Shown: in pieces, positions 1 through 64,000 of the stretch | Position numbering within the stretch: position 1 is the first letter of the stretch | How the letters are laid out: every line of letters begins with the position of its first letter | Assembly (NCBI GenBank): GCA_014621425.1 | Contig: JAANBB010000044.1 | Span: 1 to 64,000, forward strand | Reading direction: 5' to 3' | DNA: 64,000 nt | Origin: Cylindrodendrum hubeiense | Lineage: Eukaryota; Ascomycota; Sordariomycetes; Hypocreales; Nectriaceae | Program-made: the position numbers and the translations under genes | The notes under the pieces: model-generated | What the model saw: only the letters and a program-made list of their open reading frames with translations | What the model was told of the DNA's origin: nothing | Databases searched by the model: none

Positions 1-370
1 TAATACTCAATTAGTTATTATTATATTAATAAACTAAATAATAAAATATAAGTAGAGGAAGCTAGTAAAAAGTCAAAACCAATTAATATTAATAAGGATT
101 GAATAGGAAATAAACTAGTAAATTAGATTAACTATATGAGTAAGTATTATAGTCAGTTAGTTATATTTAGTTCTAGATAATTTACTAGAGTATAAGCTAT
201 TAGATAAAGATTATAATCTAGTATCCGTAGAATAAGAAGCTAATAAGAACTAATAAGTAATAATAGAGAATAATATAAAATAGAAATAATAGGATTTTAA
301 TTACTTATAATTAGAATATAAATTCAAATCCCAAGGATTAAAACTATACTATTATAGTTAATTATATATT

Positions 371-583
371 AGGTTATCTTAGTAATATCATAATAATACT
401 ATCAGGTTATCTTAGTAATATTATAATAATACTATTAGGTTATCTTAGTAATATTATAATAGTACTATCAGGTTATCTTAGTAATATTATAATAGTGCTA
501 TTAAATCATATTGATTTAAGATAACCTAATAATACTATCATAATATAACTAAGATAACCTGATAGTATTATCGTAATATAATA
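371..583. repeat. 33-bp tandem repeat, four direct plus two inverted copies
   Basis: Four head-to-tail 33-bp units start with AGGTTATCTTAGTAATAT at 371, 404, 437 and 470. After a 15-bp break, two reverse-orientation copies begin with AAGATAACCT at 518 and 551. Units differ only by occasional A/G or C/T changes, as expected from transitions. The direct and inverted blocks could fold into a hairpin. Its function is unknown and it is probably part of a degraded repeat. Confidence 0.9.
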
Positions 584-1190
584 TAATTCTGATCGCTTAT
601 AGTTAAGCTGAGAATTCAAATATAAGAGATTAAAATTATACTATCTTAATATAATAGTAGCGGAATATTACAGTCACAGACTTAATACGGGTATAATAGC
701 TATTAGTCAAGCTGGCTTCACCGCCTTTAATTGTGTGTATATATGGAGACCTTTTTTTTTGAACTAATAAGGATTGTAGAAAAAGTCATGCCCGCATAAG
801 ATTATGCCCGCGTAGTAAAAAGTCATACCCCTCTAGCAATTACCTTATTAATAGTATATTAAGAGATATTAATAGGGGAGGTTAAGCGGGAAGACTGTTT
901 ATATATCTCTGACTAAATGGTAAAGGTGGGGATAGAGATAGATCTGAGAGATCGGAATATTAAATAGGGAGGAATTAGAGGGCGGAAAGTATCCGAGTAG
1001 ATGCTTTTTAATAGGGAGATGAGGTTAGATAGGAGGATTGAATTGAGACTTAAAGGAATTGGGGTGTATAATCTTGGCCTGCTCGAGGATAATTATCAGA
1101 TCGCGGGGGAGATATAAAGTGGTGGGGATTGCCATATCAGATAGGAAGGGCTGAGAAATATGGGGTTACCCAGGAGGGCAGATAAAAGGG

Positions 1191-1212
1191 AAGGTCTCTG
1201 ACCAGAGACCTT
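1191..1212. repeat. Near-perfect short palindrome
   Basis: AAGGTCTCTG and CAGAGACCTT flank a two-base spacer, giving a 10-bp-arm inverted repeat. Part of the left arm recurs inverted about 70 bp downstream as GACCTTCCC (near 1268), so a larger fold is possible. It sits in gene-free AT-rich DNA. No terminal-inverted-repeat element or target duplication was identified around it. Confidence 0.6.
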
Positions 1213-2087
1213 GGGATCATAAGGTATTAACACATAAGAGAAACCTTTTAAAAGGATAGCTTGGTAGAGGAATAAGACCTTCCCTAGCCCTCCTAGTAGA
1301 GTTTTCTTAATTTTCTATATTACTTATATTAATTTGCAATTTTCCCTTGATTTTCTTTGCTATTAGTTATGCCTGAGTCTTTGAGGTTAGGATTTTCATT
1401 ATATCAATCACGGTTTTCAACGCCTTGCCAACGCGAAGACTATTATTTCTTTAACTAAGTATCTAATTAGATACTTTCCTTCCTTAAGAACCTAAAATCA
1501 AGAGATAGTAGCCGATAGCTCTAGCTATGGCCTACGCGCACACCCGACCCAGGGAGACTTGCTACCAACACTTAATTGAGGATTTCTATGGGAGGGCATC
1601 TACTTTAGTGTTAGGCTAAGATCCCTTTTCTCGCCACTTTAATATGCTTAGTAGTTAAGATTTATATAATAAAATGAGAAGTTAGATATTTAAGGGAAAA
1701 GTGTAACACTCACTTATCTGTAACACTCACTTATTATATATATTAAATTAATTATATAAAAAATAATATATTAAGGACTAATAATACTCTAAGAGTATAT
1801 TACTCTATAGATTATAACACTCTATTACTCTATTACTCTACTAGTTATATATATAAACTATTTCACTTTAAATAAATATACTCCTTAATTATTAATAAAC
1901 TTAATTACACAGACACTCCTATTTACACATTATTAGACTCTATAATTCCCTTTACTCAGTATATATCCTAGTCCACTTAGATTATACCCTAACACATTCC
2001 TGCCTACCCTATACCTTCACCTGTATATAGTAACTAGAATATCACAAATAGGTTCTTAAAGATCGAGGCTATTATCATATCTTATTA

Positions 2088-2448
2088 CCATGAGAAACAC
2101 AGGATTTCCCTTATCTTAGATACTATAGTTATAGATAGTATTAATCTAGGGCTCGGGGTCTTAAGGGGTCTTTGTATTCAATAATTAAGCTGTCTTATAA
2201 GTAGGCTAGCTTGGGTATATATTATGTGCTCCGTGAACAGCTTTATAGGGAGCCTAGCTAGGATATATAAGAATAACTACCTTAAAGAGATTGGAGGCTA
2301 GGCTATAGGTTTCTTCCTTTATTAGGCCTTCTATACCTCTATCACTGCCCTCACAGTCTATTAGATTAGGTCCTCAAACACCTTATTATTATAGTCCTCC
2401 AGGCTTGGCTTAGAGGGCTCGTTATTGCTATAAGTGGCTTTGTCTTGG
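2088..2448 (-). pseudogene. RIP-type relic ORF, probable dead mobile element
   Basis: One minus-strand frame stays coding-like for about 120 codons but carries many stops, nearly all TAA or TAG: six between about 2290 and 2365, then isolated ones. Several fall where Gln would suit the surrounding Lys/Arg/Gln-rich text. That is the result expected from CpA to TpA transitions in CAA and CAG codons. No domain was recognised, so the transposon identity is inferred only from composition and setting. Confidence 0.4.
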
Positions 2449-3203
2449 GGCGGGAGGTTTCTCTTGATAGGGTTAAGGCTACCCTTATCCGCAGGGTTAG
2501 ATATCGTGACTTGCGGGACCTAGCTGTGCTAAGCTTTATTACGGCGTGTAGGGTCTTCGAATACGGCCTTAATTATAGTCAGTGCACTACTGCGATAAGG
2601 GACCTAGGATCTCAGTGAGGGCAGCTACTGTATATTATAGCTGCCTGCAATTGCTTGTAAAGTCCGGGCTCATAACCTGTTACAGGGGGTCATCATAATA
2701 GGTCTGGACTCAGAGAGATATATCGGTGGTCAATTTAAGCTGCTAGCAGTATCCGCACAGCTAAATACAGTGGTGGCATTCCCATCAGCCCTAACCGGCC
2801 CCATCTGATAGTCTGGCATCGGGCTTGATGCTTCGTGGGTCCCCACGTGACCTTGTGGCCCGCAACATATAATCACAATTACGTAGTCTAGAACACCAGG
2901 TGACCAGACAGCACCGGCTCGGATCTTTATAAATATATGGGATACTCTCGGAACAAATACTATTATACAGAGAAACATCACCAATATACTACTCAGTTCT
3001 TACACACGTACTAGACCGACTACTGTAGAATAACAGATATGTCGAAGATATCCTCTGGCATATCTACGGCGATTTTGCTATCCACCTCATATTGCGATCG
3101 CTTCATCGCAGAGGCGGTTGTCACGGCTTACATATTGCAAGTAAAATGATAATATTCAGTACAGCTCTCAATAGACACCTATAATAGACGACGACATGCT
3201 CTC

Positions 3204-4822
3204 TCAAAGAATATACATGGAATCAAGGCTCATGTCTCCTTCTAAGCCATTAGTAGTGGCTCCTTCGGCAATAAGCTTTGACTTCTTTGCATTTCTGCGT
3301 TTAAGCAGAAGCCAACAAGCGCCATATAGAAACCCAGCGACAACTGTCAGACCAGCAGAGACGGCATTACCAACTATATACCGGGGGCCTTGTTGACTGG
3401 GGTAGAGTTGCGATGAAACCAGGTTTGACACGTTAGCGATCGAATAAGCCAAGGGCATACCGATTGCACGTTTTGAATCTGGCGACAGATTGGTGGCAAT
3501 CCAAGTTACAGCCAGTGTGGAAATGGGATAGAGCCCTGTCGCGGTGTTAGATCACGGCCCATCACTAGAACAGAGACACGACGCACCTAAGACGAGAATG
3601 AACATTCCGGCATAGCCGGCATGGGGATTTGGCGTCCCGACACAAACAAGATATCCGATTGCAACTGGAATGCAACACCCGACGATGAACACTCCTCGCC
3701 GTTTGAGTTTATCGGAATAGTAGACCTGAATTACCAGAGAAATGGCGCCAAGGATGAAAACTGGGATGGTCATGTAGTTGACTTTAAGGGAAGCATACCT
3801 AGGCAAAGTAAGCGAGTTGTTCAATAATTTCACCAAGCATAGACACTTACCCAAGACCCTGGATGATTGTAGGCAAGAAAACACCAAATCCGTTAATTGC
3901 GACAGACGAAGTGAAGAAAGCTATTCCAAGCATGTAGACAAAGGGGTCTTTGAGAGCAATCATAACCCACTTGCGTTCAAACTTGTCTTCTCCTCTGTGT
4001 ATGAAGTCTCGCTGTTTTTTCAATCGCATGGTCTCTTTCTCTTCTGCTGTCAAATACCATGCAGTTTCGGCCGAGGTTGGGATAAAACACCAGCAAATGC
4101 CACCAACAACGACGGTAATGCAGAACTCGACAATGAATAGCCATCTCCAGGCCGCGAGTCCATGTCTTGTTCCCATAGTTTGAACAGCATACGCAAACAG
4201 CCCACCAAAAGCACCAGAGATGCATTGGGCGAGATTAGTTGTCATTATGCGCTTTCCTGCCTGCTCTCGGGGATAGATGGTAGAGAATAGATAGGCGAAG
4301 GCTTGGGCAAGACCGGCCTCGGCGGCATTCAACAGCATGCGGACGGCGATAGCCTGGCCGTATGTTTGGATAAACGCAGTTCCAATTGTACAAAGGCTCC
4401 ACAGGATGAATGCAGTACCGATTGCGGCGTTAGCACCGAAGCGCTTAACAGCCAGGACCCAAGGCAGCTCGAAGATAATGGTACAAACGCTTGAAAGTGT
4501 ATTAATATTGCCAAACTGGCCATTCTTGAGTCCGATATCCTCGTCAAAGCCGAAAACTCTAGCATTTCCAAGCTGTTCTGCTGTTAGTAATAGTGGGGTT
4601 TGCGGAAAAAGCTTCACTCACATTGTTTCGGTCTAGGGTGGACAAAACAAGGAAGACAACGGAAACTGGTAGAACAGTTTTGTCAAACTTTCTAAGAGCA
4701 GCTGCCTCTTTTTCCGGTTCAATGTAGATGACAGTGCTTTCCCCGGAAGCAAAGTCGTCGGGGTTCGTGGTGTCGACCACAGCTGACTTTAGTTTCATAT
4801 CCTTTGATAGATCAGACTCCAT
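3204..4822 (-). CDS. MFS transporter, Dal5/allantoate-permease-like (ACS family)
   Basis: Plasma-membrane symporter of the anion:cation symporter family, whose members import carboxylates, allantoate or vitamins. Exons on the minus strand are 4622-4822, 4572-3851, 3798-3587 and 3535-3204; they join in phase to 488 aa, normal for the family. The signature LDRNNLGNARVF forms across intron 1, followed by helices such as LPWVLAVKRFG and the second-half motif SYSIANVSNLVSSQLYP type region. Donors GTGAGT, GTAAGT and GTGCGT pair with AG acceptors, with CTAAC branch points. The start ATG at 4822 precedes an acidic cytoplasmic N-terminus. It is transcribed divergently from the Zn2Cys6 regulator, and their shared promoter holds two TCGG-N6-CCGA dyads. 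The substrate is not determinable from sequence alone. Confidence 0.9.
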
Positions 4823-5108
4823 TGCGGAAGCTTGCACTAGGAACAATTGTGGAAGGATATGGCTGTAGGACTAAGATATTGTAAGTGGTCTGTGAAGCGA
4901 AGGGCTATAGATCTCGCCAAGCCATGTACCTATAAGGATATCTTATGGTCTCCCATGGTCTTTCATAAGAGCCAGTGTAGCACATGTCGGCTATCCAAGC
5001 CGGCGCGATTATTGGATACCATGATAGGATGAGAAGGATGATAAGCTAGCGTGAGGACTGACGCCTCAAACATCATGATAAGCCAGATAATTGATATGGG
5101 TGGGTCCA

Positions 5109-5122
5109 TCGGACAATCCCGA
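5109..5122. promoter_or_regulatory. TCGG-N6-CCGA dyad (Zn2Cys6 operator type)
   Basis: TCGGACAATCCCGA is a perfect inverted CGG dyad with six-base spacing. This geometry is known for Ppr1 and UaY-type binuclear zinc regulators. The site lies in the divergent promoter. Confidence 0.65.
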
Positions 5123-5214
5123 ACTACAATCGGGGAAAGTCTTACGCGTCGCGGCCAATGAGTACTTGAGAACGTTCACTAGCGTTCGGCATGAATCATC
5201 CGCAATCGCACAGG

Positions 5215-5228
5215 TCGGGATCCTCCGA
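5215..5228. promoter_or_regulatory. TCGG-N6-CCGA dyad (Zn2Cys6 operator type)
   Basis: TCGGGATCCTCCGA is a second perfect dyad of the same geometry, about 106 bp from the first. The spacer differs but its GATCC core resembles the AGGATC spacer found at 10073. Confidence 0.65.
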
Positions 5229-5384
5229 TGGCCATAAAAGGAGCCCACGCCTCGCCCTTACAAACCATGCCAATGTAGTCGATTCTCGCAACTAGAACGT
5301 CTATCATCAGCTATCACTATCTCAATATCACTACTACTATCGCAATCAAAATTCCTACGATAAAACTTGCGGTCCAAATTTGAC

Positions 5385-7656
5385 ATGTCGCAAATGCAAT
5401 CGTCATCGCGCCCTAGCCAAAAGCTTGTCAGAGGGGTGACTGCGTGCCAGAGGTGAGTGACATATAACTTCTGTGCGATAGAGGGTATGGTTAGTGGACG
5501 ATGATAAGTTGACAGGGTACCTAGGTGTCGTCGGAGAAAGCAGAAAGTAATGATAACGGTCGGTTTATTCCGAGTATAAGATCGCTGACAATCATGTGAA
5601 CACGTAGTGTGATCTGAAGCATCCGAATTGCTCCAATTGCGAAAGCGCACACGTATTATGCCTGACGTATTACTCGGGAAAACAAGCCGAGGTGAGCTCA
5701 TTGGACATTGTCAACAATCATTACTTGTAACTGAAACTCTTCAAGATACCTCGCACTTACGTATCTGATTTAGAGGCGCAAGTTGAGAAGTTAACTCGGG
5801 AAAATCAAGAACTACGAACTCGAGCCAGTTCAGTCAATGGTGACAGGACTACTTCAATTGGATCGTATTCTCCGACAAGACATGAAATTGGCACCCTTCC
5901 TAGCGGAAGCCCCACAACTTCTGATGGAAGCTCGAGTCACTTCCAAGATTTGGTTAAGAGTGTTAGGAATGTCGTCGTTGAGCCTTCAAGGCAGCCGCGA
6001 TTTTTGGGACAGAGCAGTGGCATCACGCTCGCCAGACTGGTTATGGCAGCAATCCGCGTCGAATCACTGCCCACCACCCCTCTGTTTTCTGATCAACGCT
6101 CGTATGACCCTTCTTCGTCTGCGCCAGCAACGGAGGCTTCTTTTCCACCACGTCATGCTGCAGATCATTTAGTCGAAGTCTACTTCCAGTACCGCACGCC
6201 CCATCTGCCAATAATGAACCGGACACAGGTCGAGCAAGCCCTTGATAGCGCCTATCTCTATATGAGCGGCCAGCGACTCTCAGATCGAGAAGCTGAGAAG
6301 GATATTTTTACAGCCTACATGATCCTCGCCATCGCTCTCTGCGACGTTCCTAATCCATCTGGGGGTCGGCCAAGCCAAAGTGAGGGCTGCTTCCGGTCAG
6401 CGATCGGTTGGATAGAAAAAGTCATAACCTACTCAAAGAGCGATCTCGAAACTCTCCGTATCATACTCCTACTAGCCCAATTCGTCGCCCTGTGCCCATC
6501 TCGGGGGAGCCTGTGGCATTTAACTGGTACCGCCTTACGCTTATGTATTGACATCGGCCTACATTGGGAAACCGAAGAACAGTCCCTGAATATGGATCAA
6601 GACCTATTGCACGATCGCCGACGCTTATGGTACTCCACTTACCAGCTTGATCGTGTCTTGTGCATCACGCTCGGTCGCCCATTTGGCATTATCGACGAAA
6701 GCACCCGTGTCCCGCTTCCAAATCCTTGGAGGGTATCGCATCGGTCCCCAGGTTATGAACCCGACGAATTTGACGCGCATAACCAACGAGCTCACAACCA
6801 CTTGTTCAACTTGTCAAAACTTGAGTCGGAAATCAAGCATGTGCAACACAGTCAAGACTGGGCTCTGAAGATTGCCTACCCTAGAGCAAACTACGCCGCC
6901 TGGGTCCAGGATATCCAACCACGTCTGGAGGAATGGTATACTACTATTCCGCAACCTAGCGAAGCTCACCCATCATCCATATTTGCTCACCAGGCCTACT
7001 GGGATGCTATCTATAACAACTCAATCCTTTTACTCTACCGTCCGAATACCATTGTCCTGCAAGCATCGACAGACGTACTTTTCATTTCTTTCAAAGCTTC
7101 CAGCAAATTGATCGCAAACATCAAGATCTTACAGCGAGAAGGGAAAATTGATGTCCTATGGAAATCAGCCCATCATCTCTTCATGGCTGGACTCGGAGTT
7201 ATATATGGTCTCTGGCACTCGAAAGAGATACGAGACCAAAACCCCGTTGGAAATAGCATATCTACGCTTCAATCTTGCGCCTCAACGCTCTCTGCTTTAT
7301 CGGAAAGCTTTCCTGGGGCTTCAGGTTGTCGTGATGTCTTTGATACACTGTCTTCGGCAACAGTTCAATGGCTAGTCAACAATGACACCAAAGAGATGCG
7401 TCAAAACCGTATAGAATTTGAGAAACAAGCAACCGATTTACTTCAACAACTACAACCATCCCGTGGAGACATGACCAAAGCAAACGAAAGCAGCGCTAAT
7501 AAAATGTCCACTATGCTGGTAACTGATAGCTTTGTCTTCAGTGAGATGCTCAATTCTGCTGCACAATGGCATGATTTTCAGGATATGGGCTTTAGTGTTA
7601 TGGGATCTGATTCTTTGGCAGGAACAGGGGTGAACTCGGGACATTTTCCATTCTAG
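5385..7656 (+). CDS. Zn2Cys6 transcription factor with fungal_trans domain
   Basis: Probable pathway-specific nuclear regulator. Exons 5385-5452, 5525-5546, 5608-5691 and 5746-7656 join in phase to 694 aa. The binuclear zinc cluster is complete across three small exons, with Cys21, 24, 31, 38, 41 and 48 in perfect C-X2-C-X6-C-X6-C-X2-C-X6-C spacing; exon 2 is only 22 nt and encodes the RRRKQK core. A coiled-coil follows (about residues 60-85, LEAQVEKLTRENQELR), which normally sets dimer spacing. The large exon carries a fungal_trans (PF04082) region with the usual GTALRLCIDIGLHW-like stretch and a DRRRLWYSTYQLDR motif. The divergent partner is a Dal5-type transporter. CGG dyads spaced by six lie in its own promoter and upstream of the NMT1-like gene, so autoregulation is inferred. 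Start chosen: first ATG after an in-frame stop. Confidence 0.92.
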
Positions 7657-8689
7657 TCTATATCATCGGAATCTATTTGGTCCTTGGACAATCCTTCAAG
7701 ATTATACAGGGACTATGATGTTACATGAGGGAGTTCCAGCCGATGTATTGCTTACATAAATCCAAGTTCTAGCGGTACCTCCTAAACAGTAGTCTAATCC
7801 CAGGATAATGTGACAATGTCGAGAAAGCGCCGGCCAATATCGTTTGTGATATTTGAAGCCATAGCCGTGACAAATACAGCCTATTTTGAAGGTTTCCAGA
7901 GTCAGAGGTATTGGAATCATGGAGGATAATTCAAAACATTGGTCTGCGATTGAGTAGTATGAAGCCATATGATTGAAGGCGTGTTCCGCTGTTGGTGTTT
8001 GATGAGTACCTGATAATAGCGACCTGTTAATATACTACATGAAAATTAAAGAACCCAACACCCACCAAAAACGACTTATGACGCTGGTAGAGTGAATTTG
8101 CCTATACATGGTTGACACACTAGGGGAAAGAAGCAAACGAAGGCTTCGTAGAGGAAGAACATGATCAAACAAATTACAGAGTTATGCCTCAATTTCAGCA
8201 CTACAGATTATAAAATGAAGAATATTTCAGAGGCTTTAATGTCAATATGGCGCCATCTACGGCTCTGCGCATCATTGAAATTTCCACCCAAGAGCTGAAC
8301 CCCAAAGCCCCAACGCAAAGAGGCTACTTATTCAAACTGGCAAGTAGTAGAGACCCGGGGCTGACATTTGCAAACCTGGAGGCCTAGATTACCAGATACA
8401 GTGCGACGGCCGCGATAGAAAATGATCGAGGCCCTTTCGCTGTTGTTGCGAAGCCGACCGTGCTGCCATGGGCCACCAGGGGATTTTTACTGTTGGATCT
8501 GAGGAGTGGAGTGCATGCAGATGGTGTGTAGAAGCTCTTGATTTCTATCTAACTGAGGGCTTGGAAAAGCTCTTATATACAAAGATGCCATTTTTATCAT
8601 AGGGACTATGATAAGCACCTTGAAACTGAACCCAAGGGATCCGGGCCTTTAAGATCGGGCGGCTAGATGCGACACTTGCCATGAAGTCG
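7657..8689. other. Intergenic region holding only a small disrupted ORF
   Basis: This is about 1 kb between two 3' ends (regulator on plus, NMT1-like on minus). Apart from the interrupted reading frame at 8247-8531, I see no conserved gene, RNA or repeat. Local composition is moderately AT-rich. Confidence 0.5.
8247..8531 (+). pseudogene. Unrecognised small reading frame with one in-frame TAG
   Basis: From ATG 8247 a coding-like frame of 46 codons ends at TAG 8385-8387. It continues in the same frame for 47 more codons to TAG 8529. The text on both sides looks like protein (KAPTQRGYLFKLASS; DRGPFAVVAKPTVLPWATRG), with balanced composition. TAG may replace CAG, a C to T change at CpA, so this could be a nonsense-inactivated gene or gene fragment. 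I do not recognise the family. An unseen intron is an alternative, but no good donor/acceptor pair removes the TAG. Confidence 0.35.
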
Positions 8690-9613
8690 CTATTCAGTGC
8701 TCCCTACGGTTTGCTTTGCGGCAGCCGCGGGCCCATCATTGACGACGGCTTCATAGGCAAGGGGTTCCTTGACCAAGCGCGCATCAGCGAGCCCTAACTG
8801 CCACCGGTCGAATCCATTGCGAGGCACAGATGTGGATGTCCACATACCGTTGCGACGGAAGTTGTTGGTCACGCCGATGGTGACATCTACCGGGACAGTG
8901 GGAAAGAGCTCGGCGAGCTCGTCTCGGAATGATTCCGCATCATGCTGGAGCACCCAGTCTATGCCCTTGTTCAGTGCAATGCAGAACCGCTTCTGCGCAT
9001 CAAGTATCTTCGGGGTGATGGTCGCGGTCTCTCGGTAATAGACACTCCAAGGGACATCGCCTTCCGAGACCATCTCCAACACAACCGAGACATCGCTATT
9101 GCGCGCAGCCATGGCCCGTGCAGAGAGGTTATCGGTTATGAAATAGTCGCCCATACCGCCTTGAAATAGATTGCCTAGCATGAGACCGTCGAGATCCTGG
9201 ATGTAGTCCAAGGACCTTGGGTCGACACCATTTTCGCGCAGCAGCATCTTAAAGAAAAGACCAACACTGGCCCCGCCGCCTGACTTCATCAAGACAGTGC
9301 TCCCTGCCATATCAGCCACCTTGAACCCTTCCTGGTGGCCCCTTCTGAGAAGGGCGAGTGGTGAGCGGTTCGCAATTTGCGCGAACACAGTATAGTTTTG
9401 CACCCTGTCGCGGTACATTGAGGGCACCCAGATACCGCCAAGGGCCATGTCAGCTGTGCCTTCAGCGAGCCTGTCGAGCACACCATCCCAAGGTATAGGA
9501 ATATTGACAGTGACCTCAAGTCCTTGTTCGCGGAAGAAGCCATGCCGGTGGGCGATATACTCGGGGAGGTAATTGAGATTGTAGCCAGTGGCTGTGAGGT
9601 TGAATTGTTCCAT
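8690..9613 (-). CDS. NMT1/THI5-like (SsuA-type) substrate-binding fold protein
   Basis: Intronless 307-aa protein of the PF09084 SsuA/THI5 type-2 periplasmic-binding fold. Motifs include an N-terminal YLPEYIAHRHGFFREQGLEV block (approach helix followed by EQGL) and a strand with GTADMALGGIWVPSMY, equivalent to the ligand hinge of bacterial ABC solute-binding proteins. It lacks a signal peptide and lacks the CCCFC motif of eukaryotic HMP-P synthases (Thi5/NMT1), so thiamine-pyrimidine synthesis should not be assumed. In fungi such cytosolic proteins are often considered enzymes or ligand carriers of bacterial descent. The single exon and higher GC fit a transferred gene. Two TCGG-N6-CCGA dyads lie 316-469 bp upstream, linking it to the Zn2Cys6 regulator. 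Confidence 0.8.
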   Translation of the reverse strand: MEQFNLTATGYNLNYLPEYIAHRHGFFREQGLEVTVNIPIPWDGVLDRLAEGTADMALGGIWVPSMYRDRVQNYTVFAQIANRSPLALLRRGHQEGFKVADMAGSTVLMKSGGGASVGLFFKMLLRENGVDPRSLDYIQDLDGLMLGNLFQGGMGDYFITDNLSARAMAARNSDVSVVLEMVSEGDVPWSVYYRETATITPKILDAQKRFCIALNKGIDWVLQHDAESFRDELAELFPTVPVDVTIGVTNNFRRNGMWTSTSVPRNGFDRWQLGLADARLVKEPLAYEAVVNDGPAAAAKQTVGSTE

Positions 9614-9928
9614 GATGTGTTTTTGCTGGCGTCAAGACGAACTCAGCCTAATAGGGCTGGTATACTCCAAAATGTAGACGAACCGGAAGCTTAATTCGCT
9701 AAGTATTCTAATAAGGATTTGGGAGCAGGTACTCTTAAGTTATTTAAACACCTAGGTCTATGCCAGTGATTTTTAACAAAGCCCACATTTGACAGCCATT
9801 TGCGCTACAATCGGAGATGTCCTAAAGTCAGGCTTGTCCTTTATTTCCATCGGAAAACCGCGAAAATCCAGACGATGCTATTTCTTATCGACAGGCAGAG
9901 TCGCCCTCCTAGCGTGGGGCATTCATCA

Positions 9929-9942
9929 TCGGAGAATCCCGA
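9929..9942. promoter_or_regulatory. TCGG-N6-CCGA dyad
   Basis: TCGGAGAATCCCGA is a perfect six-spaced CGG dyad. Its spacer AGAATC recurs in the near-match at 10101. Confidence 0.65.
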
Positions 9943-10054
9943 TGAGGGCCTAGACAAACTGAGGTGTGGCCACTAGCTTATCGGGGCCCAATTACGACAA
10001 CTCCTGCTAGCGACTAGCAAGTTTGTGTCGCTCTCACCAAATCAGTATCCCCTG

Positions 10055-10110
10055 TCGAAGAATCCTAATCGGAGGATCCCGATTGCAGAATCAACACAGG
10101 AGAATCCCGA
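10055..10110. promoter_or_regulatory. Clustered TCGG-N6-CCGA site with two degenerate copies
   Basis: A perfect dyad, TCGGAGGATCCCGA, lies at 10069-10082. It abuts a degenerate copy at 10055-10068 (TCGAAGAATCCTAA) and is followed by a half-degenerate copy at 10097-10110 (CAGGAGAATCCCGA). The repeated AGRATC spacer suggests duplication of an operator unit. Confidence 0.6.
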
Positions 10111-10718
10111 TCGTACAGCTGGTATCGCTAAAAATGGTGTTAGGGAATGGCTATCGCAGAGATAGCGACTTTTTCAACGATTCATTTGCTGTATGCATGG
10201 CCGCAACATGTGCTACGGAGTGGGGTACAAACCATGTTATACAGGACTAATATGAGTGATTACCGGGTTGCTGTTGTCACTGGATCATTTTTTAGTTTAA
10301 TCAGTTGAGCTGGAGGATTAGTATGTATCATTTGCTTCTAGAATCAAGGCAATTCCTCACATTATAATAGCAGTTTTGGGCGCAGTATTGCTACTACGCG
10401 AGGAAAGTACTGATAATCTGACATGAATCCAGATATATGATTAATTGGTATGTAATTACAAACTGATTATAATAATATGAGTAGAAGGATTAGAATCGAA
10501 ATGCAGTAGTACCTATCGTTAGATATAGAACTGCTCTAGTAGTTGCGACAATCTGTTCGGAAATCTCCGTAATTAACTCTAACCCAATTTATCTCATCAA
10601 TTCTATATAAGGAACCATTAGCAGTACCTAAATCCTCTATCAAGTTCTCACTTTACCGTGCATCAAGTCCACTTCCGATCCTCGAGCTATTCTTGCTACC
10701 CAATTATCTTCTCACAAT

Positions 10719-11691
10719 ATGGCCTTCCAGCTATACGATAATGAGACTCCTCTGGGTGTCAAGAACGCCAATGTATGCCAAATACCGCTCTCCAAGCTCT
10801 ATTGCAACCCAGTAACTAATGAAAGGAAAATAGGGTCTTCACATGATCACAGAAAATACCCCCAACGGCCAGAAAGTACAAATCTTTCTCGAGGAATTAG
10901 CAGATGCCTATGGTATGGAGTGGACAACTACTCTCATGTGAGTGAACAAATTCTATCAACTGGAAGATCTAGTGATGCGAATAGCGTCATTTTACAGTAA
11001 CACGTCAACAAACGTGCAAAAGAAAGACTGGTTTCTCCGTCTCAATCCAAACGGTAACTACATATTCTTTGCCAAATATTCTAACACTAACCTTCATTAG
11101 GTCGAATCCCAATCATTATAGACAATACTCAATCACCTCCATTTCCATTGATGGAGACTTCAGCAGAACTCCTCTACCTATTGAAGTTTGATGAAGAAAA
11201 TCAATTTGGATTCAAGGACGAACTTGAGCAAAGTGAACTCCTGCAATGGCTATTTTTCTGGCATGGTAGCGGTGCTCCATATCAAGGAAACCTTAGCTTC
11301 TTTAGACGCGCACAAGACCAAAGCAATTGTAAGTTGCAACATACAATGTCCTCTCAATTGTATAGAATTAAATGATAGGCTCTAACATAATTATTGCCAA
11401 CTAGTTGCCATCAATCGATTCCGAACGGAAACGTATCGAGTATACAGCGTTCTTGAGCTCCAGCTGTCTGGCAAGTACACAGGGCAACCGAAAGAATTTA
11501 TAGCTGGAAAGGGTAAAGGCAAGTACTCAGTAGCGGACATTGGAACATGGGCATGGGTTAAAAACTGGCCAGGCAGCGGGTACACAGAAGAAGAGATGGA
11601 CGTGTTTCCAAATCTGCTCAGGTGGGTTAAGAGGATTGCAGAGAGGCCTGCCGTTCAAAGGGGAATTGGTGAGAAATATATACAATCATGA
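10719..11691 (+). CDS. Glutathione S-transferase (Ure2/theta-like)
   Basis: Cytosolic enzyme conjugating glutathione to electrophiles. Exons 10719-10772, 10834-10937, 10998-11053, 11101-11328 and 11405-11691 join in phase to 242 aa, a normal GST length. The N-terminal thioredoxin-like half shows the TPNGQKVQIFLEEL helix typical of Ure2-like fungal GSTs, then RLNPNGRIP and the glutathione-binding METSAELLYL segment. The helical C-terminal half contains ADIGTWAWVKNW and the LLRWVKRIAERPAV end. A TATA box sits about 110 bp upstream. It is divergent from the NMT1-like gene, so the intervening CGG dyads could serve either or both genes. Substrate is unknown; detoxification of the imported compound is only an inference. 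Confidence 0.92.
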
Positions 11692-12940
11692 AATTGCTGG
11701 TGTTTCTGCTATGGGATTTATGTATGCTAAATCATATTAGGCACGGTTGTGATATGTCAGACCGGATCTTGGCAATGTATCAGTATCACTTCTATTCACT
11801 GATACTACCTAGGTGTAGGGAGAACCTATGTATATATGTGTTCTTCAGTCTCATTTGATAAATTGGGTTTGAATAAGCTCTTTATTTCTCTATCTATATT
11901 GCTACTTAGACTAGATTATATATAACTAGCTCTCTTGGTGTCTAGAATATGTTATGATATTCTCGAAGTATTAGGTCTGACGATCCATAACTGAATTTGA
12001 AGGTATCCGAACTATGGATCTTTGTTGGATGCAGCTTCGGGCTTGAAGTGAGTGGGTAATCACTACAGAGACAATAACAACGTCGGGAAAGTTATGCACT
12101 TCCGGGAACTGGCGCATACCTTATAGCAATATCCTTTATTTAAGTATTAATAAATTGTTTTCCTTTTTCAATTTACTCAAGCATCTTATAACGGCGATAG
12201 TATGCCTGGCAGGGCCGCTCTCGCGAACGGTGAGCAAATCCTTCACGAACATGCCAAAGTTTCAGCCAATGTCAACTATGGCCCATCGAATCTCGAGGAT
12301 CACCCCGTTTGGCAGTATGGGTAAATCGATATTTTATGAACTAGTTCAATCAATAATAAAATATCTAAGTATCTTGGAATGAAATCTGCCAGATCTAATG
12401 GTCTGCTTACGCGTTATTTCTTGTATGACAAAACTATTTATAGGAAAGCTAACTTGCCCGTATATATTTGTAATAAATACAATCTGTCGAATCTAGATCT
12501 TGCCAGAATTATACATTATTGGAAAATAGTTTAGTAAGCGAATTGCTACATCTATAGCCGGAGTGAAAGCACAAGTTCGAGACTGCGTCTTTGTACGTCA
12601 CCACTCATGACAAGATTGCGAAAGGGGGGCGTACTGACCGATCTTGGTTGCCCATAATTTACGGTGGATATAACTCCCCATCCCATCGCGCAATTATGCT
12701 GAAGCAGTCAAATTAAGGTAGTTTGGGTCTATAGTATGTCTTTGGTGATGTTTGAAAAAAGTATTTGGGTCGAACCAGTGTGATAACCTACAAGGTAGGT
12801 AAACTACCAATCATGAGATTTTATATTACATCCCGTGACATGTGAAGGTTGAATAACGATAATATAGTGATGGTCAAAGGAAAGCAGTTAGCTTAGAATC
12901 TGAAATCTTTGATGTATACTAGATATAGAGACCAAGACAC
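11692..12940. other. AT-rich intergenic region with coding-like scraps
   Basis: No intact gene is seen in this 1.25 kb. Two short coding-like stretches on the plus strand (about 12060-12125 and 12172-12324) are described separately as a possible relic. The rest is AT-rich 3' flanking DNA of two convergent genes. Confidence 0.5.
12060..12324 (+). pseudogene. Possible gene relic, unrecognised
   Basis: Around 12060-12125 the frame reads a protein-like stretch (GKVMHFRELAHTL) ending in TAG. From about 12172 a second stretch (SYNGDSMPGRAALANGEQIL, then NLEDHPVWQYG) ends in TAA at 12322. Balanced amino-acid composition inside otherwise AT-rich DNA suggests eroded coding sequence. No start, no intact splice pair and no family match could be established. 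It may be chance. Confidence 0.2.
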
Positions 12941-14817
12941 TCAGAGCGTATACATCCAGCCATCCATGCCTTCATTAACACCTAGACCAGCTAACGCGGC
13001 CTTGTTCCGCCTCCAAAGATGAAGGTCAGTTAAGCCAATGATGACGATGCTAACCATTGAAATAGCAAAGGTCGTCCAGATTCCAGTCTGTCCATCAAGT
13101 CAGCAACTTCATCGTAGTCCAGAAAACAGAGTTTGAAATCATTACGAACCGTGTAATGGGGGCTCTCAGTGGCCTTGAAAGCAGTGCCCGCAATGATACC
13201 ACCGATTCCACCGCCAATAAGACAGGTCGCCGAGGCAACAGCCCGTTTCGAGTGGGAAGTGATATTGTTGGCTTGGAAGGTCAAGACTCCAGGGACGCAA
13301 AATTGAAGGAATCCAATGCCTGAACAAGTGTCAATTAAATGAACTTTCATGGTGAAATTGGGATGCTGACCTAGGAAAGCGCCAAAGTAACGAGCGGCGT
13401 TTGATTTCCCATATACCGTGATCAACATACTCGCAGCAGTCAAAGCCTGATGAATTGCGATAACCGGCCCTCTAATCTTATATCGATCGCCCAACCAGCC
13501 CGAGACAAAGGTCATGATAGCCGCGAGGATATATGGTGGGGCACTGAGCAGCTGCGCCTGGGTGCTCGAGTATCCCATACCGTCGCGGAGGATAATTGGC
13601 AGGAAGTACGAGTAGGCGTAGCCGGGCAGGGTGGATGCCATCAAGTTGAAAGCCCAGCAGTACAGCCGCCAATCTTTGAGATGATGGAGAACCTTGGCGG
13701 CATTGATTGTGTCTTCTTCCGCATCGCCGCGATCGTGGTTAATTCGGGCGATAATGAATTCCTTCTCGGCTGGCGATAGGAATTTGTCGGCTTGGGTGGG
13801 GAAGTCGATGATGATGAACCGGCCTATGAAACAGATGACAGCAGTAATTGCGCCCTCGATAATAAAAATCCCTAAACCATCAGTATAAAGGGTAGGGCAC
13901 GTGTGTTTATCAGGATGCTTACATCTCCATCCATTCAGTCCCTGTTGACCACCAAGCAATGACAGAGCATACGCAAAAATGGCAGCGAAAGCGCTGGTCA
14001 CCACTGAAAGGAGCCAAAATCCGGATAGCCGTTTCCCGACTTCGAATCGTGTATACCAGCAGGTAATTAGGTACGTACATCCTGTTTATTTTGATGAGTT
14101 CGAGTTCGTACGTACGGGGGTCAAGTGGAGAACAACTTACCAGGTAAAAAGCCAGCCTCAAATATCCCAAGCAGAGCTCGGCACAGGGCCATAGTTCCCC
14201 AGCTTTTCGTAAAACCCATTCCAATCAAAATTGAACCAAACGCGACTCCAAGAAAGGAGAGCCAATTCGCAGGTCCAGCTTTAGGGAGGATGAGGTTCTG
14301 TGTGGCAAATTAGTATTCGGAAGCATTATTTAACGCTTAAGACGCGAGTGACACACGCTTGGAATCTCGAAAACACTGCGCGTCAATAATTAGCCTTTGC
14401 AAGAAGCCGAATCATCAAGACACATACACGTAAGCTACGAAAAAGACCATGACGATGACGGTATATCGGTTGCCAACGGCGAGGCCTAGGTCCTCTTGCA
14501 TGCCTGCAACGAGTGCGAGGCCGAGGTTTGTGCGGTCGATGAGTGAGATAGAGTACATGATTCCTAGGATTGGCAGAAGCCGCAAGTCAACCCGACGTCT
14601 GGTTCTATTAGCTAAGGAATCTTCGATCATCCACCAAGAGGAAGGGTTGGTCTCACATGGTCTTCTTCTGATCTGCAACGCTTAGGTTGTAGTTGGGCAA
14701 TCCATTTCCTGCTTCAGTATCCTCAACATGGGTTGAGTGATCAACCTTTTCGTCAAACTGCGCTGCACCGACACCATCATCACACAGAGAGGCTTTCGGG
14801 CTCGATGAGGGAGCCAT
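12941..14817 (-). CDS. MFS transporter, Dal5-like (ACS family)
   Basis: Second anion:cation symporter of the window. Eight minus-strand exons (14657-14817, 14428-14604, 14357-14375, 14141-14297, 13923-14081, 13371-13871, 13150-13319, 12941-13087) join in phase to 496 aa. Key motifs are SLIDRTNLGLALVAGM in helix 1, FEIPSNLILP assembled through a 19-nt micro-exon, RFEVGKRLSGFWLLS, and GWLGDRYKIRGP in the second half. The end reads GLTDLHLWRRNKAALAG. It lies beside a bZIP regulator and GH78/GH79 genes, so import of a plant-derived acid or small sugar derivative is plausible but unproven. Sequence divergence from the 3.2-kb transporter shows it is not a recent duplicate. Confidence 0.9.
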
Positions 14818-15412
14818 AATGCGTTGTTGGGTAATCAGGATTGGTTTCCAAGGTGATCATAGGTTATTGGAAAAGCTTAAAGTTGGATTGTTATTGCAAG
14901 ATCTCAAGCGATTCTATATGCGACGCAAACGCCATTCTGACTCTCTGGCTTGTCGATGCTACTCAGTAAAACCTCACCGTTTATTGGGCAGTGAACTAGA
15001 TAAGCGCTATTGCAGCGCAGGATATGGAGTGCCCGCAACAGTCTGGGGAAACGCGGGGTAAGAGGCCAATAGAGACACGATTCCTGTGTTGCCAAGAATC
15101 CCCACCTGAGTCATAGTGCTCGAGTCAGAATGCCACGGGGCAGGGGACGCCGGATGCAGTTTACGGCGGCAAGGATGCTCGGTTAACGAACTCCTGGCCT
15201 GCGTGAGCCGTAGATCTGTGTCAGTAATATTTAGCGCTTTGCCACTGCGAAGCGGTCCTGGCAGAATGGTGTTGACTTCAAGTCAGAGCATAGCTTTTGT
15301 TTGCATCGGCCAATAGACGTTTATTGGCCTCTGGAAGCTTCAAATGGTTATCTTGGATGTCATGTGGCTGCCGATCTTGTGGTTTCCTTTTCCGAGGTCA
15401 GCGTCGATACAT
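14818..15412. other. Intergenic region without recognised gene
   Basis: About 600 bp lie between the transporter ATG and the bZIP gene stop. Only short ORFs without motifs were found. It should contain the transporter promoter and the bZIP terminator; no distinctive operator was seen. Confidence 0.5.
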
Positions 15413-16865
15413 CTATTGTGACATCGCAAGCGCAATCACCATTACATACCTGCGCCATGTCCGCTCAGCATGGCCACCTAATTGAAAACGGGAAACTTCC
15501 ATAAAGGAAGGTATGTCGCTGTACATCTCTGGGAATGTTCCAAAGAAATCCGCTGTCATAGTCCAGGAGTTAATATCCCAGATACAGTCCATGAACTCTG
15601 GCGAGATGGAGTACCGCCCCGTGCGAGTATTCCTCTTGTAGCAGTCCCGAAATTCGAACGGCCACGAGATTCTGAAGCATTCGACGAAGATCTTCCAGAA
15701 CGAATTGGAGCAGTATTGATGTTGCGAAAAGACGAACCGTTCTCGAACGCCCGGCCTATAACATGAGTATGAGCTCGTGGATCCAGAATATTTGCATATG
15801 CGACATACCAAACGAAGAAGTCAATTGCTGAAGAGTGCGGTAGTGACTGGGAAGGCCTGATTTCACGTCAGTATGAGCGCTCTTGGGCAAATGACTTGAT
15901 GATGGCCTTAGATACCTGCTCAGAAGCCAAGGCGGTAGCTTAGCCCACTTCTCGTCTGTTGAATCGGCACGATGTCGGAGCATCCGATGCATGGTGCTCA
16001 TTATCGCCAGTCTCTCTGTATCACCGCAGTCGCGGAACTGCAACTCATCTATCTGGCGCAGCCTATTCCAAAGCGGAGGCAGGCCAGCACCAGTCGCTAC
16101 CACGTCCCACCCTTCTAAAATGGCACGTATAGGCGTGTCTTCGAATAACTCATCCTCCAACTGCAGGGTGTTTCGGCAGAGCATCTCCTTTTGACCCAGA
16201 ACCTCATTTGCGGTTCTCCAGATATTAGAGGGAATTGAGTTGGTATCGTCGACAGTTGGAGACGTTGCCAAGCAGTCGCAGGCAACTTCGGGGGCGGGGA
16301 TTATTGGCCCGTCGGATACAGATAAGGGGAGGCAAGACTGAAAAATGGAATAAAAATTGATGTCGTCGGGCATTGCTGCAGAAGATGAGGCAATCGCAAG
16401 AGAGTCGTGCTGCGGGGCTCTGGAGTAATCCGAGGGCGATTGGACTCCCCAGAGCTCACTGAAGGCGCTGTCAACTGGCGGTGATTGTAACTCGACGCCT
16501 AACAGCTCATTGCCGAGAGTTATTTCGTAATCTGACGGCTTCAGAGAGCTCGTTACTTCGGGAGCGGAATGGGTCCTTGATTGGGGTTCTGTTGATGCCG
16601 GATGACGGATGTGAATTGTGTCTTTTATGGACGACAGCGTCTCGGCTAGGTGGTCTCGTTGTCTTGTTACGTCCATCAACTGTTCCGTGAGATGTGAGAT
16701 GCCACGGCTGGATTCCTGGTTCTTCATCGCCTCGATGGTGGCCTCGAGGAACGCGATGCGATTGCGGTTCCTCTCGCGCGCCGCCCGCTGAGCGCGTCGG
16801 TCCAGCTCCCGCTTCCGGGCCTGCCGGGTCTCCAGGAGATCCTTCTCAGCCGGTGTCGGTGCCAT
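15413..16865 (-). CDS. bZIP transcription factor with DUF3425 domain
   Basis: Probable nuclear regulator. Exons 15916-16865, 15809-15856 and 15413-15755 (minus) join in phase to 446 aa. The N-terminus carries a bZIP basic region (RKRELDRRAQRAARERNRNR, about residues 17-37) followed by a short leucine-type coil with FLEATIEAMK. The C-terminal DUF3425 module (PF11905) is recovered only after splicing: AIDFFVWPGVRERF, then FRISWPFEFRDCYKRNTRTG and INSWTMTADFF. DUF3425-bZIP proteins are common fungal regulators of secondary metabolism, stress or nutrient use. It lies between the Dal5-like transporter and the GH78 gene, all on the minus strand. Only 223 bp separate it from the GH78 stop, so its promoter is compact. 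Confidence 0.9.
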
Positions 16866-17088
16866 TCTATGTTGTGTGTGGTGTAATCTGCGCGAACTTC
16901 AGTGAAAGACACCCGGTGGATTGACGGTATGAAGAGTGGAGATGAGCCGTTGTGTCGGTGCGTTCGGGGAGCCTGGCAGGGTTTTAACTGCAGAGGTGGA
17001 GAACCCCGGACTTGAGAATGCGGGGTATTCAGCGGGCAGTCTCAGTAATGATGATCTCTGTATCTTGTATCTCACTCTAAACTTGTTG

Positions 17089-19642
17089 CTAAATAGCTCT
17101 GTACTCCAGCGTAAGCTTTGAAATGAGACCATGCTCTTCTTCCTTTCCTCCAGGCAATCGGCTGGTCACTTCAATGGCTCTTTCCAGCAGCAGCTCAACA
17201 GATACTACGCCATCGGCTCTGGTCTTCCACGACACGGTCGCCACGTTGTCCTTCCCCAGTGCCACCTTCGCAGACACAGACTGGCTCAATCGCAGACGCG
17301 GCTTGAACAATAGTCGCTTGAATCCCGGGGCAAGAGAGCGTATTCCAGCGAGTTCGGTGCAGTACTCGTACACAGGCACACTCCCCCACGCGTGACAGTC
17401 CGACCGTTGCCGCACGTCGTCCTCTTCCCAAGTGGAGAGATTGTTCGCCAGCATCTTCCTCCACGGGTCCCAGACATGGGCCCAATACGTCTCGTAGGCC
17501 TCATCTCCGGCGATTGAAAAGGCGCGAAGCGCGTAGAACTGCATCATGTACGAACATTTGGAAAAATTTGGCTTCGCGAAAGCCTCTGTCACCAGTCGAG
17601 CCTGATCATCAGGGAGTGCTGCTCCGGAGAGGACTGCAAAAACCTGGCAGTGTTGGGAATATGCCAAGTCATCGGCTATATCAGCGGTAGAGTCCGTGAA
17701 GAATCGCCCGTCGTAACAGTGAGTCCGGATTGCCGACAACAGAGACGCCGCCCGCAATTCGTATTCTTCCGCATTTCCCGGACGACCGACCTCGCGCAGC
17801 AGTCCTGCCGCCTGTTTCAAGACATACGCATATAACATGCTAAAATATGTATGTCGATTTGACTTGCGACCCGATGTAGGCACGCCCTTATCCGGGTGCT
17901 CGTCTGTCGCGCCCCAAGTAGTCACCCAGTCAACATACTGCCACGCATCCTCAGGCAGGCCACTGATAAGTCCCAGATCATCAATGTGGGAGTCAAAGAA
18001 CTCAAGCACCCCGTCGATGCGAGGGAGGAAAGAACGCGCATATCGTGTGTCGCCAAAAAAGAGGTGGTGATCGCACACTTGAAGAACCCAGAGGAGAGAG
18101 AATCCGGCAATGAGCTGTGGTACATGCGATGGGAAGCGGGAATGTGTGAGTCCTTCGACACCTATTGAAGAAGCGAAGTTGCTGATAGCTTGGCGCATCA
18201 GCCGATCATCTCCTGAGAGCAGGTAGTGAAACAATGCCACTGCACGGGAGTCGCCGGAGTACCTATAAGATCAATCAGCGACTGTGCCTTTCACGTCGAG
18301 GAGAAAGTGGGAGCTCACTGAAGCTGCTCGTAGAACGGACAATCGGAATACCCATCGAACATGCAGTTTCGCATTGTTCTAATAGAGACATCCCAAATAT
18401 CCTTGCTTTGCGCATCCCCAGGCTCGTCCCAACTGGCCTTAACATCAAGAGGATAGTTGACTTGCGTGGCATCAAACGACGTCAGCTCCACAGGTTCGGG
18501 TCCAACGGTTATTTCGAGTCGCAACAGGCGGAACGTTCGAAACCAGAATGGTTCATACACAACGGTCTCCGATTCTGGAATATCCAGGACCACGTCATCA
18601 TAAGGCCCAATGAGGTGCCCAACCTTAGCATCCAAGCGATCAGCTTTGGTCCGGAAGAAGGGATAAGAGCGAGGCTCAAGTTCGTATCCTTCCGAGTATG
18701 TCACTTTGAGTTTGACTTGAGACTGCTTCTCTGCCTTAAGTGTCCACTTCAAGAATGCTGTCGAGTGAACAGCGGCTTGCACGTCTAGCACATGGGAAGA
18801 ACCCCCTGAAAGGGTAAGCGTCTTCTTTCCAGACAAATAAGCAGTCCAATCAGTAGCAGCGGCGGTGCTCTGGCAAGCCTTGACAATGTGAACGTCGACA
18901 TGGCTTTCCTTGGGTACGGGAATAGCCCGAGGACGTAGCCGCCAGGGAGCTAGGTCACCATTCAACGTTCTCATTCCATATGCGACTGGAGTGACTCGTT
19001 CAGTTGGTGTTGTCGGAGCGATACGCTCATTAATCTGCCGAGGTGGATTAGACCATATTCAATAAACTGAAAGACAGTGGTTTCTTACATGAAGAAACAC
19101 ATCATCAACCAATCCAGTTGGGAAGATAGTGCTCTCATCCACTTGGGCGCTCCAACCATTGCAGGAGCTGAGATCAACCACATCCCCTTCTGCTTCCACG
19201 CTACCGATTACCGTCAGACCTGGAAGCGTTGTTCTCTCGAATGGCATTGCTGCCCGAGAGGAAGCAAAGTACCGGATCACTATGAACTTAATGGTGTTGG
19301 CTCCATGGTGAAGAAACGGCGCGATATCAAGCGTGTCGTAGTACCATATCAACAAACTACTTCTACTCGGCCCAACGGCGACGCGAACTCCATTGACGTA
19401 GAGTTTATACCGTGTATCAGCAGAGAAGTTCAAAAGTGCCTTGGTCGGGACAGACGGCAGCGTAAATTCCCGCGTGAAAGTGACGAGACGACCAGCCGTA
19501 TTCTTCGTTGAGGAGTCGATCCAGTCAGGTGTCCAGACCCAGTTGGCCTGGAGCTGGTTGGTGGTCTACCATAGCATGTCAGTTTTGAACCGCAAGAGAG
19601 GGTGAGCATGCTTCACACTTTTTGCTCCTCGGCTGACACCAT
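17089..19642 (-). CDS. GH78 alpha-L-rhamnosidase, intracellular type
   Basis: Hydrolyses terminal alpha-L-rhamnose from glycosides or oligosaccharides. Exons 19619-19642 (24 nt), 19089-19565, 18319-19034 and 17089-18262 join in phase to 796 aa. Order: N-terminal lectin-like beta-sandwich (YKLYVNGVRVAVGPSR), middle domain containing FWFRTFRLLRLEI, the catalytic (alpha/alpha)6 barrel opening with DGYSDCPFYEQLQYSGDSR, which holds the acidic active-site residues, and a C-terminal beta domain. DCHAWGSVPVYEY is the family's late active-site segment. No signal peptide follows the MVSAEEQK start, so the enzyme likely acts on imported rhamnosides. Neighbours are a transporter, a bZIP factor and a secreted GH79, suggesting a shared glycoside-use pathway. 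Confidence 0.92.
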
Positions 19643-20379
19643 TTTGCCTGCGTTAGATGTCACGTTCGAACGCTTGGAACCACGTGAGTTTGGGAATACC
19701 CTGTAAGGCGACTTCCAAGGGCTATTGGCGCAACAAGATTCCTGTGCTGAAATTGTGCTTAATCCTATTGCTATAAAGGGAGTTCACAATCTGTAATGAG
19801 GGGTAATCAATTTCGGGCAGTACACCGAGAGCATACAGGTTGGAGAATCCCGTAGCATTGGACCGGCTAGATAATATGCAGCCCTTCCGCTCCCAACTGT
19901 GACGACTCGGATACCAGGGTCGGGTCATATACCACCGACAGCTCGTATGATGCAGCCTTGACAGCTACGTGCCGGTATTTCGGCAGTATAGTGTGTCATC
20001 AGATGTCTTTTGTCCAGCCGAGGTAGCTAGTGGCATTGATTGATTGACCATGATATTGCCCCGTCGGTCATAATGCTTGTTAACCCCACTGATTCGCAAC
20101 TGGATGCGGAGAGGCCCCTGTCTCGAGATGCAGCTAGTCATAAAACGCCTAGCTCAAAATCCTCTCAGGCACCCCTACCCTACACTCGGCTCCGGGTTCC
20201 CCGAATGTTGTACTCTTCATTCCCATGCAGTCTAAAGACCAGGATACAGTTGTAATTGTGATGGAGTAGTATTCAATACATGCAGCTAATTTCCTACCTT
20301 ACGCGATACGTGGGGCCTACGTCAACAACTCATACAATTGTCACATTGCTTCTCCCATCCTTGCTCATATACTTTACTC
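19643..20379. other. Intergenic region without recognised gene
   Basis: This 0.74 kb lies between the GH78 ATG and the GH79 stop, both on the minus strand. Small ORFs in it have no known motif. It presumably carries the GH78 promoter and GH79 terminator; nothing distinctive is visible. Confidence 0.5.
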
Positions 20380-22147
20380 TTACAGGTACACAAGTAGTGC
20401 TTCAGAAGCGGCCAGAGTAAATGTTGCCGCTCCACCAGAGACAGTATTTGTTTCCGTAACCGCAGTTCCCTGCAGTACGCAAGTGCCATTCGCAAAAGTT
20501 TGTCCCGCAACTGTCGGGTTTGAACCGCGGTCCACTCGGGAAGTAGAGTAGGGAGCCGTGAGGCGTTTAGCGGTGACCCGGGTGGACGACAGACCAGTCA
20601 AAGTGAAGGTTTGCGAGGGCCGTGTGCCGCTAGTATAGTAGTCGGAGTTGTAAAGCAGGACCTTGACGGGGACTCCGGATTTGTAGATGACATAGCCGGC
20701 GTACGTAGTGGTCTGGTCGTCCAAGGGCGCGATCTGGTCTGCATCCGCTAGAGCCAGGGTGGCAAAGTAGGCGCCGAAGTATGGGGCACCCATGCTGTAG
20801 CGTCCCCACCAACAATATTGACCTGGGTAGTGAAGTTAGAAGTGCCTAATTTATTCGGTCAAGAGTGCTTACAGTTACCGATAGTGCCTTGATGAAAGTA
20901 AATCGCCTGCCCGAGCTGTGGTTAGTCATATGCCATGAAAAAGGAATAAGAAGGGAATCTGTGGTACCTTCGTTCCCATATGCACCAATTGCAAGACATA
21001 GTCTAGAATCCAGAGACCAGCGCCAAACGTAGGGCTGATTCCGCCACCTCCTTGTGTAGCTAGAAAAATGTCAGCAAACCAATAAGATGTCTTCAGAATT
21101 AAAATCCTACCAGAGTTTGTCTCTCCCATAACATGAGATTTTCCCTTGGAAGTCGCAGCCTCGACCTCAGCCTCAAAAGACGCGATCTGTGTAGTAATCC
21201 CACTGTGGCTCATTAAACCAGCCAAGTTGGCAGTACTCGAGGATTGAGGGTAGTTGTGCGAGCAGTAGTCCTTGACATAATTATTTGCATTACCCTCGAC
21301 GGCCGATAGCCCTTGGATACTCATGGGCGAGGTATAGAAGTAGACGCCGGCCGAAATGATGTTCGAGGTCGACAAATTTCCGCCAACCGCATCCTGCCAT
21401 GCGACCTGAGACGCGTAGTCCGCAGCGGAGGTCCAGGATGCTCCATTGGCAATGGGGTCTGAGCTAGTGAAGACTGAAAATCGGCATCATTGTTAGCCAA
21501 CATAATCAAGCTGTGATAAGGAAATTTCTAGGGATCCGCACAGTTGGGCTCGTTTCCAAGCTCGATGGCATTCAGATTGCTCATCTCAGCCTTTGCGAGC
21601 TTTGCGGCGGCGACGGTGTTGGCGATGTTGTTGAGGCGGCGATTGAGGCCAATCGTCACCTCGCCACCATAGGTTGCAGCGAGATCGAAGAACGACGGTC
21701 CAAAGGTGAGGGTAGTTGGCGCATCCCCGGAGCTGGCAACTGTGTAGGTCACGGCGTTGGCAGAAGAGGCATCGTATGTGGCGCGATCCCTAATTTCGGT
21801 TATTAGCGCTGGAAAGATTGCTAACAAGCCAGAATGGACGAACGCACTGAGTGGTTCCCCCGATTCGCAGCGGCGGCCATGATCCAGTGATATCCTTCAG
21901 GTTCTCCAGACATTTCGAAGTCGAAGCGACATCATTGAAATACGCAGGAAAGGTGAAGAATTCCAGCCTGGAAAGTTAACAGAATGCCTCGACCATGGTT
22001 AATGTGGGCGACTCACGAGACTCCTACAGGAGCATCGGGGATTTGTCCGCTGACGTTGGCTGGTATGGTTGTGGGGATGTTGAAAGTCAAGGCCGAAGCC
22101 AAAGCTATGTGGCTCAATAGCCAGGTGAAACGAAGAAAGACAGGCAT
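20380..22147 (-). CDS. Secreted GH79 beta-glucuronidase-like enzyme
   Basis: Retaining glycosidase likely releasing glucuronic acid or its 4-O-methyl ether. Seven minus-strand exons (22017-22147, 21848-21967, 21542-21789, 21111-21473, 20968-21059, 20873-20915, 20380-20822) join in phase to 479 aa. A signal peptide (residues 1-19, ending ALASA) indicates secretion. The acid/base Glu164 is in LGNEPN, which is split by an intron, and the nucleophile Glu284 is in VMGETNS. The C-terminal GH79C beta-sandwich begins after CWWGRYSMGAPYFGAYFA. Characterised fungal GH79 enzymes remove glucuronyl residues from arabinogalactan-protein side chains. Pairing with GH78 would suit rhamnosyl-glucuronyl caps, an inference from context. 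Confidence 0.9.
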
Positions 22148-22977
22148 TGCGATATGATAATCCGGTGTTGGACAAATTCTACTGAACGGAGTGTAATTTG
22201 TTGAATCGGCTCAACACCAGGTAAAGTCGTATTGCCCCACGGTTGCTACAGCACTTTATATACGTTGATATTTTCGCTCTCCGTTCATCACAAGCACGCC
22301 AAGGTTTAGGAGGGTATTACGGAGCTCTCATACCGAGACCATCTACATGCCTAATTCATCTCAGCTCCGGCCCCTTGCTGAGATTTTCCGCGGTTATTTG
22401 CAGCACTAGAAAATACTGGGGTCCCCGCATACCCATTGGGAAGGAGTAGACAGTTGACTTTACCACGTGAAAATAGTAAACAAAAAACGGTGACGATCTG
22501 GAGTACTACAGGGGCCTCGGTGATTCCTACCCCGAGCCACGCCCCAATAGATGCCCTGCGCTTAATGATCCTTCCACCAACGCAAGCGACACATTACTTC
22601 AGGGCAGTATTACCACCGGATGATCAAACTGATCGGCGTTGGCGGCACACACGGCACGACCCTGGTCTACCCCGCACAATAGGACCATCCCAGACTCAAT
22701 TGATGGTCTCATGCGTCCAGTTTCCAAATGTGATTGAGGGGTCCCCACGCGGAGCTCTTTACTCCGGGGATCCAGGACATGGTACTGCTCCGGGCGCTAG
22801 CATGGGGCTGGCCGGAAGGGATATTCGTAAACGCAGCAGCGAATATAAAGAACTCGGTCTGGGCTCCTCTCGCATGATCCGGGGTAGGTCCCAATAAACA
22901 AACTTTGATCTTGCTGGCAGCTCCTCTCCACTTCCATCCATCGCGATACGGGACTCCATCCCTCATTGTCCGTCAAT
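22148..22977. promoter_or_regulatory. Divergent promoter of GH79 and sugar-transporter genes
   Basis: This 830-bp region lies between divergent ATGs. Apart from the TATA box listed separately, no clear operator was recognised. Shared position suggests coordinate control of the secreted enzyme and the sugar transporter. Small ORFs here lack any known motif. Confidence 0.5.
22255..22262 (-). promoter_or_regulatory. TATA box of the GH79 gene
   Basis: TATATAAA on the minus strand lies about 110 bp upstream of the GH79 ATG at 22147, a normal distance in filamentous fungi. Confidence 0.5.
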
Positions 22978-25278
22978 ATGTCCAAAATGGAGCAGCCGCA
23001 AGGCGAAATCGACAGGATTGAGCATCGTGAGACGGCCGAAGAGATGCAGCAAACGATTGACAAAGGAGGCGTGCCATTGATGCGATCTCGAGAGGACGAT
23101 CTCAGCATTTGGAAGACTGTTTTACGATACAAGACTGTCGGAATCATTGCTATGGGTGCAGCGTTCAGCGCATCGCTAGATGGTTACCGTAAGAATTATC
23201 CCAATCCAAGGCCCTGGCGGGATGACTTGGGAGGACGTGTACTAATAAGTTTTCCAAACCACAGAGATCAATCTCAACGGTGGCATAGTCTCGAACAAAG
23301 GCTTTATCCAACAATTTGCTAGCGAAGGAACGACCATCATTGCGGGCAAATACATCTCAGCGTGGGGAGGGATCCAATCTGCGGGCCAGACCATCGGACA
23401 AGTTGTGAGTGCCCCTCTTGCCTTGTTTCAATCTCTGCCTACTTTATTTCAATGAGGGCACCGCTGACCATTTACTCCCGCCTCTAGCTCCTTCAATTTG
23501 CCACGGAGAAGTTCGGTCGAAAAGTCGCCCTTTACATCATCTGGCTTATAATGGTGCTTGTAAGTCGACTCGATATTACCTATTGGTGATGCTTGCACTT
23601 TGAATGTTAGATCTGACACTTTTTGACTAAATCAGAGCATCTTCATCGAAACGTTTGGAACCCACTGGCAACACTGGCTCGTTGCGAAGCTCTTCTCTGG
23701 CATGGGCGTTGGCATGCTGCAAGCTACACTGCCTCTCTATCTGTCTGAAATCGCGCCGACTCAACTCCGAGGCTTTTTCATCAACGCATACAGCTTGTGA
23801 GTTCTGCCACTTCTCAATGAGGACTAACCACCTTCTGCTGTAGTTAATACTGTGTTCTTCTGCTGACAACGATGCTTCTTCGCAGCTGGTTCGTTCTGGG
23901 TCAACTCTTCGCCTCCGTAGCACTCAATAGGCTCAATGCTTCGGACCCTATGGACTTCCGAACCCCAATTTACTCTCAGGTGAGTTGAAATCAAAGCTAT
24001 CAAGATGTCGCAGTGAGAAACTAACTCATGAATACTAGTGGGGCATGATTGGTGTCATCGCAATCATCTTTGTCCTTCTTCCAGAGACGCCATGGTGGCT
24101 TGTAAGCCAGGGAAAACTCGACAAGGCAGCTAAGGTTTTAAAGCTTTGCAATGGTCACATAGAGGGCTACGATGTCCAGGAACACATTGTACGTCTGTTC
24201 TTTCAACACTTTACTGACCACATGTACTGATTGGCTCCAACATCTAGGGCATCATGAACGCCACCGTCATGATGGAGCGCCACATCGCCAAACGAGACTC
24301 TAAGGAAGGGACATGGGCCGTGTTCCAGGGCCGCAATCTTCTCCGGTTTATCATCTCGGCATGGCCTAAGATCACACAGCAGTTTGTGGGCCTGGCCGTG
24401 TTCAACACATACGCCACTTACTTTTGTGAGTGATCGCCGTCTTACATTTAGGTATTAACCATCAATCAAGTGCTAACCTATTTCTAGTCCAATACGCCGG
24501 AAACAAAGACCCCTTCCTCGTGACGCTGATTCTCTCCAGCGTCCAGCTCATCTCGATGCTCCTCACAGCCACGTTAACGGATCAACTTGGTCGTCGACCT
24601 CTAACAGTCTATCCATATGCGGTGACGGTTATCTCTGTCCTTTGCCTTGGCATCATTGGGTGCTTTGACTACACTCAGAAGGCGACAAGCGCTCTCCTAG
24701 TAGGCCGAGGTTCATAATCGCCTGTGGAGACATGTACTAACGGAGTGCAGATTTTCTTTGCCTGTCTGGCGACCTTCTCGACTACGGGAGCCTCGGCCAT
24801 CGGCTACGCATACGCGACTGAAATGCCACAGCAACGGCTGCGAGCGCAGACGGCGGGTTGGTGCCTCGCATTTTCCAACTTGATTGCCATCATGTTCAGC
24901 TTTTGCACCCCGATTATGATCAACGGCCCGTCTCAATGGGGTGTTAAGACAGGCTTTTTGTGAGTGTTCTGAAACTAGGTGATCCTTTGTGGCAAGCACT
25001 GACTGTAATGTGTGAATGCAGCTTCGCTGGTACTGGTTCCGTCGCCGTAGCTGTCGCCTGGTTTATTCTACCAGAAGTTACCCGTCGCACACCAGCCGAG
25101 ATCGACGAAATGTCAGTTACGCCCTGTGCAATCTTTTACGTATCAATGTGCTAACCGCGTTATGCTTGACAGGTTTGAAAAGAAGGTCAACCTTCGCCAG
25201 TTCAAGAATTATGTGACGGAAGTTCAAATGCGCGCAGATGAAGAATACCGAGAGACAGAGTTGACCAATACCGCTTAG
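22978..25278 (+). CDS. MFS sugar transporter (alpha-glucoside/hexose permease type)
   Basis: Plasma-membrane proton-sugar symporter, sugar_tr family (PF00083). Eleven exons (22978-23188, 23265-23404, 23488-23559, 23636-23796, 23886-23979, 24039-24188, 24248-24425, 24488-24699, 24751-24959, 25022-25111, 25173-25278) join in phase to 540 aa. Signatures include SLDGYQINLNGGIV in helix 1, EKFGRK in loop 2-3, LPLYLSEIAPTQLRG, the ETPWWLVSQGKLDKA motif after helix 6, QLGRRPL in loop 8-9, and VTRRTPAEIDEMFE after helix 12. The long N-terminus before helix 1 resembles fungal maltose/alpha-glucoside permeases. It is divergent from GH79, so it may import the sugar that enzyme releases. The exact substrate is not inferable. 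Confidence 0.93.
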
Positions 25279-25931
25279 GACTGTCTTCTACAGCTAGGAT
25301 ATTAATTGGTGCCATTGGTCCTAGTTCTAGCCTCAGTTAAGTAGCTACGAAATGGATCACGTTCCATGAATTGGAATCTACCGTTCATCGAAACCTTTGC
25401 TGGTGACCAGAATTGACTGCAATATTTACGTGGGGAGACTGGCGTAGGTCCACAAAGTAGGTATGTAGCCGAGGCACAGTGCATCTCAGCATCTATTATA
25501 TTGCCTTCACTTTTGTATTATGGGTGAAAGCTAGTATGCAACCCCCCTCAACATTTAGTTGATCACTACGAATATTGGCCCGCTGAGTAGGTAAGGCTCA
25601 TAAAATCACCGAAAAAATAGAACCTATCAGCCTTTGGGTCGATTCAGAGTTACTGGGAGATGGCTCCATTCCTGCAATGAGCTGATAGTGATGCGTGCAC
25701 AGCCCATTTTGGTGTGTCCCATTGGCTCCAATACGAGCGACACCCCACCACGATGACAAGTTAGTGACATTGGTGAGTGGCTAAGAGTGTCTCACCCGGA
25801 AGCGGGGTTCAGAGGATCTCTCCAGGCATTACCCAGCTTACCTGGATAAATCTTTTGGATTGATCCTACAGCAATTTTGTACATTCATGCTACTTTACTT
25901 GCCGAGAGCTAGCAATACAGACACACACGCA
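25279..25931. other. Intergenic region and promoter of HeLo-UBC gene
   Basis: About 650 bp between two plus-strand genes. No gene, RNA or distinct repeat was recognised. The frame of the next gene is open upstream of its ATG as far as 25860, with one further in-frame ATG at about 25887. Confidence 0.45.
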
Positions 25932-27452
25932 ATGGGAGAGATGGCCCTCAGTGATGTCGGCCTCACCGACCTCTTCAAGACGACGCTCGAAACTTGGGAC
26001 ATAGCTGATGCTGGTCGAGGCTACGCCCAAGATTTCAACTTCCTGCGAGAAGGGCTTGATAGCCAGCGGGCTATGTTCTTGATATGGGCAGAGCGGATGG
26101 GGTTTGAATCTTCCAGAGGATACAACAAGGAGCTCGACCGTGAGCTTATGGTAGTTCCTGTGAAGAACAATCTAAGCCACCTCAAACTCCTATTCTCCAA
26201 TACCGACAAACTAAGCGACAATTATGGCCTCAAAGTTTACCAAGAAACATTCGTGGCTGGCGCTATTGGCCAAGTTGGAGCAATGTTGACTTACCTTGTC
26301 ACGGGGAAAGACCGCAACCAAGCCGCGTTTCGAAGAAGATACGTGAAGTTCCTGCAAAACTTCGACGCTCAGCACCAAAAAGTGCCTCCCCTAGACGCGA
26401 CCAGAACGACGAATCAGCAACAGCAAAAGGAGACATCCATCTGGCGGGTCAGTAAATGGGCCATCGAAGACGAGACTAAGTTCAAACAGTTGGTACATGA
26501 CGTTGGACGTGTGGTCCAGGACCTCAAGGACCTCACGAAGCACATAAAAACGCCGAGGTCGACGGAAGAAATGGCTGTCGAATTCGTTGGTGAGATTAAT
26601 GAGATTGACTTAGCTATGGTTGAATTGGTCGCCGCAGACAACGCCGCCATATTGTCCGGTGCTGCAAGTATCCGACTACGTGCCATCGAGAGTCGAACCA
26701 CACATGATCACAATTTAAGAAGTGGCGCACCGACGTGCGGCACTGCAATGACGCGCAATGCTCATATCGAGCCCTCTCGCGAGAGAAATGGGTTGAGTCC
26801 GACAGAGTTCATCCCGATGAACGTCAAAGACATTGCAGATGAAAATGCAGCGGCTTGTGCAGCCCTTGTAAAGAGACTCGAGACTGAGGATCCTAAGATC
26901 TTTAACAGGTCATTTAAGCAATGGCGAATGATCCGCCCGTTGAAGGAAGTCAGAGACGTGTCAACATGTGACAAAGATCCTTGGTTTACCTTCAAACCTA
27001 TCTTCGAAGACCAGCTTGATAAGTTCATCGGCACCTTTCAGGGACCAAAGGACACGCCATACGAGGGTGGCATATTTCACGTGCGAGTCAATCTCGATGA
27101 AGGGTACCCGATGGAGCCGCCTAGCATGTGGTTCTTGACAAAGATCCTGCATCCCAACATCAACGAGGTGGGAGCAATCAGCCTGGATTTACTGGAGAGT
27201 GAGTGGAAACCCACCTATTCAATCTCGTCGCTCCTAGTTGCTGTGGCATCATTGACGGGCAGTCCCAACTGGGACAGCCCATTGTCAACCAGCCCCGCAG
27301 TGCCTTTCAGCAATGATCACCATGCATTCGAGATTGAGGCGACGCGGTGGACGAAGTTGTATGCAACGGGGCATATCTTTAATCCAGGGGAGCGGTCGGA
27401 TGGGTTTTCGAATACTACAGATCAAGCTATAACGAGAAGAGGCAAGAAATAA
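25932..27452 (+). CDS. HeLo domain fused to catalytically altered ubiquitin-conjugating (E2) fold
   Basis: Intronless 506-aa protein. The N-terminal part (about residues 4-220) matches the HeLo helical fold of HET-S-type cell-death proteins: DVGLTDLFKTTLETWDIADA, GRGYAQDFNFLREGLDSQRA, a helix with RVSKWAIEDETKFKQLVHDV. After a polar linker, residues about 302-475 form a UBC domain: FQGPKDTPYEGGIFHV, YPMEPPSMWFLTKILHPNIN, SPNWDSPL. The HPN motif is intact (407-409), but the position eight residues after its Asn, where E2 enzymes carry the thioester Cys, is Ser417 (GAISLDLL). It may therefore be a pseudo-E2 (UEV-like) or form oxyester links. HeLo domains can permeabilise membranes when activated, so a regulated death effector is inferred. 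An upstream in-frame ATG at about 25887 would add 15 residues. Confidence 0.85.
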   Translation: MGEMALSDVGLTDLFKTTLETWDIADAGRGYAQDFNFLREGLDSQRAMFLIWAERMGFESSRGYNKELDRELMVVPVKNNLSHLKLLFSNTDKLSDNYGLKVYQETFVAGAIGQVGAMLTYLVTGKDRNQAAFRRRYVKFLQNFDAQHQKVPPLDATRTTNQQQQKETSIWRVSKWAIEDETKFKQLVHDVGRVVQDLKDLTKHIKTPRSTEEMAVEFVGEINEIDLAMVELVAADNAAILSGAASIRLRAIESRTTHDHNLRSGAPTCGTAMTRNAHIEPSRERNGLSPTEFIPMNVKDIADENAAACAALVKRLETEDPKIFNRSFKQWRMIRPLKEVRDVSTCDKDPWFTFKPIFEDQLDKFIGTFQGPKDTPYEGGIFHVRVNLDEGYPMEPPSMWFLTKILHPNINEVGAISLDLLESEWKPTYSISSLLVAVASLTGSPNWDSPLSTSPAVPFSNDHHAFEIEATRWTKLYATGHIFNPGERSDGFSNTTDQAITRRGKK

Positions 27453-28847
27453 TTTACTTCTGCTCTCGAACGGGTGGCTCGTTGAGAGACGGAACAGTGC
27501 AGGTGGCGATCTTTAGCTCGATATTCATGTATACACCCTTTTCAACCATAAGTACACCATGAAAATGTACCGCGAAATGTTTCTAAGACCACTGAGATAT
27601 ATCTAAACGCATTTCTGGCTGCACATGATGAAGGCAAGCATCAATATCAAGGCACACGATTCAAGGGAAAAAGAAAACCCACCAGTACAACCCATGCCTG
27701 GGTATGGCCACATACCCTATATACCTTACTGTCTCTTTGTATCAAAGTAAGCGTAATATTCGGGATTCTGAATTGCAGCACTATTCCATAACGAGTTACT
27801 TGTATTCGTCACAATGCATGATCTACTCGGCGTTACATCCAGGTAACCGACATCGGCTGACCCACGTAGAAGCCGTTGGATGCGATGCGAAGACACCGCT
27901 GATGTTGCGTCGTGGGGATGAGTGGAGTCCAAGGCATCCAATAACTGCGGTTGCCTTGATCTAGAGTGGTGATAAAATCTTATCTGATCATCTGATAACT
28001 TATTGATCGTGCCACCTCTCGCTGGGTCCACATGCCCACGATCGGAGCTACGGCTTTTCGAGAGGCAATCTCCGTGGCTCCCGAAAAACAAACACCGCAC
28101 ACGCCCATGCCTGCTATGACCACATCCTTTATTAAGCATACTGGATCTCACATGTGAAAGACTGCGGTTCTGGCTGTGATTAAAACCATGCTGTACGGTG
28201 ATCCACACTCAATTTAAGTCAATGCAGTCTTCCAGTCGCTGCAACCAGCCATAAACTAAGGTACTGGAAGTGTCGTGTTATACTGACCCTGTGATGTTGT
28301 ATTAGTTGAGAATGCCTCGAAAATAGAGAAATTAGAGTGAGATCACTTTCGTCTCCTTTATGCAAGTTAATAAAATTAGTCTAGAGTAGGAAAGAGACTT
28401 ATGCAATTCAACCTGTCTTGGTGCTCGTAGTTGAAGAAAATACTTTTTGTCAAGCCCATGCTAAAATTCCTGGTTCAGATCACCGTCGTCACCGCATTAA
28501 GGGAGCGTCCTTCTGCTTCAATCCATCCTTCTCACAATAATTCTTCCAGAACTGAGGGGTGCAACTTGTTGGGTCCTTGATTGCACCCCCAAACTGCCTG
28601 TTCCCCACTGGCCATCGGGTACATCGGCACCAGATCCCCACCACTACCGCTGTCGTGGGAACAGGCCAGGGTTCAATTTTCACTTGTGGCAAACGAGGAA
28701 GTTCGGAAACCGACGTGAACACGCGTATAAAGACTGCATGTATCGGGCATTGATAATGCTCAAAGTACAGCCTTCTACCTGCTGCTAATGAGCTATTCCT
28801 GGTGCTACCTAACTTCGTTTTCTTCCTCCACACGCCAACAATCCACC
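27453..28847. other. Intergenic region without recognised gene
   Basis: About 1.4 kb. The longest ORF, on the minus strand at 27726-28208, has a His/Ser/Arg-rich sequence with no family motif and is probably chance. The last 100 bp are the promoter of the BIM1-like gene. Confidence 0.45.
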
Positions 28848-29676
28848 ATGTCTCTCCTCAAGACTGTTCTTTTTGGGCTCCTCCTCGTGGCAACTCCAGT
28901 CTATGCGGCTATTGATGACGACTATTCTGATGATACTGCAGATGAGATGGGCCCTGCGGCCTTCATGTGGCCAAAGGACCGTGTGTGGTCGGCATCCATG
29001 GATAACACGGCTCCCTGCGGTTCAAGTGCCAGTGTCGGTAACCGCAGCGAGTTTCCCATGTGTGAGTTGTATCCATGGATATCTTTACCGGAAGAAATGT
29101 CCACTGATTTACCACAGCGAGTGGCAAGGTTGCGCTTGTTGATCAATATGAGAGCTACAGCGTGCAGTTAAGCATCTCTTACTTGTCGAGTATGACCCCT
29201 AACACGCTATTCTGTATGATTATACAGGACTAATTCTTATACAAACAGATCCCACCAAGAACAGTGACTTTTCTGTCCTCATCAGTGCCGACGATTTCGC
29301 AGATATCGAGCGAGGCCATACCTGTGTCTCAGTCCCCGATGCTGCATCGAGCGTCGATGCTGGTCAGAAGGCTACTCTACAAATCAAATACACATCGGAT
29401 TGGGAGGATGATGAGGACGAGACCTACTATGCATGCGCCGATATCCAATACGTCGAGTTGACAAACTTCGACGTGTCTGTCCCCTGCTTCAACGCCACGA
29501 ACAGTACCGATAGTGACTCCGACAGCACAAGCAGCAGCACCGCCTCCGCCTCCACTTCAACGTCTTCGTCTTCCTCTGACGACTCTTCTGGGGGTAGCAG
29601 GCTTATTTCTGGGCTATCAACAATCACGCTGATGGCATTGTTTGTGGCAACATCTATGGCACTTGTCTCTTCGTAA
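28848..29676 (+). CDS. GPI-anchored BIM1-like (X325) copper-binding-family protein
   Basis: Small cell-surface protein. Exons 28848-29061, 29118-29189 and 29249-29676 join in phase to 237 aa. Residues 1-20 are a signal peptide ending VYA. The core has paired cysteines (TAPCGSS, GHTCVSV, YYACADI, SVPCFNAT) and a SVQLSISYL strand characteristic of the PF20238 BIM1/X325 family, LPMO-like folds involved in copper acquisition or wall biology. A Ser/Thr/Asp-rich stalk (about residues 185-213) leads to a hydrophobic tail (LISGLSTITLMALFVATSMA) typical of GPI attachment. The predicted mature N-terminus is Ala-Ile-Asp rather than the copper-coordinating His, so copper binding is doubtful. An alternative cleavage could change that, but no His is nearby. 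Confidence 0.82.
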
Positions 29677-29775
29677 ACGCAAGCATCATGATGTACAACA
29701 AGGAAGAACAGTGTGGGCATACCCAAGAGGAGTCGGTATATATCATCAGCGACAACTTGTGCTGGTTATTACATA

Positions 29776-31590
29776 CTATACTCCAAGCTTTGTGTGATTC
29801 ACGATTGCTTCTAGCTCCATAATAACGCCATTGTATACTTCCTGCCTGAAACCATCCTCATCTAGACCTTTTGGTTCTGTGCATCCTATGCAGCGCTCGA
29901 CAACGGCCTTATAAATCGGGTTGATTAATGCTACTCTCCGTTCTAGTAGCCTGTGTGCGGTAATTGAATCTCGGATAATCCCAAGGTCATCGCCTTCATA
30001 TTCCTTCTCATCTGATTCTCGCAGCTCATCGAGCGTGGAGCCCAGGATAATCTCCAGCAGTAAGATTCCAAGCGCAAACAACGTCGGGTTGCTCATCAAC
30101 ATGTGTTGGGTTCGAGTGGCAGTAAAATTGGTTGCTGGAGACGGTGGAGATGAGCCCGAAAGACTCCTTAAGATGAAGGGGTGCTCATACGAGGGGATTC
30201 CGCCCCGTCTAAAAAAGTGCACGTTTTTGCGCGTGAGCCCTTCAGGAAGCCACGGTGTCTTGCTCAGCTGCAGAACGCTAGAAGCAATAACAAGCGCAAG
30301 CTGGACTTTCTCCACTAAAGAGATCAGCGGCCGCAATCCCTTTTTGCCGCCGAGGACATCATGTAAGCTGATTATCGACCAGGCGTCGCTGTTCGCTGTC
30401 GTCCCCAGCGGGTATACCTGGAAGTGTCGGCCGATGCACTGTTTATCAATCAGGTGTCCGTAAGAGACCGGATGTGTTTTGTGGCCACTTTTCATGGCCA
30501 TGCAAAGGTCGAGAGGCAGTCCCGTGGGTTGTCCGAAGCCATGAGGCATTTGGACAGACGCAATGCCTGTAACAGAGCGCGTGAGAATGGCGATGCCGTT
30601 TTTGATATCGGGCGGTGGTTTCGCATGACTGACAAATGATAGTTTCTCATCAAGAGAGAAGGAGACAGCTTTGATCTTTTTTGGCTCGTTAGCCATGGAG
30701 TATGGCTTGGGCGGCTCCTCGATCGAAGACGTAGCCGTCCTAATATTGAGTTCATCCCAGAACCGCTTACTCGCTGGACCATCTGCCATTTCAAAGGAAA
30801 TAGCGACTTTAAATTGTGCATTCCGCAAAATCTTCTCGTCATCGCCTATGTGCCCCACGTCAATGAATCGCGTCGCCAGCTCAAAACTAATATCGTGCGA
30901 GTCGGTGCAGAGGATGCTGGAACAAAGCGCTCGATAAATACTTGTAGAAAGGTCCCGCAAAACTGTGAAGAGTTTGCCTCGAGACTGCTTTCGTCGACTG
31001 GGCTCAAGAGTCAGGCTTAGACGCGCGAAGCCTTCGAGATCGCTTATTCCCCTGGAAATGGTATCAAGAGCATCCTGGTAGTCCTTCCTGTTCAAACGGT
31101 GCAGTAATTTCTTGAATTCACGCGTCATCTTTCCTCGCTTAACCCATTCAACCTGTACCATGTCAGCGAATACTCTAATGAGGGAGGTTGGTCAACATTG
31201 ACTCGCCTGTCCATCATGTGTGACGTGTACTCTCAGGCGTTGCATCACACTTTCAAGCGCTTCGCCCACTTCCACGACAGTTTCTTTGAATGCGTCATAC
31301 GATTTCCAGAGCCGCTGCCGAATCTTATCATTGGTCTCCTTGGCTTGCCAAAGTGGCCCAAATGGGTCCTGTAGCATTGGCTCGATATCTCGTTGGGGTA
31401 CCACGTCGTTGATCAGCTGATCGCAGACATTATAAAGCTTTGCCCGCTCCGTAGTTAGTTGGCGGTTGAGGCTCTTCAGTTCCGATGGAGCCTTGCCCCA
31501 ATCGCGCATAAGGCTGCAGTATGCGTCTAATGCTGAGACGAGGAGGGGGATGGTCCCCAGAGCTATACCGACGACCTCCAATCCAGACAT
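29776..31590 (-). CDS. DUF7580 domain protein with helical N-terminus
   Basis: Exons 31207-31590 and 29776-31152 (minus) join in phase to 586 aa. The N-terminus MSGLEVVGIALGTIPLLVSALDAY type start is a hydrophobic amphipathic helix followed by a helical bundle, a layout shared with fungal NLR-associated N-terminal domains. The C-terminal half is a DUF7580 (kinase-like) region: HFQVYPLGTT, ISLHDVLGG, RVQ-like helix LALVIASSVLQLSKTPWLPEGL, and a late LFALGILLLEIILGS segment. These resemble kinase C-lobe helices, but no HRD or DFG motif is present, so no catalysis is expected. The only workable intron is GC-AG (GCGAGT donor, 31153-31206). It is divergent from the C2H2 gene, 380 bp away. A role in allorecognition or defence is inferred from family distribution. 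Confidence 0.8.
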
Positions 31591-31970
31591 CCTGAGACAG
31601 AGATATTCCCGTGATGAACTGCATTTAAAGGTACGAGAGAAGATGTTAGAGCGGTTATTCACTCTGGGAGATGAAGTGGTGACGACCTGCATGTCGTGGA
31701 TACATGCAGCCCAATCAGTGAGCCGCACGCATGCTTACCCCGCACGCGGCTGACGGTTGTGAAGCTCAGCATCGTCTCTCATTAAATTGGCCTTGTGCTT
31801 GTTCTCATGATTTTGGTGACCACCCGACTTCCTTCTATATGTACGGGAATAGATGAGTTTTACAGGAGCGGAACCGAAAACCCGTGGCTCATCAAACAAA
31901 CCCCCACACTCGCAGTGGAAGCGTATATCCTCTGTTGAGCACTTTGATACGTGCTCAATACGACCTCACC
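31591..31970. promoter_or_regulatory. Divergent promoter between DUF7580 and C2H2 genes
   Basis: A 380-bp gap separates the two divergent ATGs. A short plus-strand ORF from ATG 31854 overlaps the C2H2 start in another frame and could be an upstream ORF. No defined operator was recognised. Confidence 0.4.
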
Positions 31971-34912
31971 ATGAATCGCCAACAGGAACTAGGGGCGATT
32001 GCGTCCAAAGTCCAGGCTGTTTTACTGTCTTTCCAAAGCCTGGCAGCCCCTGCTACCGGTGAAACTGGCTCGTCCGGTCTGCGCCAGATCATAACCGGAT
32101 TTGAGGACGAGATGATACGCTTCAAGATGTGGACCGGGAATCTAGGAGCGCATCAAAGCGGCCGAGCTTCGCTCGATCATCGACTGCGAGAGGCACCGCA
32201 TCTACAGGAACAGGTCGTTTACCTTCTCACGGACATTTGCGAATCCCTGCAAGATGCACTGGCACTGATATGTGATGAACCGCCTTCGTGGCACCGAGAT
32301 CCACTAATAGTCCACGACAAAGACGATGAAGATGAAAAGGTGTCTCTAGATTATGATAGTGATTCTGGATTTACAGATTCCGATGATGGAGATGTTTCTC
32401 CAAAAACAGGTCTATCAACTATCCATACCGATGTCGGAGAGGCTATCGATTGTCTTCTACGTCTCTCCGTCGCCATCGCGAACCCAGCACCGCATGAGAG
32501 AGTCCGCAAGCTGGGAGCTGATCCTTCCGAGGATGTTTCCTACTACGAGACTTACGATATCAACTACGTTCGAGATAAATTCCCCAAGATAAGTGCCGAG
32601 TTGGCCGATAGCCTGGGCAAGTTCATAACCCGCCGCCGCCAATTTTTCAAATATCGCGAGGCCCATCACACTAGACTGGCCCAAGGCCTAGAGTCCACGC
32701 AAGAGGCGGATACGAGCCGTACAGAAATAGTTCCGAAAACTGTTGCTTCGTCGCTGCCAGAATTTGTTAGTAACCTGCAAAATATCGACCTCAGAGCCGG
32801 CGTGATCGATGAAGATGACCAATCTGAAATGGGCATGTCACAAACATCATATGCAACTTCGGCCGGCTTTCTCGCTGAAGAAGTAGACGGACAAATGCAA
32901 ACGCCACCGCCTCCATTGAGGGTGCCGCCCTTGCCGTCTGCTGCGGAACGTGGAGTTTTTGAGTGTCCATTCTGTTACAGGATGGTTTCTGCTAGCACAT
33001 GGGCCGCATGGAAGTAAGTTTGTCTTTTATTTGCAGTCCCGAATTAAACGGACTCAAATCACAGCATGCACATGTATCCCTTCATCTCTTCGCGTACTAA
33101 TATCCTGTCAACAGACGGCACATCTTTGGAGACCTCCGCCCTTATACCTGCCTTTTCTCGGGATGTGTTGAATCGAACAAGGATTTCGATCGCCGCCACC
33201 ACTGGCAATTGCATGTATCACAGTACCACTTACGGTCATGGTTTTGTCCCTTCAAGTGTGAGGGGACGTTCCCATCTACGTTAGATCTAAAACAACACAT
33301 GAGCCAGATCCACTTGTCAAATGCACCCGAAGAGCAGCTAGATGCCATCATAAATCTGGGTGAGAAATCTGCCTCAAAGGACGATACCAATCAATGCCCC
33401 CTGTGCGCATGCACTATGCTGGGTTTGAAGCCGTACGTCAAACACGTTGGACGCCATCTGGAACAGCTGGCACTTTATGCTCTCTCGGGCTTTGGGCATG
33501 GGGACCTGGAAGAAGACGGTCAAAGCGATGAGCAAAATAGCGCGGCATCCGAAGTAAGTGTAAACGATGCCGATAGCTTCGAGGCTCCTTCAACATCACC
33601 ATCGCTCAGGCGCCGGCTTCAGGAACCAGTAACCGCCTTTGTGGAGAATTTAGGGAGTAGTGAGGAAATAGAAGAGCTTGAAACCGCAAATGCCGAAAGT
33701 CTTCTTGATCCCAGCGCGGCCATTGAATCGACGATTAAAATGGCCAATATGGTGTCCGAATTCGCCACGCTACAAGTTATAGAGGGGAAGAACAACTCCG
33801 CCGAGAGGCAAATGGAGATTGAACAACAGATCCGAGAGGAAGCCGAGGAAGCGTTCCGAGAAAGAATGGAAGCCATGAGAATCGCCCAGGAGCGTGCCCA
33901 GAAGCAGATTAAAGAGGCTGAGACGGAGGCCAAAGATGCCGCGGTGCACAGAACTGTGGTCGAAAATATGGCCGAGTGGGAACGCTCGCTGACGCAACCC
34001 GAGGCCAGGAGACGGGCTCAGAATCAGGCGAATTTTAATTCTCAAGCCGAGCTCGAGCCGGCCGAACTCGCTCACACCTGGGAGGACGAAGCACGAGCCC
34101 TTGCACAGGCGGAAGCAAAATACAAGTTTGAGGCCGAGATAAGGGCCGATGAAACAAGAGAAAAGAACGACGTCGAAGAACGAGCCAGGGCCGAAGTTGA
34201 AGCCCGAAGAAAGCTCGAGGCGGAGCTCGAGGCTGCTGAGGAGTTGAGAGAGCATTTGGAAGAGGCTGGAGCCCGAAGTGAGCAGTTGGTTATGACTCTC
34301 ATCGAGACGACTCTCAAGGCTGACGCGGAGGCCACGGTTGTGGCGAAGGTCAAGGCGGCTGTAGAGGCGGCACTGAGGGTGAGGACGCTGGAGGACGATA
34401 ATAACAAGATGGAGGCGTATGCCACAGCAAGGCTTGCAGCCTGCAAGGCTGTTGCAGCAGCTGCTGCCGAAACCGCTGTCATGGCCAAGGCGGAAGAGGA
34501 GGCTATGAAGAACCAGATTGAGGAGTTCAAGGCGATGGCGGACGCTGAAGCAAATGTTACAGACGATAGGGTCGCCGCCACGGCTGATGCCGAAGACGCT
34601 ACTAAGCCTGAAGCGCAAGAGGCGGTTATGATGAAGAAGATTGAGCAGTACGGGGCCGAGGCCGAGGCCAAGGCTGCGGCGGCGGCCAAGGCTGCGAAGG
34701 AGGCGGAACATCATCTGAACATGGTAGAAGACGAATGTATCAAGGCGAAGTCAGATGGCGCAGCAAGGCTTGCAGTCCACAAGGTCGCTGCCGAAGCTGC
34801 CGCCGAAGCAGTCGCCACGGCTAAGGCGGTAGTGCAGGCTTTGCGGAACAAGGGTGGGGGGAATACCAAAGGGGATGGCTACTATCCACCAAAAGACGGC
34901 TCTCAAGATTAA
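31971..34912 (+). CDS. C2H2-type zinc protein with long Ala/Glu coiled coil
   Basis: Exons 31971-33013 and 33115-34912 join in phase to 946 aa. Order: a helical N-terminal domain (about 1-120), an acidic linker, then a fungal zinc module starting ECPFCYRMVSAS. This continues after the intron with RHIFGDLRPYTCLFSGC, WFCPFKCEGTF, and the CPLC...HVGRHLEQLALYAL end found in many fungal ankyrin/NLR-neighbour proteins. From about residue 560 to 930 is an Ala/Glu/Lys-rich coiled coil. The stop at 34910 lies just past a G homopolymer, and coding text resumes downstream in other frames, so the native protein was probably longer. It may bind nucleic acid or act as a scaffold in the surrounding death/allorecognition locus. 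It is divergent from DUF7580. Confidence 0.8.
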
Positions 34913-35560
34913 GGCGGTAGCAGGAGAAGGGAAGGCCCAGAAGGAAGCCGAGCGCCTCTACGGAGCTGAGCAAACGGCCAAGGCTGCGGAAGAGGAAGAT
35001 AAAAGAATTGGCCAAAGCCAACGCCGAAGCTGAGTCCCGCGCCAAGTCTGACAAAGAAGCGAGGAAGACCACAGCCGTGACAAAGGAGGAAATGATAGTT
35101 GTTAATGCGCCCCATAACGTCAGTGTGTCGCGCAACAAGAAGCGTGATGCCGAAGACGGAAGCCCGCGTGGTAGCAACTTGGCATTGACAACTCCCAAGC
35201 CTCCAACTCTGCACTCAGAAGTCGCGGACTCCATGGTAGCAGTACCTTAGCTTCAAACCGAGATTACCAAATGGCTACAGCTGTGCGACGAGTTCACGGT
35301 CGCGTCACCCTCAGATCCTAAGAAGTGCGAGTGAAGACCGACGAAAACTGTCTGAAATGATATTGCGCCAGATTAAAATGAAGTTCCATTGTGTAGAAAC
35401 GAATGGAAACCCCGAGGGAAACGGGACAATCCTTGAGAAGTTGAAGAAAGAGAACGATGGAGCTCCGATCAGGATCACAGATGCCGTAGGCCGCAAGTTA
35501 GCACTCCGTTATATTTCCAACAAACGTGGCAGACCCGCCAGACCCAAATTTCACGCATAA
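34913..35560 (+). pseudogene. Frameshifted 3' remainder with ubiquitin-like (ULD) domain
   Basis: Downstream of the stop, coding text of the same coiled-coil type continues in shifted frames. About 34871-35000 contains KAQKEAERLYGAEQTAKAAE. About 35005-35247 contains LAKANAEAESRAKSDKEARK and then TEITKWLQLCDEF past a TAG. From about 35327 comes the start of a ubiquitin-like ULD_2 domain (MKFHCVETNGNPEGNGTILE, APIRITDAVGRKLAL), which then loses frame. At least three shifts are needed, at a G-run near 34857, an A-run near 34995 and near 35320. Undetected introns could explain one break but not all. The tail is probably decaying. Confidence 0.6.
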
Positions 35561-36040
35561 GAGGCAATTGCTAACTATTGATTCATCTTGAGTATTTCAT
35601 AATTGCTAAAAGGTACTTCAAGTTAATCGTAATCTGTTAGACGACCAAGTTTTCCCACTGCTGAAAAGTAGAGATATGTATATTGATAAAGAAGGTATCG
35701 GAAATAAACATCAGCTACCCTCCGCATCACAATCGAATATTCGTTCCTGTCTGATATATGTTGTAAACTGATATGAGTAGGATATAGAAGGTAAAACGCC
35801 AATCCATACCAACCTAACCGAGTAAGAGAGTTAAAGAGTGACTGAAAAATAAAAATAAAAATTCCAATAACAGCCCAATTCGGTATCCAAGAATGCGAAC
35901 ATCAATTAGGCATCCGGGGTGCTGCCTTTGTTCATGCCTAGAACTTCGTTTGTTGGGCCAACATTAGCGGATCAAGTTACCGTGCATTTGGAAGTGGCAT
36001 TTTTCTAGTATCGCCGAAATAATTAACTGACCACTAAATA
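35561..36040. other. AT-rich 3' region between convergent genes
   Basis: This 480 bp is AT-rich and separates the C2H2 tail from the stop of the next, convergent gene. No gene or repeat was recognised. Confidence 0.5.
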
Positions 36041-37517
36041 TCACTGACCAGTATTCGAATTCGAGATCAAACTTCCACGGCCAATCAGGTCCTGAGTTCG
36101 ACTGCTCGGGTGAGTGCGAACCTCGTCCAACAAGTCAGATATCAACTCGTTCAACTGACCGTGAGACAAAACACTCCCCCACTTCGTGGCCAGCAATCTA
36201 TTAGAAACTTCATTGCCCTCGCGCTTCCAGAAGTCTTGAATCAATCCAATAGTTTCCTCAATGAGAGTACCAAGATATGGATTGACCGACTTTGTCGCAC
36301 CCGGGAACAGGCTATTCCAGATGAAGTACCAACGGTCCTCAGGCGATGCGGAACGCTTGGGCTTTCCATTTTCCTCATCTTCCGCTTTTGACACAGGGTG
36401 AGCATCGGGTGGTGCTGGGTGAAATCTACATTGATCGGTTCGAGAACGAATAGGATTGTCGAGTTCCATAGATGAAGGGAACGTATCGTAGTGCCGTCGT
36501 CGAAGATGCTGCCTGACATCTTGGATGCGTGCCATTCTGAAATTCAGGCAGCCCATGTAGCGGAGAGGATCATCGCGAAAAAGAGGACATGCGAAAAGAC
36601 ATGAATTGCTTCGTTCTTTCCCATGTTGCCAAGATCTAGGGGCTGTGCCTGGTATCTCATATCTTTTTGAATCACTCTCCTCATCACTTGTAGAACAGCT
36701 ATTCGTACTTGCTGTCTTGTTGGTCCATGGTGGTAGCGGATGCGAGCTATACCCACTGTCGAGCGGCGGTATGGAGTTTAAGTTGCTCGACGTGGTAAGA
36801 AAGTCGTTGGCGTGCCCCTCGAAAGTTGGCGTCTTGTATAAATAGGTCGGATTTGCCTGGGATGGAGTCTCCCAGTGATCGATTCCGAGAAGATTAATTG
36901 GCGAAATGATTTGGTTATGTCCGGCTAACAAACAGTTAGTCATTGATGAACAGACCGAATAGGAATGCAGCGACAATCCTACTTGTAGAATAAGTTGAAT
37001 TGAGAAATGGCGACACATGGGAAGCATCCGTCATTGAATATTCACCAGGGCCATAGTCGGGCTCCGCCATGGCTACGTCTGGCCATAAACTGGAATCAAA
37101 CGGGAACAATGCTGTGATGTATGGAGAGCCTCCATCGCAAATATTTTCAAACGGCTGCACCCAAACCCCCGTAGGGTCGATGCCAGAAATTTGACCGCCT
37201 GTGTTGTGCAGTGGCTGGACTCCAGTGACAGTATCAGAGTGGCTTTCTGGTCTGATTTTGGGGAGGAGCTCGGGTTGCTTCTTGCTAGTGGCTGGGACGG
37301 CAGCTAGCTTGCGGTGTGAGGAATCTTTCCTCTGTGCGCTGCGCCGCTTTCGCGGAGAATTATATCTCTTTCGTGGATCGGTGGCAACATTGCGAGAGGT
37401 GGTTTGCGTTTTCAGATTGACAGACGAGTTGCTGAAATGGGAGGGACTTGAAGTTTTGGATTGAGAAGCAGCATGCCCGGGTCTGGTTTTCGAGGAGACG
37501 AGTGGAGGTCCCCCCAT
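36041..37517 (-). CDS. C2H2-variant module protein, paralogue 1
   Basis: Exons 36983-37517 and 36041-36924 (minus) join in phase to 472 aa; the start is the first ATG in frame, though an upstream exon cannot be excluded. The N-terminus is basic and disordered (RKRYNSPRKRRSAQRKDSS). The core holds a degenerate zinc unit, LFACPLFRDDPLRYMGC followed by VRQHLRRRH, then a block with DRWYFIWNSLFPG, VNPYLGTLIEETIGLIQDFW. The same block recurs at 40.1 kb and 42.8 kb. The second CPxC unit seen in the other two is missing or worn here (TDQCRFHP). This architecture is widespread in Aspergillus and near HET/NLR genes. Its function is unknown; nuclear or nucleic-acid binding is possible. Confidence 0.75.
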
Positions 37518-39082
37518 GGCCCTGATGGGTGTGGCAGAGTGCTGGCAAACTAAAAGAGGGGGTTTCTTTGCTGGTATTTTGGAGTTGGATGTATTGGACA
37601 AGTCTAATTGCCACAGATTTTACAGAAATTGGACGACGTACGTTGCTACACGATTGGGTTTACACACCTGTGCAAGATATCGGCTCCCAACAAGACATCG
37701 GGGGTCATCGGAGACATGCTAGCCTTGTTTGGGCTAGATCCCTGTCCTGGCTCACCACCTCCGTGGCCACCCGGCCTACGATTTAATAAGCCAAGAGGCC
37801 ATAGGAGTATGATAATGACAGCATGGGCGGGCCACATAATAACAGCAGGGGGACACGCCACGCCAACAATCACAGGCACTTTGATATGGCACCGCTGTGA
37901 CTGGAGGGGAGAGGGGGCTGTTATGGGCCACATCCCGCTCCTTCATTTTCCATTGTGTCGACGGCGGAAGAGAGGTGGTGTATGAACACTTGCAGCTTAG
38001 CTGTCCTCGGGGTCAAGTCTCAATAGCCCCCAACCGCCCAGAGTCAAACACATGCTACGCCTGACCTCCCAGAGCGCCCACGCCTATTTTAAATGTATCA
38101 ACTACATGCAAGTTCGTGTAGTGCGCCTTGAAGCCCCTGACCCCTACCCCCTCCTGTGGGTGGTGCGGCGGTGCGGCGGTGCGGCGGCGGTGTGGCGATG
38201 TGGCGTCAAATGCGACAAATGATTCATGTCGCGATATCACGTTCGATTTGTGGATTCGTTGGCCACTTTAGGGCTGGGTGGATATGAGGGTTTATATTTA
38301 TTCCCTTTCCTCTCTTTCATTCCATGAGACTGCAATCAGATTCTCTCTCAACAATTTCTAGTTTGTTAACAAGATGTGGACGGGTGAGACAGTTATGGCT
38401 CTACGGTCAGCAAGTATGCCAACGGGACAGCAAAGAATAAGGCTGCCGTGAGCTACATTGTGCAGCATACGTGTGGGCGTTTGGGCGTACGGGCAATGAG
38501 AACTAAGCCACAGATTGCAAGACAACTCGTATGGTTTTGTATTGCAATTCGGACCATACGTACCCACTACTTGCACAATGAATGGTCCCAGCGACGAAGT
38601 GCAAAAGTTGCGTCATTGTGTGACATTACTTTTTCCAGTTCTCAAGGTCGTTCTCTCCACCGCTGGCTAGACAGGGAGTACCCGTACAGGAGTCTGCGGG
38701 CGTACACCATTGTGCAGCTGTGCCTACACCATTGTGCAGCTGTGCCTACACCATTGTGTAGTTGTCCCTACACCATTGTGCAGCTGTCCCTACACCATTG
38801 CGCAAATCTGACTGTACAAATACGGCCGAGCTGGTGTGTCTCAAAGGCCTCTTGGGTGAATAGGTGTAGGCAGTTGGGCCGGAACCGTGGAACCGGCTTT
38901 GCTTCAGCCTCCCCGTTCATTCCCCAAACAATGGCCTTCAGCTTGCTTTGCCTTTCAATCTCGCACTATAATCCCCCAACTCTGATACCAAACCGATTTG
39001 GACACAAGGTGCAAATACCCGCCCTGCATCACCTGAGACTCAATCTCGCAGCCCGCGCTAGCTCCTTGCGTTGCCTTCCAAT
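37518..39082. other. Gene-free region with low-complexity DNA
   Basis: About 1.56 kb. It contains a GGTGCGGC-type repeat near 38160-38205 and a 22-bp minisatellite (listed separately). A 212-codon plus-strand ORF (38448-39086) runs through the minisatellite and shows no domain; I regard it as chance. The remainder should include promoters of the flanking divergent genes. Confidence 0.5.
38703..38812. repeat. 22-bp minisatellite, five copies
   Basis: The unit TACACCATTGTGCAGCTGTG plus two bases repeats at 38703, 38725, 38747, 38769 and 38791. The first two copies are identical, the third and fourth differ by one to three bases, and the fifth decays in its second half. It lies in intergenic DNA, so it could be length-polymorphic between strains. 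Confidence 0.9.
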
Positions 39083-41085
39083 ATGAGGCGGGGTGGGCTT
39101 GTCGTCGTCTCATTCCTGTCATTCCGTCTTCTTCTCAGTCAAAATGTCTCCATCAATGAACACATTGAACTCCTTTTGTGTGACGGCATCCTTAAGCCCG
39201 TCCCACGAAGCCTACCCCCGGAAAGCAAATGGATCGGGTGCCATGTCTCACATACTGGACTCGGCGATTGTCTCAAAGCCAACAGCAGTCACCAACACAC
39301 TAGAAAGCCAGGTCGCGTGTTCTACAACCTTTCGCGCCTTCACATTCTAGAGTGGAACTCCCAAGTTCCGGATGTGCTCCCAGTGGTCCCGGACAATCTA
39401 GACGCGAACCAAAGCTGGAATGGACACACGCCTTTGGGTGACAATGCTCGTATGTTACCCACAATTTCCCGTCTATGCCAGCTTGTATGCACCACCGTTT
39501 TTATCCCGTCCGGAAATCGCGGCGAAAGGTGGCAGCGGCCGCTTGTCAATTGCAGCTTGACTAGGCCTGACGATCCATTGAAGCGCCACTTTGCTAACCC
39601 GATTGTTCCTTTGTCTTGCTAGGCCCCCATGAGCCCTCTGCCGACTGCCACGATCGCGTAGTCTTTCAGGCCAGGCCGCCTGACGACGGCACCTTTCACC
39701 ATCGCCGCGCGCTTGGAGAGGATCAGGACAATGAGCAACACGCTACATGTTGGCCCACCTCCCTAGCGAGTCAAGCTCTCTTGGCCCTGTCATTGCTTGC
39801 CATCTCAGTGTATGCCCGACCCTGGCCCGAGTGCACTACGCAACAAACCTCCCGGCCCGAGTGCCCTGCGGAACCAACCTCCCGACCCAAGTGCCCTGTG
39901 CAACAAACCTCCCCGCCGGCCTCTCGTCGACGTTCGTCCACTCAGACTGCCAAGCGACGGAGCAGAGTTACGAAACCCCAGGCAAAACGAAACAATGGGA
40001 GCGGTACCAATAAGAAGAGACAGCGACAGTGTGATGCCGACGATGACAATCTAACCGATCCACCTCCAAGCGGCGACGAAATTGACGACGGGGACGAAAC
40101 AAACGAACCCCTTTTCGCATGTCCATGGTACTTGTACGACCCGATCCAGCATCATCGCTGTTCCCAAGCGGTCCTCAAAAACTTCAATCGTGTTAAGCAA
40201 CATATTATCAGAAAACACTCTCTTGGGAGCTTCTATTGTCCTACTTGCAAGGAAATGTTCGACAACCGCATCCTTTGTGATGCACACGTGCAGTTGAGGA
40301 CGTGCGCTTCTGCCAACTCCGAGCGCCTCACTGGAGGCGAAATTGAAGCGCTCAAGAGCATCCCGCAACTCCGCCGTGTCCCAAAAGACAACGATTGTGC
40401 CAAATGGGATCACGTGTGGATGTTGTTCTTCGGAGATCATCCGAAACCATCCTCACCGTACATGGGTCGTGGGCCCTCCATATACACGCCGATATTTCAC
40501 CGACTTGCCGATTACCAATCTCTAGAAATCCTTGGTTGGGCATGGTCGAACAGCCAGGAGCCACCTTTGCAATCACAATCAGACGACCCTATTCATGACC
40601 TTATGAACATCGTCTCTGCAAACACTCCGATTCCTAGGTTATCGAGGCAAGCTTCTGCTTCTGGTACTCATGCGGTACTTCTAGAACAGGTGCTTCGAGA
40701 TCGAGCCATCTCGCGACCCCACAGGAATATGTTCGCCCAACAACAGCCAACTGTTGTCGATCCCTCGGATGTCCGCATAGATGGACATCAAGAATCTCCC
40801 GGTACCTTGCTGAATGACAACATTTCAAGACTGCCTGGAAACGCCTATACTCAGCAGTCCGCTGGTGTTGACTCGCATGTTGACCACATCAGTGGAGACT
40901 ATGAGTCACATGGTGCCACATTTAATGACGAGAACGTGGAACTGGGCTCGGGGAGTTTTGTAGACAATGCTTTGTGGTCTTCGTATCCCAACCGCTTAAC
41001 AAGAAGTCGGAACAATACGGATGGGGATCAAAGCCAAATTTCTAACGGTCTTTTTGAAGACGAGGCTAGCACAGATAACTCCTAA
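39083..41085 (+). CDS. C2H2-variant module protein, paralogue 2
   Basis: The main exon (39623-41085) is secure. It contains a Pro/Thr/Cys low-complexity stretch with repeated ECP/KCP units, a basic segment (TAKRRSRVTKPQAKRNN), then the zinc module LFACPWYLYDPIQHHRC, VKQHIIRKH, FYCPTCKEMF and a following block with DHVWMLFFGDHP and SSPYMG. Exon 2 has no in-frame ATG near its start. The proposed first exon 39083-39449, with a GTATGT donor and TTGCTAG acceptor, joins in phase to 609 aa. That exon is tentative, since another frame nearby also opens with ATG (39143). The C-terminus is low-complexity and acidic. It is homologous to the modules at 36 kb and 43 kb. Confidence 0.65.
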
Positions 41086-42673
41086 TTCTCGGACTTGGAT
41101 AGCTAATCCAAGAGCCAGGCATGTATCAACGTCTCTGAGTGTAAGAGTCAACTCAGCGAGACACATTATATTCCAATGTTTTATATGTAATGACTTAGTC
41201 TTATTCTACCTAAATTTATGCTGATGACCCACAGCTCCTTCACATGTCATGGGAGGGGGGCCGCTACAATTACACTGCTTAAGAATAACTGTCGTGTTCA
41301 CATTAATTATTCATACCTATAACGCACCTATAAATGACTGTTGCGGAGTACCTATATGCTTAACATTTTGAGCAGCGATAGTGGCAACTAGCTTCTTTTT
41401 TTTGCTGATAGTATATTGGGGTGCGGCCTTGGGTGCAAGTCACAGCCGTCCATACAGTAGCAGCTGGAGAGCAATAGGAGTGAAGAGAAGTGGTCGGGTA
41501 TTATTTATTTATTTACGTTGACTCATTGTTAACCAGCTTTCGATTATATAGACCCTCTTCAATACAACAAATATAAACCGTGTACAGCGAACCGGTGTCG
41601 GGCCGACCCCAACTTGGCTTATTTAGATAGAATCTTCCGCTTCTTGGACTGTTGTGTTATCTCAGTCGCAACCAGCTCCTCCACTGAGTTATGCGTGTTC
41701 TCTATATGGAATCGCGTGTGCCTGGTTTGGGTTTGCCCTGGGTTCTTCAGTCCCATCGATCCGTTGCTTAAGTAGTATGGGGACTTACAGTCTGGCTGCT
41801 CTATCTCTGGCCGTGACGTACTCATGGTGCAGTTGATATAACTACCTTTTACGTGTGAGTCAACGTCTAGTAGTGATATTAGCTCTAGTAGTTTTTCTAT
41901 TATAATCGATGAAAACACACATCGGGCAAAACAAGCCCTACCTACCAAGATGAGCCTGGTGTAGGGTAGCAGAATTAATCTAAGCGACAATCCGAGTAAT
42001 GGATTAACAACCACACTTCAAGCATACAAACAATAGATAACCTGATTGGACAGCAAGCAATAAAATAATAGGGCAGAACTGATGAGAATTAAAGACTGCA
42101 GTAAAAGTCGGGCTGAAATCCAACAAAATTGAAAAAAGCCCTGTGCACACTTATTACCGTCTAACAAAGGAGCTCTGGAAGCAAAACACTTTTGGTAATT
42201 CTTCAAATATCCCCAATAACACTAGTAGCTCACGTAGTAGTGTCGGTCAGCTAGTTATAGCCATCTTGGGACGTGGGAAACAATGCTTACACTACCTCTG
42301 GGTTCTACTAGGTAAATAAATTAAGAAATAGTGATGAGCTGTCGCGCAATCTTTAGTCAACTGGTGGAAGGTAAAAAAGGCGGAGCCAGAATTGGAGGTG
42401 AGAAAAGCGTGTGCATCATATTTTCTAGGTGGGCTTATATCGATCAATGATACGCCTTCAGGATATGGGATATTAACCTTTGCCACCGCTATGGCGAATG
42501 ACAATGACATAAAGTCACTGGGAGATTTTATTAGACATGCCCACATACCCATTGCGAATCATGTTGATCTAGACCATCAGTGATTGAATCAGTCCTTTTC
42601 AATTTGCCCTCTTGGTACTCGAAGGTCTTTCTTATAACATTGAAAGTGGAGTGAGGAATATAGAGTCAATGCC
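41086..42673. other. Intergenic region with one coding-like fragment
   Basis: About 1.6 kb, AT-rich in most parts, between convergent genes. The only protein-like stretch is 42338-42583 on the plus strand (listed separately). No RNA gene or mobile element was recognised. Confidence 0.45.
42338..42583 (+). pseudogene. Coding-like fragment, unrecognised
   Basis: An 81-codon frame after an upstream TGA reads as convincing protein (SLVNWWKVKKAEPELEVRKA, LGGLISINDTPSGYGILTFA, HIPIANHVDLDHQ) and ends at a natural-looking TGA. No ATG lies near its beginning, so it looks like the 3' end of a lost or truncated gene. The family is not recognised. Confidence 0.3.
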
Positions 42674-44926
42674 TTACTGGTAAACCTCTGACCAGCCCTG
42701 TGTAGTATTCTCAACCAAATCTCGCAGCACCGACGAACAGCGTGCTACCGCAACTGTCTTGTCTTGTTGATCCTTCCGAGACAAGATGCGAGTCAAGTAA
42801 TCATCAACGCATTGCCGCCCGAGACTGGACCAGAAGTCTTGAACAAGTCGGACCTCGGTCTTGTCATCCTCGTTAAGATACGGTGACACACCTAGGTCTG
42901 CCCCAGGAACTGCAATTTGAAACAAACAAAACCATCGCTCATCACCGCCTAGGTTCTTATCATCGTGCTTTATTAGCTCCACCTTCTGTGCGTCATTGAG
43001 GCCCTCCACTCGGGCGAAATGACGAGGGTTGCATCGCCTCTGGCAGATGTGTTTATCGCGGTGGTATATTTTGGCAAATGCACGACCACAAGTCGGGCAG
43101 TATGGTGGCTGAAGGTGGTGGCCTTTGAGGTGCCTAATCACGTCTTCGATAGATCCCAAGCTACCGCGCACCAAACATTGTCGATATGACACAGGGTCGA
43201 AGACAAAAAACGGACATGCGAAGTTGGCTTTCTTGCTCCTATGTGATATGATGACAAGTTCTGTATCTGTTCCACCCTGTTCCTCTTCGACAAGTGTCGT
43301 TTGGAACTCTTCGTCCGCGATCCTGGCCTTTTTGTAAGGCGATGATGCCGAAGACGACAGAGCGGAATTGTGGGATACTGAAGTTTTTATCCTGCTGTGA
43401 CAACGCTGTAGCAAAGCCTGCCGTAATATTTGTACCCCATATTTGTGGTCGAAAGTATAATCGTCGCTGGAAGTATCTTCACCAAATGATGCATCATCTT
43501 CTGTCTCAGGTTCCACATCTGAGCTAGCCCATGATCGAAATAAGAAAGCATCATCGTGATCACTTTTCCAAGCTTCCACGTCAAGAGCTCGTTTTCGGAT
43601 GGGGATCCTTGTAGGAGAGGTTTGATGTTTGCGGGTCGCAAGATTTCCCTGTTCGGACCTGGCCCTTTTTTCTTCGGCTGTGGGAGAGCCTAAGACAATA
43701 GACGGTTGTCGTTGGCTTCGTCTGTGACTGGACTTGGAAGGGGAAGCCCCATGTCTTGCTGAGGCTGGCTGGGATGCTAATTGACCATGCCTTTCCTCAT
43801 TAAATTGGGCATCGATAACTGGAACCATTTCGGGCCCAATATCTCGGGCCACATGGATAGTGGAGAGAGTCCCTGGTGATATGACTTTGACAACGGTCGA
43901 TGGATAGGCTCGGATGTAGATGCCATTCCATCGCCGCAACCAGATGCCGATTCTCTCACAGTTATCCGGATTCTTCCCACGCCATCCAATCTCCATAAGG
44001 ATGTAAAGCCCCACGCTAATAATACGTGACTGGATTTCAAACCCCTGATTATGTGGTCGAATAAAACCATCAAATATCCACGGCGGTTGTGGGCCTCGCG
44101 AGTTTCCAATAGCAAATTGGTGAAACTCTGATGGTGATCGCGCGAGAAGTCCTCGAATGTGCTGCTTATCTGTGCTGCGCCATGCAAATATTGAACCATC
44201 TGTGGTATCACAAAGGATCCCTTTCTGTAGACGTTGAAACGCGTGTTCAAGACCCTCGCCATAGCGCACAGATATGCTGATCCCAGTAATTCCAGCAAGG
44301 GCATACACCATGTCTTCCTCGCGGGTAGCATGACGACGAGCAGCCCACGATATACGCATTGCAATCGCAGTGCGCCATAGTTCGTTGGGGTCGATAAGAA
44401 CACTTGTGGGAATGCCGGTGATGCTGCTAAGGAGAGGTAAGAGCTCGGGTGATGACTTGGACCCTCGGTGATTCCAGTCAGAATCGAAGAACTGGACATG
44501 CGACGGCGCTACCACTTCCTGAAGCGTCCAGATACGTCCCCAGTATATGCATGCCCTCCAGGTGTCTTCGTCACAAGGCGAACCATCTACAGGAAGATCG
44601 TGGAGATACACAAAACATACTGCGGCCATCTGAATCCATCGAAAAGACCCATTAATAGCTTCCTCAATGTCTGCTGAGGATGAAAAGTCGACGCAGAGTG
44701 AAAAAGCCCATATGTAGCTTAGCCCTCGGGATTGGGCCTGGGAGCAAGCTCTGGCAGCTGCTTCGGAAATTGGGGGTTTCAACCTGCCTATGGAACAGCT
44801 GGATGGGAGGGATGGGCCTGTGTCATTCCCTTCGGTCAGCAACACGCAGGACCAAACGGCGAACGGTGGTAAACTGGAGCTCAAAAACTCATGCAAGTCA
44901 AAGGTTTGGGTGTGGAGGAGTTTCAT
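42674..44926 (-). CDS. HET-domain protein fused to C2H2-variant module (paralogue 3)
   Basis: Intronless 750-aa protein; ATG 44926 is chosen because HET proteins open with MKLLHTQTFDLHEF-like text, though the frame is open to an ATG at 45019. The HET region (PF06985) runs to about residue 300. It keeps EEAINGSFRWIQMAAVCFVYL, WTLQEVVAP, ARRHATREEDMVYALAGI and YGEG, but the usual SHTWG and WxDxxCIDK motifs are altered (AVWSCVLL; IWAFSLCVDF). After a charged linker comes FACPFFVFDPVSYRQC, VIRHLKGHH, YCPTCGRAFAKIYHRDKHIC and ERWFCLFQIAVPG, the module shared with the two upstream genes. HET proteins mediate heterokaryon incompatibility and cell death. The fusion suggests the module serves the same system. 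Confidence 0.85.
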   Translation of the reverse strand: MKLLHTQTFDLHEFLSSSLPPFAVWSCVLLTEGNDTGPSLPSSCSIGRLKPPISEAAARACSQAQSRGLSYIWAFSLCVDFSSSADIEEAINGSFRWIQMAAVCFVYLHDLPVDGSPCDEDTWRACIYWGRIWTLQEVVAPSHVQFFDSDWNHRGSKSSPELLPLLSSITGIPTSVLIDPNELWRTAIAMRISWAARRHATREEDMVYALAGITGISISVRYGEGLEHAFQRLQKGILCDTTDGSIFAWRSTDKQHIRGLLARSPSEFHQFAIGNSRGPQPPWIFDGFIRPHNQGFEIQSRIISVGLYILMEIGWRGKNPDNCERIGIWLRRWNGIYIRAYPSTVVKVISPGTLSTIHVARDIGPEMVPVIDAQFNEERHGQLASQPASARHGASPSKSSHRRSQRQPSIVLGSPTAEEKRARSEQGNLATRKHQTSPTRIPIRKRALDVEAWKSDHDDAFLFRSWASSDVEPETEDDASFGEDTSSDDYTFDHKYGVQILRQALLQRCHSRIKTSVSHNSALSSSASSPYKKARIADEEFQTTLVEEEQGGTDTELVIISHRSKKANFACPFFVFDPVSYRQCLVRGSLGSIEDVIRHLKGHHLQPPYCPTCGRAFAKIYHRDKHICQRRCNPRHFARVEGLNDAQKVELIKHDDKNLGGDERWFCLFQIAVPGADLGVSPYLNEDDKTEVRLVQDFWSSLGRQCVDDYLTRILSRKDQQDKTVAVARCSSVLRDLVENTTQGWSEVYQ

Positions 44927-46538
44927 GGTATGGTCTAGTTGAGAGGAGAGAGATGAGGCTAGACGTTGGGATTGAAAATGGGGTTTGTATCTCAATGATG
45001 AAGGTATAAACATATTCATAGACAGACTGGACCGAACAACCCTACTTTATAGCAGTCAAGTGATGCCTTCGTTTTAAGCGAGCGGGTGGATGCGGTTTCA
45101 AATATTTCCCTTCAATCAAGGTAGATCATCAAGAAGAATGCTATTGGATGCCAACTGCTCACGCACAGGCACACTTGTGCGAAATGCGTGGGCTGATGTG
45201 ATGTGCCAATCACATGTGCGACTGACTGTATTGTCAACTAGTACAATCAAAATGCGACGAAACACCACCAGCTCGTGTTCCCTGACTCATTGGCAAGGCC
45301 AATGGGAATTACTAATTTGCATACCCTAGGCTTGCATATAAAAATTAATTACACACAATCCAGTGCCAGACCCCAATGAAGCAATACGCCCTGTTGTGGC
45401 TTGTACAGCGCCTATAAGACGCTCTTTGACTAATTAGGCTCTTACCCATTCAGTTAGTCCATCAACCAGCCAGCCAGCAGAAGAGTCAGCTAGCAGGCCG
45501 GCCAGCAAGTGGGCTTTTCTGCGCGCGGATACATAGTATTGGTAAAACTAAAGCGGATTAATGCTCCTCACACTCCAGACGAATAGGCGGCTGCGTATTG
45601 ACCAATTTCTGGATTTAGCGTTATTGCACTTGGCACCGCGTGCCTAATGTGCGACAGTCCTGCTTCGCCACGCGTATTAACTTTCAATACAGGCGTCTGC
45701 GTGGCACACAGCCGCCTCCAACGTCATCAACCACACCCATTCCTACTGGGTACAGGCTATTTCGGGTGGTCCACTTGAACCTGATTCCAATCATGGGGCT
45801 TACGAGGCATCTCCGAGGCATCCCCGTTGCATGGTGCTTTGGAGATCCGCGGACCAATGCCATATGGGCCGCATGGAGCCCCCTCTTCGTCGTGCTCACT
45901 CGCACGGCGCCCTACACAATATTGCTTTCTATTTCTGTCAAACCTGGCAGAATTATGGTGCCCGCTTGTTGTTATCGGAGAAGTGTGCATCAATCCCATC
46001 TGGACCGACGCGTGTGTCGTCGACGAACTTTGCATGGCACTGCTCTGTGGCCTACAACGGTGGCGTTCGACCATCCTCGTCTCCGCAATTTGTGTGCGTG
46101 TTTTTATTTATTTATAACTCAGACAGCATCACTTTTTCCCCGCTGAATTTGTGCCGAATTTCCATTGGCACATGGCATAGAAGGAGATTGTGTGACAGTT
46201 GTCTGGAATACAAGAGCTCGGTCTTGCTCGTTCATATCATATAGCTGGCTTATAATACTATCTTTATGTCCGATTGAAGCCCTGTGATCTGGAGTATTGA
46301 GTGGTAGTAGATTGAATGCGTGCCGCACACACCTGAAGCAAATATGCCACCAACTACCTACGACACGACACCATGCATCGAGGGCAATATGCATCACGGA
46401 AACAATGCTGAATACTGGCATTGAGCTCCTAGTCATGGTTCATGTTTAATTTGCAAAAATGAATCGATTTACCACGCTGGTATACTTCCGCTATGGAATT
46501 AATGTATCGATAATCAGGATCCTCCCCAGTTGTTTTCT
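44927..46538. other. Intergenic region without convincing gene
   Basis: About 1.6 kb between the HET gene start and the transporter stop. It includes a low-complexity GCCAGC/CAGC stretch near 45463-45510 and two overlapping plus-strand ORFs (45640-46146 and 45831-46244) that show no family motif. These could be relics or chance. Confidence 0.4.
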
Positions 46539-48227
46539 CTAATGAAGAGAAGGAGTCTCCTTTTTGCTGTCCGCCTTATGTTGCTGCTCCTCCTTCTCCT
46601 TGTCGACCGAAGCGACTGACAAGCGGTCGGCATCTTCATCAGCCTGATCCTCGAGCGCAGCACGGAAGGCGATCCTTCTGGGTAGCAAGATCCGCACGTC
46701 AACATAGCGCAGGGTGCAAGTCATGATAATCACCAGGACCAACAGAGCAAGGCCTGTCTGCCAGCCATAGCTGTAGTGGGGCGCTTCGGAAGCTGGCCAG
46801 ACCAAGACCTGCGACCAGGCAGAAATGGCATAGTACAGAGCAACTGAAATACCGACAGTAAGAGAACGAGCCTCGGGGTCTTGCGGGATCAGGTCAGAAA
46901 GCCACGAGAAAATCAGAGGAGCCGTGCCCAGGCAGGTAAAGGCGATAAAGTAGGCGGCGTAGGCGGCGGAGAGACCGACAGAAACAGGGTGAGATGTCCA
47001 GATGCTCATGATGATGCATGTGATAATTCCGATCACTGCTTGGGCAACGATGAGCGTCCATCGACTCTCAATAAGATCAGAAAGCAGGGCCCAAATCCAA
47101 ACAAAGGCGACGTTGATAGCATAAGCTCCGATTGGAATTGCGTTGATTTGCGAAACCGACCATCTCGCTGTGCCGTCGTCGTTCTTCAGCGACTTGAGGA
47201 AGAGAGAGAAGTAAACGTTTCCGTAGGTGCCGAGAACAGTCGCGACATAAAGAATCGCAATGAAGTACACAACCCAGCCGGAAAAGGTGCGCTTAACACC
47301 TGCCCAAGTCATTTTCTTGGGCTCGGCGCGGCCGTTACGAGCAAGTCGCTCCATAGCCAGCTCGCCATCAACCTTCCGGAACCAGAATGCACGCGGGTTA
47401 GGGTTGTTGGGAAGATCGGGCATCATAAAGAATCCCGCAAAACCCCAAATAACCGTCATAATAGCGTTGATCACAAATAGCCAACGCCAGCCCGCCATTC
47501 CGTGGCTTCCATCAAGGGTCTCGATGATGGCGACTTGCAGCGCGCCTGACATCATTGACCCGACAGCTTGACAGGAGTGATAGAATCCCATACGCTTTGC
47601 CAACTCAGTTGGTGTGTACCAGTACACTAGTGCATATTAGCTTGTTGTTTCCCAATGGCACCCGAAATAGCAATTCGTTACATACTGAACAGGGTCATCA
47701 TTCCAGGCCAGGCGCTGCTTTCGCAAAGGCCAAGGAAAACACGGAGGATATAGACCTGCTTTGCGCTTGTGGTCATAGCGATCAGTCCAGTAATGACTCC
47801 CCAGGTAATTTCAAGACCAGGGAGCCAGAAACTTGGTCTGACATAGGTTAGAATGATCTGCGACGGAATGAGCATGATGCAATATGCAACATTGAAGAAC
47901 GTGGAAAAGCTGTCATAGTTATTAGTCCACTATTCCTGATCAGTTTGATTCCACTCACTAGTTCAGCTCATTGCCATAGAGCTTCAGATCATCCTGCATA
48001 CCAGAGACGTATGCATTGTTGATGTTCTGCTGATCCAGGTATTTAATTACTAGACATGGTTAGTAATTACATCTCGATCTGGGTCATGATTTGCGTATCC
48101 TACCTTGGGAAATGCAGCCAAAAGTCATGAGAAAAATATCAAGACGGCGAACCAGCGACTTTTCTTCTGCAGAGCGAACATGTTGAGTTGCCAGCGCAGT
48201 GCGGCTGAACCAGTTGAAGGATACCAT
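46539..48227 (-). CDS. MFS transporter, Tna1/Fen2-like (ACS family)
   Basis: Plasma-membrane vitamin or carboxylate symporter. Exons 48104-48227, 47959-48049, 47686-47909 and 46539-47626 (minus) join in phase to 508 aa. The helix-1 motif [20 protein letters not shown] and YGNELNYFSTFF are the hallmark of the nicotinate/pantothenate (Tna1/Fen2/Liz1) branch. Later come [14 protein letters not shown], the [18 protein letters not shown] loop and [14 protein letters not shown]. The C-terminal tail is charged ([20 protein letters not shown]). It has no close functional neighbour, and the 2.3-kb upstream gap separates it from the NRPS-like locus. The substrate within the vitamin-acid group is not resolved. 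Confidence 0.9.
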
Positions 48228-49379
48228 CGTACAACAATGGATGAATGAACCAATGGCTTCCTGCAATGCCAAGTCTACTCGATATTGATCAAACACCTCC
48301 TATCATCTACGAGACCTGTCGTAATGAGCAGTATAGACACCTTCAAACGCTTTTGTGAGACAAAATGTGGCTGGGCAAACTGCATACGACGCGTTCGCGG
48401 CACCTTTTAAACCAAACGCGGGGCGATAAGAGTCACGCAAAACAGCCAATTATACAAGCACAACTCGAATGCCGGACCATGGCTGGGCCCATGTTGATGT
48501 AACCCCATAATATTCGCATACGCACAGGCTTCCTTTTACAGATTAGGAGCAATCTGTGGGCTGACGAGTTTTCGTTCACCGACCCACAAGCGGAGAATCA
48601 AGCGGAGAACCCTGCGACGGGGACAATGTTATCGTCAACATTTAATCCCGCTTTACTCTCTGATAATCGTAAGAGCACGGTAGCTCATGATGATCGTCGG
48701 TACAGACCAATCCTATCCGGCAGCCATGATTGAGGGTGCCTAATCGTCAGCCCACTGTTTACACTTCCCAGGATTGACAGGAATCCTTCCAGTTATTGCA
48801 CGCGAGAACCATCACGCGTAACTTTAGTGAAACGTTACACTCGCGTTAGTAGCGACTTTCCTAACACGGGTGATTGAGACAAAGATAAGTAGTGCAGAGA
48901 GCCGACAGATAATGACACGGGATTCTTGCGGTCGAGGTCTGTCGGAGGCTGACCGACAACGGAGCGCTCGAATGTTAATCAAGTCGGCGACCCACTCGGC
49001 AAGTTGATGAAGAGTCGCCTAATCTAGCGTGGTCATAATTCTTAGTTGTCTAGCCAAATTATAGCGCATAGACGGTCGCAGTAGTTTCTGTGGAACTGAT
49101 TAGTTCCCAGGCACTTTTGCAACTAATCACGTAATACTTTCCCCATTAGTGAGAGGAGCCAAAGACACTATCGGTGGTCGATTATTTACGCCAATCCACG
49201 TCACCGTAGCGGGAGCTTATCGGGATGCAGTCTTCGGCATCCGAACCCCATTCCCGGGCAATTGGGCGGATAAATATGAGTCGCGCTGGTACTATATTCG
49301 ATGTGATGCTGCTGCATCTCGAAGCGGATAGTATGATCTTTGCCTGTGGTGTTTAGTATGCACGAGTCATGCTGACCCT

Positions 49380-49790
49380 CGGTGTCGTAACTCTCAATTT
49401 CTTCAATGACAGGCATTGAGTTGTAGGAATCAGGTTCCCTGAGTTCTGCGTTTGGGGTATTTTGTCGAAACGCTCGACAGTGGCTTCAACCTTGTTGGCA
49501 CCGACTAGGAACTGCTTCAATGGTCATATGTTCTCTTCGTGATGATTAGACGGAATATCGTCTTGACGAACTCGAGGTTAACGGTATCATTTGCATACTG
49601 CGATGCAGTCTCACCAAAGCGGTCGTTGCATTTGACATTGGCATGGCGTGCGGTGAATACACATGTTCACATCTGCCACTCTCTTTTTCCCCGCAGCCTT
49701 GATCATCTCTGTCGTATTTGACTCGAGGCTGGGTAGAATATAAACATCGAGAATATCTTGATTCCCAGCTAACAGATTGTCTAATGGATG
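49380..49790 (-). pseudogene. Degenerate coding relic, possibly ankyrin-type
   Basis: Reading the minus strand, one frame gives NLLAGNQDILDVYILPSLES near 49770. A second frame gives NVKCNDRFGETASQYAND near 49610, faintly like an ankyrin repeat. A third near 49420 gives more acidic text. Stops and frame changes separate them. Composition suggests an eroded gene, but the ankyrin identification is weak. Confidence 0.22.
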
Positions 49791-49937
49791 GCCATATATA
49801 GATCATGGCTGAAGGGTAAATATGGTAATACTTCTGTACGAACAGGCCGATGTTGCTAGGAAAGATAAGGAAGATAAAAATGGAGCCATGAAGAGAGGGA
49901 AATGAGATCTAGACCGAAGGTCTAGTCTTATCACAAA

Positions 49938-49996
49938 GGTCAAAGAGTCCCACGGGGTCAAAGACCATGAAGAGGTCAAAGCAGCAGAGGTCAAAG
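49938..49996. repeat. GGTCAAAG motif repeated four times
   Basis: GGTCAAAG occurs at 49938, 49956, 49974 and 49989 with 18, 18 and 15-base steps. It may be a small degenerate tandem repeat or a cluster of protein-binding sites; there is no further support. Confidence 0.5.
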
Positions 49997-50579
49997 CCAT
50001 TGAGATCCTAGTTGCGACATTATTTTAGGTCTCAAGTAAGCAATCAAGTTCGTCATTTGGACCCTTTGGGAGTTTATAAGTTGGCATAAAGCTTCAAACA
50101 GGTCCCTAGTCGCATGGAGAAACCTGTAGTTGAACGCAATATACCATTTGCTAGTAATGGTACATTAATGAATTAAATCAGAATTAACCGAATGTGGGTT
50201 GCCCCTCGTTTAGGACTGTGCATTGTGCCTAGTTGATTGTAAATGCCGACAGTCACTAATAGACGTCGATAAAAAACATCATAGATGGAATACGGCGCAG
50301 ACTCTGGTGGTCGAATTGTAAATTACAGTAAGCGGATTGAAGGAGATCACGGAAGGCCGGTGTGCGGCCATCATCCACACCTTAGCCTCAATCTTTCCTG
50401 ATTGACCTGTAGTGCTTTTGTTGTAAAAGTGACTTTCTGGAATTTTAAGATGGTCTTAGAAGTAAGAAAGTACAAGTGGTTCACACTGATTAAGAAGACC
50501 AATTAGTCCAGCCCACTCCCCCTCTTTCAGAACGACCCAGAAGGTCAAATAGCGCAATGACTACCTAGGATTCAAGTCC

Positions 50580-53500
50580 CTAAAAGTTCCACTGCTGACA
50601 CCAATTCTTGAGAAGACTGGGCGTGATTTCACCCAATTTCTCAACTGTTGGACTCCGAGTTTTGGTCCTCTCCATACTAAACGTTACATGCTGTAGTCCA
50701 GCTTGATTAGCGGAAAGCATGCCACGGTACGTATCAAGTAGCTTGACACCCGGATTCTTGCTGATATCGGCGCTTACGAGTGCGCTCTTCTCCAACCTCA
50801 AAATCCAGTCTTCGAGTGTGGTGATTTGCTGAATCCTGTCGCTGTAATAGCTCTTCACAGCAGCCGTCAACTCGGACCACATAACGGTGACTGGATTGAC
50901 CGCATGGAAGTAGCCTGAAATCTCAGATACAGGGACTTGGACTGTCACGCCAGAAACGTCCAGAATGAGTTCAGCAACATCCTCAATTGGAATCCAGTCA
51001 ACTACCTGACTGGGGCCGATATGATCAGGCAAGGCGCCGATGTGTACTGAACTGGCGATAAGGCTGGGAAGAAATTCTTGGCGGTTCCATGCGCCCTTGG
51101 TGCTCCTGGGGCCTGCAATCTGTCCAACTCGGATCGACGCGGTCGGGATCCCGGATTGCTGTGCGGCTGCATCCAAAATGAGACTGCCAATGTGCTTGGA
51201 TTGGCCGTATCCCATGATAGGTAGTGTAGAATCAATGAGCTGATGCTCAGGGACTGCGTCAGCGACCGTCCAGCCGCCTGCAGTACTGATACTAGACAGG
51301 AAGATGATCGGTACAAGTCTAGCAGCTGCGCCTGAAAAGTCAACGAGGTGTCGTACACCACGAATGTGCGGCTCAAACGAAGCGACGCTAATGTGGAAGT
51401 TCACAGGCCATGCGTTGTGGATAATTCGATCAACGGTACCCAGCAACTGATTGTACTTGTCCTGGCCGAGGCCAAGATCTGGTAGCGATAAATCCGCTTC
51501 CAAGAACTCGACCTTGGAGAAGTCGGTGCCCAGACCGCGAGAAGCACAGGCTGAGGGCTGCCGGGACTCGCCGCCATCCTTGCCTCGGTTAAGAGCAATG
51601 ACCTTCTTGACTGCCTTGATATTGCAAAGGCGGTCGAGCAAATATGCTCCGAGGGAACCAGTCGTACCAGTAACAACCACAGTCTGCCCGTCGTTGAGTG
51701 GTTCCGGCTTGTTTGGATTCGAAACCGGCAGAGCGTCGGTGTACCTTGCGAGGATTTCTTGGAATGCCTTAGCCTGCCGCTCAGCCTCAAACTCGGCGCT
51801 GATTCCACCTTGCTTAGCAGCCGCGTACACGTATGTGGCCAACTGCCGCGGGGTGGGGTTATCGTAGACGATGCGAGGCGTCATAGAGTCATCACCAAGC
51901 TTGACGCCAGCATCCATGAGACCGATGCTGAGCATCTTGACGAGGTTGATAACTTGCAATGAGTCAAAGCCAACAGTGAATAAATCTGTTTCGATTTCAA
52001 AGCCGTCGCTTCCGGCGAGGCTTGAAACCAAGTCAATGATGCATTTTGCCAGACTTTCTTCATTGGTAAGATCCAGCTCGACAGAGTCGAAGGGGCCCTT
52101 TGTCTCCGCATTCTGGTAGATTGATTCAATCTCATCTGCGAATAACTTCACGGTTGCCGCACGAAGTGGAGTGCCCTTCGGTGTTCGCAAGAATTCCTTC
52201 CCAGTAGGCGCAACCGCGACTAACCATCGCGCGATTTTTCCATGCGCGACAGTCTCCGCGTTGGCTTTCTCCACGAGAGACCACACGTCTGCAATCAACG
52301 CCTCAGCTGCAGCTTCATTTTCGCATGGCGTTGTGGGCTCCAGAATCAGAGCCGGTTGGAACCTCTCCTGGCCTACCACCAGCGCACCCTTCACGGAAGG
52401 ATGACCGACGATGCGCTCTTCTATGGACACTGGGTTGAGCTTCTCTCCATTCGAGAAGACAATGACGTCGTCAATTCGACCGCAATACATCCAGTGATCA
52501 GGAAGCGTAGGGTGAGGCTTGTACAGATCCTTGGTCGACCACTCGTCCAACTCGGGGAATGTGTAAAACAAGGCCTGCAGACCGGGTTCTCTGTCTTTGG
52601 TATCCTTTCGACGAACAACAAGTTCATAAAGCCCGTCTTCCGATTCAACTGGACGCCATTCACATCCCATGGCTTCGCTGTTGAAGATAAAATATTGCCA
52701 GTTCTCCATGTTAGATTGGAAGTGGAGCACATAAGGGCAATACCTGAAGCCAAGTTAGCGACCTCTCAACCAATAACCTCAAGCTCGGTACATACTCTGT
52801 CGCTGCAATTCCATTGCTAATAACAACACCGTTGTCGATTAGAGTTTGGCCAGCCCTCTGTCCGAGATTGCCTACGTAGGTGATTAACGGTCAACCTTTC
52901 ATACGCCATCCTCCAATTCACTTACCTCCACCGAAGGCCACGAGGTTTAGCTTCGCCAATTCTGCTATGCCCTCACTTTTCGTGGAAAGTTCCTCCAAAA
53001 TCACAGGAGGCATAAGAGTTGATTGAGCACCTGCATGCTTCAAACATTCAATCACCAGGTCTGAGCTGAGAGGTCGGTCTGGGATACCCAAGGCGATAGT
53101 AGTCCCGTACGCCAGCGTCAACTTAAGCAACAGTACCATCCCCGCGGTATGGAAAAGTGGCATTGGAATAAACATCCTCTCAGCTACTTCTCCCCAAACA
53201 CGGGTCAAGAATTGCCCACCTTGATGATTGGGGAGAGTGCGCAAAGAGTCTGTGACGGCAAAGGTCCCCTGTTTCTGAATAACGGGCTTTGGCATGCCCG
53301 TTGAACCGCTGGTGTGGAACACAAGTGATGGGTCCCATCTGCCTTCATCAAATGTCCGGGTGTAAGGAAATGGTGGACAGGTGGCTGCCACCATAACATT
53401 GGCACTTGGAACCTCAACTGTCCGCATCTTGCGTTCCCCGACCCATGCCTTGATCATGGGGGTAAAGATATCAGCGTGCCAAAAGAATTGGCAGTCAGTC

Positions 53501-53865
53501 GCCTCCAGGAGGTGTTGCTGTGCTTCTTTGCTGTTGCGCGGCGATAGAAGAAGCGCCTGGTAACCAGCCTTCATGCATCCCAGGACCATGATGACGTACC
53601 GGACATCCGTCGGGCCAATGTACGCAATCGTTGGGAATGAGCCCTGAAATCCCGGCCCGTATGTGTTTGTGATCTGCCATGCTACAGAGTCAACAGCTTG
53701 GGAAATCTCGCTGTACGTGATGGGCTTCCAGCCGCCACTAGGGTTGCTTGTGTTGGGGACATAGATGAATGGCCGAGAGGGGTCGCTAGCAGCAACAGCA
53801 TCGAGAACGTGAAGCATCAACCGACGTCCATAGTCTGGTTCTGCGTCTAGATCTAATTGGGTCAT
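50580..53865 (-). CDS. NRPS-like adenylate-forming reductase (A-T-R)
   Basis: Activates a carboxylic acid as adenylate, loads it on a carrier domain and reduces it with NAD(P)H to aldehyde or alcohol. Exons 52926-53865, 52796-52871 and 50580-52743 (minus) join in phase to 1059 aa, typical for the A-T-R class. The A domain (about 15-545) has the P-loop FHTSGSTGMPKP, NGIAATEYCPY (A5), MYCGRIDDVIVFSNGEK (A7-A8) and the late lysine in RTPKGTPLR. The T domain carries phosphopantetheine Ser600 in FTVGFDSLQVINLV. The R domain has the nucleotide loop VVVTGTTGSLGAYLLD, LSSISTAGG and the catalytic YGQSKHIGS Tyr/Lys pair. No condensation domain is present. It is divergent from an acyltransferase, suggesting a small biosynthetic locus. 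The acid substrate is unknown. Confidence 0.93.
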
Positions 53866-55038
53866 CTTGGTTATGGGTGATAGGAACCTTCTGGATCCTT
53901 TCAGTAGTGGGATGGAGTTTGGAGTAAAGCTAGAACTGGAGCGAACAGAAACAAGAAATCGAAATTCATCCTTGGCCGGTGGACTTGCCCTTCCTCTTTA
54001 TGCTTGGTCGACATTACTACGATACGTCATTTTGGGCCGGCTGGTCACTTCACCCGTCCCAGGTATTGTGGATTGTTTAAGACACCAAGGTCAGTCGGTT
54101 CAGGTTTGATAGATGCGGGATCTAGGTGGTCGAATGACAACACTGGACCGGTAGTCCGAGCGCAAATCTTTCGCTTACCCGCACGGCATAGGTCAGTTTA
54201 TCTGAATGTCGGCATGCATTAGAGACAGAAGCTGAAAGTTGGGCCAAGGCACTGCCAAGCGCATTACATACATGCTGATATCGGGTAACAGGCTCTATAG
54301 AGACACCGAGAGAGTAGCCGGACAGGTATCTGTTAGGACCCAATTATAGTAAGCATGGCGATTATTAACAGTACCAATCTCGTCTGGTTTCCGCCTTTGA
54401 TTTTCTCTTGACGGCAGTCTCACCCGCGTCCGACCACAGCCCCACGCTAGACCTCGCTTCGTCGACGACATTCTACCTCGCTCTGACAGGTTCTATTTGT
54501 AGCGGTGCGTTAGCATATCTCGTAGTCTAGATTAAAACTCTCCACTTAGTTACTTCCGTGTCTCACTATGTCAAGCCATTTCCGTCAGCCGTCCGACGTA
54601 CATCTCTGCCGTGTCTTACTGAGCGAAATACAATGTCAGAGGCCCCATTGTGATGTAAGCTCGGCCAACCGGGTTCATTGCCTGCCGATCTAGGAACATT
54701 GACTACCAATAGATCACATTTTCTTCTTATCGATCCGGAATTGCCGACCAGGCGCATGAGGCCAATGCCAGCTCGATCTGCCGCCACGCTATGACGGACA
54801 TGATACCGCCTACCCTACAGCTTGCGGAATCCGGTTTCGAGTTGTCACTGCCCCATCATCCACAGCGGTGAGCACTATAAGATGACTAGGTATGATTGAC
54901 TAAGGCTTTTTACTCTTTCCCATATTTAAATGGGTTTATCCCCAGCTAAGAAATTTGAGTTCATCCCCACCACGCTTGCTCCATCGTTACAGCTTCCAAC
55001 TCATCCCACGGCTTCTCACGTCAGCGACATCATCCGAG
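53866..55038. promoter_or_regulatory. Divergent promoter of NRPS-like and acyltransferase genes
   Basis: This 1.17-kb region separates the two divergent ATGs. A TATA-like ATATTTAAA lies at 54922-54930, about 110 bp before the acyltransferase ATG. One CGG-N5-CCG dyad (54736-54746) is present but unsupported by repeats. No other gene was seen. Confidence 0.5.
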
Positions 55039-56694
55039 ATGCCCGAGCAAGAAGTTTTCGAACTTCACCCATCAGGGTGGGAGTCAGATCCATCTGACGA
55101 GTTCTTCAAGTTGTCCACAGTAGATTACTGCTCCCCGCAGTTGTATACCAACTATGCTCTATTCTTCAAACTCTCAGATGTCGACAAGCCTAAGACAATC
55201 CCCGTCCTCAAGCGTGGCCTTGAGGTTATGCTAAGCCAATGCCGCCAGTTATGCGGTATAATCGAGGAACATCCCGACGGAGGCCTTTGCTTCCACAAGA
55301 AACGGCAAAGCACTGTACAGTTTCACGTACAGTGGCTCGACGGCCGCGAAGACGAGGGCAAATATCCCACTTTTGATGAACTAGAGGACCGCCATTTCGT
55401 CTCCCCGGCTTTGGGTAGCCTAGACACTTGGTGCGTACCGCCCATGACGTATGGCGAGAAGCCAGAGGCCAAACCTGCGAGCAATCCCAAAGTGTCTGCC
55501 TTCAAGATGACCTTCATCCGCGGGGGGTTGGTTTTTGTGATGCACCAGCATCACTATGCAAACGACGTCATGGGATGGGCCGGCGAGCTGCACCAGCTGG
55601 CCGAGAACTGCGCCGCCATATGGAAGTCTCAAGAAAACCCAACTCTGCCGCCCTGGGACCCGGCCTGTCTGGATTATTCGAGACTCACGATGCCGGACGT
55701 CCCCGAGGACCAGCGCGTCGAAGGCCCCGAGCCACGTTCACCACATCCCGACCGCAAAGTAGCCCAGCGACTGCTCTTCCATCTTCCCAAGAGCAAGACG
55801 GCCGAGTTGAAGAAGTTGGCGAGTCCTGAGGACGGCAGCTACTGGATATCGAGCTATGACGCATACATGGCATACATCTGGCGCATTCTGTCGAAGCACA
55901 GGGCCAATCTCTTCAAGCCAGACCTCAAGGAGAATGTTGTTTGGGGAGAGGCTGTTGATTTCCGGAGGCGCTTGAATGATCCGCCGGTGCCGCAACGCAT
56001 CCAGGGGAATGTTCTCATCACGGCATCAAGCGAGAAAAGTTCCGTGCCGCAGCTCACAGCCGAGGAGGTCATCTCGGAGGTGCCTCTGTCAAAGTTGGCC
56101 TGGTAATCTTATCTCCCTTTCCTTTTCTCTCCCCCTACAACTCTCCATGTACATACATGGTATCCATTACAGCTACCCCCCTTTGAACACATGTTGTCCC
56201 TGCTCCTTCTCGCCACTCGCAGTATATCAACTACTTTCACACTTGCTAATCGACACCCTCTCAGGTACATCCGCCAAATCACTAACGGTGTTACGGAAGA
56301 AAGTCTGGACAAGGCTTTATCTGCCATGGCCGCCATCCGCGACAAATCCAAGTTAAACCACTCCATCAGCACCTTCTCGCCCATGACTAACTTTACCACT
56401 GACTGGCGGGACACTCAGTCATGTGAAGCCGATTTTGGCTTCGCGAAGCCACACGCATTTCGGGCTCCCCTTGAGACTGTCACAGCTGGCCTTACAGTTG
56501 TATATCCTGTGCGAAAGAACGGCGCCCCGGCGGGCGAAGACGAGGGAAATGAGTTTAGTATTGGGTTCGAGAAGGAGCTTGCCAAAGATTTGATCGAGGA
56601 TCCTGAGTGGAATCGGTATTTCGAGTTTAGAGGTGTGGATGCTGAGGAGAGGGCGAACAGGGTGAATGTGGCTCGACCGATGGCAGTGGCTTAG
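55039..56694 (+). CDS. BAHD-type O/N-acyltransferase (fungal transferase family)
   Basis: Transfers an acyl group from CoA to a hydroxyl or amine of a small molecule; the family includes trichothecene 3-O-acetyltransferase. Exons 55039-56102 and 56265-56694 join in phase to 497 aa, the usual length. The catalytic HxxxD is His172-Asp176 in HQHHYANDVMGW. The structural DFGWG motif appears altered as DFGFAKP near residue 430. The intron is 162 bp, long for this window. ATG 55039 is the first in-frame ATG; the open frame upstream lacks one. It is divergent from the NRPS-like reductase, so it may acylate the alcohol or related product of that enzyme. This link is positional only. Confidence 0.88.
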
Positions 56695-57295
56695 TGCATC
56701 GTGTGTGCTGACATATGCTGCAACTCCGATTGTGGGATCGACATTGGTACAAGAAAAATGAAGTACCTGCCTCAGTTTTCTTCTGACCCCCTCGAACGTA
56801 CATAAGTGGTGCGGAAGTGCAAAGATTCAAGGTACAGTCTCCACGCCATTCATTTTAACCGGCGTTTGGATACAAAAGGAGTCGATATACGGGTGATATT
56901 CTCACCCGAAGGACGAAGCCACCCGCTTTTAACCGCTAGAGGTTGCAGGGACTGGTATGATGTAATATTGAATGCATGTCATCATCCTCGGTCGGGTAAA
57001 AACCCCATGTGATAATTTGATTGCAAACATGGCGAGATTGCAGTTCTGGGGCTAGTTTCTTGTAGCGCCGAAATAGCCGTGTGTTAGTTCACCAGGCTTG
57101 AAACAGCCACCGGATGAAATTATTTAGGCTCCTAGTACTTCCAAGTCAACTAATTATGCCAAAGCCGAGATGATCAGGCTAGCGACTAAAAGGCTCCTCT
57201 TAATTATCAAACGGTACATAGCCAAGATGTCCCACATGACAGATCACAGATTGAAAACTGCATTCGGCATTCAGAATACGTAGAGCCCTGTAAAC
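56695..57295. other. Intergenic region without recognised gene
   Basis: About 600 bp between the acyltransferase and the GH30 pseudogene; nothing identifiable. Confidence 0.5.
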
Positions 57296-58686
57296 ATGGC
57301 TGTCAATATCTTCATTCAATGTATCCCACTGCTTGTGATGGCTTCGTTTCCCCAAGCAAACGCTGCATCAATTGCACTTAATCAGAATACAAATACCAGA
57401 TAGTTGAGGGTTTCGGCTTTTCGGAAGCTTTCAACTTCGGCAGGTCCCTCATGACAATGAGCAACAAAACCTAGGACGCAGTTTTGGATCTTCTCTGGAG
57501 TACCGAAATTGGAGCTGGCTTGAGCATCCTCAGAAACATCGTCACATCCACCAACTCAAGCATGGGCGGGGGATCTATCGAGCCTTAATCTCCAATTTCA
57601 CCAAATTCAACCCCTTCATACGTGTGGGATGGTGATGACCAGGGGTAAGTCTGGTTGGTACGGAAGGCAGTCGAATATGGACTAAGTCGGTTTGCCGCTG
57701 ACGCATGGTCTGCCCCGTCCTTCATGAAAACCAACATGGATGACACCTACGGTAGCTACATATGTGGGGTGACAGATGCACAATGTTCTTCGGGCGACTG
57801 GAGACAGGCATTTGCAAACTATCTCGTCCAATATGTCCGCTTCTACAAGGAAGAAGTTGGGGTTAGTATCACGCACCTTGGATTTCTCAACGAACCAGAA
57901 GGTTCTTTCTCATATCCCAGCATGCTTACCAATGGCATCCAAGCTGCTGATTTCCTAGAAGTTTTGAGACCGACACTTGACTCATCGGAATTCGCCGGTG
58001 TCAAAGTAACCTGCTGCGATGGGATAGGCTGGGATTCTCAGCAACAGATGCTTAAGGATATTCAGTCAGTCAACGCCGAGAAATTCATGGATGTCGTCAG
58101 TTCTCATGGCTACAGTGCGGCACCTGGAGATCCATTCAATACTACTCTCTCGGTCTTGCAGACAGAGTGGGCCAACATTTTCAGTCCGTGGTCAACAGGG
58201 TGGGACACGGGCGCGGACGGAGACGGCTTGTTGTGGGCTAGTAGAATCTAAAATGGTCTCACGAAGAGCAATCTCAGCGCCTTTCTCTATTGGCTTGGGT
58301 ACACGGATATTGAAGACAACTCCATGCTTATCTGAGTCAATCCCGACGAGGACTCGTACGAGGTATCTAAAAAACTCTGGGCCTTTGCGCACTTTGGGCG
58401 ATTCGTTCGGCCTGGTGCGACCAGAATCTCAGCGCTCAGCGACAGCGAATCTTTGACGACGAGTGCTTTTGTAAATAATGATGGGTTATTATCTCTACAA
58501 GTCATCAACCTGTCCACAGATGACCAGTTGTTCACCGTGTCTGGATTCACAGGGTTCAGCCAAGTGACGCCAGTCTTGACAAATCGGGATAATGACTTCA
58601 CATTCACGTCAGACAACGAAGTGATAAACGGGTCGTTCAACCACTCAATTCCAGCGAGGTCTATAATGACTTTCTGGTCTAGATGA
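57296..58686 (+). pseudogene. GH30 (xylanase-type) pseudogene with five in-frame stops
   Basis: The frame opens at ATG 57296 with a signal peptide (MAVNIFIQCIPLLVMASFPQ). It shifts by one base near 57389, then runs to TGA 58684-58686. Homology to GH30 (subfamily 7 style) is plain: VEGFGFSEAFNFG, AADAWSAPSFMKTN, acid/base Glu in HLGFLNEPEG, nucleophile Glu in LQTEWAN, and KKLWAFAHFGRFVRPGA. Premature stops are TAG 57472, TAA 57586, TAA 57646, TAA 58249 and TGA 58333, all in the same frame. At least three fit Gln codons (CAG or CAA) changed by C to T and one fits CGA to TGA. Both catalytic glutamates remain, so decay looks recent. The intact enzyme would have been a secreted xylan-degrading glycosidase. 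Confidence 0.85.
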
Positions 58687-60456
58687 TTCAGGGTGCTTAT
58701 TAGGTGGAATAGGTAGTGTCGAGGTTTATCTAGATCAAACCAGGACAATCTCTTGAGGTTTGAACGTCTTGACATCGAAAGCTTCTCCATGCATCAAGCC
58801 GTGAAAGTACCCATGACCCACCAGCACAAAATTTGTATCCTGTGCCGTAGATTGAGGAAGAACAAGAAACGGCACAGACCCACCGTAAAATATGGCGATG
58901 CGGTCGCCTATCTCGGTCCCTCCAGGAACCGAACCAAAGTCGCCATTTCTGTCAGGTACCAGCTACGCCCCAATACATTAGGTAGTCCATCTTGCATAAT
59001 GTCACGTACATGAGGTAGCAAGGCAGAACTATGAGATTGCCCTCTCGCCTCCAACAAGACCATCTGGTCAATTATCGCCCATAGGCTCTGCCTTAGACGA
59101 TCCGCTTCCTCCAGAGACCTGGACTCTCGTCGGTGTCACCAAGTCCGTGGTCTAGCGCCTAGATCAGAGTCCAGCGAACGGTGACGAATCATCACGCCAC
59201 GCAGTGTGTTCTTTAAACCGTATATCGATGTATTCATCTGATTCTATTTTAATCGCGCGCTAAAAATAATAATATTTATGCGTTTAGGGGAAGAAGACAG
59301 CCAACAACCTGTTGGACATGACCAGCCGTTCGTCCGCTTCAGCCAATGACAGTAGCCTGACATGGGGCAGCCGCTCCTCCGGCGTTTTCTTAAACCGAGG
59401 CAGCCACTGGTATCACGATGAAATAGCGGTAAACGGATGACGCTGAACACGATGAATCAACACAATAAATTGTCATCGTCACAGCTGTTGGAAAAGTTCA
59501 TGGTTGTGAATGGCTCGTCCCTGACCGACGAGGAGCTGCAGGATCTACCCTACACCGTCAGATGGAGCAGACCCCTCGAGGATCATGTGCTGCTATTTTA
59601 AGTTGGTGTCCCTTGCTGCGAAATACAATAGCTCCTCAAAGCTGAAATAATCTTAGTCGTTTCTATTGCCCAATACTGGATGGTCACCATGATGCTTTCC
59701 ACGTATCTTGGCTGTATTGGTCGTGCTGCGAATCCAGAACATGCGTCTCTGTAGGCTGTTGGTGACTCACACTTACTCCTGATTCCCTTTTGCCACAGAA
59801 TCAACGTGACCATTCTGACTGTCAAACACGACACTCCGCATCATCTTGTTAACACGGTCATGCCGTTTTCGTATTGTCGGTTCTGGCCAATCAGAGCAGC
59901 CGTTGGCGGGGCGGACTCCTCCCCAGCCCTCGCAGACGCGGGAACGTCTACGACGGATGCCATCGTGCATGTTCACAAACGCCTGTGGTCTCCAAGGCCC
60001 AGTCTGATTTGCCAGGCATCGACACGTAGCAAGGACCTAAGACACTCCTGTCCACTTGGGCGATTAAGCGAGACCATTCGCTGTATTGAGCGGGGTGGGG
60101 AATCAATAGACTGCCCCAATGGTGGTGCCATAACGACGGCCGCGCCTCTGGCTGCAGGAAGTGCTTGCACACCGCTTCACCACGGCCGTCTTGCCATTGG
60201 CGAAGACAGGTCAAGTTTTGCACATGGCCACAACTCCAATGGATGAAGCCTCGCATCCGGCGGGTGTAGAGACCCACGCTAGGATTCATCAGAGAGTCGT
60301 CGCTGCCCGATGGCGGATTTGATCAGAACGACTAAATTTCAACAACATTAATTTACGGATCGCGGTTTCTTTGTTCGCCTCCAGCAGCGTCGTTGCCATC
60401 TGAATCTCTATCGCGGTCTGACTTGCACCAAGTTCCCCCTCACTTATTCGTCCGAG
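58687..60456. other. Gene-poor region with relics
   Basis: Beyond the HET relic, the region holds only small ORFs. One plus-strand 54-codon ORF (59437-59601) and a minus-strand coding-like stretch (about 59290-59400, PEERLPHVRLLSLAEADERL) look protein-like but match nothing I know. About 59770-60290 has long overlapping ORFs on both strands without motifs. The final 150 bp form the kinase promoter. Confidence 0.4.
58735..59130 (-). pseudogene. C-terminal relic of a HET-family incompatibility protein
   Basis: On the minus strand the last about 70 codons read GGTEIGDRIAIFYGGSVPFL, then FVLVGHGYFHGLMHGEAFD, the standard C-terminal motif of fungal HET proteins (GD-VLLGG-PFVLRP ... GE-YVHGIMHGEA), ending in TGA at about 58735. 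Upstream coding text (LEEADRLRQSLWAIIDQMVL) lies in another frame, so at least one frameshift occurs near 58948. No HET domain precedes it within the window; the gene is truncated. Confidence 0.65.
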
Positions 60457-62757
60457 ATGTCGCCCAAGCGACAGCGCCCCACTCGTCGGGCTGAAATGCA
60501 GCCAGAACGCACAGCTTTTCGGTCACTGCGGAATCGACTGAAACGCAAGATCGTGCGGTCAGAGACAGGGCGAGATTTCATATCAAATGCAAGCATTATC
60601 GCGATCTTCACCTTCGCTGCTATTAAAAAGGCCGTAGAACAGCTGGTCTGTCCGCCGGACGATCGAGTTGGTCTCGCGAATACGATATATGCCGAGGGCA
60701 GGACCCTGTTTGCTATATTGATATGGATGAATGAACCAGATTCCATCGTTACATTTCGTAGCCACGAGGTCCTCGACCCAAGACTACCGTTAAGATCCTC
60801 CGATGTCGACAAGATGGGGCTCAAATTCGGCTCCAGGCTTGTAAATGAAGAACAGTGGAAATTCTTGCCATACACTTTCCCCCCGGGTATGTCAGAGTAC
60901 CATCGGGAAATCGACAGTGATAGAATTCTGCCTTTTGTGGGCAAGTCGAAGAAGCTCGCATCCAGCGTGTATGCAGACGTTTTCAAAGTCAACATCGACG
61001 CGTCCGAGCAGGCTTTCTTTCCAAAAGAGGTAAGCGAGCGGCACTCTGTCTATTAATAGGGCTCGCTGACGTATTTATTTTAGACTAGCGAGGTTCAAGT
61101 TATCAAGAAGAGCTTAAAACCGAATGTGACGTCGAACCGGGTTCAACAGGAAAGATTATGTTTGCGGCTCCTCAACCAGCTCAAACATCCCAACATCGTC
61201 TGTTTTCTGGGTTCATATACGTATTTGGAACAGCATCACTTCTTGTTTCCGTGTTTCGATTTGGACCTGAGCGAGTTTCTGGAGAGGGACTTTCGGTTGG
61301 GCAATTTTGAATCGGATGTCACCTTCTACTTGGCATTGCGAGGACTCGGCTCTGCACTGTCTCACATCCACCAACTTCACTTAAATCGAAAAACCCACGG
61401 CGTTGATTTTGATGGTATCGGCTGGCATCACGATCTTCAACCCGCAAATATTTTAGTGAGCAAGGACACATTCCTACTCACCGACTTCGGACTCGCAAAC
61501 TTTCAACAAGGCTCCGCCAAGCCGTCGGTGCTATGGCAGCGAACATGTGGAGATTATATTGCTCCTGAATGTATGGATGCGGAACAAACTGAGCAGATTG
61601 TCGACCAAGCCATTGACGTCTGGGCATTTGGCTGCCTCATTGCGGAAGTCGCGGCATATATGCAGAAGGGCGCTCCTGGTGTTGAGGATTTCAGTAATCA
61701 CCGGTTATCTGAAGGAGGCACAGACTGCCAGTTCTATGACACAAATAGGCAGACTAAAGCTTCGGTAAAAAAGTGGCTGGAGTCCCTCAATGGAGGCAAA
61801 TCAGAGGAGCGGTTAATTCCGTCGCTTATCAACACTTCACTCCATGCTCTGACAGCCGACCCGCACCGTCGCCCTAACATCATGCATGTTACCAACAGCC
61901 TCACCCTCTTGAGTCTCAAGGCGCACTTCGACTCTGTACAGAAGCAATTTTCTGATACTCGTGCCTTGCATGGAATCACGGCCGGCGACAACCTCTGGTT
62001 TCTGCAGGAGCGGTTTCGCGCCTGGGGCCGGATATTGGCACTCGACAAGAACGACGCGGTGATGGCCATCTCGGACAATACGCATGAGTGTTATCATGAG
62101 TTCATCAGAAACATGGACTATTTATTCCAGGAGCTAAACGACGCGGCTCTGACAACCTTTTACACTTCGGAAGCCCGATTTGGTTTCGAGGACCGTGTCG
62201 ATCGGATGGTTGAGAATTTGTGGAGTCTGCTGCCAATTCACATGCGGAAACTCACCAAGGAGTGTTGGTATCGAGCTGTCTTGAACGCGGACTGGACGGA
62301 TGCCTCCGGTGAGGTGTATGGTACACTGAAATCGAGGTCCCTTGTTTACAAGAGCGGTGATGATGCATCGATGTTGGAGAGTATTCGGCGGAAGGCACAA
62401 GCCGACAAGGATATGAGAGCAAAGGAGGAGAAGAGCTTGACAATAAGCCCAGACAGCGAGTACAAATCCAAGATTGCATTTGCCCTGGGAAAATTGATGA
62501 AGAAGCTTCACACCATTGCGCGGCTGCACGAAGGCTTCAATTCGCAACCGGTCCCCGTCTTCAGATCATCCACCGACGACACGACGAACGACGATGGTTC
62601 ATGGAGGTCATATGTTTTCGGCCTGTACGTGAGTATTACGGGAGCTACAGTCAGACGAAGAACACCGCTATGGAAGGAGATCTGCGGCACTATCAGCACA
62701 CAGAGTACTGTTCTTCCATCCACCGCTACAGTTTTGGGGTTGGCCTTTGGAAGGTAG
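60457..62757 (+). CDS. Fungal protein-kinase-like protein
   Basis: Exons 60457-61029 and 61084-62757 join in phase to 748 aa. An about 190-residue N-terminal helical region of the kind found in fungal incompatibility-associated kinases precedes the kinase domain. The glycine loop is poorly conserved (FVGKSKKLASSVYADVFKV); Lys199 in VQVIKKSL is the likely ATP lysine. The catalytic loop is HHDLQPANILV (Asp308, Asn313) with the usual Arg and Lys replaced by His and Gln. DFGLA (Asp325) and YIAPE are intact, and DVWAFGCLIAEV follows. A C-terminal helical region of about 270 residues has no known motif. Activity is plausible but altered. It is adjacent to a dehydrogenase on the opposite strand, with no functional link evident. 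Confidence 0.85.
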
Positions 62758-62920
62758 GCCTCTGAACTTCTTTGCAAGGGTGATATTGAACCTAAGCTTT
62801 AGAGGTTGGGATTAGCCAAGAGAGGGCTGATCTCGTCAAGATGTGTCACACGCAGTTGGAGGTAGACATGGGAGCAGCACGCAGAGTGGACTCGGTCTTC
62901 ATCCCCTTCAGCACTATGGA

Positions 62921-64000
62921 TCACTCCTGCACGCCCTGGATCAAATTCTTGATGCCTTCGCCCCTCATCGTCTTTTCCCAGGCCTCCGTTGCACTTTCAA
63001 ACGGCACAATGCTGCTTATCAACGGCTTGACAGACACTTTGCCTGAGCCCAACAAGTCGAGAGAGATGTCGTAATCGCCCGGCGCATAGCGAAAGGAGGT
63101 CTTGACAACCATCTCCTTCTCGCACATGGCTCCCATGGGCAGCGTCTGGTCCGGCTTTCCCATGCCTATCTGCACGAAGACGCCGCCTGGTGTTAACGCA
63201 TAGATGCCGGTTTGAGCCGACGACTCGACTCCGGTGCATTCCAACACCACTTCTACTCCGTCGTCGAGATTCATTTCTTTTTCGAATCTCGCCGCATTTT
63301 CTTTCGGTGTCGAGTCGAGGGCAGGGACGAAAGTGGCACAGCCAAGAAACTCCTTTGCGAATTCCAGTTTCTTCTCGTTGATGTCAGCGATGAAGACGGC
63401 TCCAGCGCCAAACGCTTTCGCCGTCGCGGCGACGAGCAGGCCAATCGTCCCGGAGCCGAGGACGAGGACATTTTGGCCGGGCCGCACATCTGCAAGCCGA
63501 ACGCCATGGACTGCAACGCTCAAGGGCTCCACAAGCACAGCCTCCTCCAAGCTCAGAGAGTCAGGGATCTTGTAGGCAAAGTCCTCTGGAATCTTGAAGT
63601 AGCGGGCGAGTGTGCCGTGAGTGTGAGGAGGATCGGCGGCGAACTGCATCTTGGGGCAGAGGTTGTACTTCCCCGCTTTGCACCGATTGCAGCGTCGGCA
63701 CGGGAAGCCCGGTTCGATGGCGACGCGATCGCCTGGTTTGACGGTGGCTACTTCTGAGCCGACCGAGTGGACGATGCCCGAGGCTTCGTGGCCCATGACC
63801 AGAGGCTCTTCCTCGGAAACCTTCCTGGTCACGCCGCCATGCTTCCAGAAATGGACCTAATAGGGTCAGCGCTGGGTCGCGCGACCGCGGGGTGGAGGTC
63901 AACTTACATCGCTACCGCAGACACCAACATACGCGATACGAATCAAGATATCGTGGGGGTCTGTGATTTCGGGGACCGGTCGGTCCTCGAAGCGAGCTTT
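62921..64000 (-). CDS. Zinc-dependent polyol (sorbitol/xylitol) dehydrogenase, partial
   Basis: Medium-chain dehydrogenase oxidising polyols with NAD(P). Exons 63908-64000 (open at the window edge, so the 5' end is missing) and 62921-63856 (minus) join in phase. VGVCGSD carries the catalytic-zinc Cys, and GHEASGIVHSVGSEV contains the zinc His-Glu pair. FPCRRCNRCKAGKYNLC is the structural-zinc four-Cys lobe. VEPLSVAVHGVR and the Rossmann VLVLGSGTIGLLVAATAKAFGA with acidic Asp in FIADINEKKLEF suggest NAD preference. The protein ends with LISSIVPFESATEAWE and NLIQGVQE. The order of motifs matches fungal xylitol/L-arabinitol dehydrogenases; which polyol it uses is not resolved. Confidence 0.9.

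What the first reader, a model, noticed from the sequence alone, without database searches (positions are those of the whole stretch)
25932..27452. HeLo cell-death domain fused to an E2-like fold whose catalytic Cys is Ser
One intronless gene joins an N-terminal HeLo-type domain to a UBC domain. The HPN motif is intact, but the residue eight positions after its Asn, the thioester Cys of E2 enzymes, is Ser417 (GAISLDLL). I infer either a pseudo-E2 that senses or scaffolds ubiquitin signalling to trigger a pore-forming domain, or an unusual oxyester E2. I know HeLo and UBC families separately; I do not recall this fusion with the Cys to Ser change as a described system.
Basis: partly seen in the sequence, partly recalled or inferred. 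Interest (0 to 1): 0.85.

Follow-up and report, generated by a model that had tools for sequence, protein, structure and literature searches.

The report
Fungal HeLo protein with dead E2
A fungus carries a gene that joins a cell-death-type membrane module to a ubiquitin-transfer enzyme; this copy has lost the enzyme's key residue while nearly all the relatives compared keep it, so the interesting thing is the family, not the mutation.

Summary
The intronless 506-codon gene at 25932-27452 (+) joins a HeLo domain (E 4e-28) to a UBC/E2 domain (E 3e-33). HPN is intact and the catalytic Cys is Ser417, codon AGC. The genome is very probably Cylindrodendrum hubeiense.

The proposed meaning mostly fails. 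The fusion is an ascomycete family, and 30 of the 32 relatives compared keep Cys there, including the nearest relative and both other HeLo-UBC genes of the same genome. Ser is a derived, copy-specific change. Two distant members lost Cys separately (Tyr, Phe).

The three Cys-less proteins also tend to have the weakest N-terminal hydrophobic segments, the part HET-S HeLo uses on membranes (rank-sum P 0.0004-0.010, post hoc, three events). One Cys-keeping protein is equally weak, and five relatives without HeLo keep Cys.

Best reading: HeLo-E2 proteins resemble MLKL, a membrane module with a built-in and usually intact E2. The window copy is a dead derivative, either a partner or a gene in decay. 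My literature searches found no description of the fusion. What deserves attention is the Cys-bearing family.

The parts
25932..27452 (+). HeLo-UBC fusion gene, 506 codons plus stop, no intron needed
25932..25988 (+). N-terminal segment (residues 1-19), the part expected to insert in membranes; weakly hydrophobic, with two Asp at positions 8 and 13
25944..26606 (+). HeLo domain, residues 5-225
26607..26963 (+). Linker, residues 226-344: helix at 239-258 with the conserved Ser242, Ala244, Ala245, Ser246, then a low-confidence stretch 254-291
26964..27350 (+). UBC/E2 domain, residues 345-473
27150..27158 (+). HPN motif, residues 407-409, intact
27180..27182 (+). Codon AGC, Ser417, at the place of the E2 catalytic Cys
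27276..27278 (+). Codon 449 (Ser), where 27 of 27 relatives have D, E or N; aligned with E2 Asp117 (number recalled)
   Evidence: alignment to Ubc4

Best explanation
The gene is a derived, catalytically dead member of an ascomycete family in which a HET-S-type HeLo domain is fused to an E2 domain that is normally intact at its active site. The family most likely works like MLKL: HeLo is a membrane-targeting cell-death or defence module, and the C-terminal domain controls it. Here that domain is a ubiquitin-conjugating enzyme, most likely acting in cis on the attached HeLo, its oligomer or membrane neighbours. The window copy has lost both the catalytic Cys and most of the hydrophobicity of its N-terminal segment, so it is probably neither a working E2 nor a killer, but a dead partner or a gene losing its function. 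Shown: fusion, folds, Cys in relatives, one clade of UBC-linked HeLo domains, the derived Ser, and weakening at both ends of this protein. Inferred: membrane attack, ubiquitination in cis, control of one part by the other, and the present role of the dead copy.
For: Cys in 25 of 27 other HeLo-UBC rows and 5 of 5 UBC-only relatives. The sister P0002 and same-genome P0009 and C212 have it. The 27 UBC-linked HeLo domains of the tree fall in one starred clade (95/94), apart from HET-S-like and HeLo-DUF7580 domains of the same genome; it also holds P0060, which has no UBC. Three Cys losses on the tree. Cys-less proteins rank among the weakest N-terminal segments: rank-sum P 0.0004-0.010 in 12 scale and window settings, 25 rows. 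HeLo loci of this genome typically carry a second domain within 2 kb: DUF7580 in 8, UBC in 3, NACHT in 3, none of these in 5, of 19. From papers: the N-terminal helix of HeLo is needed for membrane targeting, and some HELL domains sit on kinase or pseudokinase proteins (PMC12881547, passages); the HeLo domain of MLKL is itself K63-ubiquitinated, which redirects it (PMC8816944, abstract); 7 of 9 HeLo genes are induced in Podospora incompatibility (PMC3689799, passages).
Against: No function was measured. The UBC tree does not unite all UBC domains of the family (two clusters), so a single fusion rests on the HeLo tree. P0005 keeps Cys yet has an equally weak N-terminus, and P0035-P0039 keep Cys without a HeLo domain, so the coupling is not strict. 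P0057 ranks only 4th to 9th of 25 on the Wimley-White scale. No NACHT or IBR match lies on the window contig. The window UBC domain has not evolved faster than its sister's (branch 0.36 against 0.47), which speaks for continued constraint.
Confidence: 0.6

Rival explanations
1. In the family HeLo is only a membrane or oligomerisation anchor for a working E2; no cell death is involved. The window copy then lost catalysis and anchoring for want of use.
For: UBC-only relatives P0035-P0039 keep Cys and HPN or YPN, so the E2 seems useful without HeLo. HeLo-UBC genes are not next to NLR genes in this genome.
Against: The HeLo model is a clear HET-s/HET-S fold, and the N-terminal hydrophobic segment is kept in most Cys-bearing rows.
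Confidence: 0.2
2. The window copy is simply in decay: after duplication neither activity was needed, and the frame is open only because the loss is recent. This is one of the two forms of the best explanation and overlaps with it.
For: Cys417, acidic residue 449 and the N-terminal segment are all changed. The HeLo branch is about twice the sister's (0.40 against 0.21). A Cys-bearing paralogue exists in the genome.
Against: 506 codons without a stop. The UBC part is not accelerated (5 changes against 6 in the sister; branches). Its count of broken conserved sites is not exceptional: 5 of 42 in HeLo (ranks 5th of 21, tied) and 4 of 37 in UBC.
Confidence: 0.3
3. One reading: a dedicated pseudo-E2 that senses or scaffolds ubiquitin signals to trigger HeLo.
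For: UBC fold and the residues around the active site are kept (Gly414, Ile416, Asp419, Trp425), and the UBC branch is not longer than the sister's.
Against: 30 of 32 relatives keep Cys. The part to be triggered is itself weakened in this copy. The non-Cys letters differ (Ser, Tyr, Phe), as in loss rather than in a shared new site.
Confidence: 0.08
4. Ser417 is a working or trapping oxyester site: E1 loads ubiquitin on it and the stable conjugate signals or blocks.
For: Engineered C85S UbcH5 takes ubiquitin from E1 as a stable oxyester (PMC9501438 and PMC5012860, passages). The best PDB match, 2gmi_A, also bears Ser at this place.
Against: Other Cys losses are Tyr and Phe, which suits loss better. 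Position 449 is Ser where 27 of 27 relatives have D, E or N, and the N-terminal segment is weak.
Confidence: 0.05
5. Ser417 is an assembly error or a rare allele in the sequenced strain.
For: One base (TGC to AGC) separates it from a Cys codon, and only one assembly was available.
Against: The frame and flanking motif are intact, and the same protein shows a second unusual change at 449 and a weakened N-terminus.
Confidence: 0.04

Closest known systems
HET-S / HET-s of Podospora anserina (HeLo domain plus prion-forming domain)
   Different: C-terminal half is an E2 domain, not an amyloid region; weak N-terminal segment in the window copy. No NACHT gene on the window contig.
MLKL and fungal HeLo/HELL-kinase proteins (HeLo-DUF7580 in this genome)
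   Same: Helical membrane module in front of an enzyme-like domain that may be active or dead; 8 of 19 HeLo loci here have DUF7580 just downstream.
   Different: The second domain is UBC, not kinase-like. In the HeLo tree the UBC-linked domains form their own clade apart from the DUF7580-linked ones.
Ubc13 / Ubc4 / UbcH5 type E2 enzymes
   Same: Closest solved relatives by sequence and fold; HPN kept; Cys kept in most of the family.
   Different: Fused to HeLo; Ser at the catalytic position and at the Asp117 position in the window copy.
UEV and other pseudo-E2 proteins (Mms2, TSG101, AKTIP; recalled, no call)
   Same: UBC fold without the catalytic Cys.
   Different: Here HPN and the surroundings are those of an active E2, and the Cys was lost within a Cys-bearing family. 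UEVs were not put in the trees by name.

Membership tests
HeLo (PF14479) | Pfam profile above its cut-off | tested here: met
   99 bits against 23.2
HeLo (PF14479) | HET-S-type helical fold | tested here: met
HeLo (PF14479) | Hydrophobic N-terminal helix for membrane attack | tested here: inconclusive
   Present in most relatives; in the window copy ranks 1st or 2nd weakest of 25 in all 12 settings. Hydrophobicity is only a proxy.
HeLo (PF14479) | Membrane permeabilisation and cell killing | not testable with these tools
   needs an assay
E2 ubiquitin-conjugating enzyme (PF00179) | UBC fold | tested here: met
E2 ubiquitin-conjugating enzyme (PF00179) | HPN motif | tested here: met
   residues 407-409
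E2 ubiquitin-conjugating enzyme (PF00179) | Catalytic Cys | tested here: not met
   Ser417, codon AGC. The window protein is therefore not filed as an E2 enzyme, only as a UBC-fold protein.
E2 ubiquitin-conjugating enzyme (PF00179) | Thioester with ubiquitin | not testable with these tools
   needs an E1 charging assay
HeLo-E2 family described here | HeLo, linker and UBC in this order | tested here: met
   26 proteins with both Pfam domains precomputed (the window's included) and C212
HeLo-E2 family described here | Intact E2 active site, usual but not universal in the family | tested here: not met
   Cys in 25 of 28 HeLo-UBC rows; Ser in the window. Membership rests on architecture and trees.
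UEV-type pseudo-E2 | Descent from the UEV lineage | not tested
   no named UEV was placed in the trees

The most novel reading that the evidence does not exclude
HeLo-E2 proteins are a ubiquitin-run form of the MLKL/HET-S switch. The fused E2 tags its own HeLo oligomer or membrane targets and decides between killing and clearance. Copies that lost both the Cys and the membrane helix, such as the window gene, are kept as HET-s-like dead partners that join and silence the live paralogues.
Probability: 0.15. Interest if true: 0.85.

Novelty: new variant of a known kind. Interest (0 to 1): 0.5.

Why it matters
HeLo domains are known on amyloid, NLR and kinase-like proteins (passages). A family that ties the same membrane module to an E2 with an intact active site would put ubiquitin transfer inside the executor itself. 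MLKL's HeLo domain is regulated by ubiquitin supplied in trans (PMC8816944, abstract), so the fungal fusion would be a compact and testable version. The natural dead copies offer a ready comparison of which activity matters.

Tried and rejected
Rejected: Ser417 as a family hallmark. Chance match of HeLo: excluded by Pfam, PDB sequence and fold. A HeLo-RBR fusion from P0060 (Fusarium longipes 'ibr finger domain'): its HeLo begins at an internal Met after the IBR part, IBR barely passes (24.6 bits against 24.3) and no UBC is found; most likely two neighbouring genes merged in a gene model, which I could not check. IBR next to HeLo-UBC in this genome: 16 matches, none on C379, C46 or C212. NACHT next to HeLo-UBC: 85 matches, none on C379 or C212, one on C46 about 258 kb away.

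Led nowhere: the whole-protein fold search was filled by E2 chains, so HeLo was modelled alone. The UBC tree did not resolve one origin. Literature on pseudo-E2: 0 papers for the three terms. No DNA of relatives outside this genome was at hand, so no dN/dS.

Rows left out of the Cys count: hits P0021-P0034 and P0040-P0052 (E2s or other proteins without HeLo-UBC architecture, including P0023, which has UBC, a missing 5' end, and keeps Cys in its printed sequence), and P0060 (no UBC). The homologue searches scored only 7995-7996 best candidates each, so the family list is not complete.

Full report
What is there. The frame 25932-27452 (+) encodes 506 residues without a stop. Pfam finds HeLo at 5-225 and UQ_con at 345-473, both far over their cut-offs. 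The HeLo part matches solved HET-s/HET-S HeLo domains by sequence and, modelled alone, by fold. The UBC part matches Ubc13, Ubc4 and UbcH5-type E2s. HPN is intact and position 417 is Ser, codon AGC.

Where it is. P0009, named by its source as Cylindrodendrum hubeiense G7Z17_g1585, is encoded letter for letter in locus L004 of the window's own assembly, and the contig lengths agree (352006 for P0009, 172029 for the window). The organism is therefore very probably C. hubeiense, Nectriaceae.

The family. Three capped protein searches gave 26 proteins with both domains, the window's included. With the same-genome gene C212 and P0016, which lacks the first half of HeLo, that makes 28 HeLo-UBC rows. 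Named sources include Stylonectria, Sarocladium, Fusarium and the lichen fungus Xylographa (lineages), so the fusion spans at least Sordariomycetes and Lecanoromycetes. Five UBC-only relatives (P0035-P0039) group beside the window protein and P0002.

The residue. Cys is present in 25 of 28 HeLo-UBC rows and 5 of 5 UBC-only rows, that is 30 of 32 without the window. The exceptions are Ser (window), Tyr (P0010) and Phe (P0057). The best tree needs three changes, in all the bootstrap range shown; strongly supported branches alone force at least two, because P0010 and P0057 lie in one poorly resolved group. Cys is thus ancestral and Ser derived. HPN is kept in 31 of 33 rows (P0053 has HPS, P0039 YPN).

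Origin of the fusion. In the HeLo tree the 27 UBC-linked HeLo domains form one starred clade (95/94) that also holds P0060, apart from the HET-S-like and DUF7580-linked HeLo domains of the same genome. The UBC tree is weaker: the family falls in two clusters (99/93 for five rows, one of them P0023 without a found HeLo, and 80/74 for the other 29) that are not joined against other E2s. One origin is likely but rests on HeLo.

Joint weakening. The N-terminal segment of the window protein has the lowest hydrophobicity of 23 rows (0.75; Cys-keeping rows 1.19 to 2.57). With P0010, whose N-terminus is shorter by several residues, and C212 added, the three Cys-less proteins rank 1-3 or 1, 2 and 4 of 25 on the Kyte-Doolittle and Eisenberg scales; on Wimley-White the window and P0010 stay 1 and 2 but P0057 falls to 4-9. 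Rank-sum P is 0.0004-0.010 over 12 settings. This was seen before it was tested, rests on three events, and treats rows as independent. Against it: P0005 keeps Cys with a weak N-terminus, and P0035-P0039 keep Cys with no HeLo at all. Position 449, aligned to E2 Asp117, is D, E or N in 27 of 27 relatives and Ser in the window.

Rates. Against its sister P0002 the window protein is faster in HeLo (branches 0.40 and 0.21; assigned changes 10 and 5) but not in UBC (0.36 and 0.47; 5 and 6). Its breaks at conserved sites (5 of 42 in HeLo, 4 of 37 in UBC) are not extreme among 21 rows. So the dead E2 fold still looks constrained, or the loss is young; the data do not decide.

Surroundings. The nearest other gene with a known domain, 29776-31161 (-), is a DUF7580 kinase-like protein, a domain that lies within 2 kb downstream of HeLo at 8 of 19 HeLo loci of this genome. 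An upstream open stretch, 31195-31590 (-), begins with a hydrophobic segment but has no Pfam match over cut-off. The 19 further ORFs scanned (of 34 of at least 180 aa listed, plus one shorter) gave ordinary metabolic, transport and regulatory genes or nothing.

How it may work. HeLo domains kill through an N-terminal helix that targets membranes (PMC12881547 and PMC10197012, passages). In MLKL, K63-linked ubiquitin on the HeLo domain redirects the protein (PMC8816944, abstract). In Podospora incompatibility 7 of 9 HeLo genes are induced, and domains of ubiquitin-based degradation are enriched among genes induced in both Podospora and Neurospora (PMC3689799, passages). I infer that the fused E2 acts in cis on HeLo. 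The window copy, lacking Cys and much of the helix, should do neither. A stable oxyester on Ser is chemically possible (PMC9501438, PMC5012860, passages).

Novelty. No paper in the library held both 'HeLo domain' and 'ubiquitin-conjugating', the Pfam name with 'ubiquitin-conjugating', or 'HeLo' with 'UQ_con'. Wider searches listed 4, 9 and 10 papers. Of the 10 I looked into four (passages of PMC9815663, PMC3689799 and PMC8778642; abstract of PMC8816944), none describing the fusion; the other six I saw only in the listing. The library lacks most subscription journals, so a description elsewhere is possible. Architecture databases and gene models already contain such proteins unremarked.

Noticed in passing
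window 29776-31161 (-) and 31195-31590 (-): DUF7580 kinase-like gene beside the HeLo-UBC gene; an open stretch just upstream in the same frame starts with a hydrophobic segment like a HeLo-like N-terminus, but has no Pfam match over cut-off.
   Followed up: partly
own genome C212:43323-45064 (L007): A second, divergent HeLo-UBC gene with a likely intron and a long insertion soon after the catalytic Cys.
   Followed up: partly
P0035-P0039 (Fusarium and unnamed): UBC-only proteins of 245-267 aa beside the window protein in the tree that keep the linker and Cys but lack HeLo; either HeLo was lost or the gene models are split.
   Followed up: partly
P0060 (Fusarium longipes): HeLo of this family behind an IBR-type E3 part in one gene model, probably two neighbouring genes merged; if they are neighbours, an E3 beside a HeLo gene is a lead.
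   Followed up: partly
P0010: Cys replaced by Tyr, and the N-terminal hydrophobic segment is shorter than in its relatives by several residues.
   Followed up: partly
window 50583-53865 (-): Adjacent frames with AMP-binding, phosphopantetheine and Male sterility/NAD-binding domains, looking like one NRPS-like reductase gene.
   Followed up: no
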